DNA from: Aurantiochytrium sp. KH105
Lineage: Eukaryota; Sar; Bigyra; Thraustochytrida; Thraustochytriidae
Direction of reading: 5' to 3'
DNA: 64,000 nt
NCBI GenBank assembly: GCA_003116975.1
Contig: BGKB01000157.1
Coordinates: 110,274-174,273, forward strand
Shown: positions 1-64,000 of the stretch, in pieces
How positions within the stretch are numbered: position 1 is the stretch's first letter
Layout of the letters: each line of letters begins with the position of its first letter
Program-made: the position numbers and the translations under genes
Notes under the pieces: generated by a model
Database searches by the model: none
What the model was told of the DNA's origin: nothing
Seen by the model: only the letters and a program-made list of their open reading frames with translations

Positions 1-192
1 CTCGGCCGCTCGATTCGCGCGGTGTGGCTGCGCCACGCAGGCAGCCTGGGCTTGGCGACCAGTTTCGCATCGAAGGCCTTTCTACCCGCACCCTCGCCGC
101 ACCCGGCCCGCCGTAGACCAGCGCCGTCGCGAGTCCTTCCTCGCCTTTTCTCTCCCTTCCGCGCGCTCGTCCCGCCGCAGGCTCACAGCAGA

Positions 193-723
193 ATGATCGT
201 CTACACGGACATCGCCTCGGGCGACCAGGTCCTCAGCGACAGCTACGTCCAGGAGCCGCTCAAGTTTAACGGTGCCGAGCTCGAGGGCCTCACCGTTGTG
301 CAGAGTAAGATGATCAACAAGGATGTCGGCGACATCGACATTGGCGCCAACGCTTCTGCTGAGGAGGCCGATGCCGGCACCGACGACGCCGCCCAGATGG
401 TCAACCAGCTCGTCGACAAGGAGACTGGATTCAGCTACGAGGGCCCCATCGAGCTCAAGAAGGCTGAGTTCGCCGTCATGTACAAGAAGTTCTGCAAGGA
501 CACCAAGGATAAGATTGTGGAGAAGGGCGACAAGCCGGGCCCCTTCATGAAGTCCGCCAAGGCCTTCCTCGAGCTTCTTAACGCTGAGTTCAAGAACTTT
601 GAGATCTACCAGACCTCTAGCTTCACCAGCCCCGTTGTCGCCTGGTGGGACGACCAGGCCAACGAGCTTGGCGCCCCCAAGTTTATCTACTTTACCCACG
701 CCATGATCGCGGAGAAGTACTAA
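193..723 (+). CDS. TCTP: Translationally controlled tumour protein (TCTP)
   Basis: A 176-residue protein, the usual TCTP length. It starts MIVYTDIASGDQVLSD and has the acidic flexible loop near residues 45-70, then the Lys-rich helical hairpin (about 85-130) and the C-terminal motif WWDDQANELGAPKF followed by IYFTHAMIAEKY. TCTP is a small cytosolic protein linked to growth control and calcium/tubulin binding. The reading frame stays open upstream to about position 22 but without an ATG, and the family begins exactly at MIVY, so the ATG at 193 is chosen. A pyrimidine-rich stretch ending in CCGCAG at 175-180 could be the acceptor of a 5'-UTR intron lying partly outside the window. The assignment is secure. 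Confidence 0.96.
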   Translation: MIVYTDIASGDQVLSDSYVQEPLKFNGAELEGLTVVQSKMINKDVGDIDIGANASAEEADAGTDDAAQMVNQLVDKETGFSYEGPIELKKAEFAVMYKKFCKDTKDKIVEKGDKPGPFMKSAKAFLELLNAEFKNFEIYQTSSFTSPVVAWWDDQANELGAPKFIYFTHAMIAEKY

Positions 724-1144
724 ACTTTACTAATTTGTTCGTCACACACCGAATCTTCTCTTTGATTGTCTGAGACTGCCATAATGCAATCAGTTTTTCC
801 CCCTGCTCTTTTATTTGTTGGCTTCCTCTCTTCTCTTACTGTTTGTTTTGACCTCTTTTCCCGTTCTCGCCCACAAAAGAGACTCTGATTGGCGTGAGAT
901 TCATCTTCCCTTGGTTTACAGTAGAAACATCATGAGTTGACTGATGGCAATCATTTATTCGATTGATTATAAAATTGATTAATTGATTGATTGAGTGGAT
1001 TGGATTGGATTGGATTGATAAAGTACTATTCATAGAGATATATATTTCGTGGACGTCGTGTGAGGCTTTCGTCACGTTGTCAGACCATCATATCATGTCG
1101 CCAACTTGCCACGTTATCATTGTTGCAGCCAGTGCATGCAGTAT
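724..1144. other. 3' flank of TCTP with ATTG/GGATT microsatellite
   Basis: This AT-rich stretch lies between two convergent genes (TCTP on +, Ser-rich protein on -). I see no convincing coding region. Positions about 957-1018 are a simple repeat of ATTG and GGATT units. Confidence 0.7.
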
Positions 1145-1795
1145 TTAAAGCTCGCCATCGTCTTCTTCGTCTTCTTCGTCTTCGTCGACGGTTTCAAGCG
1201 AGCTGCTGCCGCTGCTGCTGCCGCTGCTGCTGCCGCTGCTGCTGCCGCTGCTGCCGCTGCTGCTGCTGCTGCTGCTCCTGCGGGAGCTACGCGAGGTACT
1301 CGTCGACGTGCGGTCTCGCGCAGCGCCAGCGGTTCCGTTCTTACCAACAAAGGCCTTGATGCGGGCCAGCACTGTCTCAATGCCCTCCAAGAGCGCCATC
1401 ATAACGGGGACTCCCTGGCCCCTGCCTGAGCTTCTGCTCGACGTGGACGACGAGGTGCTCCTGCTCGATGCTGTAGACGCCGAGCTCGCGCTCGACGCGG
1501 TGGATGCCGAGTCTGCTCGACTCTCTCGCGTCGAAGAACGAGACCAGCGCAACATCCTCTGCGCCTCTGTTTTGCGACGCGCCTTGTCATCAACAGCCAC
1601 CCTGATGCTTCGCCTGGTCCTGGAGTCGAGGTCCTGTTCCACCGGCTGGAGGGCCGCCGACATGTCCTTTTGCTTGAACGAGGGTCTGCGCAGCTTCGAT
1701 TGCAGCGTAGTCACCACGCGCGCTTTGCACGAGCTCGCCATCTTGAGCGTCACCGAAGGGTTTGTCTGCCATTCTTCCTGTGTGCTGAGCGACAT
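1145..1795 (-). CDS. Hypothetical Ser-rich protein with poly-Ser/Gly tail
   Basis: A 216-residue reading frame starting MSLSTQEEWQTNPSVTLKM. The frame is open upstream to 1882 with a further in-frame ATG (adds 29 basic residues), so the start is uncertain. The first 90 residues are basic and have no domain I recognise. They are followed by Ser/Thr/Arg runs, a short hydrophobic helix (VPVMMALLEGIETVLARIKAF), then a long Ser/Gly-Ser tract and a C-terminal acidic tail (about 15 residues). The Ser tract is encoded by the GCT/GCC triplet repeat at about 1199-1275, which also creates long open frames in other frames. I prefer this strand because its non-repetitive parts look protein-like. No function is proposed. 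Confidence 0.45.
   Translation of the reverse strand: MSLSTQEEWQTNPSVTLKMASSCKARVVTTLQSKLRRPSFKQKDMSAALQPVEQDLDSRTRRSIRVAVDDKARRKTEAQRMLRWSRSSTRESRADSASTASSASSASTASSRSTSSSTSSRSSGRGQGVPVMMALLEGIETVLARIKAFVGKNGTAGAARDRTSTSTSRSSRRSSSSSSSGSSGSSSGSSSGSSSGSSSLETVDEDEEDEEDDGEL
1199..1278. repeat. GCT/GCC trinucleotide repeat
   Basis: A run of GCT and GCC triplets (CTG/CAG class) of about 80 bp. It encodes the Ser/Gly-Ser tract on the minus strand and reads as poly-Ala or Cys/Arg-rich in other frames. Confidence 0.85.
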
Positions 1796-2876
1796 CTTGT
1801 TCTCTTCTTCGCGAGCCCAATCACCCCGCGTCCGTCCTCCTGCGTCTTTCTCCCCCCGACGCGAGCCTTTCTTCGTCTCCACAAGCGAGCGTCCAAGCCT
1901 GACCAGCCAGCCAGCTAGCTGCGTTCGCCTCTGCTTCGCTTTCCTCGGTCTTTGCTCGGAGGCTGGTTCGCGTTTCGGTTCTGCCGCGTCCGCGCGGCGC
2001 GCTCGCCCCCTCCCTCGCTCTCCCTCCGCGTGTTCACGATCCGCAAAATCGTGACACGCCCTGTGTCACGATTATCATTGTCTCTTCCCTTCCAGCGCCG
2101 CGTCCTGGCGCCGGTGAACCGGCCAGCCCTCGACGCGGCCGCGACTTCGTCTCCTCCTCGGCGCCGTGGACGCCCGCGTCCTCCGCGCCGACGGCGAGGG
2201 CCTCGGGCGCGCCGAGGAGGGGGAGACGGCGTCGCGGCCGCAGCCGGAAGCCGAGGCGGCGGAAAGTTGTGCATGGTGTGCTGGGCCATCGTGCTTTGTT
2301 GCGGCTTCTGATCCTATAGTTTCTTGCGCTTGTCATGGTTGCTCGGCGGATCGCGCCTCCGCGAGCCTGCACGTGCTGCCCGGAGAACGGGGAACGAGGT
2401 CGGGAGGTCGCGCATGCCCCGGAACGACGCCCGGCGTTTCATATTGCGAAAGGTGGCACGCGCCAAAGGAAAGGGCATTTAAGGAGTAATGGCGAGGATC
2501 GCCGCGAGTGAGCTGCGGGGGGCGGGAACTGGTCCAAAGGCGCTTGGTTGGTCACCGTTGGTTGGTTAGCGTCCTCTGCTACGGTTCATAGACGATGCAA
2601 CGGTCTATCGGAGCTGCGTGAGCTCGGAGCGGCTACAGTGGAGAGAGCTCCAGGGAACTTTGTTAGCTAGAGACTGCGGAGTACTATGTGCATGCAACAT
2701 GTCGATCCTGCCTGAAAAAAAGCAATGTGGATGCAGTGTCCGAGAATGTCTGCCTGCGAGGAAATAGGCCTAGTTGGAATAGAAGGAAACGCCAAAAATG
2801 AACGCAAGGCTAACAAACTGTGAGAAAAGGAAAAGAAAATTGATCAAAGATGGCAACAAGAGAAAAATCAAGATAA
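1796..2876. other. Upstream region of Ser-rich gene and 3' flank of MFS gene
   Basis: About 1.1 kb with no gene I can support. The part 1915-2300 is GC-rich with Arg/Pro-type open frames on both strands, typical of composition rather than coding. It holds the perfect hairpin at 2048-2072, listed separately. Confidence 0.5.
2048..2072. promoter_or_regulatory. Perfect 10-bp inverted repeat, possible transcription factor site
   Basis: The sequence ATCGTGACAC, a 5-nt spacer, then GTGTCACGAT form a perfect palindrome. A third half-site (TCACGAT) lies just upstream at 2034-2040. It lies 250-280 bp upstream of the minus-strand Ser-rich gene. A dimeric DNA-binding protein site is an inference. Confidence 0.35.
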
Positions 2877-4814
2877 TCACGAGGAGATGGGGTTGATCGT
2901 GCCAACCGCATCCTTGGCCTCAACGATAACGCTGCCGTGCTTATTCTCCCAGCGACTGACCCAGAGCGCGAGGAGCGAGAGAAAGAGGGCAAAAACGCCC
3001 AACAACACAAAGGGAGCCTGCGGGATCCAGTCGTCAAAGAGAATTCCACCAGCGTACGTGATGAAAATGATACCGAGCGAGCCAACAAAGGAGTACATGC
3101 CTGCAATGGCGCCGCGCTGGTGCGGGTGGAAACTCATTTGGCGGGCCACAGCAACTTGAGCAACCACAACAAGACCAATCTCGCCAATACCCCAGGCAAA
3201 GGCAATACCATAGGTGCTCGTCGCCGCTGGCTCGGAAATAACCAGCGTCAGGAGGTACGCGCAGCCCGCAAAGGCACCCGCAAAGCTCAGCGCGTTGTAA
3301 ATGTTCTTGAAGTGACCCGCGTAGTAGCCGATCCAGATGGCCACAATGAGTCCAGCGGCCTGCGCAGTGCCAGTGACTCGAGAGGCACGCGTGTACGCTC
3401 CCGGGCACTCCTGCCTGCTGAGATTTTCGAGGAGCTCGCCACACACAGACGAATCCCCAGAGTCCGATGCGACGCAAAGGCCATCCTCCTGATACACGAG
3501 CGCAATCCACAGCGGAAGGTAGGTGGTCACGACAACGGTGGCCCCACGCGCGGCAAATCCGGACACGTAGCTGACCAAAAGACGAGGATCCTTCTTTGAA
3601 GTGTGGTAAAGTTCGACGAGACGCGCCATCATCGGACGCGTGTCTTCAAGCTCTTCGACCTCCTCCGAGTTTTCAGCTTGAACGATGGGGCGGTTGTCCA
3701 CGGCGACCCAAGTCGCAACGAGCATGGTTAGCGGGACGATGAGGAAAATATAGTAGGCTGCCTCGAGGCATGTAGCCGTCGCTACGGGACCCATGAAGAC
3801 AAAGACGCCGAAGAGCGCACCCGATCCGGACGCAACGCCAATCAGGCCCGTGCCGAGACCCAACGAGGAGCGCTTGACAACATCAGAGAGAATGACGGTC
3901 ATGGAGCACGTGAGCGCCGAGGATCCAATTGCGAAAACAATGCGCGCGCACAAGAGGCCTGGATAGACTGAACCGCCGTTTGGAAAGAGGATCACTGAAA
4001 GAATGACGAGTGAAAGTCCTCCCGTAAGCATGGCGCGGCGTCCCAGACGGTCGGCGACGAAACCCCAGGCAAGCACGGCGATCATGGAAAAGATTTCGTC
4101 CACAACGCCAAGCGTGCCAGTGACGGTGCCAAAGTCATCGGAATCGACGCCATAGAGATCGGCGAGAAGGAACGCTTGCATGCCGTTGATGAAGGCAAGC
4201 GTCATGATGGAGATGAAGCACAGGTACATGAGGGCAACAAAGTGCTTGAACGTCTTGCCAGGCTGCAGCTCGACCGCCTTGCTGGGGTAAATGTTCAGAC
4301 CACGATTGTGGCGCCAACGCAACCAGCAGCCGCACATGCAGGCGATGAGAACGATGATGCCCAAGAAAACGAGGCCAATGAAGAGAGCGAGGTTGTTGAG
4401 GATCCAGTTGCTCGAGCCTGCGGTGGTAAACGCGAGGGGCAGCTGCGTGCACGTTTGGTCGGACTCCGGGACAACGGCTTCCATAATGTCTGGGTTGTAC
4501 CAGTTGCAAGGACCCGTTGTGGGGTCGGGCACTTGAAGTGCATCCGGGTACTCGAGGTAGGTGGTGTTGTCGCAGAGGTAGACATTTTGTGTGCCGGAGG
4601 CTGCCGTGCGAAGGCGATCCAAAATATCGTTGACAACGTTTCCATCCTCGTCAAGCTCGGCGCAGCCCAGCGCTTGACAGACCTTGTAGCTGTATCCAAA
4701 GAGACTCGTGTACGAGTTCTGTCCGTAGGCAATCAGACAGTAGGTGTCACAATTCGTTTCGATCAGATAGCCATGAGCCGCCTGCGTTGTGGCGTCCACG
4801 CAGGTGAAAGTCAT
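2877..4814 (-). CDS. MFS transporter with Cys-rich N-terminal ectodomain
   Basis: A 645-residue membrane protein. The family signature is the loop 2-3 motif WGFVADRLGRRAML, followed by the regular helix pattern of the major facilitator superfamily through residue 620. Unusually, the first ~130 residues are hydrophilic and rich in Cys (for example residues 5, 19, 26, 46, 51) and N-glycosylation-type sites, followed by an extra hydrophobic helix (about 137-160, LALFIGLVFLGIIVLIACMC) before the canonical helices begin at about 190. This suggests a non-cytosolic N-terminal domain plus 13 membrane segments. A long loop with three or more Cys lies between helices in the second half (about 440-470). 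Substrate unknown. The start ATG at 4814 has no signal peptide, so a missing upstream exon is possible. Confidence 0.85.
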   Translation of the reverse strand: MTFTCVDATTQAAHGYLIETNCDTYCLIAYGQNSYTSLFGYSYKVCQALGCAELDEDGNVVNDILDRLRTAASGTQNVYLCDNTTYLEYPDALQVPDPTTGPCNWYNPDIMEAVVPESDQTCTQLPLAFTTAGSSNWILNNLALFIGLVFLGIIVLIACMCGCWLRWRHNRGLNIYPSKAVELQPGKTFKHFVALMYLCFISIMTLAFINGMQAFLLADLYGVDSDDFGTVTGTLGVVDEIFSMIAVLAWGFVADRLGRRAMLTGGLSLVILSVILFPNGGSVYPGLLCARIVFAIGSSALTCSMTVILSDVVKRSSLGLGTGLIGVASGSGALFGVFVFMGPVATATCLEAAYYIFLIVPLTMLVATWVAVDNRPIVQAENSEEVEELEDTRPMMARLVELYHTSKKDPRLLVSYVSGFAARGATVVVTTYLPLWIALVYQEDGLCVASDSGDSSVCGELLENLSRQECPGAYTRASRVTGTAQAAGLIVAIWIGYYAGHFKNIYNALSFAGAFAGCAYLLTLVISEPAATSTYGIAFAWGIGEIGLVVVAQVAVARQMSFHPHQRGAIAGMYSFVGSLGIIFITYAGGILFDDWIPQAPFVLLGVFALFLSLLALWVSRWENKHGSVIVEAKDAVGTINPISS

Positions 4815-6164
4815 CTTGGTGGGTGCCTGGGTTGATTGATGGGCTAATTGCAGCTCGCGCCTTTTCCCGAAGGCAAGAGGGGCAGCTGTTCTCTTGCGGC
4901 GATGCGTTTCGTGTTTGCTGGCAAGAAAAGCTTCGGATGTCTTGGCTGGATCACGTTTTTCGACACTCTGTGGTAAGTTGGCAGATCTCTGCCGCGGTGC
5001 CGGTCGGAGTTAGCTGCGAAGGCAGAGTCAAAAGACTGGAAATGAATGAGGTCAGCTTCCGTTGTCCGCAGTCCGCAATCTCGAGCTTGTCGAGACCCGC
5101 ACCTGAGTCGCCGCAGAGTCACCTCGGCGTGCACGTGCGCGCGCGCTTGCACGTGCTGCACGTCGCTTTCTGGTCGTTCTTGCGGGCCTTTGTGTCCACG
5201 CCTCCAACAAAGTCAGTCTCTCGAGCTGTGCAAGCCGTGGAGCAGCCTCAAGCGAGACGCTTCCGTGTCGGCGTGATTCAGCCCTGCAGCCTCGAGTCGC
5301 GCGCCAGCCGTGTCGTGTCCTGACTGGACTAGCTCCGTTTACTTCCGCTGCTGCCCCTGCCGCTGCCACCTTGCGTTTTTGTTTGTTTAGGCCCCGACGC
5401 GGGCCGTGCTCCTGTGACACCGGAGTCAACGATCGCAATCGGTCACAAGCGGAACGAGACTTCTCTTTTTGAAGGAGGTCCCGCGCTGGGTGCTCGCGCT
5501 CTCGCGCTAATCGATCGATCATTTGTTCTCATCGCTGTCGGCGCCGCAGTCGTCGTCTCCCGAGCGCAAGCCGCTGGCGCAAGCCGCCGCCAAGAAGTCC
5601 GACTCCGGCTGCTCGAGCGCGAGGAGCACGACGACCGACCATTTCCTCGAGCAAAACCATCGACGACGATCACGACGACGCCGATGATACCGATGACGAC
5701 GACTCCGACCGCAGCCGCGCTCTGCTGCTGGCACGGCGGAACGGACGGAGCTTGGACAGAGGAAAAGGTGCTCGCGCGGGCGTCTTGAGACGCGGCGCTC
5801 CGTCTCCGCAAACTTCGCTCCCCTGAATTCCCTCCCCTGCAATCCCAAGCCGCCCGAAAAATGCTCTGGCAGCACCTGCCCACAGTCATTCCCCAGCCCG
5901 GCCCCGCCCGCCCCGCACCTGCGCGTGCATGCACGGGCGGCCACGCGGCTGGGAAGCCCGCAGCCGCGCATTGGTGGTCACTGTGGGTGGCGGGGCGGCT
6001 GCGGCTACGTATCAAAGGGGCGGCCGCGCACCGCAGGTTCCCCCGCACCGTGAGAGTCTTCGCTGCCGAGAGCGTGCCGGCGCGCGCCTGCGGGACCTCG
6101 GCGCCGTGGCCGCACGAAGGGCGCACACCGTTTGCTTGTTTGTGTGTTTGATTTGTTATGTCTC
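4815..6164. other. Intergenic region, unresolved coding potential
   Basis: 1.35 kb between the divergent MFS gene (-) and the small acylated-protein gene (+). The segment 5530-5660 reads protein-like on the plus strand (motif SSSPERKPLAQAAAKK) after a possible acceptor GCCGCAG at about 5549. A second frame, with Asp runs, follows at 5660-5710. I could not connect these into a gene. A short hidden exon or chance are both possible. Confidence 0.3.
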
Positions 6165-6614
6165 ATGGGGAAAGTACTTGGTTGCTGCTGCTGGTCGTCC
6201 TCGCGTCTTCTCTCCGTAGATTCATCGGGCTCAAAGGCTGCACGTGCTGCGTCAGGACCGTCCAAGGCTTGGCAGTGGCCGCGTTCGCCACGCGCTGTCG
6301 TCTCCGCTCCAGCCTCCGATCACGCTCACTCCGAGCCGTGGCGGCTGCATTCAGGACAGAAGCTGCTGCTGCAAGCTGCAGCTGCGTGGCGGTAAGCGTC
6401 TACGTCATGAATCATCGATTAGGGATGCGATGGACCACCGGGAATCCAACCTCACCACCTCAAATTTTTCCTTCACAGGTCGCTCGATCTCATGATGATG
6501 CTGCGTCAGGAAGGTTTCTCGGAGACAACAATATTGTCGCAACGCGAGCTCGCGGCGACGAGACGGTCGACCGCCGAAGAACTCACCCAAGGCCCGCGCC
6601 GCAGCTGGGTGTAA
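6165..6614 (+). CDS. Small two-exon gene, N-terminally acylated (Gly2/Cys) hypothetical protein
   Basis: Assembled from splice signals: exon 1 is 6165-6391, intron 6392-6478 (GTAAGC...CTTCACAG, 87 bp) and exon 2 6479-6614. The product is 120 residues. It begins MGKVLGCCCW, a textbook arrangement for N-myristoylation at Gly2 and palmitoylation at the adjacent cysteines, so it probably sits on the inner face of a membrane. A Ser/Ala-rich linker follows, then a helical C-terminal half (QKLLLQAAAAWR joined across the intron to SLDLMMMLRQEGFSETTIL) ending GPRRSWV. Without splicing, exon 1 runs into a stop four bases into the intron, and exon 2 has an open frame only in the phase delivered by exon 1. 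That consistency supports the model. I recognise no family. Confidence 0.55.
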
Positions 6615-7384
6615 TGGACGGCCAGGTGGGAATGATCTCCAACAAAGTCGGGCTCCCCTCGCGATATGTGTGTGCGCGCACAAGCTCTTATTACCTGCAC
6701 GAAGGGCTGCGACGAGGGTCCATTCACTCGCGCCCGACGTCGGTTGATCTCAAGCGACAAGCTCCTCAACTTGATCATCAACATCATCATCATCGCCAAT
6801 GATCTGCTCTTGAAGCCCAAGGAGATGCTAGAGCTCGCGACCGGGACGCCAAGCTACTGCCGCTGCAACAGCTGCTTTTGTCTCGAAAGAGCTCCTCACG
6901 ACCTCAGCGCGTCTCGAGTCCGCTGGCGAAATGAAATGAAATGAGAGAAAACGAAATGGTTGGCCCCGGCGCCGCGAGCGAGTTGGCCGATGGCAATGCG
7001 GTCGGTCGCGGCTCGGCCCTCGCACCGCAGGCTGCTGCGCGAACGCGTCCCGAGGCGTGGCGACGCCGCCGTGCGCAGATTGATCAAGCGTGCCGCAGGC
7101 AGCCAATCCAGGTATAGAGTGTGGCGAGAGGGACCACAGAGACCGCAGCGCAGACCGTGAACGGCGCTTCCAAATCCACGCAGCGCGTGCCGCTGGCCTC
7201 GAACGCGCTGAGCCGCTTCCGATCTCCGGTTGTGGCGCGGCACAAGCGCAAATTGGCCTCTTGCGCGATAGTCTGGCAGGCAAGCAAATCCCAAACGCAA
7301 CAACGTGGTCTGGACTATTTACAAGAGAACATAAGAAGAAGAACAAGAACAAGAAGAAGCACGACGACCTTGGCGTGAGTGGAG
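6615..7384. other. Intergenic region with a short protein-like frame
   Basis: Upstream of the Cys-rich secreted protein. On the plus strand about 6720-6944 reads protein-like in two different frames (one contains LLLKPKEMLELATGTPSY), which is a warning that composition rather than coding may be responsible. No start or splice sites single out either frame. Nothing else recognised. Confidence 0.3.
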
Positions 7385-8050
7385 ATGATGGCTCGACTTG
7401 CACTTGCGGCTGTCCTCGCCATGGCAGGCGGATGCGGCATGGTGAACGCTCAAGATGGCTCTGCCGGTGATGCATGCTACAGCCTTACCACACATCAAGT
7501 CACTTGTGGCGTCTCAGAGGCCACATGTCTTGCAAGCAACACGGACGGCGAGGCCCCGATTGCCTATTGGTACGAAGAGGGCTCCACCCTTAATGACTGC
7601 TGCTTGTGCTGTGAAGGCTGTGATGAAAGCGCTGAACCCGACGACGGCTCGTGCGACCTGTACAAGGATAACCGGATCAACGGCGAATGCGAGGTTGGCC
7701 CTGGCGAGAGTGCCGGCTCCTGCTACGACTCGATCACGCATGAGGTGTACTGCGCGGTCGACGAGGCAACTTGCCTTTCCGGAAATACTGACACCGAGTA
7801 CCGCTTTGGCTGGTACGAGCCGGGCTTTGTCTCATCTTCGCCCTTTGGTGACGGCGCGGGATGCTGCCACTGCTGTGGCGGCTGCAACCACACTGAGGAG
7901 ACTGGCACCAACTGCACCGACGCGTACTACACGGACGGCGAGTGCGGACACGTGGGCGGTACATCGTCTGATCTTTTTAACAGCCCCGCCACGCGTGCGG
8001 TCATGAGCATCGTTCTCATGATTGTCGCCTCGGTCATGCTCTCTTTTTGA
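7385..8050 (+). CDS. Secreted/GPI-type Cys-rich protein with two internal repeats
   Basis: A 221-residue protein. The signal peptide is MMARLALAAVLAMAGGCGMV, with cleavage likely after NAQ. Two homologous Cys-rich units follow. Unit 1 (residues 31-79) and unit 2 (113-167) share CY-x(3)-TH-x-V-x-C-x-V-x-EATCL, a Trp-Tyr-Glu motif and a terminal CC-x-CC-x-GC cluster. Each unit has eight cysteines, suggesting a disulphide-rich fold. The C-terminus (about 204-221) is a hydrophobic tail ending in Phe with no basic stop-transfer residues, as in a GPI-attachment signal. The frame extends two codons upstream only through GTG, so the ATG at 7385 is chosen (a second ATG follows directly). The unit is not a family I can name. 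Confidence 0.8.
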   Translation: MMARLALAAVLAMAGGCGMVNAQDGSAGDACYSLTTHQVTCGVSEATCLASNTDGEAPIAYWYEEGSTLNDCCLCCEGCDESAEPDDGSCDLYKDNRINGECEVGPGESAGSCYDSITHEVYCAVDEATCLSGNTDTEYRFGWYEPGFVSSSPFGDGAGCCHCCGGCNHTEETGTNCTDAYYTDGECGHVGGTSSDLFNSPATRAVMSIVLMIVASVMLSF

Positions 8051-10440
8051 TGAATTCGTTATCACATTTTGTTTGTACTGTTATTCAATCTAAGCCTCCC
8101 CACATTCGCAAGAAGGTTGCTTTCCACCTTGGTCGAGTTTTCATAAATCACATTGAAGTTTATGTTTGTAGTGTTGTTTAGTTCGTAAGCAGGTCGCTTT
8201 CACGCATGGAGCTTGCCTGTGGCTGGCGGCGGCACGGCATGCCCCACGACGGACTCTTGGCCGCTTCTTGACCAAACGGGTCTTTCTCGCGCAGTTGGTT
8301 CACTCTTGAGCGAGTAGCTTGCATGCGCATGAGGCAGATGAGCTGGAAAGATTGCCTTTTCGAACGAGGGCCTGACAAAAGTCCCGGATGAAGAAGTCCA
8401 CTTCTAGATTCGGGCACTAACAGTACAAGACCTACCTGCGAAAAAAAGGATATAGGCTTGCGTTGTTCGCTGTCGTTCACCATGTTCAACGGGGGGTAGA
8501 AAAGGTATCGTCGGTCTAGGGAATGTGAGAAGCATTATTGAACTCGGCCAGTCTGTTTCTTCTTGCTTCTTTTTTTCCTCTCTGCGAAACTGCCTTAATG
8601 TGATTGTTTGCTCCATCATGACCAAGGGGCAATAGGTGGTGCCGTTAATTCATTAAAGCGCGGCAAGCATCGTTGAACTCGGTAAGTCCAGAAAAACTGT
8701 TTTCTGCTTTCTTTCTCACTTTTACCACCCTGTGTTCGCCGACGCTTGGTTCGCGGCTTTGCAAGGAACGATGTTGTCTTTTGTCCACCCAAGTGCGACA
8801 GGCTTCTTTGATTGTTGTGCCATGGTGAACGAATACCACGCTTTGATTTCACGAAGAACTCCCGTCGAAAGTGAGCACGTTGCGTTTGGCGGCACGCTTT
8901 GTCCTCGTCGACGACTCACTATGAAGATTCAATATGTTCGAGCCCAACTCTCCCTCGTCAAGCGCTATCTGGCTGCCGATGACCAGTATCCTCGCCCATT
9001 CGCTCGACCTCTCGAGCCTTTCTGCTTGAAGAATACCTGGACCATTGGCGCGCCCGCGCATTCGCAATCTCGTTCGTTCCCTGCCCGTGTGCACGTGGGA
9101 GGAGGGCACAAAGGCTGGCATGGTTCGCAAGGCTTCGCGTGCCACTGGCTTTTTCGCAGACAGGTGCATCAACCAAGTGTATACGCAGCGCAGCCTAGCA
9201 ACCGCAAACACAACAGACTCCCTGCTGTTGCCGCCGCCTCTCCTGCTGCTCCTGCTGCTGCTGACCATAGCTCGTCACACCCTTGACCGATCTCTATCAT
9301 GCGTCTGCTCGTTGGCCGTGTGCACGGGCAGCGACGCGGCCTTTTGACAGCCAGCCGTAAAAGGTAGGAGGAGGTGGTCTGAAGTGCAGACAAGCCTGCA
9401 GAGGCGGCTGTGCAGTGCTGCAGGTGCAGGTGCAGCAGCAGTGCAGCAGGCAGAGCTTGTCGCCTGAGAAAGGAACAGACGCGATGGGTGCCCCTGGTGC
9501 AGCAAAGCTTGTGCTTGCGTTTTCCGCGCGCCTCTATACTTCCTCCAAACTTTTCGGAGGTCCGGGTCCGCTCGCGATGACCCTGGAAAGTGTCTCTAGA
9601 GAGGCTGCGCGACTCGAGCGTTTGGTTTGATGACGGCGATCGAGTCCATCCGCTCATTTCCTAAGACACGGATTGGAAGATATCGGGACCGACATTGCAT
9701 CTATACTGAGTGGGCCGCCGTCGACCTGCTGCTGCCCTTCTCTCTCCCAGGGCTAACTAGCTTCGACTGCTTGAGAATTCACAGCTGGCCGCCAACAATG
9801 TATAGTAGGCCTAGGCCTAATGTAAGTTACTTCGAGCTTCCCTACGCGCGAGGGCCGGGCCGCAAGCGGTAGGTAGAAGTAGAAGTAGTTGTAGTGGCCA
9901 GGATATCCAGTTTAGGCAAGCATGTCTGTCGCAGATCCAAAAACACGGAGCGCACACTCGCGCTGGCATGTCCCTCCTCTCGGACAAACTTAGCTTACCC
10001 TTTTAGGGGGCATACACTAATTTTAAGCTGCGGCACGTGCATCGCCGTATCTACATTTCAAGGTGTGTTTCCAGAATAAGGCGGAAAATGACTCATAGAG
10101 TCACAGATTACACCCATGTGTGCAGTCGCGGAGAAATTCGGAAAATTGTAGAGTGTGCACACGCGCGCGCCGACGTATCGGGCCGATTTGCATAAGGCGA
10201 GAAGGAGAGAGAGGCGGGAAGAAGGAGAGAAGGGCGGCAGAAGGCGGCAGCAAAGCCGGAAAGCGTGCACGCGCCCGCGTCGCACGCCCTCGACAGACGG
10301 TACGCGCGAGCGAGGGAGCGGAGACGCTCGCTCGCGTCGCACGCCTGCCGGTCGGTCGGTCGGAGTGCGCGGCAGAGCGTGGTCGTGCGCAAGAGCGCGA
10401 GCAGAAGCGGAAGAGGAGTGTCTGCACAAGCGGAGAGAAG
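8051..10440. other. 2.4 kb intergenic region, no firm gene
   Basis: No single reading frame here convinces me. On the minus strand, 8404-8625 (starts MVMMEQTITLRQF) and 8178-8438 (preceded by the acceptor-like TTTTTTTCGCAG at about 8450-8439) read protein-like and may belong to one small spliced gene, but I could not find a donor in a compatible phase. A perfect 12-bp palindrome AGGCCTAGGCCT occurs at about 9807-9820. The part from 10140 is the GC-rich, purine-rich leader of the next gene. Confidence 0.35.
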
Positions 10441-13400
10441 ATGATGATGAAGATGTCGAAGGCCGTGCTGGCCATCGTGGCCGCGCTGGCCACCAGCGCT
10501 GCTGTTGTTAAAGGCGCAGTGGCTGACCTTGAGCCGTCTACATTCGCGACGAGCAGGACAGGGACACCTATTGTCATGTACGCGATGTTGCAGAGCGAGT
10601 GCTCAGCCAACGACTTTGTTGATGCAGTGGACGATGATCTTCTCGGTGGAATGAACTTCTCGTCCGCCTACACTCCTGCAGATCGTTGTCCAACCTACAC
10701 AGACTCTGTCACCGGATACGAATTTCCGTATCCTGCTTACAACGGCCTCACTTTTGATGGTTCAAACTACGACAGCACCTCATCAACGGATGACGTTGCT
10801 CTTACCTCAAAGCTTTCAGCATCTGCATTGCAGACTCCCCTGGAGGATGGGTTTACACTAGAATTTTGGGTCATCCCGGATAGCACTATCGAGGTCGCTA
10901 ACCAAGAGTATGTGTTGTTTGAGCTGGGGAATGAGCTGGACTCTAACTTAGCAGGAACAGAGTTCACTTGGTCACCTGCGGCTTACGATTATGATTTTCG
11001 ATTTACTTACCAGCTCGCCGGGACCAATCCTACCTTCACCCTCACTTTCGGCTATACTAATGCATTTGAGGAGTACGACTCTGCCTCTAGAACGTTTACC
11101 ACTTCGGACTTCGAAATGCAAGGTGGCGAGCTCTATCATATCACCTTTTCTCGGTACTGGGTCACTGGCGGCAGCTACAATGGGTTTGCATTCACTGTGA
11201 CTGACAGTTCGGACACCATGGGTTCTGCTTATTCTACCTATTACAATATCTCATTTGCTTCGGCAGCAACTTCATACGTGCGAGTTGGATCATCACCTGC
11301 GACGCTTTCTGCTACTTCGTCATACAGTGGCACTTTTGCCTGGCCTGGCGATATTCTCTTCTTCGCGATGAACAGTCCGTCGTTGGTGGCTGACGATGGA
11401 TCGGGCCCGGATTTCTCGGATATTACAACCAACTATAACGCTGGAATGCCGAACTCCGGTCCCGTGATGATGACGCAAACGGGTAGCACGAATGTTACTG
11501 TGGAGGTGGACGAGGATGCGGCATTGGTGGACTCGGTGATCAATCCGACGACCATCGTTTTCGATTTTGACACGGAGTGGTTTGGTGCTGATTCTCCCAA
11601 CCTTGTGCTCACCGGCTCCGACACTGGTACTGGTCAGCTCGGTGCTATCGTGACGATTGACGGCGCCGCAGTGAACCTGACTGCCGATCTTCCGATGGAA
11701 GTCACTTCCAGCATTACTTACCAGGCTGAGGAGAACAAGTATGGTCTCGGTACTTCTCTTACCTTCAGTGCGACTGATTCGTATCTGACGGCGTCGAACG
11801 AGGCTTCAGTGAACGTTGTCGTCAATCCCGAAAACGACGATCCCGAAGCGCTGACCACGTCCACCTGGTCCGAGTACACTTCTCAGAGCACCTATTCTGA
11901 GATCGTACTGCGCGCTCGCGACATTGATTGTCTCTCGAGCACCGGATCCGATGCGACTTCCGCGAACGCGCTTTTGACCTCGTGTAACGAATTTGGTCGA
12001 AGCAAGACATTTACCGTGTATACTCCCGGAGATGAAGCTAGTTCTTCATCTCCCCTCGGTCGCCTTTACGAACCGGACGAGACGGACGGCTGCGCCGGCG
12101 GACTCGAACAGGCCATCACGGATAATCGCGACATCTCTGTTTCTTCGGCGTACACTGCCGTGGTGGAAGGTAGCAATACGCAAACGCTCACACTCTGCTT
12201 TGAGGCGTGTCTCGGGACTGTGGAGGATGACCCATCACTCGAGAACCCTTGCCCGTCTGAGCTGAACAACGCCTCGGATCTCGGCGACGCCATTTTTTCG
12301 TTCACCGTGACTGATGCCGATAGCGCTGTCTCGAACGAGGTCAACGTGAGCACCGCGGTCACCTCTGTGTTGGATGCGAACGTTGGTGACAACCTCATTG
12401 TGATCGAGGACAACGTGACCAAGGTCCAGCTGAATGGCACGGACAACTACTGTGAGCAGGACCCGGTTCCCTCGGACTGCACCGACCGCACGATGACCTT
12501 CATGCTGACGGAGCAGATCCCGGAAAGCCAAGGCCAGCTCTTTCTGGACGAGGACATGACGGTGCCCCTCGATATCAACGTCGAGTTCAACGGAACCTTT
12601 TACATTCTCCCCGCTGAGAACTACTACTCGGTGGATTCGTGGCCCCTATGCTCTTCCGGGACGGCGTACTCCATGTCATTGTGCCCGGACGGCAATCTCG
12701 CCATTGGTGATTCGGAGTACCCCTTTACTTGCACGGGACCCTTTTGCACCGGTTCGTATGCCACCCGCTATTCCAGATTCACGACGTCTGACTTGAACCA
12801 GGTCGTGATGGGCAATGCGACTAGCGAGCTCTGCACGTCGACCGGATGCCCGATCACGATCACCTACAAGATCCTGATTGACTCCGAAGGCTTGGAAAGT
12901 ACCGCTGCGTCTGGTGCGTCCATCTACGTGAGCAACGTGAACGACGCTCCCGAGATCGTGATTCCGGTGTCTTCGATGACCAACCTCGTGCGTAACACCT
13001 ATTATGACTTTGCAGATGACAATGGCGCGGTGATCCAGCTCACGGACTCGGACGCCAACTCCCGCATTATCGATGCCATTGTGCAGGTACGCAACACGGA
13101 GGGTCGCATCTCGATCAGCGAAGAGCTGGTAATGGACTCGGACAGGTTTATCTACAAGCGTGGCGGTGGAGTCATTAGCAGTGGCGCATCTGATGTCCGA
13201 ATGACGGGCACTCTGTCAGAGATCAACCGTGTTTTGGCTGTTCTCCGCTACCGCTCCACAAGTGCGGACATTTCTGACGCCATCACCATTACCGTGTTCG
13301 ACACGACGCGTGGCGTCGATCTCACCAATGGCTACACCGCATATGATGGCGTCATTTACAACGAGGTCATTGGAACCGTCAGCATCTCTGTGCAAGCCGA

Positions 13401-14010
13401 ATCCGATGACGATGGCGTGCAGCTGACGCTTCCGACGTTGGCTATCTACGGTATGATCGGTGGCGGCGCTCTGTGCTGCATTGGTTTTTGCGTGGGTCTT
13501 GTGTGCGCGATCGCCTCGTGCGCTCAGCGCGGAAACCGCACGGCACGCTGGATCCTCCACCACGTGCTCTGCTCGACGATCAAGTCGACTGGCGACGATC
13601 TCGGCGAGGAGATGCAGTCGGCGGCCAAGTTCACGGAGGCTGCAGTTCATGCGGAACACGCTCGTCTCACCAAGGTCGTTTGGTGTGCCAAGTTCATGCA
13701 TTGTATGTGTCCGTGCTGCGTCAAGTTCTCCCCCGAGAACTCGGCTGTTCCCGACGAGGAGCAAATGATGGTCGCCGTCACGGACAGACTCCGGCACGAG
13801 CGCGCCTCGCAGCACATTCCCAAGGATACGCGCGAAAAGTCTGTGCGTCTTGTTGTTCCTCCTGAGGATCTCTTTAACTGGGAGCGTCACATGCACCACG
13901 ATGAGGAGACGGGTCGGGACATTCCTTACTACTTTAACAGCAAGACGAACCAGTCTTCGTGGCACCGTCCCAAGGTCCGCGACCACGCGGACCCTCCTGA
14001 CGAGGTCTAA
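10441..14010 (+). CDS. Large type I membrane protein: LamG-like ectodomain, one TM, cytoplasmic WW domain
   Basis: A 1189-residue protein. The signal peptide is MMMKMSKAVLAIVAALATSA. Residues about 95-315 look like a laminin-G/concanavalin-like jelly roll (motif NGLTFDGSNYD, FTLEFWV, then aromatic beta strands). Residues 330-980 form repeated beta-rich modules with cadherin-like features (VVNPENDDPEAL, ISVTDADS-type strands, YVSNVNDAPEIVIP). One transmembrane helix is at about 997-1025 (MIGGGALCCIGFCVGLVCAI). The cytoplasmic tail of ~160 residues ends with a WW domain at 1145-1178: first Trp in NWERH, the YYFN core, second Trp in SSWHRP. A WW domain binds Pro-rich partners, so this looks like an adhesion or cell-surface receptor coupling to the cytoplasm. 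The frame is open upstream to 10120 but only from GTG, and the ATG at 10441 opens directly onto a signal peptide. Confidence 0.85.
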   Translation: MMMKMSKAVLAIVAALATSAAVVKGAVADLEPSTFATSRTGTPIVMYAMLQSECSANDFVDAVDDDLLGGMNFSSAYTPADRCPTYTDSVTGYEFPYPAYNGLTFDGSNYDSTSSTDDVALTSKLSASALQTPLEDGFTLEFWVIPDSTIEVANQEYVLFELGNELDSNLAGTEFTWSPAAYDYDFRFTYQLAGTNPTFTLTFGYTNAFEEYDSASRTFTTSDFEMQGGELYHITFSRYWVTGGSYNGFAFTVTDSSDTMGSAYSTYYNISFASAATSYVRVGSSPATLSATSSYSGTFAWPGDILFFAMNSPSLVADDGSGPDFSDITTNYNAGMPNSGPVMMTQTGSTNVTVEVDEDAALVDSVINPTTIVFDFDTEWFGADSPNLVLTGSDTGTGQLGAIVTIDGAAVNLTADLPMEVTSSITYQAEENKYGLGTSLTFSATDSYLTASNEASVNVVVNPENDDPEALTTSTWSEYTSQSTYSEIVLRARDIDCLSSTGSDATSANALLTSCNEFGRSKTFTVYTPGDEASSSSPLGRLYEPDETDGCAGGLEQAITDNRDISVSSAYTAVVEGSNTQTLTLCFEACLGTVEDDPSLENPCPSELNNASDLGDAIFSFTVTDADSAVSNEVNVSTAVTSVLDANVGDNLIVIEDNVTKVQLNGTDNYCEQDPVPSDCTDRTMTFMLTEQIPESQGQLFLDEDMTVPLDINVEFNGTFYILPAENYYSVDSWPLCSSGTAYSMSLCPDGNLAIGDSEYPFTCTGPFCTGSYATRYSRFTTSDLNQVVMGNATSELCTSTGCPITITYKILIDSEGLESTAASGASIYVSNVNDAPEIVIPVSSMTNLVRNTYYDFADDNGAVIQLTDSDANSRIIDAIVQVRNTEGRISISEELVMDSDRFIYKRGGGVISSGASDVRMTGTLSEINRVLAVLRYRSTSADISDAITITVFDTTRGVDLTNGYTAYDGVIYNEVIGTVSISVQAESDDDGVQLTLPTLAIYGMIGGGALCCIGFCVGLVCAIASCAQRGNRTARWILHHVLCSTIKSTGDDLGEEMQSAAKFTEAAVHAEHARLTKVVWCAKFMHCMCPCCVKFSPENSAVPDEEQMMVAVTDRLRHERASQHIPKDTREKSVRLVVPPEDLFNWERHMHHDEETGRDIPYYFNSKTNQSSWHRPKVRDHADPPDEV

Positions 14011-16407
14011 TTGCGCTGCATCCTGTTTCTGCTGTCACCTTCTTGCCGTCTGCCTGCCTCATCCTACAATCAACCAATCAAGAATTTTGTTGTTTTCTTT
14101 TGCACCACGTATGGTCCTAGCTTATCTTTCTTTTTCTGATAGCGTCTGGCAGTGTTGTAGTAGGAGGAATTATCTCTGGCTTTACGATTTCCTTCTCTGC
14201 GATGTTCTAGCAGGAGAACACTGACCGAGCTAGGAAAGGAATGATATACGCTATTTTCTCTTTCCACGCACCACCGAGATTGGTCGTTTCCCTGCGGCAT
14301 TCTTTTTTCGTCCGAGGAATCTCCCTTCCCACTTTCCACCTCTATCTCCCCGTCTTGTCACATGTCCTAAAAGCTTGGTACCTAGCAGCTATCCAGCTAC
14401 CCCGGCCATTTGGCGTGATGCTCGCTGTCGATCGGCCGGAACACGGCTGCGGCGCGTGCTCGGCGCAGCCACAGCTGTTGCGCGACCTTGCGGGGGTCGA
14501 TCTCGATTCTTCAAACTGGCCTTGGTCCCGGGTCCCTGGCCCGCACGTTACAGCACGCCATGGAATCGACCACCGGTAACAAGGGTCAGAGCGCCGGCGC
14601 CGCCATCCCGTTGATTCCGTGCCACGGGTGGGAGCGGGCGTGGGCCAGGACTGCCAGTGACAGTGACCGACGTGGCTCTCGCTGCTGCTGTTGATGCTGT
14701 TGATGCTGTTGTTGTTGTTGTTGATGATGATGATCATGATCATTATACGGAAAAGTAGCCGTTTCGACGCGCCGCGCCGGTCACCTCGCCGTCACTTTGG
14801 GACGAGGCGCGCACGGTCTCGACGCGCGCGTAGCGTCCTGGATGGCCACGCTCGCTTTTTCGAACGCTGGTGAGATTGACGGCGCGACATCATGAATGAA
14901 TGAATGAATGAATGAATGAATAAATAAATAAGAAGTGAAGATGGAATGGGATGGACGGACGCCACTTTATTTCATTCATTTTCTTCCATCATTTTATTCA
15001 TGGATGGCCGGGCGTGGCCAACGACATTCCACGACGTCCGTCCATCATATCGCGCAGCCCGGTGCCGCTTCCCAGAACCGTGCGAGCGAGCCCACGTCGC
15101 GTCAGCTGCAGCTGCGCGCGACCCGAGGCCTGGACCATCGAGAAAAACGTGCTAGCTGGCTAGCTCGCCGCGGGCGGCGCAGAGACCGCCGTTTCGCCTC
15201 CCGACATTTATTTCGTGAGACGCGCTCGCGAGGGTCATTTTTTCTCTCGCCACCTCATAGCATAGCCAAGCGCTGCCCCGCCGAGGAGTCGATCAGAGCT
15301 CGGCGATGATGACGATGATGTTACTACAATGAAGAGTCCTCATCCTCTAGGACCGCGCTCCTGTCCGTTGCAAGAAATTTTGACATTCTTCTACTTCCCT
15401 GTCAAACTCTAGCTTGGTTTCGAGACTCCGGGCTTCGAGCCCTCCCACCTCGTCTCTTGGCCTCTCGGTCCCGAGCAGATACCACGTGATCGACGCTTTG
15501 CTCGCGAAAACTCGAGCACGAACTTTACACTCAGCACGCCGAGCGCTGTTCGCGCACGAAGATCATGGACGCTCGCGCATGAATGAACAAAGAGGGAGCG
15601 GGGCTCCATGCACGAGTGCCCGCGCCACTGCTGCACGAAAACCAAAGTAAAGTATCCGTTGGAAAAAAGCGGCGCCGCGGGGTCACCGATCATTCGTCCC
15701 CATCTCCTAAGCTCTGCATCCGCACGGCGCTGCACCGCACATCCCGCCAGCCTGCCGGCCGATCAGACAGTCGGCGGCCTGCCTTGCTTAGCATGGCTCG
15801 CGCTTCTGCTCGAACGCCGGGCGCGCCGCTCTCGATCGATCGATCGATGATGCATTCGATCAAGCGCGACGAGAGAGAGTCCCGTCCGCACCATCGGCCC
15901 CCACTCGCCTCGGGGTGCACGAGCCCAAGTAGTCGTTGGAAATCGAGCAAGACCCGGCCGAGTCTCCCGGGCCAGCAAGAAATGGTGCCTCCTGCGCATC
16001 ACATCGCGTGGCATCGCATCGCATCACGATGCACCGCCGAGGCGAGGCGAGGCGAGTTGAGAGCGAAAGCGGGCCAGGAGGAGGAGCAAAAGGCAGGGCA
16101 GGTCGAAGCGTTATGAGAGAGAAAAAAGGAAAAAAGGCGAAAAAATGGAGCGTTACATTCTGGGGGAGGGGAAGAAGAGGACAGGCGCGACACGCATGCC
16201 GAGCTCGCTTAGAATCGCTGCCAACTCCAAACGAGCAAAATCGCAACTTGGGTGCTAGCGGCAGTCTCCAGGTGACAGACAGCACAGCATAGAAGACCAG
16301 ACCAGACTAGACCAGACTAAGTCAAACTCCTTCGAGGTGATCATCTTGGCCCTCGAATCCGCCGTCGCGCTCGAGACAGATTCGTAGAAACCCACACACA
16401 AAGAAAC
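14011..16407. other. 2.4 kb intergenic region with simple repeats
   Basis: No supportable gene. It contains a GTT/GAT-rich run (about 14700-14745), an ATGA tetranucleotide tract (14892-14931), a GAGGC-type repeat (about 16035-16055) and a CCAGA repeat (about 16297-16317) just upstream of the next gene. Confidence 0.55.
14892..14931. repeat. ATGA/ATAA tetranucleotide repeat
   Basis: About ten units of ATGA grading into ATAA in an intergenic region. Confidence 0.9.
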
Positions 16408-17664
16408 ATGCAGCACGCCGCACTTCTCGCCGTCATGGCGGCTTCCGTGCTTGTCAGCTCCGCAGAGGCCGGCAAGTCCCTCTTCGAGCGAAAGGCTGTG
16501 CTCCAGGAAATGACCAAGCAGCGTGGCCTTCAGTCAGCCGATGATATTGCCGAAGCCAGCCAATGCATCCTCAACGAGCCTTGCCTCAGCGGTGGCTGCA
16601 TCACGGGACTCACCGCCGTCACTTCCAGCGAGGTTTGCTCCAGTGTCCTCTCTGAAGACGACTCCACATATGAACTGGGCATCGAGTCAAGTGACGGCGA
16701 CTCTCTTGGTGTCGTTGCTCTCATGGCAAATGCGCCCCTCGATGACATGTTCCACGCCGGAATCTGTACCAACTTTAAGAATGATGCTATCGCAAGCAAT
16801 TGCGTCATGAGCACTCCTCTGGACACAATCGTGGCGACCATGGAGGCCAACGTCCAGTCTTGCAGTGCTTTCACGTCGAGCCTTCTCGACACCTTTCAGT
16901 TAAACGAGACTGAGACCGCGACAAACCTTGCCAATTACTGGCAGACGTACACTCCCCAGGGCGCAATTTCTGCCAACCAGACTGTCATCGTCAACGAAGC
17001 CATCGAAGCCGTCTTGACAGTCATGTACATGCAAGAGATGAACCTTACCAAGGCTGGTGCTGCTGCCGCAGTGGCAGCTGCATCCGATGATCTGGAGACG
17101 AACACAGACCTGACTTGGGCCGACTTCTTTGTCTCCAAGTTGGGTTTCACGGAGTCGGAGACTCTGGCCGCCGCCGTCGCAGCGTGCGAAGAAGATGACC
17201 TCGAAACTTGCCTCGGTGTAGGGAGCGAGACTGCCGGTCTCTGGGTTTCGATCTTCACAGGTGACACCAGCGATGATCTGAGTGCACAAAGCATGGTTCT
17301 CATGATGGTTGCCTGCTCTCTTGTCGAAAATGATGCGACTGAGAACACTGCTAGTTTTGTGGTGAACAAGATGGCGTGCTACCAGATTGCTCTCGGTCAG
17401 AGCGATGCTGCTACTACTCTTCTCGACACTACCGAGACCGATGGTGACAGGCTTGCTGCTCTGTACGATCTCGAGGACTCCATGGCCACTCTGGAGACTC
17501 GCTGCGATGCTGCTGGAGTGACACTCGCCTCTCCTACCCCTTCGCCGACGGCTGCAACCCCTACGACTGGAGCTCCTACGGGTGCGCCCACTCTGAACCC
17601 CGCCTCCTCTCTCGCACCGCACCTTCTCTTGGTGGTGATGGCGCTTATGGCCTGGATTGCGTAG
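16408..17664 (+). CDS. Secreted or GPI-anchored protein, function unknown
   Basis: A 418-residue protein with a clear signal peptide (MQHAALLAVMAASVLVSSAEA). The mature part is acidic, with scattered Cys pairs (about residues 53-78, 113-131, 152, 256-267 and 298-322) and Asn-x-Ser/Thr sites. A Pro/Thr-rich stalk (about 370-398, repeating PT, TGAPT) and a hydrophobic C-terminus without basic residues (LLLVVMALMAWIA) give the layout of a GPI-anchored wall or surface protein. The ATG at 16408 follows a purine-rich leader (AAGAAAC). No domain is recognised. Codon use matches its neighbours. Confidence 0.8.
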   Translation: MQHAALLAVMAASVLVSSAEAGKSLFERKAVLQEMTKQRGLQSADDIAEASQCILNEPCLSGGCITGLTAVTSSEVCSSVLSEDDSTYELGIESSDGDSLGVVALMANAPLDDMFHAGICTNFKNDAIASNCVMSTPLDTIVATMEANVQSCSAFTSSLLDTFQLNETETATNLANYWQTYTPQGAISANQTVIVNEAIEAVLTVMYMQEMNLTKAGAAAAVAAASDDLETNTDLTWADFFVSKLGFTESETLAAAVAACEEDDLETCLGVGSETAGLWVSIFTGDTSDDLSAQSMVLMMVACSLVENDATENTASFVVNKMACYQIALGQSDAATTLLDTTETDGDRLAALYDLEDSMATLETRCDAAGVTLASPTPSPTAATPTTGAPTGAPTLNPASSLAPHLLLVVMALMAWIA

Positions 17665-17871
17665 ATATTTCGTTTTATAGAATTTTTCCTGGGGGCTGAT
17701 ACAAACGATCGCGGGATGCATGAATGATACCTTGCAGGTTGGGTTCTGTACGGTGGGATTTGCATGCGATGCCAAGTCCGCATTGCAAGTAAAGTGATAG
17801 TTCTTTCGAGAGAAAGAAATGGTTGCTCCACTGTTTTACAAAATCAGACGCCCGGCAAAAGGTTTCGCTCT

Positions 17872-20800
17872 TCATCGTGGCTGAGCCGAGTCCATCGACT
17901 CGTTAAAGATGCGACGCGCAGCGCCGAGAGGGTGATCGCGATGTACAGCCCGCGTGCGTGCAGACGCAAGCGCAGCAGGATGAAGAACACTTGCTCGATC
18001 TCCGTGCTGCAGTGCACGAAAAAAACTCTCTGAATCAACGCTCTCGAAAGAGTGATTGGCATTCTGCCGCTTCCGTCGCGCGTGCGCAGCAAGTTCCGCA
18101 GACGACCACGACGCGATCGAGTCTGCCGGGCTTGCTGGCTCATGTCGTGCCGCGCGATGCCCGCCCCGCCTCGATGCTGCTGCTACTGCTACTGCTGCTG
18201 CTCTTGCATTTGCGTCTGCATCTGCAGACTCGCACTTGCTTCTGGCTGCGTCATACGCTCGACTCTTGGCAGCTCGTTTGCCCCCCAAAGTTTTTCTGCC
18301 TTGACCCAAGTGTTGCTTGGGCGTCTCGAACGTTGACGTCGTAGTTGGCGCCCCCTTGAAAGGTTTCGCCGACGTTGCCGAGAGGGGCCCCTTGACATGT
18401 GTGTTTGCCCCATGCGCAGCCGCAGGAACTTCATCCGTAGCTTCACGGAGGTCCGAAGCACTTGCAAATGTATTGCATAGATCGTCAGTGTCTTTGTTAG
18501 ACACGTGCGCGTTCGCCTGCTCAGCAAAGTTCTCCTTTTCTGCAGAGGGTGCGATCCCTGCCCTGGGCGGCAGCATACTCTTGCGACGCCGGCTTTCAGC
18601 ACGTGAAGATCTTGCATCACCATCTTCAAGTTTAGGACGTGCGATGCTCCCAGGTGCGACAAAAGACATGGACGAGGTTGCAAGCTCCTCTGCCTTGACA
18701 CTAACACGCTCAAGCTCGGCATTGAACCAGAGCGTCACGGCTTCTGCGGGCACTCGTTTCTCGCGAATCATCTTGGTACTTGCATGAATGCTCTTGAGGC
18801 GTAAGCGGTCAAGTTCCTTACGGAGTGAGTGCAGCTCGCCCTGCATGCGCGCACGCTCTTCAATCTCGGCAACGTTCGCCTTGCGAAGGGCAGCATTTTC
18901 GCGCTGCAGTTCAACCAGAGCCTGGCGCAGGTGCCGCGCCACACCAGAAGCGCCACCTGCGCGTGCGCCTCTGCCAGCCACTACAAGCGAATCCGAGCAG
19001 CCTTCTGCACTGTCAAAGTCGATGGACGGGCTCGGTGGTGCCCCGCGCGCCTCAAATTGCTCGCGGAGCCACTCGTTTTCGCGTCCAAGCCGCTCATTCA
19101 CGTCGCGCAATTGCGCCACCTCGCGTTCAACCACGCGGCCTGCTGTACCTCGAACCTCGGTCGAAGCCTCGGCGTCCTTTCCACGGGGAGTGGAAATGAG
19201 GTCCTTGACCATGGCATCCAAGTTGCGACGCACTCGTGATTGACCGCGTACGGCAGGCGAGTCTGCCGAAGAGAACAGCTGTACGAGTTTTCGGAGCCCG
19301 GGCTCCTCGGCGTCCTGAAGCGCGCCGACGCGCTCTTGGACCTGCGCTGCAACCTGCCGAGGGACCTCCTCGACGAGCTTCTCATACTTGGCGCAAGCCA
19401 TGCGCCGCGCCTCGCGCTCCACTTCAATTTCGCTCTGCAGACGAGCCATCTTTCGCATGAGATCCGTCAATTTCGCATTGAACTCGCGCGTTAGTCGCCG
19501 CCGCATCGCGTCTGCGCCGCTGCGTTGACGCATCGTAGCTTCATGGTCCTCGAGCTGCATACGCTGCGTCTCCATGGCACAACCAAGATGATCAGCGAGG
19601 ACGTCGCGCTCCTTGCGAACAATGGTAAAGTCGTGATGCAAATCTTGGACCTTTTGCGACCAAAAGTCAATCTCGCGTTTGCTCTCGCCCATGTCCTTTT
19701 GCAATTCAATGTAGTTGGTGTTCAGCACCTCGAGAGCAGTCGAGGTTTCCCGCAGCTTTCCAACTAGCGCCTCCTTCTTTGCGCGGTCCCCTTCCAACGA
19801 GTGCGCGTAGTCTGCCCACTCCTTGATTTCCGCCTCACTGCTTTGCCGGGCCACGTCGAGTTCCTGCTGCGCGGTTCTTAATTTACCCGCGACCTCGCGG
19901 TTCTCTGTATCCAACTCCCGAACTTGTCTCTCGAGGCGGGCATTCATGGCCCTGAGGGCTTCTATCTTGCTCTGAATTGGGCTTTTCGAAAGGCGGGCAT
20001 CCGAACTCTGACGCCGGCCCGAGCCTGGCGATGCTGAAGCTGACGCTGATGCCGATACCGATGGCGATGCAGAGGCAGATCCCAGACTTCGCGATGAAAG
20101 GTTCAAGCTCGAGCCAGCGCTCAAGGACACTTCGCGAATCCGGTCCCGAAGGCAATCTCTCTCTTCCCTGAGCTCCTTCACCGTGCTCTTATACGCCTGC
20201 AAGTCGTTCACAAGCCGTTCAACGGCGACCTCGCTACGTTGCAGGCTTTCTTTGAGCTGAGACGCGCCTTGTATTTCTTTTTCGTACGCACTAATGCGCT
20301 GGTTTAACTCGTCGATGGTGGACTGCGCTTGCTGGCGCGCGCGAAGTGCGGTGTCCAGCTCGCTTTCACGGAGTCGCGCAGCCTCAAGCGCTTCCTGGAG
20401 CTCCAAGACTTGCGCCTCAGCATCAAAAGCAGCACCTCCTCGGCTGCTCAATGCAAGATTTTCTGCACCGGCAGAGGCTCTGCTAGCTTCTAATCTCGCT
20501 TGGAGAACGCTCATCTGTGTGCGCAAGTCTTCGCAGACGCCGTCTTGCTCAATGGTATTCTGCTCGAGAACGAGCTTTTCTTGCGTCAGCTCGTGGACGC
20601 GCGTTTTCAGTTGTTCTACTTCGTCCGCAAGCCCGCCCGACGAGTCCACAGAGGCGTCGGCCAGACTTGCGTGAATCGTAAAATGTGTTCCTCGAGGTGA
20701 CTTTCGTGAGGGCGTAGTATCCGCAGCTCCGTCGCCAATCTCCTCCTCCTCTTCTTCTTCCTCCTCCTCTAGTATCTCATTTTCCTCGTCATCAAACTGC

Positions 20801-21300
20801 GGTGCAATGTCTTGGCCATGGGCTTCTATCTCATGATCAACAACGCCTTCCACATTCGGCGTGTCGTTCTCGTCCTGGCCCTCATCGTCTGCTGCGTCGC
20901 TGCCGTTGCTGCTCACGCGAGAGCGAATGAGCTCAAAGAGGTCCTCAATTTCTGCTTTTAGCGTGATCTGCGCGGCTGCATCCAGCTTGAGAATGCTGGC
21001 AATGTACAAATCTCTGTCACGGCATTCCACAGCGCACCCCAAAAGGACCTGGGTGGCATGCTCCTCAAGCGACTTGTGCGATCTTTCGTGACGGGCGAGC
21101 GTTCCTTGTGGAACCCTCAGAAGCTGCTCCGCGAGCGGGATCACCTGGTCCTCGAGATCCTGACACTTTCGTCCCAGGATCTGCGTGGCCACCGCGAGCG
21201 CAGCGTTTTCTGATACGCCATGGATCTCGCCGTTTTCATCAGCAGCGCGTTTGCGGTTTGCGGCGCTCTTGAAGGGAAAGCTGGCAAGCCACGCTTCCAT
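17872..21300 (-). CDS. Hook-domain coiled-coil protein (dynein-adaptor type)
   Basis: A 1142-residue protein. The N-terminal ~125 residues resemble the Hook (calponin-homology-like) domain: MEAWLASFPF corresponds to the first helix, and LLGCAVECRDRDLYIASILK matches the conserved 'LLGCAVNCE..YI..IM' region of Hook/CCDC88 proteins. The domain lacks some of the usual middle and is short. An acidic stretch (about 135-190, poly-Glu) follows, then long heptad coiled coil from about 215 to 860 broken by Ser/Ala-rich linkers, and a basic, low-complexity tail. In animals and fungi such proteins link dynein or dynactin to vesicles and organise microtubules. The ATG at 21300 lies in a good context, and an acceptor-like TCTTGCAG about 50 bp upstream suggests a 5'-UTR intron. 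Assignment to the Hook group rests on the N-terminus. Confidence 0.75.
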   Translation of the reverse strand: MEAWLASFPFKSAANRKRAADENGEIHGVSENAALAVATQILGRKCQDLEDQVIPLAEQLLRVPQGTLARHERSHKSLEEHATQVLLGCAVECRDRDLYIASILKLDAAAQITLKAEIEDLFELIRSRVSSNGSDAADDEGQDENDTPNVEGVVDHEIEAHGQDIAPQFDDEENEILEEEEEEEEEEIGDGAADTTPSRKSPRGTHFTIHASLADASVDSSGGLADEVEQLKTRVHELTQEKLVLEQNTIEQDGVCEDLRTQMSVLQARLEASRASAGAENLALSSRGGAAFDAEAQVLELQEALEAARLRESELDTALRARQQAQSTIDELNQRISAYEKEIQGASQLKESLQRSEVAVERLVNDLQAYKSTVKELREERDCLRDRIREVSLSAGSSLNLSSRSLGSASASPSVSASASASASPGSGRRQSSDARLSKSPIQSKIEALRAMNARLERQVRELDTENREVAGKLRTAQQELDVARQSSEAEIKEWADYAHSLEGDRAKKEALVGKLRETSTALEVLNTNYIELQKDMGESKREIDFWSQKVQDLHHDFTIVRKERDVLADHLGCAMETQRMQLEDHEATMRQRSGADAMRRRLTREFNAKLTDLMRKMARLQSEIEVEREARRMACAKYEKLVEEVPRQVAAQVQERVGALQDAEEPGLRKLVQLFSSADSPAVRGQSRVRRNLDAMVKDLISTPRGKDAEASTEVRGTAGRVVEREVAQLRDVNERLGRENEWLREQFEARGAPPSPSIDFDSAEGCSDSLVVAGRGARAGGASGVARHLRQALVELQRENAALRKANVAEIEERARMQGELHSLRKELDRLRLKSIHASTKMIREKRVPAEAVTLWFNAELERVSVKAEELATSSMSFVAPGSIARPKLEDGDARSSRAESRRRKSMLPPRAGIAPSAEKENFAEQANAHVSNKDTDDLCNTFASASDLREATDEVPAAAHGANTHVKGPLSATSAKPFKGAPTTTSTFETPKQHLGQGRKTLGGKRAAKSRAYDAARSKCESADADANARAAAVAVAAASRRGGHRAARHEPASPADSIASWSSAELAAHARRKRQNANHSFESVDSESFFRALQHGDRASVLHPAALASARTRAVHRDHPLGAARRIFNESMDSAQPR

Positions 21301-22139
21301 CGCCTTGCCGTGCTGTCAGCCGTCTCACTCACGCTTTTCAGCCCTGCAAGAGACCGTCTTCGCGGTGGTTATCCCTGCTGTTGTTGCGCAGGGAATGCAC
21401 GGCCCTTTCCCGATCGTCGACGCAACTCACTTCACGCTCAGCCGTAGGTGGCACTTGACAAGGTCTGGCGCCGCACAAGTCCCTTGCCTTGCCAGCTGTT
21501 GCGCCTTCGCTCGCTCCGTCTACCTCTCTCTCGCTCGCTCGGATCGAGCCCGGGCGAGGCAGAAGCCGCGGCAAGTCACGGTTGGTCGTTCGTTGAGTTG
21601 AGGATTTGCGCTTCCGAGTCACACTCACTCGTTGTGGAGAGCCCAAAGCGAACTGCGCATAATCCGCCCTTGCCGGCGCGTCCCACAAGTGAAGAATGCG
21701 CGCGCGCAAAGGCCGTAATGTAATGGCGGTTGACGGTTATGGCCTGGCTGACACTCACTCACGCACGCGCTCATTGGCGAGCAAGCTGTGCGTGCATTGG
21801 GACGCGCAGATCGCGTGGAGAGAGAGACTCGAGCCTCGAGAACGGGGGAACAGCGCTGGCATGAAGTATCGAACATGAGAGGCGAATGTGTTATATTGGC
21901 ATGACTTTCTGGGAGAGAGAAACGAAGAGGCAACAGCAGCACTAGAGATGAAAAATAGGACAGGACAAAGTCGAGCAAGCTAGTTAGTTCCTGTATACTA
22001 TGTGTCAGACATGTGCATTCGTCCGTGCCCAGTGTTGTTACGTCCAAACGATACGATACTGTAATTCTTCCCTCGGGCCACTGAGGCAACAGCGCTGGCG
22101 ATTCCATGTAATATTTCTCGCTTGCGTCATGAACAACAG
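21301..22139. other. Intergenic region between two minus-strand genes
   Basis: Promoter side of the Hook-like gene and 3' side of the ALG8-like gene. Short open frames only, nothing recognised. Confidence 0.5.
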
Positions 22140-24395
22140 TCAGCCAATGAATCCAGGTGAGCGCGGACCTAGATCAATGGGTGGAATGTCAAATAGGGGC
22201 AGGGTCCCGCTTGACCCAAATCGAAGAGGCTCTGGAGCCTTGGGGGACCACTGATAGCTCTCAATGAGGGCGACCTTGCGCGTAACCTGTCGATAGGCGA
22301 GTGCCCACGAATGCACGAGACCCAACGCGCAATATACAGAAACGAGAACGTGGTCGATGTTTGCGAGCAGATTGTCACCGCGCACTTGTGCGCCCCCACT
22401 ATCGTACCCATGTTGGAAAAATGATATAATTGGGGCCAACACTTCGGTGCACAAGTACACTGCAGCCAGGCCGACAAAGTACAGACGGTCGGGCCTCCGA
22501 AGCCAAACGCCCCCGCCATTTGGTTCGACGCGAATGCGGCGTGCCTGGCGTGCCATCAGGTGATATTGGTCGAGGGCAATAAAGCTTCCAAACGAATGCA
22601 AGAGAAGCAAAACAGGTTTGATCGCCTTGAGGTCCGTTGTCTTGAGCACTGGAAGCAACGACATGTGAGCAATCCAAGACATGAGCAGATAAAGGCGCGC
22701 ATCCATCGTCGAATCACACGAGGTGATCGTCAAAGGAAGAATGATAAGCAGCACGCTCACCTCCTGTACGTGATAACCGAGCATAAAGCTGCAAGTCATA
22801 AGGTACACGAGCACTGGCATAAGGACTGCCTGATGCGGAAGTTCCCATACCACCTTGAGAGCGGGATACATTGCGATCCCCATGAGACCCACGCAAACAA
22901 TTGGATGCACCTCTGGCAGCACGACAAAGGCGCATGTGCCACCGTCCTCTAGCGAACACTGCACATTGACATCATCCGAGATCTCAAAGATATCATACTG
23001 AAGGTTGACCGCGTACAACAACCGATCGAGCCCCTTGTAGAGCGCCCACACATTGGGCGCCCAATATGGCCGACATACACCCCCCGGCAATGCCCACGCT
23101 GCTGTCAATCGACTCCAGAGCTGTCCAAGCAGTTCACGAGGGGCGAGACCCCCGAAATGAAAGGGCACCGCGTAGCTCATGACGCTGATCCAGAGGACGC
23201 CGGAGAGCGCGAGGAGTCGCCGCAAACTCACGGTGCGTGCGGCGGCGGCAATGAATTCAAAATTAGACTTTGCGCGTGGTCGCGCGAGAAGCTTCTTGAA
23301 GCTAGCATCCGCTTTGAACTGCTCGTAGGCAGCTTGCAGTCGCTGACCGCCAGAAAACTCGCTTTGCGCACGGGCGTGTCCTCGACGACGAGAGCCAGAC
23401 GCAGGAGATGCCCTGCTAAAATAGCTTCCATCACTATCGGCCTCGGCGAGGTCGTCCTGGGGCGAAGCCCCGGGTCCGTTGGACCTCTTGCGCCGACGTC
23501 TCGGACCCAGAGCGCGGGCCATGGTCTCGCCGAGGTCCTCGCTGTCTTCCTCGTGACCTTCGCTCGCCAGTCCATCGCTAGCGAGGCCGCTCTCTGACGC
23601 CGAGGCGAGAAAGGGCGTGTCGTCTTCTGGCTGAGGCGGTAACGAGCAATAGTGTCGAAAGAGATATACCAGATATAATGGCACCATGGACGGTATGAGG
23701 GTGTGGTCAAAGAAAACGACCACGACGAGCGCTACGGCCCCAAGGAGGTCTCCAGCGTCGTTGTCGCGACGCAAAAATGCCATCGATATGAGCAAGAGGC
23801 CTACTGCACATCCCGTATAATGAAGATAAATGTGATCAACGAGAATGAGCCCCGGGTTAAAGAGGGTGAGTGCGACCACCACGACCACCTTGTTGCGGGA
23901 CCACTCCATGTCCGTCGTCGTTGTCGACGGCCAAGTCGTGCAGTACAAAAGCACGCCTAGTAACATGAGTGGTTCGGTGAGAATAACGCTTGCGCGTTGA
24001 AAAAGGATAAAGGCACGGTTGCCGTCCTCGGCGGCGGCGGCAGCGCTGGACGTGGGGTCCTCACCTATGAGCGTGGGGTCCAACACCCACGCTACTCGAG
24101 CAAGAACGGCCTTGAAAAGTGCGAAGCCCGGTGCACATTCAAGCGGGAATGCCTCCTTTTCAGGCGCGGCGCTCGCCTCGTACCACGCGGCAATCGGTTT
24201 GTACAACGTCCTCGAGAGCCATGCCCCTTGGCGATCAAATTCTGAGCTTTGCGACGAGGGAAGCAGCATCAGTTTGAGCGCGAGCGACAGGAACGCAATC
24301 ACGCCCACAGATTCTGCCGTCGTGGGCCCGCCGGCGCCGTCGCCGCCCTCGCTGCGCTCGCGTCGCTGCAGCGACGGCTTGCCCGCTGCCGCCAT
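22140..24395 (-). CDS. ALG8: ALG6/ALG8-family dolichyl-phosphate-glucose glucosyltransferase (ALG8-like)
   Basis: A 751-residue multi-pass ER membrane protein. Segments match the ALG8 family in order: SSEFDRQGAWLSRTLYKPIAAWY (first luminal loop), ILFQRASVIL, LILVDHIYLHYTG, CRPYWAPNVWALYKGLDRLL, FMLGYHVQE and a C-terminal VYCALG helix. The family adds glucose to the lipid-linked N-glycan precursor. Odd points: the position of the catalytic-loop Asp (family 'LDYPP') reads LECAPG with Glu at residue 86, and the family 'DHIHFQYNG' reads DHIYLHYTG. A ~120-residue Ser/Arg-rich insertion sits in the middle (about 340-460). The frame is open to 24671, but that extension is Lys/Gln and Arg/Ala repeat from the leader, so the ATG at 24395 is preferred. 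It may be a true ALG8 or a divergent paralogue. Confidence 0.8.
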   Translation of the reverse strand: MAAAGKPSLQRRERSEGGDGAGGPTTAESVGVIAFLSLALKLMLLPSSQSSEFDRQGAWLSRTLYKPIAAWYEASAAPEKEAFPLECAPGFALFKAVLARVAWVLDPTLIGEDPTSSAAAAAEDGNRAFILFQRASVILTEPLMLLGVLLYCTTWPSTTTTDMEWSRNKVVVVVALTLFNPGLILVDHIYLHYTGCAVGLLLISMAFLRRDNDAGDLLGAVALVVVVFFDHTLIPSMVPLYLVYLFRHYCSLPPQPEDDTPFLASASESGLASDGLASEGHEEDSEDLGETMARALGPRRRRKRSNGPGASPQDDLAEADSDGSYFSRASPASGSRRRGHARAQSEFSGGQRLQAAYEQFKADASFKKLLARPRAKSNFEFIAAAARTVSLRRLLALSGVLWISVMSYAVPFHFGGLAPRELLGQLWSRLTAAWALPGGVCRPYWAPNVWALYKGLDRLLYAVNLQYDIFEISDDVNVQCSLEDGGTCAFVVLPEVHPIVCVGLMGIAMYPALKVVWELPHQAVLMPVLVYLMTCSFMLGYHVQEVSVLLIILPLTITSCDSTMDARLYLLMSWIAHMSLLPVLKTTDLKAIKPVLLLLHSFGSFIALDQYHLMARQARRIRVEPNGGGVWLRRPDRLYFVGLAAVYLCTEVLAPIISFFQHGYDSGGAQVRGDNLLANIDHVLVSVYCALGLVHSWALAYRQVTRKVALIESYQWSPKAPEPLRFGSSGTLPLFDIPPIDLGPRSPGFIG

Positions 24396-24592
24396 GGCGC
24401 CGTCTCCGTTGCCTCGGACCTCGTCTTCGCGGCCCCTCGGCGCGGCGCAGCGCAGCGCAGCGCAGCGCAGCGCGGCCGCCGGGGCCGGGGCCGGGGCCGG
24501 GCGGCGGGCCAGGCCGCGCCTCGCTCCTCCGCGCGCAGGAGGCCTCGCGCGCAGCGGCGCCGCGGCCAACTCTGGTTTGCTTGCTCTGGTAT

Positions 24593-24654
24593 GCTTCGCT
24601 TGCTTTGCTTTGCTTTGCTTTGCTTTGCTTTGCTTGCTTGCTTGCTTGCTTTGC
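24593..24654 (-). repeat. GCAAA/GCAAG tract in 5' leader of ALG8-like gene
   Basis: Read in the sense of the downstream gene this is GCAAG units followed by GCAAA units, about 60 bp, located 200-260 nt upstream of the start codon. Similar tracts precede other genes in the window. Confidence 0.8.
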
Positions 24655-25053
24655 GCAGCTAGCTCTATCAATCTATCGGCCGCTCGCAGTCAAGCGCGAC
24701 CAGGGCGCCGCGAGGGCTTTTGCTTTGAGCCGCAGCGCGCGAGCCTTTCGAGGCGAAGAACGGGCCTCGCTGCCGGGCCCTCGCGCGCGCGGCTCTCGCT
24801 GGCCCTGCTCCGCGTTGTCGTCGTCGGCGGCGGCGGTGTCGCGGATTGGACTTGAGCTGTACGTCCTACCGCGCCAGGGCAAGCAAAAGGAAGAAAGGCA
24901 GGCGTAGCAACAGCAAGGGAAATAGGAAGCAAGGAAGCAAGCGAGAAAAAACAACACCGTCGTGTCCAACGCATAACACGGAGCGCTCAAGGGATGGAGG
25001 ACACGACTCGCGGGATCCATGGATGGGATGATTGCTCACTCTTGTCTTGAGGT
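24655..25053. other. Intergenic spacer upstream of ALG8-like gene
   Basis: About 400 bp between the ALG8-like leader and the end of the C2/EF-hand gene (both minus strand). GC-rich near 24700-24850, then purine-rich. No gene seen. Confidence 0.5.
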
Positions 25054-26718
25054 TTAAGCTACCTGCGTAGTGTCAAGCAAGCCGCGCTCCACGGCATACG
25101 CGAGAAGCTCGTTAAAGTGCACAAAGCCGTCGCTGTTGAGGTCCAGAGCGCGCATGCACTCTTCCGTGTCCCCGAAATGAGTGTAGCCGGAGACGACCAT
25201 GGCCTCGTGCAGCGCAATGAACTCGGAGCGATCGAGCATGCCGCGCTTCTTGCGGTCATAGTAGGCAAAAAACTCGGTGAGCTGCTTGACCTTTTGTCGA
25301 CGCTCCTCGTCGAGACGGAGAAAGCGAAAGCGGTCGTCGCGCCGCCAGAAACTCGCAAATTCGCGTATGCTAATGTGGTCATCTCCATCGGCGTCCACAA
25401 TTGCAAACGCCTCGCGCAATTCCTCGGGCTCAAAGTAGTACCCGAGGTCCAAGACCATGTCGCTGAATTCTTCGCGGTCGATCACACCGTTTGCATCCAC
25501 ATCATACTTTTGAAAGACCACGGCCGGGAGTCCAAGCACCGTATTTTCATCTTCCTTTTCTGATCCGCAATGGCTCGAAAGCGAGATTCTTTCGTCGCTT
25601 CGATCCGTGTCTTCGTCGTGCGGCATCGCGCTCCCTGCATCAGTCTTTGTCCATGTCGAGCTGGACGTTGTCTCAACCCCTGTAGCACGTCCGGAGCATC
25701 GACTTCCGCGGCTCGCGAGATCTCGTGCGCTCTGCTCCGACACTTCAATTTTGCGTGCGCTGGAAGCCTCACTTTCGCTGTCGTCGGCCTCCTGCAAGGT
25801 TTCAAGAGATGCATCTCCCGCTTCAAGGGTCAGTTTCTTCAATGACGATCTTCCTTTTGGTCGAAGCATACGGAAAGACTTGCCACTCACTCGCGACTTG
25901 GACCTGGACTTCGACGTGTTTTGCACTGCATCAACCGTTCCGCTCTTCATCTTGAAGCTGCTGCCAGGGGCACGAATCCGAAAGGACTTTTGGGTCCCAC
26001 TACTCGCAGTTCTGCTATGTGGGCGCCGGAAGCTCATGGTTGACTTTTTCTGCCCCGAGGGCGTGCTGGGAAAGGCGTCACTCGCGTGAGCTCTTGCCCC
26101 GTCGACACTGGCGCCATCAAAGCTGTCGTCGTCCTCGTCGCCACAATCGTCGTCATCGTCGCTGCTTCGGCTGCCGTCATCGTGGAGAGAGAGTCCCGAG
26201 GCCAATGCGTCTGCAGATAGCGCCAGAGGTTCTGGCTCCTCGGCAAAGGGTGCCCCAGCTGTGTACTCTGATGTTGGTGTTGCAGGCTGGGACGCAGTCT
26301 GGGGCACGCCGGCAGGCTCGCAGCGTCGACCAACAATTTCAAAGCTCACCATGAGCTCGCCGCATCGCTTGGAAGCCGCCGCTTTGCGCATGGAAATGAG
26401 CTGATACCAGCGAGGCGTGCTGTAGTAATTTGCCTCTTGGTCGAGTGCAGAGAACTCCATTTCAATCTTGCCCAGTGCATCGTCGAATTTGAAGGTGTCT
26501 TTGTCGTAGCACTCAATGACGATTTTCTTTGCCTTGGACGACACTGCAAATGTAAACGACTCGTCCCATGTTGGGTTGAGTGTCCTCTTGAGCACGCGCG
26601 TCTTCTTTTTCACCTTTTCACACTTGATCACACAATAGGGGTCGCTTGTGCCGCACAAATCTGCCGCGGGCAGCGCGCGCGCCTTGACAATCTTGACGCT
26701 TACCATGACGTCCGTCAT
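25054..26718 (-). CDS. C2-domain and EF-hand calcium sensor protein
   Basis: A 554-residue protein. Residues 4-115 are a C2 domain: VSVKIVKARALPAADLCGTS, DPYCVIK, LNPTWDESFTF and DKDTFKFDDALGKIE carry the calcium-binding aspartates. A Ser/Arg-rich linker (about 150-390) has likely phosphorylation clusters and an acidic DDDDDCGDEDDD patch. The C-terminus has four EF-hand loops: DVDANGVIDREE (about 405), DADGDDHISIRE (about 440), a degenerate DRKKRGMLDRSE (about 490) and DLNSDGFVHFNE (about 530). C2 plus EF-hands implies calcium-dependent membrane recruitment with a second calcium sensor. The ATG at 26718 and a second in-frame ATG at 26706 are both plausible. Confidence 0.85.
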   Translation of the reverse strand: MTDVMVSVKIVKARALPAADLCGTSDPYCVIKCEKVKKKTRVLKRTLNPTWDESFTFAVSSKAKKIVIECYDKDTFKFDDALGKIEMEFSALDQEANYYSTPRWYQLISMRKAAASKRCGELMVSFEIVGRRCEPAGVPQTASQPATPTSEYTAGAPFAEEPEPLALSADALASGLSLHDDGSRSSDDDDDCGDEDDDSFDGASVDGARAHASDAFPSTPSGQKKSTMSFRRPHSRTASSGTQKSFRIRAPGSSFKMKSGTVDAVQNTSKSRSKSRVSGKSFRMLRPKGRSSLKKLTLEAGDASLETLQEADDSESEASSARKIEVSEQSARDLASRGSRCSGRATGVETTSSSTWTKTDAGSAMPHDEDTDRSDERISLSSHCGSEKEDENTVLGLPAVVFQKYDVDANGVIDREEFSDMVLDLGYYFEPEELREAFAIVDADGDDHISIREFASFWRRDDRFRFLRLDEERRQKVKQLTEFFAYYDRKKRGMLDRSEFIALHEAMVVSGYTHFGDTEECMRALDLNSDGFVHFNELLAYAVERGLLDTTQVA

Positions 26719-26811
26719 GGTCTTGATGCCTTGCTTTCACCGTCCCACGCGCGCACGGAAGGCAGTCTGCTCCGCTCGCGTCCTGGCGCTCTAGATCGTA
26801 CGAATAGGGCA

Positions 26812-27048
26812 ATGCACGCCCACTTCCCTCCCGAATGGCTGGAGAATGGCCCTCGAGACTGCTCACTGAGACGTGGCCTGCCTCTCGACCGCCTGCATGC
26901 AGAATCATCATACTGCGCTTGGCTGCTAGAAGACTACTGCGACCTCAATTGTGCAAAGTGTCCGCACGGGACCGACATGAGTTGTTTTGGCATGTGCGAA
27001 GATCCTCGTCCCACACGAGGCGGTCAAATGTGGGACCTTGTTTTGTAA
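26812..27048 (+). CDS. Small Cys-rich reading frame (repeat copy A)
   Basis: A 78-residue frame from an ATG, overlapping the first repeat copy. Its C-terminal half, LLEDYCDLNCAKCPHGTDMS followed by CFGMCED and a terminal WDLVL, has five regularly spaced cysteines. A CP-x-GTD-x-C core of this kind occurs in Cys-rich modules of stramenopile extracellular proteins (from memory, not searched). The same frame is preserved in copy B with two amino-acid changes (His to Arg, Met to Leu) and a different stop codon. It lacks a signal peptide and may be a terminal exon fragment. Confidence 0.3.
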   Translation: MHAHFPPEWLENGPRDCSLRRGLPLDRLHAESSYCAWLLEDYCDLNCAKCPHGTDMSCFGMCEDPRPTRGGQMWDLVL

Positions 27049-27242
27049 ATGTACCTTTTGGGCAATTTGGTGGATAAATAGGGCACCAAGACAGATTGTG
27101 AGTCGCACAGACACCCTCGCGTAAAAGTCTGATTGGCAAAACGAAGTACTCGGAACTGGGCAATTGTTTTGCATTTCGAGCAAGGATCCGGAATTAGAAA
27201 AGAAAAGAAAAGAAAAAAATGACAGGTTGTAAGGAGAAGAAA
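26921..27242 (+). repeat. Direct repeat, copy A (322 bp)
   Basis: Nearly identical to copy B at 27285-27606, with a handful of substitutions and 1-2 nt indels. Starts GGCTGCTAGAAGACTACTGC and ends in an AAGGAGAAGAA purine run. Confidence 0.95.
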
Positions 27243-27284
27243 GGGGGGTGATCAACGCAGAATCAAACGCAGAATCAGTGTGCA

Positions 27285-27606
27285 GGCTACTAGAAGACTA
27301 CTGCGACCTCAATTGTGCAAAGTGTCCGCGCGGGACCGACATGAGTTGTTTTGGCTTGTGCGAAGATCCTCGTCCCACACGAGGCGGTCAAATGTGGGAC
27401 CTTGTTTTGTGAATGTAAACCTCTTGGGCAATTTGGTGGATAAATAGGGCACCAACACAGATTGCGAGTCGCACAGACACCCTCGCGTAAAAGTCTGATT
27501 GGCATACGAAGTAGTCGGAACTGGGCACTTGTTTTGCATTGCAAGCAAGGATCCGGAATTAGAAAAGAAGAGGAAAGAAAAAATGGCTGGTTATAAGGAG
27601 AAGAAG
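27285..27606 (+). repeat. Direct repeat, copy B (322 bp)
   Basis: Second copy, 364 bp downstream of copy A, separated by 42 bp that holds a small AACGCAGAATC duplication. The Cys-rich frame of copy A remains open here (to the TGA at 27412) but has no nearby ATG. Confidence 0.95.
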
Positions 27607-27750
27607 CTGAAGCAGTTACAACAAATTATTAGAATTACATTGTAGGAACATTCTTTCTCGGTGGCTCATACGATACGACCGGGTGTGGAAGAGACCTGAA
27701 TCGAAAGCAAAACCAGCTCGTTTCCAGCAAAACCAAAACTCGGGTCGGTG

Positions 27751-27778
27751 GTGTCGCTCAATGTCAGATGAGCGACAC
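27751..27778. repeat. Perfect 10-bp hairpin beside the assembly gap
   Basis: GTGTCGCTCA and TGAGCGACAC are exact reverse complements separated by 8 nt. The hairpin lies 28 bp from the left edge of the gap that hides the 5' part of the Fanzor/TnpB-like gene. It could be an element terminus or part of an RNA structure. This is an inference. Confidence 0.6.
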
Positions 27779-27806
27779 TACGTCTCCATTGGAGTCGCCG
27801 CACAGC

Positions 27807-28587
27807 NNNNNNNNNNNNNNNNNNNNNNNNNNNNNNNNNNNNNNNNNNNNNNNNNNNNNNNNNNNNNNNNNNNNNNNNNNNNNNNNNNNNNNNNNNNNNN
27901 NNNNNNNNNNNNNNNNNNNNNNNNNNNNNNNNNNNNNNNNNNNNNNNNNNNNNNNNNNNNNNNNNNNNNNNNNNNNNNNNNNNNNNNNNNNNNNNNNNNN
28001 NNNNNNNNNNNNNNNNNNNNNNNNNNNNNNNNNNNNNNNNNNNNNNNNNNNNNNNNNNNNNNNNNNNNNNNNNNNNNNNNNNNNNNNNNNNNNNNNNNNN
28101 NNNNNNNNNNNNNNNNNNNNNNNNNNNNNNNNNNNNNNNNNNNNNNNNNNNNNNNNNNNNNNNNNNNNNNNNNNNNNNNNNNNNNNNNNNNNNNNNNNNN
28201 NNNNNNNNNNNNNNNNNNNNNNNNNNNNNNNNNNNNNNNNNNNNNNNNNNNNNNNNNNNNNNNNNNNNNNNNNNNNNNNNNNNNNNNNNNNNNNNNNNNN
28301 NNNNNNNNNNNNNNNNNNNNNNNNNNNNNNNNNNNNNNNNNNNNNNNNNNNNNNNNNNNNNNNNNNNNNNNNNNNNNNNNNNNNNNNNNNNNNNNNNNNN
28401 NNNNNNNNNNNNNNNNNNNNNNNNNNNNNNNNNNNNNNNNNNNNNNNNNNNNNNNNNNNNNNNNNNNNNNNNNNNNNNNNNNNNNNNNNNNNNNNNNNNN
28501 NNNNNNNNNNNNNNNNNNNNNNNNNNNNNNNNNNNNNNNNNNNNNNNNNNNNNNNNNNNNNNNNNNNNNNNNNNNNNNNNNNNNNNN
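27807..28587. other. Assembly gap (781 N)
   Basis: Unknown sequence. It interrupts the Fanzor/TnpB-like gene. Gap length may be an estimate, so frames cannot be carried across it. Confidence 1.
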
Positions 28588-28932
28588 ATCATTCGCTTTC
28601 TTCTGGACAACTTTCAAGAAATCCGGGTTGGTAAAATAGGTGTCAAGAGTATCCTCGAATCACCCAAGCTCCATCGAACTGCGAAGCGCAAGATACAACT
28701 GCTTTCTCACTGTCGCTTTCGCGACAAACTCATTCAAGACCACGGACATGTAAGAAACACGCTGGCCGTTCCTGAAGAGTACACTTCAAAAACATGCACA
28801 AGATGCGGATACGTGAAACGCAATCTTGGTGGAAATAAACGATATAATTGTGATCGTTGTGGTCTCTCCATTGACAGAGACATCAACGGTGCTCGCAATA
28901 TTTACATCAAATCCATCTCGTGCACGAAGTGA
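28588..28932 (+). CDS. Fanzor/TnpB-like RNA-guided nuclease, C-terminal part (5' end lost in gap)
   Basis: The frame is open from the gap edge to the TGA at 28930-28932 (114 residues). It has the C-terminal signature of the TnpB/Fanzor (OrfB) family: LLSHCRFRDKLIQ (the 'sHgrFrerL' region), then PEEYTSKTC holding the RuvC-II Glu, a four-Cys zinc ribbon (CTRCGY ... CDRCGL), and DRDINGARNI with the RuvC-III Asp. All expected catalytic and zinc residues in this part are present and there is no frameshift, so the copy is not visibly decayed. Family members are guided by an RNA that overlaps or follows the 3' end of the gene, here 28850-29050. The N-terminal lobe and RuvC-I lie in the gap or left of it. 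Lower GC than neighbours fits a mobile origin. Fanzor is chosen over bacterial TnpB contamination because of the surrounding nuclear genes. Confidence 0.88.
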   Translation: MIRFLLDNFQEIRVGKIGVKSILESPKLHRTAKRKIQLLSHCRFRDKLIQDHGHVRNTLAVPEEYTSKTCTRCGYVKRNLGGNKRYNCDRCGLSIDRDINGARNIYIKSISCTK

Positions 28933-29144
28933 CTCTTCTGGTAAACTTATGCTAGTTACGGCTTGTAAAATATTGTTTATAGAAATAAATAGTAACGGGT
29001 GATCAATTTTATTCTTTTTTCTTTGCGAACACGTAAGCGATCAGTCAATTTCTTTTAGATTAGATGCAGCATGTTCTTGTCGTAGGCCTATACGTGGGAC
29101 GAATCCCCCATAACAGAAAAAGCATTCATGGACATTTTGAATGA
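28933..29144. other. AT-rich 3' flank of the Fanzor-like gene (candidate guide RNA / element end)
   Basis: AT-rich stretch between the nuclease stop codon and the end of the Ste24 gene on the other strand. In related elements the right end and the guide-RNA scaffold lie here. I see no clear terminal inverted repeat. Confidence 0.35.
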
Positions 29145-30692
29145 TTACTTTACCTTCTTGACGTCATGCGTCATCTCCTCGACCGCACGATCCATTGCGC
29201 GCAGACGGTCGAGAAGCGATGGGTGCGAGTGGTGCACGGCGTGATAGAGCGGGTCGTGATCAAATGATGCGAGATTGGCAATGGAAATCTTGGCAAGGCC
29301 GGACTTGAGCCCGTCGGCCTTTCCGAGGTTGACGGCGAAGGTATCCGCCTCGTACTCAAACTTGCGCGTGACAGCATTGACCGCGATCGACAAGACCGTG
29401 CCAAGGGGAGCCATAATGTATGAAAAGAGATTAAGACCAATCACCACAGGCTGGTCAACAAAGCCAAAAGACTTGTACATGTCCGGGTCATGCAGAAAAA
29501 GGCCAAAGAGGCGAAAGGCAACCAAGTAGACGACGTTCTGCAGCAAAAAACCCTTGACTGTGTGGCTCATGCTCCAGTGTCCAAGTTCATGGGCGAGAAT
29601 GCTGACAACCTCTTCGGTTGTGCATGCCAAGGCAGGCTCCTCCTCGTTCTTGATGAGCGTATCGTACAGCACAATGCGCTTGTCGCGGAGGAAGCCATAC
29701 AGGTAAGCATTAGAGTGGCTCGAGCGCTTGCTGCCATCAACCTCGTAGAGCTTGGTGAGAGGAAATTCGAGACTCGCGGCCAGCTTTTCAATTTCCGACT
29801 TGAGCTCGCCGTCAGGAAGTGGCTTGTACTCGTTGAAAAGCGGCATGATAAAGTTCGGGTACACGGTAATCATGACCATCGAAAAGCCAACAAGAAGACC
29901 CCAGACATAGAGCCAGAAGCGTTCTCCACCCCAACGCACAATTTTGACAATGCCGGCCATAAGAGGAAGCACAATGACGTTCTCCACTGCCAAGCTCTTG
30001 AGCGTGTCGGCGACGAACAGAGAGGGCGTGGTCCGATTGAAACCATGCTCGGCCTCGACCCAGAACGTGCTGTAGATTGTCAGCGGCATCGAGACGACAG
30101 CCCCGACGACGCTCTGCGCCAAAAGAAACAAGCTTCCCACGACAAGTTCGCTTGAGGCCGGTTCAAGGCCAAATGCGCTCTGGGCCACGGTCTCGGATTG
30201 GGTCCACAGCCAGACGTTAAAGCCGCTCAGCAGCATCGCTGCGCTCACGGCCATACCGTAGCCCATGTTCACAAACGACAGGGTGTTCTTGTCGAGATTG
30301 TACGTCTGCGACTTGTGGAACTTGCTGCGGAGCTGCTCCAAAAGGCTCGCCTTGTTGTTGTTGTTGTTGTTGTTGTTGTTGCTGCTGCTGCTCTTCTCCT
30401 TGTCTTGATCTCCTCCATCGCGGGCCATCTCCTGAGCAGCGGGCGCGGCCGCAGGCGCTGTGGCCGCGGCATCGTCGTCGATGGCGCGGACCTGGTCCTC
30501 CAGCCTGCCGGGCAGCTTGTCTCTGCGAAGATATGCGCGCTGCCGGAGCGCGAGCGCCATCTCAAACGCCTGCTCCACCACGACGAACCCGAGCCCCAGC
30601 GCCAGGTAGTTCACGCCGGACGGCGGCGTCCACCCCTGCTGCCGGATCGCCGGCCACGCCGGCCACGCCGGCCACGCCGCGCTCGCGCTCAT
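29145..30692 (-). CDS. STE24: CAAX prenyl protease 1 (Ste24/ZMPSTE24 family, M48)
   Basis: A 515-residue ER integral membrane metalloprotease that removes the -AAX tripeptide from prenylated proteins. The zinc motif is ILAHELGHWSMSH (HExxH at about residue 369), with the third ligand Glu in FEYEADTFA (about 445). Other family blocks are EAEHGFNRTT, FIMPLFNEYKPL, VDGSKRSSHSNAYLYGF and the ending HHSHPSLLDRLRAM. The family N-terminus carries a species-specific insertion with a run of nine Asn (about 103-115), encoded by a GTT repeat on the plus strand. The frame is open to 30905, but the extension is Ser/Arg-rich. The ATG at 30692 fits the family start, with a Trp-Pro-Ala repeat just after it. 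It is divergent from TTC1 across 148 bp. Confidence 0.92.
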   Translation of the reverse strand: MSASAAWPAWPAWPAIRQQGWTPPSGVNYLALGLGFVVVEQAFEMALALRQRAYLRRDKLPGRLEDQVRAIDDDAAATAPAAAPAAQEMARDGGDQDKEKSSSSNNNNNNNNNKASLLEQLRSKFHKSQTYNLDKNTLSFVNMGYGMAVSAAMLLSGFNVWLWTQSETVAQSAFGLEPASSELVVGSLFLLAQSVVGAVVSMPLTIYSTFWVEAEHGFNRTTPSLFVADTLKSLAVENVIVLPLMAGIVKIVRWGGERFWLYVWGLLVGFSMVMITVYPNFIMPLFNEYKPLPDGELKSEIEKLAASLEFPLTKLYEVDGSKRSSHSNAYLYGFLRDKRIVLYDTLIKNEEEPALACTTEEVVSILAHELGHWSMSHTVKGFLLQNVVYLVAFRLFGLFLHDPDMYKSFGFVDQPVVIGLNLFSYIMAPLGTVLSIAVNAVTRKFEYEADTFAVNLGKADGLKSGLAKISIANLASFDHDPLYHAVHHSHPSLLDRLRAMDRAVEEMTHDVKKVK

Positions 30693-30840
30693 CGTGCCGC
30701 CTCGCGCCGCCGCCGCCGAGGATGCTCTTCTGCTCCTGCTCCGCCGCCGGCAGATCGAGAACTGCTGCTCCGTCGCGCTCTCCGCGGCGCCCTGAGACAC
30801 GCCCGCGACGCTCTCGGACCGCGAGCGGCCGGCCGCGAGC

Positions 30841-32018
30841 ATGCCCGTCGAGATCGAGCAGCTCCCGTCCTCGGACGAGGAGGACGCCAACGAGCCCGAG
30901 CCCAAGCCCGCCGTCGCCGGCGGAGCGGTCGCCGCCGAGGGCGACCATGGCGGCGACCATGGCGGCGACCATGGCGGCGACCACGGCGGCGACCATGGCG
31001 ACGCGGACCCCGACGTGACGAGGTGAGTGGGCGGGAAGGGAACGGGAGACGAGGCTCGAGGGCGGCACTGCGGCCTGTGTATCTTTCAGCGAGGAAGACT
31101 TGACTGACGAACTGATTGATCGAATACTTGCTTGTTGTATACAGAGCACATCCCGCGGGATTTGGGGACGACAAGATCCCTGCGCGGCACCTCGAAACTG
31201 TACGTTTGCATCGAGTCTCGAAGGCGCGCCGAGACTCTCAAAGAGAGAGAGAGAGAAGGAGTCTAATCATTACTCGGGCATTGAGACTGACAAGCGTGTG
31301 CGCATCGAACGATGTTTTTCATCCATCGTGCTGTACGTGAACCTGCATCATGTGGTTGTTTTCTCAATGTGAATGACGTGAACGTTTCTGTTCACGTGGC
31401 GTGGCAATGGATGGCACACATAATATGGCATGTAAACGTTGACAGTATGTGAACCATCCTGGTTCCGTGCGCCATGTGGAAAAGGACGCAAAGCACGCCA
31501 ACGAGCTCAAGGAGGAGGGAAACAGACTGTTCAAAGCCAAGGCATACCTGGAAGCCGTCGAGGTGTATTCAGAAGCACTAGAATATGCGCCCGAAGAGGA
31601 GAGTTTTCGGGCAAACAAGGCCATTTTCCTCAACAATCGCGCCGCCTGCCTCATGTACCTAGACCGAACGGAGGATGCCATCGACGATTGCTCAGACGCA
31701 ATCGAGCTGGATCCACGCTACGTCAAAGCCTACATGCGTCGGGCAAAGCTCTTTGAGACAACGGACCAACTCGACGACGCTCTCGGTGACCTAAACAAAG
31801 TTGTTGAAATCGACCCTTCCTTCCGGGCTGGCGTGCTTGAGCAGGCTCGCGTCGAGGCCGCGGTCAAGGAGAAGAACGAAAAACTCAAGGACGAGATGCT
31901 TGGCAAACTCAAGGACCTCGGCAACACCGTGCTCGGCAAGTTCGGCATGAGTCTCGATAACTTTAAGGCCGTCCAGGACCCGCAAACAGGTTCGTATTCG
32001 ATCTCCTTCCAGCAGTAA
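30841..32018 (+). CDS. TTC1: Tetratricopeptide repeat protein 1 (TTC1) homologue, three exons
   Basis: Exons 30841-31022, 31145-31199 and 31446-32018; introns start GTGAGT and GTACGT and end ATACAG and TGACAG. The junctions keep one frame (810 nt, 269 residues). Exon 1 encodes an acidic N-terminus (MPVEIEQLPSSDEEDANEPE) and five GDHG repeats. Exon 3 has the TPR array (ELKEEGNRLFKAKAYLEAVE, then FLNNRAACLMYLDRTEDAID, then VKAYMRRAKLFETTDQLDDA) and the TTC1-specific end: LKDEMLGKLKDLGNTVLGKFGMS, then a GSYSISF tail. TTC1 is a co-chaperone-type TPR adaptor. An alternative acceptor at 31089 would break the frame. Confidence 0.88.
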
Positions 32019-32149
32019 AAACAAAAACATTTTCCAAGTATTTCCTTTTTCCTCCTTTTTTTTTTTGTATCATATGCCACGGTACATCGCGAACACGCCT
32101 CTCTTTGCTTCTCGCACCTCTGTTTATGTCATTCGTGTTGCCCTGTGGC

Positions 32150-34603
32150 TTAGACGTCCGAAGGAAACAGAAAGGTTGTGAGACCACGAATTTGGCGCGT
32201 GGAAAGAGCATCGAGCGCTCCGCTCTTGACCTTGTCCTGGAAAATGTGAATCGATAAGAAGCGCTCAAGACATGCCGCCACCTGGGACAGCACATGAATT
32301 CCTCTGCACACGCGGTCGAGTTCTTTACGATCCTGCGAACGCGACATACGACGAGTCAACATGGCCGAGATGCTTTCGCTAAAGGCTTGGAGAGCCTCAC
32401 GCAGGGAGCTGATTTCATTGGACGAAAGCGTGAGGTCAAGGTCCGGCGAGGCATGCGCGGCGGTCTTGCGCGCACTCGCGAGCTTGTCACTCACGTGGGC
32501 CAAGAACCCGTCCACGGCGCCCGTCACAACAACCGCGAGGTTTTGCGCGGCCAGATCTGCCTCAAGAACCTCGTCAAACTCTGCTGCGAGCTCCTCGAGC
32601 TCCCGTTGGCACCTCTGCAAACGAGATGCAATGTCATCCACACTTGTGGCATCTGCGTCCGAAGATGTGGATGAGGCGACAGGCTCGTTCTCATCCGCAT
32701 CCAAAGGCGACGATGCAAAGCATCTCGTTACAAGACGAGACGTTTGCAGCTGTAGCTGCGCCTCGAGTTGTGCAGCTGCAACCTCGCGAAGTCCTGGCAC
32801 CAGGTCAACGGTGAAGAAAGCGTCTTCGAGTCTTGAACCAAGCTTGTGGCGGTACGAGAATCCCATGACTAAGAGATGCGAGCAAAAAAGGATGCAATCA
32901 TTGTGCAGCAAAAGGGAAAGACGAGAATTGTTGGCATCTGCGAGAGCGCGTTTGTGCCGTGCTGGAACGAGCACGCGAAAGAGTTCAATAATGTCGCGAG
33001 CCGTTTGCACAAGGACCAATGCAAGAGAATCTGCACTTGCATCCGAAGAATTTGCCCTCGTACCTGCGTCGGAACGCACGGCTTCGTCGAGACATTGGTA
33101 GCAAAGACGGAGAACAGCTTTGGCGCTCCTTGTGACCTTCATGTCTGGAATACGAAATGAGCCCGGTCCGCGATCTCCTGCGGCGCCGACCTCTTGCAAA
33201 AGATCGCCAAGTACAGAGGTCGGATCTTCCTCGAGCGCACGCTCTGCGCTTCCATAATCCTGGACCATCAGTTTGCGCGCTTCGTTCAAATAGAAAGCAC
33301 GACGCTTCTGTGCCAGATGACCGTGCAAGTCGTTCAGGTAAGCGAGCAATGGACGCTGGCCGTTACCCACGAGGCCCATTTCTGCAAGGACGTCTTCGAG
33401 CTCTTTGGCTGATAATGCGAGACCTTGATATGCGGTGAGACGATTGGGATCTTCGGGAAGAGCATCGACCAAGACATCGCGCAAGAGGACCGCCAACCCG
33501 GCGGGTCCATCCGGGTCAGCTTGGCCCCAAACGCTGTCGGCAAGCATAGCCATCCATTCGACATTGCCAGTGAAGACATGCGTGTCGACAAATCGCAAAC
33601 ATTCGAGGACGTGCTCGAGAACGCGCTCGAGACGCAATTCTGGATCATGATTACGGGGCGAAGCGGAACGTGCATTCTCGTCGCCAGCCTGCAGCGAGCT
33701 AGATTTCGCAAAGTAAAGTTCCGCGACACGGTCCGTCTGCGTGACTGAGGATTCGAGCAGGCCGTCGGCCACGAGCGGGCGCAGCACAAGGTCGAGCAGC
33801 GGTCCGCCGATTTCCTTTCGCGCAAGGGCGCGAAGCGTCCCGAGCGCATCGAGCGCTGCAAAGGCGTCCTGAATCTTGAAGACACCGCGTACTGCGGACA
33901 CACTCACCGTGCGATCCACAATGCGCAGCGAGGCGCGCACAAGCGATTCGGCGGCTGCTTGGAGCTTGGCCTTTTTGCGTCGCGCGAGTACGCGAACAGC
34001 ACGGCACACTTTGGTGTCGACAAAGGCGGCACCGCTGCGCACCATGTTATCGAGTCTGTCTTCGGCAGATCGAAGGCCGCTTCCGGCATCCGCGAGCGAG
34101 CCGGTGTCGATGGCGCCATCCACGGCGTCGAGCGCGGCCTGCACAGCTTGCATTTCCTCGAGGGTCTCAATGAGCCCGTTCAGTCGTTGCAATTGGCCCA
34201 AAATGCGGTTCTTCTCCTCTACGAAAATCACGCCTGCACCTTGGAAGGAATCTTCGGAGGCTGCTTCGTCCATGGCCTGGCGCAAGTCTTCGCGCAGCTT
34301 GCCGACCTGGGCTGCAACGTCTTGGGAGCATGCAAAGGTGTCTGCGAACTCGGGATGGTGACCCGCGAGGACATTTTGCACAGCTCGTTTGGTTGCATTG
34401 GCGCGCGTATCGAGGGCTTCTACAAAACGCTCCCAGTGCTCTAGCTCAAGCTCAACGTCTGCTGCCTCGCCCTCGCCGGCGCCGCTGCTGCCGTTCGACC
34501 CGCTGCTTGCGGCCAAAAGATCGCGCAAGACTTCTGACGGCGATTCGGACGCACTCACGCTCGCTGAAGCGGCGCTTTCGCGACTGCCCGAGTGAGCGTC
34601 CAT
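32150..34603 (-). CDS. ZW10: ZW10 / Dsl1-family tethering and kinetochore protein
   Basis: An 817-residue helical protein. The best matching stretch to ZW10 is the C-terminal half: DIIELFRVLVPARHKRALAD, LLLHNDCILFCSHLLVMGF and FTVDLVPGLREVAAAQLEAQ, corresponding to the human 'HLFHDVVPTYH', 'HHNNCMYIAHHLLTLG' and 'FVDLVPGFRRLG' blocks. The N-terminal half (about 45-200) is coiled coil, as in ZW10. ZW10 tethers Golgi-to-ER vesicles (with RINT1/Sec20 partners) and, in many eukaryotes, recruits dynein at kinetochores. The ATG at 34603 starts a Ser-rich leader. Confidence 0.85.
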   Translation of the reverse strand: MDAHSGSRESAASASVSASESPSEVLRDLLAASSGSNGSSGAGEGEAADVELELEHWERFVEALDTRANATKRAVQNVLAGHHPEFADTFACSQDVAAQVGKLREDLRQAMDEAASEDSFQGAGVIFVEEKNRILGQLQRLNGLIETLEEMQAVQAALDAVDGAIDTGSLADAGSGLRSAEDRLDNMVRSGAAFVDTKVCRAVRVLARRKKAKLQAAAESLVRASLRIVDRTVSVSAVRGVFKIQDAFAALDALGTLRALARKEIGGPLLDLVLRPLVADGLLESSVTQTDRVAELYFAKSSSLQAGDENARSASPRNHDPELRLERVLEHVLECLRFVDTHVFTGNVEWMAMLADSVWGQADPDGPAGLAVLLRDVLVDALPEDPNRLTAYQGLALSAKELEDVLAEMGLVGNGQRPLLAYLNDLHGHLAQKRRAFYLNEARKLMVQDYGSAERALEEDPTSVLGDLLQEVGAAGDRGPGSFRIPDMKVTRSAKAVLRLCYQCLDEAVRSDAGTRANSSDASADSLALVLVQTARDIIELFRVLVPARHKRALADANNSRLSLLLHNDCILFCSHLLVMGFSYRHKLGSRLEDAFFTVDLVPGLREVAAAQLEAQLQLQTSRLVTRCFASSPLDADENEPVASSTSSDADATSVDDIASRLQRCQRELEELAAEFDEVLEADLAAQNLAVVVTGAVDGFLAHVSDKLASARKTAAHASPDLDLTLSSNEISSLREALQAFSESISAMLTRRMSRSQDRKELDRVCRGIHVLSQVAACLERFLSIHIFQDKVKSGALDALSTRQIRGLTTFLFPSDV

Positions 34604-34775
34604 CTTGCCTCAGAACCTTCGCGGCAGGTGATCGCCCGGATTTCCTCGCAATCTCTCTCGTGCGCGCGTGTTCTGATTCTGTTTTGCTACTCTGGCGGCG
34701 GCGGCGGGCGCCCGTTTTCACGCTGCACATTCTCCCCTTGCGTTTAGCATTCTCTACTTTATATTTATTTTATTT

Positions 34776-35105
34776 TCACTTTGTGGGTTCGGCAAAAACC
34801 AAGTAATACGCACTTGCGCTCGTTATATTTGTCGAGATGAAATTCTGATGCTTTGCGTCTTGCTTTGCAAGCACAATCTTAGCCATTGTATACCTCTGGA
34901 AATCACTATGATATTGTTTTCGAGGTGAGTTGTCCGAATCCTCTAAAATTTCCGTATAGGCCTTCAACTGATCAAGTGAACTACCCTCGCTGGTTATCTT
35001 TGCTGCCATCTTAGGTCCTTTCGAATTCATTTCATGGAGCCAAGCAATTTTCGCGCAGTAATAGGGCCTTCTAGGTAGTATGCATACTCCATGTCGTAAT
35101 CCCAC
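34776..35105 (-). CDS. Small hypothetical reading frame, possible fragment
   Basis: A 109-residue frame in an AT-richer island. From MNSKGPKMAAKITSEG onward it reads protein-like (polar, helix-forming, no low complexity), ending YYLVFAEPTK. No family recognised and no paired exon found. It may be a remnant of an inserted sequence. Confidence 0.25.
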   Translation of the reverse strand: MGLRHGVCILPRRPYYCAKIAWLHEMNSKGPKMAAKITSEGSSLDQLKAYTEILEDSDNSPRKQYHSDFQRYTMAKIVLAKQDAKHQNFISTNITSASAYYLVFAEPTK

Positions 35106-35330
35106 TCAAGTGCACGTTTACTGGTCTTTATGCGGCCTACACTACTTCTTCTTACGGCGTGGGACTTTCTCAGAAGGTCGTCAACCAACCAGGACTTTCT
35201 CCACTCTGGAAAACATCGTCACGTATTACTGTTTTCGAACAACATCGACGGCAGCGGCGAACAAGGTCATCGGCAGCGAACAACTTGAACGTCATCGGCG
35301 AACAACTTGCACACGGAAGCAAGAAGAAGA

Positions 35331-35411
35331 GCAAGGCGAAGCGAAGCAAAGCAACGCAAAGCAACGCAAAGCAAAGCGAAGCGAAGCAAAGCAAAGCGAA
35401 GCAAAGCAAAG
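35331..35411 (+). repeat. GCAAA/GCGAA tract in 5' leader of macro-domain gene
   Basis: About 80 bp of GCAAA, GCGAA and GCAAC pentamer units in sense orientation, ending about 48 nt before the start codon. Related to the tracts before the ALG8-like gene and the esterase gene. Confidence 0.85.
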
Positions 35412-35458
35412 ACACCCGTCCGGCGCGTGAGGTGAAGGCACGTGCGCCGTCATCGGGG

Positions 35459-36511
35459 ATGATGGCCGCGGCGGCGGCGGCGGCGGGAGCGGGCAGCGCG
35501 GGCGTGAACAGCAAGCTCGGCCAGGTGACGTACAAGTGCCCCACGACGGGGCTCGTAAAGTCCGGACAGATCCTGGAGGACGGCCGCATCTGGCACGTGG
35601 ACGGGACCTTCGAGGACGCCGTGGAGTGGCTCGACGAGGCGCCGCTCCGGGAGCCGCCGCCGAGCCCCGCCGAGCTCGAGGAGAGCATACGCGTCGCAGC
35701 GCAGGGATCTCTAGCGCATGACGACGAAGATGTCGACAGCATGTACGAGGAAATGCCGCGCGGAAGACGACGGTCGAGATCTGTACAGAGCCCAACGAGC
35801 TCGTTGCCACGCGAGTCCCTCGAGAGCCTCAACAGCGTGCAAGATGAAATAGACCAAAAGCTACGCTTGGCGGAATCAACGGCCCAATCCGGTGCCACGG
35901 CTAATCTTCGCCAGCGAGAGCCTATGCTGCGTCTCTTTGGCGAGGATCTGTGCAAGCGCTTGTATATATGGGAGGGTGTCCCGACCTCGCTCGTCGCTGA
36001 TAGCATCGTACGCGCGTGCCCGCCGAACCTCGTGCACTCGTTCAAGGGAAGTGTTTGGGAGCACGCATTTCTGCGCGCAGGTATCCGATTGGCTGTGGCC
36101 TGCGAAACGCATCTTGCCCAGCGCAAGATCTCAGCACTCGAGGACGGTGGCGTGCTCATCACGCCCGCCTTCGAGCTTCCTAGCAAGTACATTATTCACG
36201 TGGCATGCAACGAGGACATGAGCCCGGACGAGAGCGCGTTGCGGGCCTATTACGAGGCGGCCTTGGCGAAGGCAAAGACAGACACTCACATTCACTCCAT
36301 GGTCCTCCCCTTGCTTGGGGATATTGTCCAAGGCGGGACAGATATGATCGAGACTTCGGCAGCGGCCATGGCGGCCGTGCTAGCGCGCGCTGCCCAAGAA
36401 GAGCCTGATTTGGACCTCTGGGGCATGCAAAAGCTTGTTCTTGCGGGAGAGACACACGAGGAATGCAAGGCCATACGAGCTGCGCTCGAGCGCCTTGCGC
36501 CTGCCAAGTAA
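35459..36511 (+). CDS. Divergent macro-domain protein
   Basis: A 350-residue protein. After an Ala/Gly start, residues about 20-55 (QVTYKCPTTGLVKSGQILED...GTFEDAVEWL) form a small unrecognised module. A Ser/Arg linker follows, then residues about 180-345 resemble a macro domain: GGVLITPAFELPSKYIIHVA corresponds to the family 'G.avit.gy.Lp.kyviHtv' strand, followed by a helix with ALRAYYEAALAKA, the SMVLPLLGDIVQGG strand and turn, and the last helix. The N-terminal half of the fold is altered: the usual 'NAAN' and 'GGGG' ligand loops are not recognisable, so ADP-ribose binding is doubtful. The frame stays open upstream to 35159 only from GTG, through the repeat leader, so the ATG at 35459 is used. 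Confidence 0.65.
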   Translation: MMAAAAAAAGAGSAGVNSKLGQVTYKCPTTGLVKSGQILEDGRIWHVDGTFEDAVEWLDEAPLREPPPSPAELEESIRVAAQGSLAHDDEDVDSMYEEMPRGRRRSRSVQSPTSSLPRESLESLNSVQDEIDQKLRLAESTAQSGATANLRQREPMLRLFGEDLCKRLYIWEGVPTSLVADSIVRACPPNLVHSFKGSVWEHAFLRAGIRLAVACETHLAQRKISALEDGGVLITPAFELPSKYIIHVACNEDMSPDESALRAYYEAALAKAKTDTHIHSMVLPLLGDIVQGGTDMIETSAAAMAAVLARAAQEEPDLDLWGMQKLVLAGETHEECKAIRAALERLAPAK

Positions 36512-36982
36512 AAGAATTTCTTTTGAGATAGCACAGAGCCACGTGAGATCTTAGCCATGGTCGTCTTTTGCGTCTCTGCGCGCAGTGAACAATGCCTTCA
36601 ATAAGAGATTCCGCATTTTCTATTTTTTCCCATCGAGAAACGATTGATATAAAATGAATTGCAGACTGCAATGCTTGCGTTGGCTTCTGACCAGAGCAAG
36701 CCTAGCACGTGTCCTTGTCTTTCTTGAGTTCTGACGCAACTTCTTTTGCAAACAACGGACGATGAAGCTCAGATGCAAAGTGCAGTCCTACAAGCTGCGC
36801 TTCAGTTTTTTTACTGGAGCATTCCGCAAAATTTTCATGCAAAAGACGTCTTATGAGTCGCAAGACAGTGACGAGCGCAAAAAAGAAATTCGTTCTGAAG
36901 TAGGCTGCTCAGTTTACAAAAATGTAGGTAGCACATTGGTATTTGCTTTACAAGGCGGGCAGAATCTAGATAAAGGAGCTCA
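36512..36982. other. Intergenic, convergent 3' ends
   Basis: About 470 bp between the ends of the macro-domain gene (+) and the MMPL gene (-). No gene supported. Confidence 0.5.
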
Positions 36983-39703
36983 TTAGCTGGCTTGCGGGAA
37001 TTCATTTGCACGCAAGGACACCAAACTGTCAAATGGCATACGCATGGGCCGCCAGGCAAATTTGTCACCGACTGAGATCAAGGCTGGGACCAGAATCGTG
37101 TTTACCACAAAGGTATCGACGAGGATACTGGTCGACAGGAGAAAGCCAGCCTGGTTTGTCACACTTTGATCGCTTAGCAAGAGACCGCCAAAGGCGCAAA
37201 ACATGATGATTCCCGCCGCCGTGATGGTCGCTCCTGTCTCGCACGTGGCCTTGACAATAGCCGCCTGAATGTCGTACCCTGCAGCCCGATGTTCAATGAT
37301 AGCACTAATGAGCAGGACATCGTAGTCAAGTGCGAGTCCAGAGATCATCGTGACGATCATGATTGGAATGGACCAGAAAAAGCCATCTTGCGCTGATAGC
37401 GAGGAAAGACCGGTCCAATCAAGAATACCGTCCTGGTACACGAGCACAGCCAAGCCAAAGACAGAAGCGAGGGGCAGGAACAGCGTGAGCACGAGGCGAA
37501 GTGGCACAAAGTAGCTGTGCAACATGAACCCAAGGGCTGCAAACACTGCAAGTAAAGTGCTTGACACGAGAAGCGGATAAATGGCGAGAACTTCTGACTC
37601 GATAGCATTCGGGATGACCTCAAAGCCATTGAGTGCCAGCGCGACGCCGCTTGGGGCACCGCGGTGTAACTCCTCGTCCAGAATGGTATTCATGCTGGCG
37701 ATAAAGGTCTTGCTCCTGGAATCGAAAGGAAAGAACGGCACAACAATATTGATGAGCATTGCGTCTCGGTCAGGATTCACCGCGGCTGACCACAGATATG
37801 CATACTCCGCCGCGTGATGGCAAGACCATTCAAAATGCCGCTCGACCCATGCCACATTGCACACGGGAGAAGTGGCCAAAGATAACAAGCCTTTGGCCTC
37901 GAATGGCGAGATGGCCATGTTGCCGACGAGTGCCGGCGAGTTCACTCCACTTGCCTCGCAGGCCGTTTCGCTGACGATGCGACGTCCCAGCGTCTGTGCA
38001 AGACGAAACGTGTCGTCACGAAAGATGGATTCGCCCTTTGGAACCGTCATGAGCACGTAGTAAGGCGCAAAGGTCCCACCGGGAAAGTCTTCGTACATGC
38101 GTCGCAGCCGAGACGTAGATGACGATTCACGTGGGAGCAAGTGCAAAATGCTCTGGTTGAGGTCGATGCGCAAAATTTGGACCGCCAGCGGCACAACGAG
38201 AGCGTACAAGGCCAGCATGACAATCAGATTATATGGCCACTGCACGACAAAGCGCGTAATCTTAAACCGCAGACCGCGATACATTGGATGCACGCCTTCA
38301 AGAGCACGTGCTTGGCGCTCTCGATCCGCCTGAGAGGTGGGCATGCGCGGCGAGTTGGGAATGGAGCGTCGCGGCGAGGCGGTAGCGAGCATCGTGCCTG
38401 CTGTGGTCTCATGTCCCCGAATAGGAGGTGCCTCACCGTCGCCCATATTTACGTAATGCTCATGCGCTGCATCTTCAGGCGCAATATGCTTCCCAGGACG
38501 ACAGTCGATACCGAAGCGACTAAAGAATGCTGGAAACATGTAGAGCATGGCAGGTGTCATTGTAAGATTGACAGCAATGCAGCACGCAATTCCTGTCGAA
38601 AGCGCAATGCCATCCATGCGAATCGTAGGAGTTGGGATGATGACAAAGCCGAGCATGACGAGAAAGATTGTGACGCCCGACATGAACACCACGTGGCCCG
38701 CGCGGTGCATGGACACATATACGGCCATGGGAACTGAGGTGCCCTGTTGAATCTCCGTCTTGAAGCGTCCGAGGAGAAAGAGGTTGTAGTCGACGCTGAG
38801 GGCCAAGGTGATGACCTCCACGAGCTGTGTTGTCGTCGGTTCTGGCTGCGGGGCGCCTAGGCCTTTGACGATGAATACAATGAGTGCCATTCCGGCGAGA
38901 ATGCTGACGGTCATGTTCGCGATGGCCAAGAGCAAGAGGCGCCAGGAGCCGACCATATACCAGAGCACGAGAAGAGCTAAAGGAATGGTGACCATGTCGA
39001 CGCGTGCAATTTGTTTCGAGGACGCGTTAACGTTTTCGTTGTTGAGAGCATCAAAACCAGTGACCCCGATTCTGTACAAGTCAGGGTTGGGATGGTGAAG
39101 ATCTACCTTGGCATCGACAAAGTCGACAAAGTGTTGGCGGGCGCGCGTCTCGTTCGACGTGCGCACCATGAGATTGATAAATGATGCTTTGCCGCTCGCG
39201 GATACAAAGCTCGACTTGAGACCATCCAGTAGAGTGCCGTTCAGGCCGTACCATCCGACAATATCGACAACGTTATTGTTCGTTTCGTTGTAGGCCGAAA
39301 TATCAGCTTTGAGGCTTTGGAAGAATGTGCTTAGCTCTTGCGTGCGCACATCGCGACATGGCGAATTTGGCCTGCACTCGACGAGCACAATAAGAGGGAT
39401 CTGTTGCGCAGCATGCTGGAACCTGCTTTCAAAGGTCGCCTGGGCTTGCGCCGCCCGCGAGGAAGCAGGCGGTTGTAAGTTGTCCGTGCCGAGGGCTACG
39501 AAAGTCGGGACCGCCAACGCGCCGAGGATTGCGCTGAGGATCCAGAGCGCGAGTAGACTTCTTTTCCACCGCTTCGTCCCGAGCAAGAAGCGCTCAAAAA
39601 GCTCCGATGCGTTGAGAAGGCGCAGTCTGCGCCGCTCACGCTCGCCGATGGTATCGTCGGGAAGCCCCAAGGGCGGCTCCGCTTCAAGCAGCGGTGTCTC
39701 CAT
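36983..39703 (-). CDS. MMPL/RND-family membrane transporter
   Basis: A 906-residue, two-fold repeated membrane protein. Each half has one helix, a ~150-200 residue exoplasmic domain and five to six helices. The first half has LALSVDYNLFLLGRFKTEIQ and the second MISGLALDYDVLLISAIIEH, the paired 'GxxxDYxxxL' helices carrying the proton-relay Asp-Tyr pair of MmpL proteins. First-half motifs VTIPLALLVLWYMVGSWRL and second-half LVLTLFLPLASVFGLAVLVY fit the same family. Such pumps move lipids or hydrophobic compounds. Patched-like proteins of eukaryotes are a distant alternative. The frame is open to 39772 without need; the ATG at 39703 (METPLLEAEPPLG) is preferred. Confidence 0.85.
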   Translation of the reverse strand: METPLLEAEPPLGLPDDTIGERERRRLRLLNASELFERFLLGTKRWKRSLLALWILSAILGALAVPTFVALGTDNLQPPASSRAAQAQATFESRFQHAAQQIPLIVLVECRPNSPCRDVRTQELSTFFQSLKADISAYNETNNNVVDIVGWYGLNGTLLDGLKSSFVSASGKASFINLMVRTSNETRARQHFVDFVDAKVDLHHPNPDLYRIGVTGFDALNNENVNASSKQIARVDMVTIPLALLVLWYMVGSWRLLLLAIANMTVSILAGMALIVFIVKGLGAPQPEPTTTQLVEVITLALSVDYNLFLLGRFKTEIQQGTSVPMAVYVSMHRAGHVVFMSGVTIFLVMLGFVIIPTPTIRMDGIALSTGIACCIAVNLTMTPAMLYMFPAFFSRFGIDCRPGKHIAPEDAAHEHYVNMGDGEAPPIRGHETTAGTMLATASPRRSIPNSPRMPTSQADRERQARALEGVHPMYRGLRFKITRFVVQWPYNLIVMLALYALVVPLAVQILRIDLNQSILHLLPRESSSTSRLRRMYEDFPGGTFAPYYVLMTVPKGESIFRDDTFRLAQTLGRRIVSETACEASGVNSPALVGNMAISPFEAKGLLSLATSPVCNVAWVERHFEWSCHHAAEYAYLWSAAVNPDRDAMLINIVVPFFPFDSRSKTFIASMNTILDEELHRGAPSGVALALNGFEVIPNAIESEVLAIYPLLVSSTLLAVFAALGFMLHSYFVPLRLVLTLFLPLASVFGLAVLVYQDGILDWTGLSSLSAQDGFFWSIPIMIVTMISGLALDYDVLLISAIIEHRAAGYDIQAAIVKATCETGATITAAGIIMFCAFGGLLLSDQSVTNQAGFLLSTSILVDTFVVNTILVPALISVGDKFAWRPMRMPFDSLVSLRANEFPQAS

Positions 39704-40712
39704 GGCGATCCTTTCAGCGAACGAGCGAGTGGGCAGGCGGGCAGGCGGGCGGGCGGGTGGGCAGATGCGCACCGTGCCCTCGTGCCCCGCTCCGCAAGGT
39801 CGTTCCGCTTTCCTGCCCGCAAGACTTGCGACAGTGGCCCCAAGTTGGTCGATTGCCTGGGCCTTCGGCAGACGCGGTGGGTCGGATCTTAGTTTTTAAC
39901 CACAACATTTCTTTCTTCCTCTTCTTCTTTCGAATGATTGCGAGTGTGATTGCGTGTGTGATTGCGAGTCATTGAGGTGATGATGAGTCGCCGCTCGCCA
40001 TGAAGGCACGGATCAAGCTCGAAGTTATGTGTAAATATCCCAAGTAGGATGGTCTTCGCTTGCAACACGGAGTTGGCGAGACCAAGTTGTCTTTCATGTG
40101 CATAAGAGATGAACGCCAACCATACTCTCCATCGACAAAAGCGCGTATGACCTAAAAAGAGCGACTCTTTCCCTCCCCAGCTATGATTTGATCATCACTT
40201 CGTGATGACCTCCAATCTTATCTTTCCTGAACATCCCCTAGAAAACCATCTTTCCATCCCCCGCGCCACCCCCAAGACTTTTCCTCTTCTCAATCACACA
40301 GACCCTTCGCACCCTCCAGTTCCACCTTCCCCATCCCCGCCCTTTCCTTCCCGCTGCTCGCGTTCCACCCGAGCTGCCGCGCCATCCTCCGCGTGGTATG
40401 TATCACACCTCCAGCCAGTCACTCACAGTCAGTCGGCTGGGCCCAGGCCCTGCGAGCACGATCCACCATGCTATCTATACCTACGTAACAAATAAGACCC
40501 GTTACGCCGGGACCAGCACCGGGGGACAGGGCACCGGCGTCCCCGCGAGTCTTGGCGTCTCGGGCGGGACGGATCCGCCAAAGCGCAAAAGCGAAATCCA
40601 AACCCTTCGCGGCGAGGCCGGAGACGACGCGCGACGTACGCGACACCGCGCGCGAGAGCAGGCGCGAGGGCGGGGCGGGCGCGGGCGCGGGCGCGGTCTC
40701 GCGCGGCGGAGA
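39704..40712. other. Divergent promoter region, MMPL and IFRD genes
   Basis: 1 kb between two divergent genes. Contains a GC-rich GGGC repeat (39735-39765), a CTTCTT run and C/T-rich stretches (40300-40400). The IFRD frame is open from 40398, but that N-terminal part is Arg/Gly-rich leader. No further gene. Confidence 0.5.
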
Positions 40713-42131
40713 ATGGCGCGCGGAGACCAGCGGCGGCGCGGGCGCCATGGCAGCGACCAGGAGCAGCATGGCGCGCATGAGGCCGGGGACGCGGACGCGG
40801 ACGCGGGCGCCGCGAGCGAGCAGGACAACGTGCGCGTGTGGGTGGACGAGCTCTCGGAGAAGGGCAAGGCGACGCGTCTGCACGGCCTTGGCATGCTGGC
40901 AGACCACCTCCGACGACAGCCGGCCTCGCCCGCGGGGGCGGGAGAGGGCAAGGACGCCGCGGGCCTCGAGGGGACGCTCGACACGCTGCTCCGCGCCGTC
41001 CCTAGTTTGCTCCGAAACAAGGCGTCCGAGGCGGAGTTCACGGCGTGCTGCAGGCTCGTCGAAGTCCTCGCGCTCGTGCTGGGCACGGAGGGAAAGCGGG
41101 CGCTCTTTGTCGAGACGTATGACCCCTTGCGCGCCGCCGTCGGAAAGGACGGCAAGACGGCCGTGCGCACTGGCGCGGCCATCCGGGCCCTGGCCATGCT
41201 CGCGGCGTTGTGCAGCGAAGACGATGGGCCCTTTTGGGCCACGATGGAGCAGGCCGAGGCTCTCATTGCAGACTACGTGGCGGACGAGCCAAAGGTAGCC
41301 GCCTTGCAAGCGTGGGGATTTCTCGCGTCCCTTGCTGACGGCGCCGAGCTTCGCGCGCGCACGCCTGCACTCCGCGCTATTCTCGTCCCACTGCTTGCGC
41401 ACGAATGCCCTGACGTTCGCGCCGATGCAGGCGAAAATCTTGCCATGCTCATTGCCATGGACCGCGACGCCGATGACGCGGATGACGACGAGGACGAGGA
41501 AGAGAGCGAGGAAGACAAGGAGAAGGCCTCGACGCCGAACGCTAGTAGCACAGAGGCAGAGTCCAAAGTGGTGGAGCAAGGCCTCGAGGTAGAGGACGCG
41601 TCGCAGTTCGTTACGTCCTCCACAATCGAAAATGGCGATCCCGATGCCGAGCTCGTAGCCACGCTCGAGGATCTTGCCCACCAGAACGAAAAGAACGTCA
41701 CGAAGCGCAGTCTTCGCGAGCAGCGCGCTCGCTTTCGCGATATTCTTGGATCTGTTCGTGATGGCGTCGATCCCGAGCTCAAGCTTTCACTCGACAAGGT
41801 GAGTGTGCAGCTTGAGGGCTGGAGCGAGCTGAAGCGCGCTGGGTACTTGCGCGATGTCTTGGGCGAGGGGCTCGAGGCGCACACCAAGGTCAATGCTGGT
41901 GTTCAAAGTCTTTTGAATCTGCGTGGCAAGCATCTCGACGATTCGTATTTTGCCGCGGATGGTCACCTCGTGGGCACGGACGGCGCCGCATTTTACGGGT
42001 CGTGTGCGCGTGTTGCGGCCAACAAGCAGCGAAACCGTTCTCGCCACAAGGCTCGTGATCACCGCGAGGCCATTAAATCTGACTTTCTCCATGCCGAGAC
42101 ATCCGGCAGCGATGTGCTGACCGCAGAGTAG
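40713..42131 (+). CDS. IFRD: IFRD (interferon-related developmental regulator) family protein
   Basis: A 472-residue protein using the ATG at 40713; the frame is open to an ATG at 40398 but that part is low-complexity Arg/Gly. An ARM/HEAT-like helical region (about 35-250) contains KGKATRLHGLGMLADHLRR, matching 'KSAKTRQAALEGIKNAL' of IFRD1, and the block PDVRADAGENLAMLIAMDR matching 'NMRIAAGESLALLFEL'. A long acidic insertion (about 255-275) follows. The C-terminal IFRD region has KRSLREQRARFRDILGSVRD, a central GWSELKRAGYLRDVLG and the basic ending ANKQRNRSRHKARDHREAI. In animals IFRD binds ribosomes and chromatin co-regulators. Family membership is clear; the role here is inferred. Confidence 0.85.
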   Translation: MARGDQRRRGRHGSDQEQHGAHEAGDADADAGAASEQDNVRVWVDELSEKGKATRLHGLGMLADHLRRQPASPAGAGEGKDAAGLEGTLDTLLRAVPSLLRNKASEAEFTACCRLVEVLALVLGTEGKRALFVETYDPLRAAVGKDGKTAVRTGAAIRALAMLAALCSEDDGPFWATMEQAEALIADYVADEPKVAALQAWGFLASLADGAELRARTPALRAILVPLLAHECPDVRADAGENLAMLIAMDRDADDADDDEDEEESEEDKEKASTPNASSTEAESKVVEQGLEVEDASQFVTSSTIENGDPDAELVATLEDLAHQNEKNVTKRSLREQRARFRDILGSVRDGVDPELKLSLDKVSVQLEGWSELKRAGYLRDVLGEGLEAHTKVNAGVQSLLNLRGKHLDDSYFAADGHLVGTDGAAFYGSCARVAANKQRNRSRHKARDHREAIKSDFLHAETSGSDVLTAE

Positions 42132-43670
42132 GCTTTGCTGCGGCCGCAGCCAAAGCCATGGTGAGGTGAGGTGATGGAAAGGATCCATGGAGAAAATCTG
42201 CTCCGTGTGCTGTGCTAGGGACTACGCTGTACTGCGCTACCGCGCACAAGGATGAGAACGGCTTTGCACCCTGCCAGCCAGAGATGGCGCCGCCGCCGCT
42301 GCCGCTGTCCTCATCGAGCAAGATATCTTGCGCACTCGTAGCGAGCGTCCCTTCCCATACTCGTTGCTCCCAAATCAAGACACCCTCTTTCCGTCTCTAC
42401 TGCATTATCCACCAACAAATATTTTCCCACACCCTTCCATTCATTGCTCTCGGTGCACACTCCCCATGTTAATGCACAGACACCGTCCCCCACACTTCAT
42501 GCATTTGCCGGACCTCGCGGCCGTGCGTCGCAGTGCCCACCGAAGCAGTCTGCGCGCGTCGCTAGGTCACCGCATCTCGCCCCGCATTCTCCCGCAGCAG
42601 ACTCCCCGGCCAGCGCGTGGCTTTCTTTTTCAAATTTCTTTTTTACCAACCTTGGTCCAGTATCGCAAAGCGCGCACTCCCTCCCTCCTCCCTCCCTCCC
42701 TCCCTCCCTTCCCCCTTCCCGCTCCCTCCTCCGCTCGGACCTTCCCGCCTGCCGCCGCCGGCCGCCGCTCCTCGCGCGCCCGCTCCCCGCCCGCTCGCGC
42801 GCAGGCGCGCAGGCGCGCAGGCGCGTCGAGGTGGCCGCGGTGCAGCGCGTGCACGCACACACGCGCCAAGCGGAGTGGACGGGCGGTAGGCCCTCCTAGG
42901 CTCCAGCTACTGCGGCGCGCGCATCGAACCTGCGCTGCTACGCTTAAACCAAAAAATAAAAATAAAAGGCGAGAGAGAGAGAGAGAAAGGAGAAGGAGAA
43001 GGAGAAAAGAAGAAGGAGAGAGAAGAGCAAAAGCAGCATACCTGATACCTCCGCCGCACTCACGCACGCCCGCCCGCCGCGCACGCCCGCCTGCGCCAGC
43101 TGCCCCTCGCGCCCCGCGCCTCCTTCCGGCGCGCGTGAGCGCGAGCGAGCGTCTGCGCGAGAGCGCGCGAGCGCGCGCGCGCGCGAGCGCGAGCGCGAGC
43201 GCGAGAGCGAGAGCGCGGCCCGTGCAGGCGTGGGCGAGGGAGAGCTCGTGCAGCCCTTAAGTTTGTTGCCTAGCCCTGCGTGCCAGTCTGCCTTTGCGGC
43301 GCTCGTCCCCGCGTGCCTGCGGCCGCGAACGGTCGGTCGCGGTCGAGCAGTAGCGCGAGCGGAAGAGCCTGCTGCGTGGAGGTCGCTGGGGCTCGCGGAG
43401 ACCGCGTGGAGCCGCGGGGATCGTCCCTTGTGGCCAGCCTTTTTCTCTCCTTCTTTCGTTCTTTCTTTGACGGCGACTACAGCAGGAAGAAGAGCAAGCA
43501 AAGCGTCTGCGACCTCGTGCCGCTCGTGACGCGTGAGTCGGGCGGTCGTGGCGCTCGCTCACTCGCTCGCTCGCTTCTCCGATTTTCGCTCGTTTCATTC
43601 CCGTCTTTGCTTCGTCCTCGTCCTTGTCCTCTTCTTTGTCTTCGAAGTAGGAGGAGCACGAGCGAAAAAG
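42132..43670. other. GC-rich intergenic region and B55 leader
   Basis: 1.5 kb with strong composition bias: CCCT runs at 42675-42720, GCGAGA/GCGCGA hexamer repeat at about 43130-43220, and purine-rich GAGA at 42970-43030. Long open frames here (for example 42328-43260) are due to GC bias. GCAAGCAAAGCG at 43494-43505 resembles the leader tracts of other genes. Confidence 0.55.
43130..43220. repeat. GCGCGA/GCGAGA low-complexity repeat
   Basis: About 90 bp of GCGAGC/GCGCGA units upstream of the B55 gene. Confidence 0.85.
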
Positions 43671-45326
43671 ATGTCTGCGCAAGACGATGCCAGCTCGGTG
43701 GACGAGATGGTCGAGCCCGAGAAGCCATGGCGCTTCGCACAGTGGTTCAAGAAAATGCCCGTAGAGGACTCGATGCCGGACTCCGACCTTCTTAGTGTGG
43801 TCGAGTTCGACTCCACAGGGACATACCTTGCGAGCGGGGACCGGGGCGGACGCGTGGTTGTCCTGCGCGCCGACGAGAAACCGGACCGCAAAGGCAAGAT
43901 CCACTACACGTTCCACTGCGAGTTCCAGAGCCACGAGTCAGAGTTCGACTACGTGCGGTCCGTGGCCATCGAGGAACGCATTTCCAAAATCAAGTTCTTG
44001 CCCCAGACCAACGACTCCGTCTTCATGCTGACGACCAACGACAGGGCCATCAAGATGTTCAAGCTTCAGGAGCGCGACGTCAAGTACACCAGTGGATTCA
44101 ACATGTCAAATCAAAAGGGCGAACCGCGCGCCCCCCGACGTGTCAAGAGTTTGCGCTTTCCCACCAGCGAGACGGTGGAGCGCGTGGTGACCCCCTTTTG
44201 CAAGCGCGAATTTTCGCCCGAGATTCACAAGTTCAACATCCATTCTCTCCTTCCAAGCGTTGACGGCTCGACCTTTGTCAGTGCAGACAACCTCTGTGTA
44301 AATCTCTGGGACATGAACAGCATGAACGTCGCCTTCCAGGTGATCAACCTCAAGCCAGCCGACATGACCAAGCTCAATCAGTACATGACGACGGCCGACC
44401 TCGACCAGGAAACTTCAAATAACCTTGTCTACGGCACGAACAGAGGCATCGTGCGCCTCTGCGATATGCGCGAAAAGGCGCTGTGTGACTCGAGCTCGCT
44501 CGAGTTCACGGACCCCGCACTCGAGTCGCTCGACAGGCAAACGGGCCAGTCAGGGGCCGCAGGGGGTCTGCCACCGCGCCCGTTTCTCGCCGATATGTTG
44601 CGTAACATCTCGGACGTTAAGTTCGCCCCGGACAATCTCATTGTCGCTCGCGACTTCATGACGCTCAAGATTTGGGATATGCGTCACCAGTCGCAACCTG
44701 TCGAAATCATTCCTGTGCACGACTACCTCACGCCCCGCCTCTGGGACCTGTATGAGAGCGACTACCTGTACGACTCCTTTGACGTGTCAATCTGCGGGCC
44801 ACACATTCTCACTGGGTCGTACAACTCATACTTTCATATCTACGACCTGGATCGCCGCGTTGATACCCTTATCGAGGCGTCCAAGTCCCCGTTCCCGAGC
44901 ATGCCCATCATGCAGGCCAACGAGGGATCCTTTCGAGATTCTATCTCGCGCAAGTCCCTCCGCGCAAAGAAGCGCATCTCAAAGCCGGGGCTCTCTGCGC
45001 TCCTTGGCAGGAAGAAGAAGCGCGATGGACGCACCTATGCAAGCACAGATGCATCGGGCTGCTCCTTGCACATTGATCCCCAATCTATCAACTACGACAA
45101 GCGTATCACACAACTCGCCTGGCACCCGGATGGCAACGCTGTTGCGGTAAGTTTTTTATGCACTCTTCTTTTGGTAGAGAGCGCGTTTCTTGACTCTTTT
45201 TTGTGAGAGATGACTGTACTGACGCCGACTTTGCTCGTATCTGGCACTTTTTTGGGGGGGGGGGGGGGGGTTGGGGGGGGATCACAGGTTGCTGGTGAAA
45301 ATAATTTGTTCATCTACGCAAGGTGA
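43671..45326 (+). CDS. PPP2R2: PP2A regulatory subunit B (B55/PR55), two exons
   Basis: Exon 1 43671-45146, intron 45147-45287 (GTAAGT...ATCACAG) and exon 2 45288-45326, giving 504 residues. A WD40 propeller with B55 signatures: FDSTGTYLASGDRGGRVVV, FQSHESEFDYVRSVAIEERI, NDRAIKMFKLQERD and LKIWDMRHQSQPVE. Exon 2 encodes VAGENNLFIYAR, matching the family C-terminus ('AVATTNNLYIFQ'). A loop (about 280-310, LESLDRQTGQSGAAGG) and the stretch after residue 400 (SISRKSLRAKKRISK) are longer than in animals. B55 targets PP2A to mitotic and cytoskeletal substrates. The intron contains a run of 17 G followed by TT and 8 G. Upstream frame to 43533 is untranslated leader. Confidence 0.94.
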
Positions 45327-45797
45327 GAGGTTGCAGACAGTTTATGCACCCAAAACGATTCGTTCTGGCTCTTCGGAGACTCCTCCACTCAGCCTTGTGG
45401 TTGCACTGACTGCCGCAGGCGCGCATTCAAGGGAGACTGGACTCTGCGTAAAAAGTGCACACATTTCGCGCCCGCGCTCGTGCTCTTTGTGTGAGATATT
45501 ATGCTTGCTTTGCGCGCTGGTTCTCTTTCGTGTTTTTCCTCGTTGCGCGGTGGCTTCATGTGCGCGCACACGCCTACGTGCGTGTGTCGAAACCGCTACG
45601 TCGGTTGCCGTCGTGGCTATATTCCTTGAACATTTTTTGTCCTCTGTTTTTACTTGATTCCCTTTTTCTTCTATTCCCAACTGTTCTTTCTTGCATCTAC
45701 GGACTGATTGATCTAATTGTTTTGGTCGGTGAATATGAGGGTGGCTTCTTTCCTCTCCTAGAGCTCACGCGGTGGCGCTCGGCTTGAGTTTTGGCCC
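45327..45797. other. Intergenic, convergent 3' ends
   Basis: About 470 bp between the end of B55 (+) and the end of the SUKH-like gene (-). No gene supported. Confidence 0.5.
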
Positions 45798-46484
45798 TTA
45801 CTTTTTGTTTCGTCCCTTGAGATTCTTTGTCTTCTTGCTGCTGCTGCTGCTAGCTTCACTACTTAGCTGATTGTGCTTTGCTGGCTCCTGTGTCGCGCAG
45901 CGTTCAATCATTCCGCACTCCTCGACGAATTCGAGGCGACCGCTCAAGATTGTGTCTCGGTACCGTTCCAGGTACGTGGCCAATGAAGGTGCCTCCATTT
46001 CGCCCTCGATGTCGTCGTCCTCCGGGCCGACACAATATACTCCGCCATGATGATTGTCGGCGCCCGTGCAAAGCAACTCGCCGTCAATGTTCTCTGCGAA
46101 TGGGGTCAGTTCTGCTGCGGCGGCCACCAGTTGGCGTTGGTTTACCTCTCGCGGGGCCAGCAGCTTGTACTCGTAAAACCAGACGTCCGCATCTTCTTTG
46201 GCATTGAGCAAGAGCATGCGCAGTGATTCCGGACCTGGCACGCGATCAACGGCGTTCTCTCGCGCTCTGCTTGGTTGGTCTTCGTGGGCATCGAAGAACG
46301 TACAGATATCTTTGCAGACCTGTGCAACTTCCTTTGGAAAGTGACTAACAGCTCGCTGCCGCCTGTTCTCGTGCTCTACGACGCTCACGTTCGCAACACC
46401 CTCGCAGATTTGGACGATCTCGTCCTCATCATCGTGCTCATGGTCCAGCTTGCTCTCCCGCACATCATCGCACTTGCTCTCCAT
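45798..46484 (-). CDS. SMI1/KNR4 (SUKH)-like protein
   Basis: A 228-residue acidic protein. The segment from about 85 to 200 resembles the SUKH fold of SMI1/KNR4: ESLRMLLLNAKEDADVWFYE followed by YKLLAPREVNQ, then a strand ELTPFAENIDGELLCTG, then GGVYCVGPEDDDI, and a helix APSLATYLERYRDTILSGRL. SMI1/KNR4 proteins regulate wall synthesis and signalling in fungi and are immunity proteins in bacteria. The role in this organism is unknown. The C-terminus is a Ser run followed by a Lys-rich tail (nuclear signal-like). It overlaps no other gene and is divergent from the coiled-coil gene at 46966. Assignment rests on pattern memory, so moderate. Confidence 0.55.
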   Translation of the reverse strand: MESKCDDVRESKLDHEHDDEDEIVQICEGVANVSVVEHENRRQRAVSHFPKEVAQVCKDICTFFDAHEDQPSRARENAVDRVPGPESLRMLLLNAKEDADVWFYEYKLLAPREVNQRQLVAAAAELTPFAENIDGELLCTGADNHHGGVYCVGPEDDDIEGEMEAPSLATYLERYRDTILSGRLEFVEECGMIERCATQEPAKHNQLSSEASSSSSKKTKNLKGRNKK

Positions 46485-46965
46485 ATTTCCTTTTCGATCT
46501 CGCTCCGTAGCGCGCGCGACTCGGGAGCTCGCGATGCTTCTCCGCCCCTTGCACAGAAGCGTGACTTCTTACTCGATGGTCTCACAGCCCGGTCAGAGGC
46601 TCCGTCCGCTGCGAGCGCGCGAGCTGACGCGTCTACGGATGCTTGTTCCTGAACTGCTCAGCACTAGCTAGGAATATTTCGTCTCACAGCAAACTGTGAT
46701 ATAGCCGTTTTCAAGTCCTACCGCGGTACTTGTGGCGGTCCCATCAAAGCCTTTGTCGGATCGTGTGAGTGGTGACCCTGACCTTTGCGCGCTGCATCAC
46801 AGAGCAACTTCGAGCGGCTTTGCGGAGACGGAAGAAGGAAAGAGCAAGTAAGATTCTCTTTCGCTCGCCTTGACCGCGAACTGACGGAGAGAGTGTTCCT
46901 CCACGTGAGCAAGTTTGTTCGTCCGAGTCGTTTGCATCAGAGTAGGTTAGCGGGCGCGGGGGACA
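46485..46965. other. Bidirectional promoter between SUKH-like and coiled-coil genes
   Basis: 481 bp separating two divergent start codons. No gene supported. Confidence 0.5.
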
Positions 46966-47670
46966 ATGAGGCGCACAGAACGAGGCGGCCTGTCACCGCG
47001 CGGCGCGTTGCATGCATCCAACGCAGAGGTACAGGTCGAGCTGGATCGTCTTCGCGAACGTGTAAAGGCGCTATGCAAAAAGGTGCGAGCCAATGACGCC
47101 TCGAGCAAGCAAGCTCAGGCTCAAGCGCAAGCCGCCAACAACGAGATGGAGATTCTTGAGGAGCTCCTGAAGCAAGCAAAGGTGGCAAAACTTGAGGCTC
47201 TCGAGTACAATGCGCATAGCAAAGCGGAGCTCGTCGATGAAATGAAACGTTTGCATGGTATCCTTCTCGAAGCCAAGCTTGAATCTGACGAAAAGGATCG
47301 TCGCGTCGAAGAGCTTTTGCTCCGAAACGCAAAGCTTCAAACCCGCAACGAGATCCTCTCTACAAAGCTAGAACTTCAGCAGAATCGCTACACGAATCTT
47401 CTCGCGGAGGCCACCCAAAAACACTTTGACGAGGTGCAAAACCTGCGAGCCTTGCTTTCTTCGCAAGAACAAGAGGTCAAGACGTCGAGGAAATCGCAGA
47501 GTGTGGATTCTTCACCAGAATCCAAGATGGCCAACGAGGCCACGCCGCATCTTGAAGAATGTAAAGAGCCTGAGATTGAAGTCGTGACAAGCGACGCGCA
47601 AGAATGTAAAGTTCCAGAGCAGGATGAGGAGTATGATATTCTCGACCAAGAAAACAAGGCTGTCGAATGA
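46966..47670 (+). CDS. Hypothetical coiled-coil protein
   Basis: A 234-residue protein, almost entirely heptad-type helix from about residue 22 to 170 (EVQVELDRLRERVKALCKKV then EILEELLKQAKVAKLEALE), with a shorter acidic C-terminal tail (EPEIEVVTSDAQE, EQDEEYDILDQ). No domain beyond coiled coil. Start ATG at 46966 (MRRTERGGLSPRG). Could be a centrosomal or cytoskeletal component, but nothing specific supports this. Confidence 0.7.
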   Translation: MRRTERGGLSPRGALHASNAEVQVELDRLRERVKALCKKVRANDASSKQAQAQAQAANNEMEILEELLKQAKVAKLEALEYNAHSKAELVDEMKRLHGILLEAKLESDEKDRRVEELLLRNAKLQTRNEILSTKLELQQNRYTNLLAEATQKHFDEVQNLRALLSSQEQEVKTSRKSQSVDSSPESKMANEATPHLEECKEPEIEVVTSDAQECKVPEQDEEYDILDQENKAVE

Positions 47671-48148
47671 GAAACCAAGCAAGCGCGCGTCTATTATTGG
47701 GTCTTGACTTTGTGCTCTGTCAGTATACGTATGCATTTCCACAAAATCAAGATCAAGATTGAGATCATACTTTCATGGGAAAAGGTTGGAACAAATTAAA
47801 ATTTGAACTTTTTGCTTACGTGCCTGTTTGTTGCCAGCCGCATAATCTGCCGCTGCCGCTTTGCCGCCCGGCAGAAGCAGCAGCAGCGGGCTGGAGTGGA
47901 ATAGGTAAAATTGAGTATTTGAGGGGAGTGGTTGTGGAAATAGAGCAGCACGTGCTTTTCTCACCTTCCGTCTGTCTTAGCCGTCGTCGTCGTTGTTAGG
48001 GGCGTAATGACCCATTATCATCACCCAGAGGCTCCTACGTGATAGGAGACGCTGCATGATGAAAAGGGGAGGGAACTGGATATGATCGCCGCGCGGGGGA
48101 GTGGGGCGGGGGGAAAATAAGAATCAAAGCCGCGAGGACTTTGCTCGC
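47671..48148. other. Intergenic, convergent 3' ends
   Basis: About 480 bp between the coiled-coil gene (+) and the zinc-knuckle gene (-). GCAGCAG-type triplets at about 47873-47890. No gene seen. Confidence 0.5.
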
Positions 48149-49000
48149 TTACTCGGCCTGGTCAGCAAGAGCACCGCCGGCAGAGGCGTCGTACTCCATC
48201 TGGCCCTCCTCCTGCGCGCGAACAGGCTCGGAGCAGGCGCCGCTGATGTGGCCAAAGTTGCCGCAGTTGTAGCACTTGGGGCCGGCGTCCTTCTGGGGGC
48301 ACTCGCGCGAGATGTGACCAAAGTCACCGCAGTTGTAGCACTTGGGGCGCGAGCCACGGCGGCGGGCGCCAAAGTCGCCATCCTGCTGCATCGGCTCGCT
48401 CGTGCAGTCACGAGAGAGGTGGCCGACCTCACCGCCTGAACGTTAGGGAAGGACATGAACGCATTCATTTATTCATTTGTCCTCGAGGTTAGCATGCATG
48501 CAAAGCGAGACCAGCGTTACCCTCTTAAAGAGTGTGTGTGCGTGTGTGAAAAAGAGATGTCACTTACAGTTGTAGCAGCTGCGGCCGCCAGCGCCACCGG
48601 CCTGTCCGCCGGCACCACCCTCAGGGGCGGTGGGGCAGTTGCGCGAGATGTGACCCTCACTACGACGAGAATTTTTTGTCAGTCCTTTGCTCGAGCATAT
48701 GCGTTGTAAGTAGAATTCTCAAACGTACAGGCCGCAGTTGTAGCAGGTCTTGGGGCGGAAGCCACCGCGAGGCTGGAAGCCGCCGCCACCCTCGTTGTTG
48801 GCAACCTCAGGGCAGTTGCTGTACAGCACAAAGAGCGGACACAAGATCGTCAGTCAGCATACTGCCTGCGCGCGCACACACACACGCATATCATTTCCCG
48901 CAGACGCTGCGTTTCCCTCTTTGTGAAAAGACAGTCAATCCAGAACTTACCGCGCAATGTGGCCACCCTGGCCGCAGTTGTAGCACGAACGGTCACCCAT
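48149..49000 (-). CDS. CCHC zinc-knuckle nucleic-acid-binding protein (CNBP/Gis2 type), four exons
   Basis: Exons on the minus strand: 48951-49000, 48729-48818, 48568-48659 and 48149-48435. Introns are 132, 69 and 132 bp (GTAAGT, GTACGT, GTAAGT to ACAG, GTAG, TCAG). The joined frame is 519 nt, 172 residues, with one start (MGDRSCYNCG) and one stop. It has five CX2CX4HX4C knuckles: CYNCGQGGHIARNC, CYNCGLEGHISRNC, CYNCGEVGHLSRDC, CYNCGDFGHISREC and CYNCGNFGHISGAC, separated by Gly/Arg-rich linkers (RGG-like), and an acidic C-terminus. CNBP/Gis2 proteins bind single-stranded DNA and RNA and affect translation. All three introns fall inside a knuckle. Splice sites were chosen because each keeps the knuckle spacing intact. 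Confidence 0.9.
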
Positions 49001-50321
49001 TTTTCTCGACTCTTCTTCCTTTCCCTTCACCTCCTCCTGGCCACGCCACCCGGCCGCTTCTCACCGCCTTCTACCTTATCATTTCGTGTCGCAACGCGTT
49101 GCATTGTCGCTTCAATCGTCAGTCATCTTTCTGCTGCACCAGTCACGAAGACGCCATCTTTTCCTCTTCCTGCCTCGCAAGTAGTCAAGCATGATCAAGC
49201 CAGCAAGCTGAGTCTCCTTAGGCTCTTTGACGGATGGAAACGGAGTGATTGAATGAGGGATGAACGAGTGGAGGACTGCATGTCGCGTATCCGTCCACTC
49301 TCCCCCTCCGATCGCGGCAAGCGTGACGACCCTAGTGACGAAGCAAGTGCCTCGCACCACATCGTGCCTCAGCCTCCACGTCTCCGTCCATGTATCCGCC
49401 CCATTCCATCCCATCCATCATCAGCAGCAGCAGCAGCAGCAGCGGCAACGGCGGTGGCAGGTCAAGGTCTCGTGCGGCCTCCCAAGTCCGGCTTTCCGTC
49501 AGGCCCAAACCGCTGGTGGCGAACGGCCGGCCGTTCGCCACCACGCGCTCGCGCCCCTCGCGCTCGGGCCAGGCGCGCCTCGCACGCTTTCGCCTCCGCC
49601 CCTTCTCCGCGCCGCGCTCCCGCGCTCGACAGCGACGGAGTCGGAGACGGAGACGACGGAGAAGAAGAAGAAGGAGTGGCTCGAAACCCTCGTTCGCCAC
49701 CGTCCATGGCGCATCCTTCGGCGTGCCGGCGGCGGCAGCGGCTGCGGCGCGCGTGGGGGAGGGGGGGGGAGGCGGGAGGGAGGGAGGGAGGCGCGCGTGC
49801 GCCCGCCGCTGCGGAGGGGCGCGGGCGCGGCGGGCGGGAAGGGGCGCGCGGCGGCGGCGGCGGCGTAGCTTACCGTAGAATCTGTAGATTTTCCTTTCTC
49901 GATCTGCCTCTGACGCGCAAAATTCGCGACAATACTTGTCATTTTTATTTTTATTTTTTTTCTCGTTGGAAGGTTTTCCACGCGGCTTCGAGGCGGCGAA
50001 ATTTAACAGACCCAGTGCGCTTGCCGGGGGGGGTAGCATGGAGAGGAGGGGGGTAGGAAAAAATGGGCGCACAGCGAGGCACAGCATGAAAAAAACGACC
50101 AAGTACACCCTCTGTAGCAAGGGTGAAAAATGAGTCGATCATCAAAAATATGACGAAGGCCGCCCTCTGTGGCAAGAGTGTAGAATGGCTCCAATCCCTG
50201 CAGTAAAGGGGTGGAGAGGAAAATGAGCCCAAAATTCGACAAAGTCCAACTGATGTAGTGAAGGGTCGTACAAAGACACTGCAAATGCAAGAAGGAAACG
50301 TTTGTACACAAATGATTTCGT
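49001..50321. other. Repeat-rich intergenic region
   Basis: The first part is the CNBP promoter. From 49400 to 49880 it is GC-rich (CAGCAG at 49422-49442, GGGAGGGAGGG at about 49755-49790) with long but compositional frames. 50085-50280 holds degenerate ~50 bp repeats, listed separately. No gene supported. Confidence 0.5.
50085..50280 (+). repeat. Degenerate tandem repeat, ~50 bp unit
   Basis: Three to four diverged copies. The clearest pair have cores CCCTCTGTAGCAAGGGTG at about 50108 and CCCTCTGTGGCAAGAGTG at about 50163. Weaker copies are near 50198 and 50250. Each is flanked by an A-rich run and GACAAAG/GACGAAG-type words. Confidence 0.5.
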
Positions 50322-50657
50322 TTAAGCAGTTTCGGAAGTGGTAGCACGGCTCATAAGAACTACCTTTACGGGTCTTGAAAAGCGTTCTCGCCATCCTTGC
50401 GTCTTCTGCTTGAGATGCTCGTACGATCTGTAAACGGTGTCTTCCACACTGTATAAGGAGTCTCCGAAACCAATCTTGTTGCGAATTGTATCATCGGTGA
50501 TGGGATCCTTACGTGTCACACGCATCTCTTGATCAAGACAGTCGAAGAACTCCTTAAAGTTGACGGTCAGTGCCATTTGTCTGCCTGCATACTCGAGCCC
50601 AAAGCCAACATTCGTCTGCAGGTTCTGGTCAAGATGGGGATGAAAGGACTTCCCCTG
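50322..50657 (-). CDS. C-terminal fragment of an unrecognised protein (5' end at gap)
   Basis: A 111-residue frame running from the gap edge to a stop at 50322. It reads like real protein (QTNVGFGLEYAGRQMALTVN, FKEFFDCLDQEMRV, DSLYSVEDTVYRSYEHLKQ), with no repeats. On the other side of the gap (50735-51060) no frame looks equally protein-like, so the 5' part may be in the gap or spliced. No family recognised. Confidence 0.4.
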   Translation of the reverse strand, partial: QGKSFHPHLDQNLQTNVGFGLEYAGRQMALTVNFKEFFDCLDQEMRVTRKDPITDDTIRNKIGFGDSLYSVEDTVYRSYEHLKQKTQGWRERFSRPVKVVLMSRATTSETA

Positions 50658-50734
50658 NNNNNNNNNNNNNNNNNNNNNNNNNNNNNNNNNNNNNNNNNNN
50701 NNNNNNNNNNNNNNNNNNNNNNNNNNNNNNNNNN
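50658..50734. other. Assembly gap (77 N)
   Basis: Unknown sequence, cutting the fragment at 50322-50657. Confidence 1.
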
Positions 50735-51765
50735 GGCCTGGCTCAACCCGTAGTGTCGCCTGCTGAGGTGGAATGCGCGCGGGTAAGGGCACGAGCACGA
50801 GCACGTAGATAGTCTTCTCCGCAGAGGTGAAGCACTTGCTTGCTTTCGCGACGACAACGATAGCGAAGCGTGGAAAGGAGGTCGAAGCGACGATGACCAA
50901 TACAAACGGCTGCTGGGGATGCAGTTGCTCACAAAGGCAACGCGCGGAAACGCAGAAATATGCAACTTTAGGGAGTCTCGCGCACCCCTCTCCCGTCCAG
51001 TGAAGCTGCCGTCGCCACGCGCGCCGACGTGCGCGGCAACGCACAGACGGCTCCAAGCCACGTCGGGGCCATCGCTATCTGCTATCTCTTACCCGCCCGC
51101 TGCCGCATGCTGCAGCCTCTGGCCGACCGCAACCCACCTGACGATACGGGGTCTCGAAATAGAAAACCCTCCTCAATGGGGAGGCCCGATCAGAACCAAA
51201 CGGAACGAGCAAGCTGTTTATTGTCGCGAATGATCAGATCCAATCTGCCTCTCGAATCCGGCGAGTGGGGCCCGCGCTTTAGCCCACTTGCGCGCCTCTG
51301 TTCCATTTGCGGGACCGGCCGCGCAAGTTCAAAGTTTCCCAGTTCCACTTCCTGCATCACGGCCCAAAACCCGCCCCCCCCCCTCGCCCCCTCCCTCGCC
51401 CCTCTCACGCACCACTATCACGTGCGACCCCTCACACACGTGATCCTCCACTACAACATGAAATTGGGAGTCGTCTTAGGTCGCAGCAGCTTTCCCGCAC
51501 TCGATCGGATACGGTCGGATGCGTATGATGAGACGCGGTCCAGACGCCCGCAGTGGGGCTTTGAGTCGGGAAAGCTGGAATGGCCGAAGATGTTTTGGCA
51601 ATAAATGCGAGAAGTACGTGACGTGCGCCACTGCGCGGGTAAGAGGCAGTGTCAACAAAGCGATGGACCATAGCATCGTGCACGATAGATGAATTAAAAA
51701 CATCCTATGCACGAGAGAAGCGGGCTAGAATCGTGGGTATTTGCATGTGTGGCAAGAAGCAGCCT

Positions 51766-51797
<32 letters not shown>

Positions 51798-51938
51798 CGC
51801 GCAGACATCTGACTGACTGAGGCAGAACCCTGGTGAAGGTCGGTTGCAGAGGACCGGGGCCGCGCTCAACAGGTGCGGGAACACTGCGCTTGAGAACTTT
51901 CTACAGCAACGGGGGGCCTAGGCTTGATAGAAGAGAAG
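50735..51938. other. Intergenic region upstream of the esterase
   Basis: 1.2 kb with only short, unconvincing frames. C-rich run CCCCCCCCCCTCG at 51371-51388. The GCAAG tract at 51766-51797 is listed separately. Confidence 0.5.
51766..51797 (+). repeat. GCAA tetranucleotide tract in 5' leader of esterase gene
   Basis: About eight GCAA units in sense orientation, ending 142 nt before the start codon of the DUF676 gene. Confidence 0.9.
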
Positions 51939-53393
51939 ATGGCAGAAATGCCGGACACAGAGACCCCTGACGAAGCACAGCTAACAAGGCACCTCGTGGT
52001 CTTCTTGCACGGGCTTTGGGGCAGCTCTGGAGACTTTGCGAACTTCGTGGCACATCTGGCATGCCAGCCAAATGCCAAGGAGTTCCTCTTGCTCCCCGTT
52101 AGCAAGAACTCCTCGACCATGGATGGTGTTCGCAAAGGCGCAGAACGCGCTCTTGACGAGGTCCGTGAAACAATAGCAGCCTGCGAGCAAAAAGTCGACC
52201 GCATCTCCATTGTGGGTCACAGCTTGGGAGGCATCTACGCACGCTATCTGGCATATCTCTTGGACCATGAAGGATTCTTGGAAGACATGGAACCCGTCGT
52301 GTTTGCCACCTTCGCCACGCCACATCTTGGCGCACGCAAACCTCCGGGTGGTCCAATTAGTGCGATTTGGAACACCATCGTGCTTCGATTCTGCCCTACG
52401 GTACGCGAGCTTGGTCTACACGACAGCGGCTTCAAGGATGCCGAATCTGGGGCAAGCAAGCCCATTCTGTACGCAATGGGTTCAGAAGAAGACTTTCTCC
52501 GCCCCTTGCGCAGATTCAAACGTCGTGCGCTGTACTCCAATATTAAGTGGGATCTTCAGGTTCCTTATCCGACAACTGCAATACGGCATCGCAACCCGTA
52601 CAAGTCCTCCATTCGTCTTTGGTCAGCCAGTAGTCTCTCAAACGCTAAAGAACAAGAAAGTGAGGAATCTCAACCACCAGCAAAGCGGCAAAAGTTTGAA
52701 GCAGGATCTACCCAGGTAACAAAATCGGCCGAGGAGGATGCGGTGGATAGTGATGAAAAGCTTCGAAAGGGAATCGACGAGGAGAATGTGAATGAGGAGG
52801 CGAACGACGATGAAGAAGCGGAGGAGAGGGCGAAAGATGAACAGCAGGCAGAAAAGGTGGCAGATGATGATGAAAATGAAGAGGAGGTGGCGGATGGGGC
52901 GCTGCTGGCAGCAGGCGCTTCGCCCTCACGACCCTCCGCGGCCAGCGCTGAATTGTCAAAAGAGATGGCCAACTTTACCGCCTGGAGCTTGAAAAACGTT
53001 GACAAGCGTCGATTTTGGCACTCTGCGCGCGACCTCGAGGACGGACTTATTCATGCAGAGTCCCCGGATACGGGGTCTGCATGCGCAGAGACGCAATTGG
53101 CGCGTCCGAGCTCTGCTAGCGCCGATAGCGCGTTTGCGCGTGATGCCAAGCGTCGGCTCTTGCGCGAAATGCTCTTTGGTCTTGATGTTGGCGTTGGTGG
53201 CTGGGAACGCTATGATGTGTCCTTTCTTGGATTTCTCGCCCACGAGCAGATCATCTATAAGAGAAAGTTTCTGCCGGGCAAATCCGTGGTCGAGCACTTT
53301 TACAAGCACGTGCTACACCCTGCACACAATCATCAAGCGGATCCAGACGCAGCGTCTTTTGCGCAGGCAACTACGGCGGTCTCGCGCGTTTAG
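51939..53393 (+). CDS. DUF676 family serine esterase/lipase
   Basis: A 484-residue alpha/beta hydrolase. HLVVFLHGLWGSSGDF (near residues 18-33) is the oxyanion-hole strand; VGHSLGGIYARYL has the nucleophile Ser95; ATFATPHLGAR follows as in the family. The acid is likely the Asp of KWDLQVPYPTTAI (family 'ND..VPY.ts') and the His is in FLAHEQIIYK near the C-terminus (about 432). A ~120-residue acidic Glu-rich insertion (about 230-340) separates the two halves. This family includes fungal ROG1 and plant or animal lipid and acyl hydrolases. The substrate is unknown. The frame begins five codons earlier with TTG; the ATG at 51939 is used. Confidence 0.88.
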   Translation: MAEMPDTETPDEAQLTRHLVVFLHGLWGSSGDFANFVAHLACQPNAKEFLLLPVSKNSSTMDGVRKGAERALDEVRETIAACEQKVDRISIVGHSLGGIYARYLAYLLDHEGFLEDMEPVVFATFATPHLGARKPPGGPISAIWNTIVLRFCPTVRELGLHDSGFKDAESGASKPILYAMGSEEDFLRPLRRFKRRALYSNIKWDLQVPYPTTAIRHRNPYKSSIRLWSASSLSNAKEQESEESQPPAKRQKFEAGSTQVTKSAEEDAVDSDEKLRKGIDEENVNEEANDDEEAEERAKDEQQAEKVADDDENEEEVADGALLAAGASPSRPSAASAELSKEMANFTAWSLKNVDKRRFWHSARDLEDGLIHAESPDTGSACAETQLARPSSASADSAFARDAKRRLLREMLFGLDVGVGGWERYDVSFLGFLAHEQIIYKRKFLPGKSVVEHFYKHVLHPAHNHQADPDAASFAQATTAVSRV

Positions 53394-53680
53394 TCACAAG
53401 GAAGACCTGTTTCCCGTTCTCTCGGGTCTGTACATATAGACCAGAACGCCCGTTGTTGCGCTTATCCGACTCCATCAGCAGCATCCGGCTGGCGGAGCAG
53501 GTCGCAAATCGTTCTTTCTTATTTTTGTTTACAAAGACAAAATCAACAGCCCGTTCCTCGTTAAGATTCAGGTCTCTTCGCACGGAGATTCTTATATAGA
53601 TAGTGTACACAGATAGTTCAGAAAAACAAACACAGCAAGCGTGTTGTATTGTGTTGTGATGTGATGTGGTGTGATGTGGA
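53394..53680. other. Convergent 3' ends, esterase and HAUS4
   Basis: About 290 bp; GTGATGTG repeat at 53650-53680. No gene. Confidence 0.5.
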
Positions 53681-54847
53681 TCAAGCAGAACCCTCTTCAA
53701 GACGGCGAATGTAGTCGCGCCGCTCGCTGATTGCAGCCTGAAGTTCGTCGTACTCGCGGACTAGGCCAGGCGGAAGGAGCTTGAGTTCCTCGAGTTTGCG
53801 CTCTACCGCGGCATTTTCTTCTTCTGCCTTGGCCACCGCCTCATCCAAACTTGCAGACATGTGCTCAAGAGCTTCCTGTTGGTCCCCGCGACCGTACGTG
53901 TCGAGAAGACACTGGGCCTGCATGGACGCGCACTTGGCACGCGCCGTCTCGAGAAATGCGACTTTGCGTCGCAGCTCAGGCCGCGTACACTGGTCTGCAA
54001 GCTTTCCGCGTGCTGCAATGAGGGCTGCCGCAGACCTTCGCGTCTGAGCAGTCTGCCAGAGCAGCTCCCATGTAAGCTCAAGGTTGCTCGTTTGAGTATT
54101 TGCCAGTTCGCCAGCCAGTTCGCTAGCCGTGCCCACCTCGCCCGACTCCACGTCTGCAACGATGGGCCCTAGCCTCTCCAGTCGCGCGGCCAACACAGCT
54201 TCGACATCTGCGTCAATGTCTGCTTCGTTCATTCTCTGAGTTTTCTCGCCCAGCTTGGTCTCGCGTTCGCGCCAAACTTCGAGGCGCGCGGCCTCCCGCA
54301 GGGCGACCTCGAGTGCGTGAAGATGTGAAGCAGCCTCGTCAGACTCTGTGCGTACTTGCCTCGAAACGTCGGACCGCGCAGACGCGAGAACATCCGTCGT
54401 ATTGCTTGGTGGCGCGCTCAAGTGCCCCTGTTCGTGATCTCCGTGCTCAACGGGGGCATTTCCGCTCAAAAGCCCAAGCTTCTGTGGCGATGGCGTGTCA
54501 AAAACCGGTGGTCGCAGCGGTGTGTCATCGTCGCGGCCTTGAATCCTCGCCACGCGTCTTCGTGCGCGAGCTTTCGCCGAGTCTGCGTGGTCCAGGTCGC
54601 AGTCCCGGTCGCCAACCTCGTTCATGACCATCATCTCGCGACTGCTTCTCTCGAGATCGCCGTGCTCCAATCCGTCCTCTCTTTGTCCTTTGCTTCGTCT
54701 TTCTCCACACCACGTGCTTTCTCGCCGCTCGCGCGACCTCCCTCGATCGCAGTCCTCTCGCTCCGTCGCGCGCGGCTCGCGCTCGCACGTGCTCTGCGTC
54801 CCGCCCGACAACAACCCCAGCCCGTGCAACGTCTCGCCCAGGCGCAT
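53681..54847 (-). CDS. HAUS4: HAUS augmin-like complex subunit 4 homologue
   Basis: A 388-residue coiled-coil protein. The C-terminal ~100 residues match the HAUS4 family: AKCASMQAQCLLDTYGRGD (family 'kCealslki..llDTYT'), LDEAVAKAEEENAAVERKLE, then LLPPGLVREYDELQAAISER (family 'yegLG.eFd.lv.eY..l..eie'). Augmin recruits gamma-tubulin to spindle microtubules for branched nucleation. The N-terminal third is Arg/Glu-rich and low-complexity. The frame is open upstream to 54925 from GTG, so the ATG at 54847 (MRLGETLHGLG) is used; a later ATG is possible. The subunit assignment comes from the C-terminal motif only. Confidence 0.65.
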   Translation of the reverse strand: MRLGETLHGLGLLSGGTQSTCEREPRATEREDCDRGRSRERRESTWCGERRSKGQREDGLEHGDLERSSREMMVMNEVGDRDCDLDHADSAKARARRRVARIQGRDDDTPLRPPVFDTPSPQKLGLLSGNAPVEHGDHEQGHLSAPPSNTTDVLASARSDVSRQVRTESDEAASHLHALEVALREAARLEVWRERETKLGEKTQRMNEADIDADVEAVLAARLERLGPIVADVESGEVGTASELAGELANTQTSNLELTWELLWQTAQTRRSAAALIAARGKLADQCTRPELRRKVAFLETARAKCASMQAQCLLDTYGRGDQQEALEHMSASLDEAVAKAEEENAAVERKLEELKLLPPGLVREYDELQAAISERRDYIRRLEEGSA

Positions 54848-55668
54848 TTTTTCGCGCGTCCAATCGGAATGGGTATTCGCCCAACTTTGTGTCCCTTCCC
54901 CCTTGGAGTGCAACCGCCGCGACACCCTTCCTCCGTCTCTTCTGGAACCGCATATTTCCCCAGCTTGCCTCTGTCGCCACTGGCACTTTCGACTGTCGTC
55001 GCTCCGCGGACTTTCCCCTCTTTGCCTACTCTTTCAACTTTGCGCCTGGAACGATTCCAAACAATGAGACTTGAAGCTCATAGCAGAACGGTGTCAGTGG
55101 GGATAAGAGATAACATCACTACAGACCAGCTTCGCAGTGAGGAAGAGTCTGGGAGGAGAAGGCTGGGGAAAGGCGCGAGGGAGGGCGGCCCACTGGCGAC
55201 AGTTGTGCGCGTCCCAGGTCCCAGCCACGGATTTGAATTTGAATGATTCGAATTCGAACTAGAATTCGAATTCGCGCCTCGTAGTCTCTCGATCGCGCGT
55301 TGCTGGCGAGCAAGCCTGCTGTGCCCGACGGCCAAACACACATACAGACACAGCCAGCCAGACCACCAAGCGCTCGACCTGCTCTCGCTCTCGCTGTCGC
55401 GCCTGCGCTCGCTCGCCCGTGCCTGTCCGCTGGTTCTCTGGCTCGTCGTCGCGGCGATCTTGACAGACGACCGGCCACCAACGACGACGACAGCGTCGAT
55501 AGCGACGCCGGCGGGGGGCAACGAACCAAGCTCAACGTTGTGCGAGCGCACGCCCGGTCGAGCCGACGTCAAGCTGAGCGGCTCTGAGCGTAGCAGCGCA
55601 GCAAAACTCCTGGGAAGACGGACACTCGCTCGCCAGATTGTCCTGCGCGAGCTTCGTCGTTGGGCGCA
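54848..55668. other. Divergent promoter region, HAUS4 and PX-like genes
   Basis: About 820 bp between two divergent genes. Contains a GAATT-rich palindromic cluster at 55231-55275 (GAATTCGAATTC-type). No gene. Confidence 0.5.
55231..55275. repeat. GAATTC/TTGAATT palindromic cluster
   Basis: Runs of GAATTT, CGAATTCG and GAATTCGAATTC, each its own reverse complement, form a 45 bp AT-rich block in GC-rich surroundings. Confidence 0.7.
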
Positions 55669-58563
55669 ATGCACGCTGACAATGTGTCCCGCGGGAGCTC
55701 CTCGTTCCTGACCAACAGCCTCGACGCGAGCTTCGCGCCAGACCACGAGGTGGATGGCCTCAGCGCATTCTCGCCCAACCCAGCGCAAGGGTCTGGCGCC
55801 TCGCGCTCGCTTCAAGATCGGTTGTCGTTCTCCGGATTTCCCTCGACGTTGGACAAGATTTACTCCATCGAGGCCTTCGAAGAGGCCGATGATTCCATGG
55901 AAGGCAGACGCTCGAGCATGCTCGTCCGTGTGCGAGGACGCTTCTCCGAGAAGAAACGCAAGCAGCGCGAGCGCGCAGAAGCTACGCGTAATCGACGCAA
56001 CGGCGCAGGTTCTCATCGGCGGCGACCGCTCGGCCGACTATTCGAGGACGAGCCAAGCTGTGACTTTGGCGACAGCTATGAACCGCCGCACGCTGATCGC
56101 TGCAGAGTAGAAGAGATCCAAAGCGATGCGGAGGAGGAACAAAGCTGCCTCGCCCATGACGCGAATGAGGACCAGGACGAGGATGGCGATGATACTGCAA
56201 CAACTGGCGACAACGAAGACGCTGCCCCGCTCGAAGTCCGCATTGAGGATAAAGAGCTCGTCGGCTTCTGTGGGGTCGTGCTCAACCTTTTGCACCACGA
56301 CCTCGAGCTGACCAAAGGCCAGCAGGACGACAAGCACCAACTCGAAACGTTGCCCAAGCTCCGCGAGGCATTTAACAACCTCGTGGCATGCTCCGAGGTC
56401 CCCAGCTTCCTCTCCCAAAAGGCACGCGACCTTAAGCATGACGTCGAGCTGCAAATGAGCCAGAATGGATCGATCCTCGAAAGCTCGGTGGCATCCTCTT
56501 CGCTCGAGGTCATTCGCGAAGACTATAAATCTGAATTTGACAGCACCACTTCTGGCCAAACCGCAGTCTCGTCTGCCAGCGGGGCGAGCGGAGCAAACAC
56601 TGCGGGGATGGTGAGTTTCGTCAAGCAGTGCGTGCAAGCCATTACGATTCTCAAGGAACGAATCTCGGACGACCGCGCCAAGATGGAACGCATTCGCGAG
56701 GAGCAGGCACAAGCTACTGCACAGGCTAAAGAGGCAGCACGCAAGGAGGCTGAGGCAGAGTGGAAGCGCCGCGTATCCATGGTGCGACGAGAAACCGAAC
56801 GCAAGACAAAGGAGCAGCTCGAGCGCGAGGCCGAAGAACGTGTCAAGCAAACTGTCGAGCGCGTGCGTGCCGAGGCCGAGTCCGACTGGCAATCGAGGCT
56901 TCGCGAAGAACAAAAGAACCGTCGACTCAGTGCACAGGTGAAAATGACGCTTGCTGTTGAGCGCGTTTCGAAAAAAGCAGAAATGGAGAAGCGCCAGGCG
57001 CTCTCTGCCCTTGCCGAGGAGCTCGAGCAGGAAAAAGAAGAGGCGACACGCAACGCCGCAGAACTTGCGCGCAAAACCGCTGAAAAGGAATGGGAGCGCA
57101 AGCTCAATCTTGGCATTCGCGACGCAAAAAATGAAATTCTCGCGCAGCTCAAGTCCGAGAACATCCAAGTCGGAGGAGCAACGACTGCCCATCACAATCA
57201 GCAATACCACCATCACCATCAACAGCACCAGCAGCAACATCACCAGCAGTTTCAGCATCAACAGCAGTTTCAGCATCAGCAGCAGTACCAGATGCAACAC
57301 ATGGAGGAACAGACGGTCGAGATTCGTCGCTTTAGTAGCCACATCGAGCAGCAAGGCGCAGCGGCACATACTGCACAGGGCCAACAAGTACACATGGACC
57401 AGTGCGTCGTCATGCGCAACAGCACGGGCCGCATCATGCGCAACAGCACGGGTGGTCTTGCCACGGACTTTAGCTACGACCACGGCTTACCAAGTCCTAT
57501 CTCCATGGCCCCTCCTCCTCATGATGAGTCCATGAGTCAACGCGGAAGCCTCGGAGCGCGCTTTACCTCCCCTGGCGCAGGACGTCGCTTCTCGGGACGA
57601 GCGAGCGACACCACACCACTCATGCAGCGCCGCAAAGCAACACGAGCCGCGCGACGACCTTCGCCTGCCCAGCTCCGCGATTCTTCGTCTTTGACGCCCA
57701 CATCTAAATCTGCAATCCGTCGCGGAAGCGGACGCGAGTATGGGAGCACTGGAAACCGGGGAGGGCCCTCTGCATCGTCGAGCATGAATGCGTCCAGCAC
57801 GGAGCCTTCCTCCGCCGCCGTGACACCGTCTCGTCGCTCTTCACTTCGCCGCGAGTCCTCGAGCTCGTTTTCCGACCGCTCGACACCCATGCGTCGCTCC
57901 GACCGCTACGAGCGGCAACCACAACGCAAAACGGAGAGTCCAGACACTCCACAGCAACGTGACTCTCTGGCCAAACGGAGGAGTGGCAATCTCCGCACGG
58001 AAAGCGTCTCGACACCAACGCACTCGTCATCGGCACGTGGCGAGAGCGAGAGCCATGGGCATGGCCGCCAGGAAAGTGGCAAGAGCGAAAAGGTATCGAT
58101 TGAATCTGACTCCCCGCGCGGAAAGCTCAACTTTGATCTCATTGATCTCAGCGTACGTCCTGGAGAGGTCAAGGGCTCGGCTCTGGGTGGTCGGTACCGC
58201 GAGTACAACATTTGCGCCGTCGTGAGCGTCCCTTCGCGCAAGGGCGGCATGCAAGAAATGCGAACGCGTCGATCACTGCGGTACAGCGCGGCGCGGGAGC
58301 TTTTTCACGATAGACTGCTGAGGGAGGCGGAAACTCTTGGATTTCAGCATTCTTTCCAGTCCTTGCTCGCCACCTTTCCGCCCAAGACCATGAGCAACAG
58401 CAACAGCGATCAGACGGCAAAACTCCGCGCCAAATCAATGCAAACTTACTTATTGACTGCATATGACACGTGCGCACGATTGCTGCGCATCACCAAAGAC
58501 GAAGACGACCTCAAGGATCTTCAAGCGCTCGCAACGGCCCTGTTCGGGGATTTTCTGAATTAA
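55669..58563 (+). CDS. Coiled-coil protein with His/Gln-rich tract and PX-like C-terminus
   Basis: A 964-residue protein. Residues about 310-500 are a long Glu/Arg/Lys coiled coil. A tract of His and Gln (about 505-550) looks prion-like. A Ser/Arg-rich linker follows (about 610-800) with many RRxS-type phosphosites. The last ~150 residues have a PX-type pattern: a strand YNICAVVSVPS, MRTRRSLRYSAARELF (the 'RRYSdF' position), QSLLATFPPKTM (the 'LPPK' lipid-loop position) and KLRAKSMQTYLLTAYD. The PX basic residues are partly present. A PX domain would bind phosphoinositides and place it on endosomes. The ATG at 55669 is used; the frame begins three codons earlier with TTG. Confidence 0.7.
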   Translation: MHADNVSRGSSSFLTNSLDASFAPDHEVDGLSAFSPNPAQGSGASRSLQDRLSFSGFPSTLDKIYSIEAFEEADDSMEGRRSSMLVRVRGRFSEKKRKQRERAEATRNRRNGAGSHRRRPLGRLFEDEPSCDFGDSYEPPHADRCRVEEIQSDAEEEQSCLAHDANEDQDEDGDDTATTGDNEDAAPLEVRIEDKELVGFCGVVLNLLHHDLELTKGQQDDKHQLETLPKLREAFNNLVACSEVPSFLSQKARDLKHDVELQMSQNGSILESSVASSSLEVIREDYKSEFDSTTSGQTAVSSASGASGANTAGMVSFVKQCVQAITILKERISDDRAKMERIREEQAQATAQAKEAARKEAEAEWKRRVSMVRRETERKTKEQLEREAEERVKQTVERVRAEAESDWQSRLREEQKNRRLSAQVKMTLAVERVSKKAEMEKRQALSALAEELEQEKEEATRNAAELARKTAEKEWERKLNLGIRDAKNEILAQLKSENIQVGGATTAHHNQQYHHHHQQHQQQHHQQFQHQQQFQHQQQYQMQHMEEQTVEIRRFSSHIEQQGAAAHTAQGQQVHMDQCVVMRNSTGRIMRNSTGGLATDFSYDHGLPSPISMAPPPHDESMSQRGSLGARFTSPGAGRRFSGRASDTTPLMQRRKATRAARRPSPAQLRDSSSLTPTSKSAIRRGSGREYGSTGNRGGPSASSSMNASSTEPSSAAVTPSRRSSLRRESSSSFSDRSTPMRRSDRYERQPQRKTESPDTPQQRDSLAKRRSGNLRTESVSTPTHSSSARGESESHGHGRQESGKSEKVSIESDSPRGKLNFDLIDLSVRPGEVKGSALGGRYREYNICAVVSVPSRKGGMQEMRTRRSLRYSAARELFHDRLLREAETLGFQHSFQSLLATFPPKTMSNSNSDQTAKLRAKSMQTYLLTAYDTCARLLRITKDEDDLKDLQALATALFGDFLN

Positions 58564-58924
58564 TTTTAAACTACTAGGCTAGCCAACTTGCTGGCGTACA
58601 AGCGTGGCCCCTCTTCTGTTTTAGGACTGCCGGCACTTATTATTTCCTTCGTAACTCACATGAGGTATCATTGTCTACCACCGTCGTGGTCCCTTTTATT
58701 TTAATCTCGGTCAATGGGGGGTCTTTGCTCGCTGTACTGCCCATGAGAACGAAACGAGCGCAAGATGTTGTCACGATCAGCCAGTGAAAAGAAAGCATTG
58801 GCAGAAAGTTCCGAACATTGGTTGTAGGAATAGCTTAGTTTTAATTTGAGACTATTCTTTCACTTGTGAAGCAAACGTCGTCGCAAGTGGTGTTGGTCAA
58901 GCGTCAACAAAGCGGGCAGCGGGC
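58564..58924. other. Convergent 3' ends, PX-like and Dpy-30/GAF genes
   Basis: About 360 bp with no coding signal seen. Confidence 0.5.
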
Positions 58925-60892
58925 TCACTCCTCTTCGGCAGCAGCTTCACCTTCCTCTGCAGCAGCGGCTGCCGCGGCCGCGGCCGCAGCAGCTGCTGCT
59001 TCCTCTTCTGCTGCAATCCGAGCCACTTCGATCTCTTCGAGCTTAGCGAGGTGCGCAGCGCGTGCCAAGACGCTCTCGAGCGCTCCAGAAGCAAGCTTCA
59101 CAAGAGCGGGAATCCACGCAGGCTCCTCAAAAGTCAAGGCCTGGACTTCCTCGAGCAGTGCCCCGGCGGTCGCGGCGTCCAACCCGCAGCTGGCTTCGCT
59201 ACCGGGCTCTGTGGGATCAAATTGAGCCGGAACGGAGAACCATGAAGCATGCTCGTGAGCTTTGATGGCCTCCCAGTTCTTCTCTGGTACGGCGTTGCGA
59301 AAGTCCACCACATAGACTCGCAAAAAGACGTGCAGAGCCTGCTGCACGTGATCCTCAGGATCAATACAGAGCTTGGTGTAGGTGCGAAGATGCTCCTGCC
59401 ACCACTCGGCCACAGCAAGGCCTTGCTGGAGGGCGCGAAGCTTGGAATGAGCCTCTTTGAAGGCCACGGCCTCCTCGAGGGTCTCAAGAGATGCATCACT
59501 CGAGCCCTGCTCGCCTGCACCCTCTTGCTTGACCTCAGCATCTTCGCCTTCGCCTTCGCCTTCTCCTGCACCTTCGGCGGCGGCCTTGGCAGCGTCAGCT
59601 CGGGCCTGTTCTGCAGCCGCAGAGACCTCTTCGTCGGCGGTTGCGAGGCTCGTGGCGGCAGCCTCCTTGGCGGACTCATTGGCCTGGAGAAGCTCGTCCC
59701 TCAGCTGCATCTCTGCTTGATATCGCTCGTCCTCGGTCGCCGTAAGAGCTTCGCCAAGTTGGTGCGCGAGCTTTCGTGCAAGCTCAATCTCTGATTCGGG
59801 GACACCCTCAACAAAGGAATCGCTTCCCAAGGTATCAAAGCACAAAATGTAGGAGGCGTCAACCGTGTTGGCGCGCCAGCGTTTCTTTGGCTCCGATGCG
59901 GCCTCGCCGTCCTGCTCTTCTCCATTTGCATTGTCGGAAGCACCGTCGCCCTCGGCATCAGCACCATCGGTAGCAGCAGCATCAGCAGCCGCTTCTTCGC
60001 CGCCGGATTCGTTGACCTCGTCAGAGTCCTCGTTGTTTCCCTCGTCTGCCTCTGCATCGGGCTCCGGCGGAAGAATGAGTCCTCCATCTTCTGGAATGGC
60101 GTCCTTGTGCACGGAGCACTTGTAGGGAACATGGACTGCAACAAAGGAACCGAGCGTCGGGACGCGGCCAAAGAAAGGAACGCGATTGTCGCGGAGCATA
60201 TTGCGTTCATGAACAAATTTGGGGAGCTTGGGAGGCTTGGATCCCTCGAGAGCATCTTCGGCCGTCTCTGGGTTTTCCTCTTCTTCCTTGGCATCTTCAT
60301 CGGCCTCGGGTTCCTCGTCTGGCACCAGGACGTCGAAGGGAAGCAGCGAAGGCTTGCCTTCCTCATCGTCGGATTTTGTCAAAATCTTGCCCTGAATGGC
60401 TGGATCGGAGGAGCTCACAAAAACCAAGTTTCCATCCGCGTTAACCTTGGCCAGATAGACGGCTTCGGCGCTGGAATTGCGGTAAAAGAAGTCGACGGAG
60501 GCGGCAAGCTTTTCTTTGGCAAGCAAAGCGAGCTCGTCTGCGACACTAACAAAGCTGGCCTTGCCGTGCGCCGTCTCGCAAAAGTCTACCTTGGAGGGTT
60601 GGGCAAGGACATCGAGCTCGGCAGCAATGGCGACAGGAACAGCATCGCGGGCCTTTTGCTCGGCCTCTTCTCTGGCGCGAGACGCCTCGCGGACCTGCTC
60701 CTCGCACTTTGCCCGTTCCGCTGCATCGATTTGACTCTGTTCTTCGCGGAGGGCCTTTTCAGCAGCATCAACAAAGTGCACAAGATGCTTGCCGAGGAAG
60801 GAGATCGGGTCGGCTGGCTGCTTGCGCGTGCAGTCGGCCATTGCAGCCGTCAGCGCCTCGCCGACATTCTGTTTGAGCCAAGCGGCGTCCAT
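58925..60892 (-). CDS. Dpy-30 and GAF domain protein (radial spoke RSP2-like)
   Basis: A 655-residue protein. Residues 4-41 are a Dpy-30 dimerisation motif (WLKQNVGEALTAAMADCTRK, ADPISFLGKHLVHF). Coiled coil lies at about 42-85. A GAF-like domain spans about 90-375: AELDVLAQPSKVDFCETAHG, an internal acidic loop (about 190-225), LGSFVAVHVPYKCSVHKDAI, a very acidic stretch (270-330) and the ending YILCFDTLGSDSFVEG with the terminal helix. The C-terminus is coiled coil and poly-Ala/Glu. Dpy-30 plus GAF is the layout of Chlamydomonas radial spoke protein RSP2, so a flagellar role is likely. Start ATG at 60892. A leader GCAAGCAAAG lies just upstream. Confidence 0.75.
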   Translation of the reverse strand: MDAAWLKQNVGEALTAAMADCTRKQPADPISFLGKHLVHFVDAAEKALREEQSQIDAAERAKCEEQVREASRAREEAEQKARDAVPVAIAAELDVLAQPSKVDFCETAHGKASFVSVADELALLAKEKLAASVDFFYRNSSAEAVYLAKVNADGNLVFVSSSDPAIQGKILTKSDDEEGKPSLLPFDVLVPDEEPEADEDAKEEEENPETAEDALEGSKPPKLPKFVHERNMLRDNRVPFFGRVPTLGSFVAVHVPYKCSVHKDAIPEDGGLILPPEPDAEADEGNNEDSDEVNESGGEEAAADAAATDGADAEGDGASDNANGEEQDGEAASEPKKRWRANTVDASYILCFDTLGSDSFVEGVPESEIELARKLAHQLGEALTATEDERYQAEMQLRDELLQANESAKEAAATSLATADEEVSAAAEQARADAAKAAAEGAGEGEGEGEDAEVKQEGAGEQGSSDASLETLEEAVAFKEAHSKLRALQQGLAVAEWWQEHLRTYTKLCIDPEDHVQQALHVFLRVYVVDFRNAVPEKNWEAIKAHEHASWFSVPAQFDPTEPGSEASCGLDAATAGALLEEVQALTFEEPAWIPALVKLASGALESVLARAAHLAKLEEIEVARIAAEEEAAAAAAAAAAAAAAEEGEAAAEEE

Positions 60893-61644
60893 TCTAAATG
60901 TCTACTTTGCTTGCGTGCGTGCTTGTGACTCACGACCGCCCGTACCCCTTCAGCCTCGAAGCCGCCTATGCAAACGCTTGCGGTTTGCGGCCCGCTCAGG
61001 GGCACCTGCGCCTTTGCACTCCACCCGGCGCGCGGAAAGCGAGTCTACGGAGAGCGCGCTATGTCAGCGTTGGCGCAAGAAGCGATCAGACGCACAGAGA
61101 AACGAAGAGCTAGAGAGTAGTATGCATTGCAGAGAGGTGTTTATTTGGCCATCAAGAATCGCGACTCCCCTTTTGCTTCTAAGAGAGGTTTGATATATCA
61201 ACCCAAAGGTTACCGGATCTATTCTTTCTGTTGCAGGAGATCGCGATTGGTGCTGGCTGACAACGAGCCCGAAAGAGCTACCTGTAAGAGATGGAAAGGA
61301 TGAAAGAGAGAATGAGTAGCAGCCGGCTGAGATTTAGACTGTACCGATTTATGCTGTGACGTGCCATTGATGGATGGATACAAATCGCGAGAAGGAAAAA
61401 AAAAAGTGTTGCAAAATTGTTGTCATCTGCAGCAGCTGCGGATGAATTATTCTCTGTTTCATTTTAGCGTGTGGGGGGGGGGGGGGGGCGCAGAGTGGCT
61501 GGGCACTGAATCATGTGCGGATAATGTCGGCAGACAGTGCCTGGAAATTCAGGCGTAGTTTTCTGCCGTTTTCTGCTCTTTTTTTTTTGCTTTTTCAATT
61601 TGCTTTCCTCCCCCTCCTTGAATTTGGTGGGTCTTTCAGTAAGG
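60893..61644. other. Intergenic region with poly-G run
   Basis: Leader of the Dpy-30/GAF gene and 3' side of the histidine kinase gene. Contains a run of 16 G at 61473-61488. No gene supported. Confidence 0.55.
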
Positions 61645-64000
61645 TCATGCATCGCCAAGACTTAGCGTCTTGCTAATGGTGACGAAGAGTTCGTCGCGTT
61701 TGACGGGCTTGATAATGTAGTTGTCGCAACCAGCAGCAAGACAGCGGTCGAGGTCACGACCGGAGGAAAATGCAGTGAGCGCGATGATGGGGGTTCGAGA
61801 ACGCTTTTGGGACGCCTCAAGGGCGCGGATCTGTGCGGTGGCGTCGAAGCCATCAAGCCGGGGCATTTGCAGGTCCATGAGGATGAGATCGTAGGGGGAT
61901 TGAGCAGGGCGCGTTTTAAACTGCTCGACGGCCTCGATTCCATCTGCGGCAACATCGACCTTGATGGAAGCCTTTTCCAAAAATGCCTTGAAGATGAGCT
62001 GGTTCACAGAAGTATCCTCGACGAGAAGCACGCGCAAGCCTCGCGAAGCTAGGCCGTGCGTGAGCACAGCGTCTGCAGCTAGCCTTCCAGACTCGCGGCC
62101 AGGCTCGCTGCACTCTTCCAAAAGGCTGGAAAGGCCATTGTTGTACAGAGCTGGCTTAAGCAGCTTTCCGTCCTCCAGCCTCTCGACGGGCATTTCGAGT
62201 GTGAAGGCGCTTCCTTTGCCCGGCTCCGAAGTAAGTGTGATCCTGCCATTGAGAAGTGCCGCCAAGCTTCTACTGAGCGGCAGGCCGAGACCAGTTCCGC
62301 CATATTTGCGTGTTGTGGACGTTGTGGCTTGGCGGAATGGCTTGAATATCTTCTCTGCTTGATCCTTTGGAATACCGACGCCAGAATCGATGACTTCAAA
62401 GTACATCATTGATTGTGGTTTCTTGGACGTGTTTTTTGCGTCGTCCGGGGCCAGGGGCGTGCCACGCACACGTAGCGTGATGGTGCCTCCGGCCCCAGTG
62501 AACTTAATTGCATTGCTGACCAAGTTGATGAGAATCTGCGTAAGGCGACCCTGATCCCCGACCACATTGATGGGGACTTCGTCCCTGACGTCGACTTCCC
62601 ACTTGATCTTTTTTGTCATGGCGCGTTCACTTAGGAGCTCATGGACACTTTGTAAAACGTAGAGAAGCTTGAACTCACAGTGCTCGAGATCGATGGCATG
62701 AGCTTCGACCTTGGCCAGGTCGAGAAAATTGTTGAGCAATTTCAAGAGGACGTCTCCCGATCGTGTAATTTTGTGCACGAGTTCGCGCTGGCTCGGGGTC
62801 AGACCAGTATCAAGAATAAGCTCCGAGAACCCAAGAACAGAAACAAGAGGGGTTCGGATTTCGTGCGTAATGGTCGACATCATGTCCGACTTGGCCTTGC
62901 TCGCGTCCTCAGCGACTGTTCGTGCAGCGCGCAGAGCTTTATCGGTAGCGTACTGTTTGGACACATCGCGGAGAATGAGCCGCACGCCGCAAAAGTCTCC
63001 GTCCAGCACTTTGGGCGAGGCGCTGACCTTGAAGACACGTACGCGGGACGGGGCTTGCGCGTTGATACCTTGATCAAGCTTGATTCGCTGGGCGCTGGCA
63101 CCGGCTTCTCCTTTGCTACGAAGTAGCGCGTCGACGCTGGAGGTAATGTCCATTCCGCTGATTCCGGAAATCGGGTTTGCCTCTGCCCCACCTCGAGAGC
63201 TCGATGGAGCACTTGAGACAGTCGACTTGCCAGAGAGACTGGCGAGGTTTTTGGACGCGTTTGCGCCACGAGCTTGTGCACCGTCAAGCGATCCTCCTTG
63301 TCCACCATCGCTGCACTCGCTGCCATCGCTGCTGCCGCCGCCGCCGCTCACAAAGTCATCGCCAGGGTCCCCACCTTCCAAACCGCCGCAACTATCGCTG
63401 CTGCATGAGGAAAGGCTACTCAGGGAGTGCGCGGCGTCGTAAACGCGCGGACGTAATTTGATCTCTTTGTTTGCAATAGCCCCGCCCGATTTCGTGACGT
63501 GAAGTGCATTGCGAACAATGGCTACAGCATCGGGGCAAAGGACGTCCGAGAAATGTGCGCCCTCGACAGTTTCGAGCTCGGGGAGAGCGAAGCTGTCTGT
63601 GAAGAGTCGATTTGCCATGACGACCTTTCCCTCGGCGCTCACAAAGGCCAAGAGGTCGGGAACGTCATGGAAGAAATCCTGGTAGAGATCGGCGCGAGGC
63701 ACACTTCTCGCAGGGACGTTGACCTGCTCCGGGGTCTTGACCTGGCTTTTGACGTTGAGTCGTCTTCGTTTCCCGTCGTCAGAGCCGGAGTGCGTGTCGC
63801 CTCGTCCTTGTTGCTCGCCATGCTGCAGCTCAAGCGATGCCTCTGTGACAGATGAGGAGAGTCGCTTGACGCCGAAGCGTTTCGCCTTGTCGATGATGGC
63901 TCGCGGAGCCCGAGCTTCAAGTTCACCATCCGAAGCGGAACCGCTTGCTTGCAAAGCTATCAAAGGTCGGCTTGGGAGCTCGAGCGAAGCTTGTCGGTGG
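61645..64000 (-). CDS. Hybrid histidine kinase (PAS, HisKA, HATPase, REC), 5' end outside the window
   Basis: At least 784 residues; no ATG near the window edge, so the protein starts beyond 64000. Numbering from 63963 as residue 1: PAS N-terminal half at about 95-170 (DVPDLLAFVSAEGKVVMANR), then a Ser/Gly-rich insertion (about 178-305), then the PAS end at about 308-337 (VRVFKVSASPKVL...GVRLILRDVSK). HisKA is 350-425 with phospho-His368 in HEIRTPL. HATPase has N-box NLVSNAIKF (Asn484), G1 DSGVGIP and G2 GGTGLGLPLS. The receiver is 643-770 with Asp697 in LILMDLQMP and Lys752 in IIKPVK. It would autophosphorylate and pass phosphate to its own receiver. No membrane segment visible in this part, so probably cytosolic. 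Confidence 0.93.
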   Translation of the reverse strand, partial: HRQASLELPSRPLIALQASGSASDGELEARAPRAIIDKAKRFGVKRLSSSVTEASLELQHGEQQGRGDTHSGSDDGKRRRLNVKSQVKTPEQVNVPARSVPRADLYQDFFHDVPDLLAFVSAEGKVVMANRLFTDSFALPELETVEGAHFSDVLCPDAVAIVRNALHVTKSGGAIANKEIKLRPRVYDAAHSLSSLSSCSSDSCGGLEGGDPGDDFVSGGGGSSDGSECSDGGQGGSLDGAQARGANASKNLASLSGKSTVSSAPSSSRGGAEANPISGISGMDITSSVDALLRSKGEAGASAQRIKLDQGINAQAPSRVRVFKVSASPKVLDGDFCGVRLILRDVSKQYATDKALRAARTVAEDASKAKSDMMSTITHEIRTPLVSVLGFSELILDTGLTPSQRELVHKITRSGDVLLKLLNNFLDLAKVEAHAIDLEHCEFKLLYVLQSVHELLSERAMTKKIKWEVDVRDEVPINVVGDQGRLTQILINLVSNAIKFTGAGGTITLRVRGTPLAPDDAKNTSKKPQSMMYFEVIDSGVGIPKDQAEKIFKPFRQATTSTTRKYGGTGLGLPLSRSLAALLNGRITLTSEPGKGSAFTLEMPVERLEDGKLLKPALYNNGLSSLLEECSEPGRESGRLAADAVLTHGLASRGLRVLLVEDTSVNQLIFKAFLEKASIKVDVAADGIEAVEQFKTRPAQSPYDLILMDLQMPRLDGFDATAQIRALEASQKRSRTPIIALTAFSSGRDLDRCLAAGCDNYIIKPVKRDELFVTISKTLSLGDA

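Follow-up and report, generated by a model that had tools for sequence, protein, structure and literature searches.

The 64,000-nt stretch of the Aurantiochytrium sp. KH105 genome analysed here (hereafter the window; positions 110274-174273 of contig BGKB01000157.1, or C157, in a 76.0-Mb assembly of 367 contigs) carries an element whose sequence is very probably best explained as an IS607-type protist transposon with a Fanzor2 nuclease, the N-terminal domain (N-domain) of which is dual-coded inside the transposase gene tnpA. It is already known that Fanzor2 occurs in IS607 elements, that pro-Fanzors exist and that the two IS607 orfs can overlap. What is new, as predicted from the genes compared here, is an N-terminal domain of the nuclease coded at +1 inside tnpA, in a lineage marked by the RuvC-I motif DPG (the DPG lineage).

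The readable end of the nuclease gene, at 28588-28932 (+), is open with one stop, and its translation of 114 residues contains EYTSKTC, a C4 zinc ribbon (C-x2-C...C-x2-C) and DRDINGARNI. The product matched Pfam PF07282 (E 3.2e-15; 56.5 bits, cut-off 26.3), and the RuvC-II Glu lies six residues before the zinc finger (EYTSKTC), as in the Fanzor2 fingerprint. The initial annotation had described this tail as a hallmark set ending at a single stop, and the description is borne out by the motifs, the Pfam match and the sister loci: seven other loci of this assembly carry the tail at 97-100% identity, which is not chance, five further loci match it at 81-91% over most residues, and it is identical at the protein level to that of the sister copy L012. 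The 781-N gap reported upstream is also real. However, because RuvC-I falls within the gap and is unreadable, the intact catalytic core that had been proposed cannot be claimed for this copy, and the two visible pieces are separated by 1,482 nt in L012 versus 781 N here, about half. Nor is the description as an undamaged copy supported, the copy being unreadable across the gap. Close to the left end, 26 nt are missing. The element part to the left of the gap (Table 1), including the tnpA start codon, had been overlooked, as had the overlap of the two genes, which is the unusual part.

Given the mismatch with L012 and the presence of internal-deletion derivatives among the sisters (L017, L019 and L024), the window copy may itself have lost internal sequence, or the length given for the gap may be incorrect. 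For the window copy alone, the chances are even that it is the remnant of an internal deletion and that its tail looks intact owing to recent insertion, which would be compatible with the dual-coding explanation; the halved gap, the 26-nt deletion and the other derivatives in the genome favour a remnant, whereas the unreliability of gap sizes (L015 has 99 N at the same place) and the protein-level identity of the tail to L012 speak against it. One of the derivatives, L024 (C168:146377-146523 region), is a family A copy without 554 nt of the tnpA part, in which the nuclease frame is open for 513 aa. After the first copy of the flanking 365-nt repeat, a G-run is followed by GTGATCAA, the same bases that lie 3' of the element after the second copy, which hints at a trace of the empty site. 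A second assembly gap in the window (77 N) lies at 50658-50734.

Table 1. Features of the window copy and its flanks (positions in the window)
Feature	Position	Strand	Remark
Host flank, tandem repeat with a period of ~365 nt; element after the second copy	26921..27583	+	
Whole family A IS607-type Fanzor2 element, window copy	27607..28998	+	1392 nt including 781 N; left- and right-end matches at C157:137880-139271, copy alignments
Element left end and 5' part	27607..27806	+	26 nt fewer than L012 close to the left end
Start of tnpA (IS607 serine recombinase), MSDERHYVSIGVAAQ, then gap	27761..27806	+	Complete in sister L012
Candidate start of the long Fanzor2 frame, +1 to tnpA, MSDTTSPLESPHS	27768..27806	+	ATG 7 nt after the tnpA ATG; putative start
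Assembly gap, 781 N, hiding the overlap domain as well as the Fanzor core (RuvC-I included)	27807..28587	.	
Last 114 codons of Fanzor2 with the stop; encode the alternative RuvC-II Glu, the C4 zinc ribbon and RuvC-III	28588..28932	+	
Non-coding right end, 3' of the nuclease; candidate for the 3' portion of the guide RNA scaffold	28933..28998	+	Kept among copies; fold not above shuffles
GG at the right boundary, likely serine-recombinase crossover dinucleotide	28997..28998	+	Ends in ..AACGG; GG target of IS607 in the available text of PMC6188088
Right-flanking host DNA, guide site if the IS607 TnpB rule applies	28999..29018	+	By analogy with the available text of PMC10711439

The assignment of the nuclease to a eukaryotic contig is well founded. 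Matches of the eight neighbouring ORFs scanned include CAAX protease, C2/EF-hand, ZW10, IFRD and Dpy-30 genes, and the copies lie on many contigs with different flanks, so that bacterial contamination is unlikely and was rejected. The CAAX prenyl protease (M48) gene is located just downstream of the element, at 29145-30905 (-).

Searches of the whole assembly gave 25 PF07282 matches, all above the cut-off, and 17 resolvase matches. The 25 PF07282 loci comprise 17 of family A, to which the window copy belongs (several of them partial), two of family B, four of family C, and L033 and L034; the last two are distant TnpB-like fragments outside families A-C, with 28-36% identity to the queries. One of the four family C loci, L035, is a remnant. 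Families B and C are, from their predicted genes, two further Fanzor2 families beside family A. The tnpA of family B looks partly decayed, with no clear start in the frame used and a TGA in the C200 copy.

The other genome copies, which had been proposed as a means of defining the element ends, were compared within family A. The right boundary ..AACGG was present in all 15 of the 17 loci in which it was located, with unrelated flanks and no target duplication. Matches to the right-end 102 nt were found at 19 places in the genome and matches to the left-end 128 nt at 14, some of them short of the last base. The left ends carry GTTAC, giving short GTTAC/GTAAC inverted ends, and GG lies eight bases upstream in five of the nine printed left ends; GG before GTTAC is absent in L011, L014, L016 (the window copy) and L026. 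According to the available text of PMC6188088, IS607 inserts at GG without target duplication. Lack of terminal inverted repeats is a further trait of the IS607 family.

The type of element can be read from L012, which is ~2.12 kb long and contains a 205-aa TnpA frame and, at +1 to it, the frame of a nuclease that has DPG, the alternative RuvC-II Glu and the zinc ribbon. Its TnpA (P0003) matched NF033518 (E 3.7e-51; 173.3 bits, cut-off 110), PF00239 (serine recombinase; E 1.1e-17) and PF00376 (MerR HTH; E 1.5e-7). The RuvC-I DPG is in the gap of the window copy and appears in sister proteins as LDPGARD (P0002) and MDPGVRC (P0004); DPG and an alternative RuvC-II Glu are described as Fanzor fingerprints in the accessible part of PMC10711439. 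The predicted product is thus a Fanzor2 carried by an IS607-type transposon. Fanzor1 was rejected on the grounds that the element encodes an IS607 TnpA, and the call between the two rests on element type because our tree contains no Fanzor1 rows. The TnpB/Fanzor part of the initial annotation is upheld and refined to Fanzor2 in an IS607-type element, as opposed to Fanzor1. The candidate new guide-RNA system that had been proposed is not supported: Rfam gave no match up to E 0.5 in four element loci, and the RNA fold of the right end was no better than shuffles (z 0.28).

In L012 the nuclease frame is open through the whole of tnpA and runs 621 codons from the +1 ATG to the Fanzor stop, with an overlap of 611 nt between this ATG and the tnpA stop; for the ATG of the conserved core, by comparison, the overlap with the tnpA stop is 11 nt. 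The same overlap, in a shorter form, is present in families B and C. When synonymous codons of single genes were shuffled, the +1 frame of family A stayed free of stops in 0.3% of shuffles (~0.003), and an equally long open stretch arose in 3-16% (0.03-0.16) for families B and C. Such odds from one genome are insufficient, and relatives were therefore needed.

The relatives' DNA came from 80 of 305 viral_contigs relatives, 80 of 166 genome_contigs relatives, ten plasmid records and tnpA-driven genome searches (at most 30 loci each). Requiring an intact tnpA together with a nuclease frame of 300 aa or more reduced 208 tnpA records to 141, of which 86 remained at 80% TnpA identity; these were divided into DPG, canonical and other classes by regular expressions. 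We found tnpB at +1 and open for 344-860 nt into tnpA in all 48 non-redundant DPG-lineage elements, as against a nuclease frame open deep into tnpA in one of 22 canonical IS607 elements (the exception being L285) and one of 16 in the other class (L040, which has DCG for DPG and an alternative Glu). The DPG loci from viral_contigs and genome_contigs had been found by nuclease-core patterns, the long protein serving as the query for their ranking. The tnpA-driven loci, which avoid that bias as loci, although some of their genomes and phyla were chosen from nuclease-search loci, gave deep overlap in 12/12 DPG, 1/22 canonical and 0/14 other elements. A smaller locus set, since superseded, had given 44/44, 0/8 and 1/7, respectively.

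Nine non-DPG plasmid records, hand-picked as controls among the 60 listed of 225 records, have an annotated gene overlap of at most 50 nt, or a gap. In the only DPG plasmid record (L198, from a Trichormus variabilis plasmid), PGAP starts the nuclease at the core and the interrupted tnpA is unannotated; since this nuclease is annotated from its core, gene models of the DPG lineage are possibly truncated. Protein searches provided the external relatives P0008 and P0130-P0138. The motif P-[FY]-W...S-W-F is shared, and P0130, P0131 and P0138 align over 94-98% of the family C protein length, reaching into the part coded inside tnpA; a scan of viral_contigs with the family A protein gave no match. 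The overlap arrangement of the protist Fanzor2 is thus also seen, at the level of predicted frames, in bacteria and viral contigs.

To measure selection on the product of the +1 frame, the TnpA proteins were held fixed and synonymous codons shuffled, only pairs less than 50% identical being compared. The +1 products of DPG tnpA had a BLOSUM score of 0.585 versus a null of -0.044 (sd 0.013; z 49.1; 794 pairs), and +1 stops numbered 93 against 264.9 expected, whereas 36 non-DPG control genes (544 pairs) gave z 2.2 and 426 stops against 435.3. For the 12 genes of the tnpA-driven subset, z was 18.7, with 19 +1 stops against 63.0. All 48 of 48 DPG elements have the P[FY]W Trp, always over an xTG codon, while 11.0 would be expected from each gene's own usage, and the Trp of SWF is present in 46/48. 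In addition, change at fourfold sites among DPG elements (942 pairs) was 0.546 in the overlapped tnpA versus 0.715 in the tnpB core, compared with 0.727 and 0.692 in the controls (103 pairs). Conservation of the +1 product starts 3' of the HTH-coding part of TnpA. The +2 frame of DPG tnpA was also above the null (z 19.4, and 9.7 in the tnpA-driven subset), though more weakly than +1, probably because codon choice is shared. Together, these statistics indicate that the predicted +1 product is under selection across the DPG lineage, and that its N-terminal nuclease domain is dual-coded with the transposase.

Family A, which is without the SWF motif, behaves somewhat differently. Its tnpA third positions, which are second positions of the Fanzor frame, are as variable as third positions of the core (0.0985 versus 0.0878), and recent constraint on the overlap residues is accordingly not seen in this family. 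Yet in the 10 of 17 loci compared there were nine distinct stop columns in tnpA versus one in the +1 frame, and the one-step opportunities for stops were 105 in +1 versus 86 in tnpA (p 0.0045, with columns treated as independent). The sequences of family A thus show retention of the frame, but without residue constraint.

The N-domain is also found where tnpA is broken or gone. A profile of 41 sequences, many of them from intact-tnpA loci that it then matched, detected the domain in 74/75 DPG loci with intact tnpA; among 32 loci with broken or no tnpA, none of which had contributed to the profile, it matched 29, although two of the matches are partial and five rows with the same score look like one element. 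Where tnpA was found, both frames were open in 73 loci, tnpA alone was interrupted in 22, the long nuclease alone in four and both in eight. For example, in the viral-contig locus L041 the tnpA frame is full of stops and the nuclease begins MIRNKKRKR...SPYWTDKIEQISKQLFIP...NSWFTV. Eight of the nine external proteins P0130-P0138 have the N-domain. In P0133 and P0137 the PFW/SWF domain is kept and the linkers are shortened, and the sequences suggest that tnpA has been lost under it.

AlphaFold2 modelling of the external relative P0131 (51 sequences) gave block means of 69 and 89 for residues 91-110 and of 83 for residues 131-140, with residues 1-92 below 50. For the family C protein (13 sequences), residues 1-138 were below 50, giving no confidence. 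VIA-align listed 9b0l_P from model residue 93, a range that reflects the first aligned residue only; the N-terminus of 9b0l may or may not be this domain, and the profile gave no sequence match to it. Comparison of the N-domain profile with PDB sequences, Pfam and PHROGs revealed no convincing match.

From these data, TnpA, a MerR-HTH serine recombinase, would excise and insert the element, probably at GG and without target duplication, as its family and ends indicate. By the known mechanism of TnpB, Fanzor2 may use RNA from the right end, with the right flank as guide, and may cut the resealed donor site, which would favour retention of the element. The nuclease gene does not start 3' of tnpA; its frame extends at +1 back through the TnpA catalytic domain and encodes there, as part of the nuclease, the N-domain with its P-[FY]-W...S-W-F motifs. 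These motifs most likely pack on the nuclease core and aid its assembly or the binding of RNA or target, and in family A putative basic, NLS-like stretches stand beside them. Translation of the long protein probably begins by internal or leaky initiation: the +1 ATG follows that of tnpA by 7 nt in all three family A leaders that were examined, and by 163 nt in family C.

Across the lineage the long frame has no conserved start codon, which leaves room for a frameshift. Ribosomes would then start on tnpA and shift by programme, producing a fusion of the TnpA HTH to the nuclease, and the onset of +1 conservation after the HTH-coding part would fit such a product. However, the 22 loci in which tnpA is interrupted under an open long nuclease frame, and the closely placed ATG of the family A leaders, speak against it, and we consider a frameshift improbable, if the strongest of the competing readings. 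Still less probable is that the conserved codons of tnpA reflect a DNA or RNA element, such as a promoter, part of the guide RNA or TnpA binding sites. The overlap region could carry one, but stop depletion is strongest in the +1 frame, amino-acid conservation (the W and SWF) extends over ~100 codons and L041 retains the protein motif, all of which make a nucleic-acid element highly implausible.

The frame might also be open by accident, as a result of TnpA residues and codon bias, with the nuclease starting, in line with the usual annotation, at the conserved ATG beside the tnpA stop. The shuffle frequencies within the three families leave some room for this; the 11-nt overlap of the family A core ATG resembles the short overlaps of ordinary IS607 pairs, PGAP starts the Trichormus nuclease at the core, and the overlap residues of family A look unconstrained. 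Against these points stand the lineage-wide z of 49 and the suppression of fourfold change, both absent in control IS607 elements, the domain kept after loss of tnpA in L041, and the excess of stop columns in tnpA over the +1 frame within family A. An accidental open frame is thus quite unlikely, and for the overlap itself, chance was rejected by comparison with control IS607 elements in overlap counts, shuffles and fourfold sites.

The dual-coding explanation also agrees with the phylogeny. In a tree of 80 nuclease cores (without Fanzor1 rows), the DPG lineage stood apart from canonical TnpBs (100/98). Family A grouped with P0008 (100/100), and families B and C grouped with P0130-P0138 (100/100), adjoining largely cyanobacterial rows; P0137 is from a eukaryotic protein source. 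As the genome thus holds two separate lineages, both with the overlap, an origin of the overlap before either entered eukaryotes would fit. The comparison of sequences shows that dual coding is ancient in the DPG lineage, which comprises pro-Fanzors and Fanzor2. Probably, all extant IS607-borne pro-Fanzors and Fanzor2 descend from an ancestor in which the nuclease N-domain was overprinted on the TnpA catalytic domain, the two being locked in one DNA stretch from cyanobacteria to protists; neither mobility nor RNA-guided retention would then be separable until tnpA was discarded, and core-only clones would be without a conserved domain. Mutual constraint on codons, exerted by each gene on the other, may explain why tnpA and the nuclease stay together. 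Fanzors, the RNA-guided nucleases of eukaryotes, are under development as editing tools, and how they arose from IS607 pro-Fanzors is actively debated. If the explanation is true, some gene models of the DPG lineage are truncated, and the N-domain is a lineage marker older than the eukaryotic members.

In the open-access literature searched, as far as its text was available, there was no mention of a deep overlap of tnpA and nuclease or of an N-domain coded inside tnpA, which is not proof of absence; the accessible part of PMC9956272 describes IS607 genes as overlapping or separate and gives no length. Other IS607 elements, such as the H. pylori and Stanieria plasmid records, likewise encode a MerR-HTH serine recombinase and TnpB, but with an annotated overlap of at most 50 nt or a gap, and with a nuclease frame rarely open deep into tnpA. 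Fanzor1 (e.g. SpuFz1) is likewise eukaryotic, with DPG and the alternative Glu, but is carried by other eukaryotic transposons and not by IS607, according to the available text of PMC10711439. The pro-Fanzors defined there, in the part consulted, as IS607 TnpBs with DPG and alternative Glu belong to the same lineage and have the deep +1 overlap and the N-domain; they differ in being bacterial and in their zinc finger, at whose Cys positions a 51-row consensus (TSKTxSWxGEI) mostly lacks a Cys majority; the window copy keeps all four. Closest in type is Fanzor2 itself, for example that of Acanthamoeba polyphaga mimivirus (PDB 9b0l), a eukaryotic or viral TnpB homologue in IS607 elements, from which the element described here differs by its long nuclease frame overlapping tnpA at +1.
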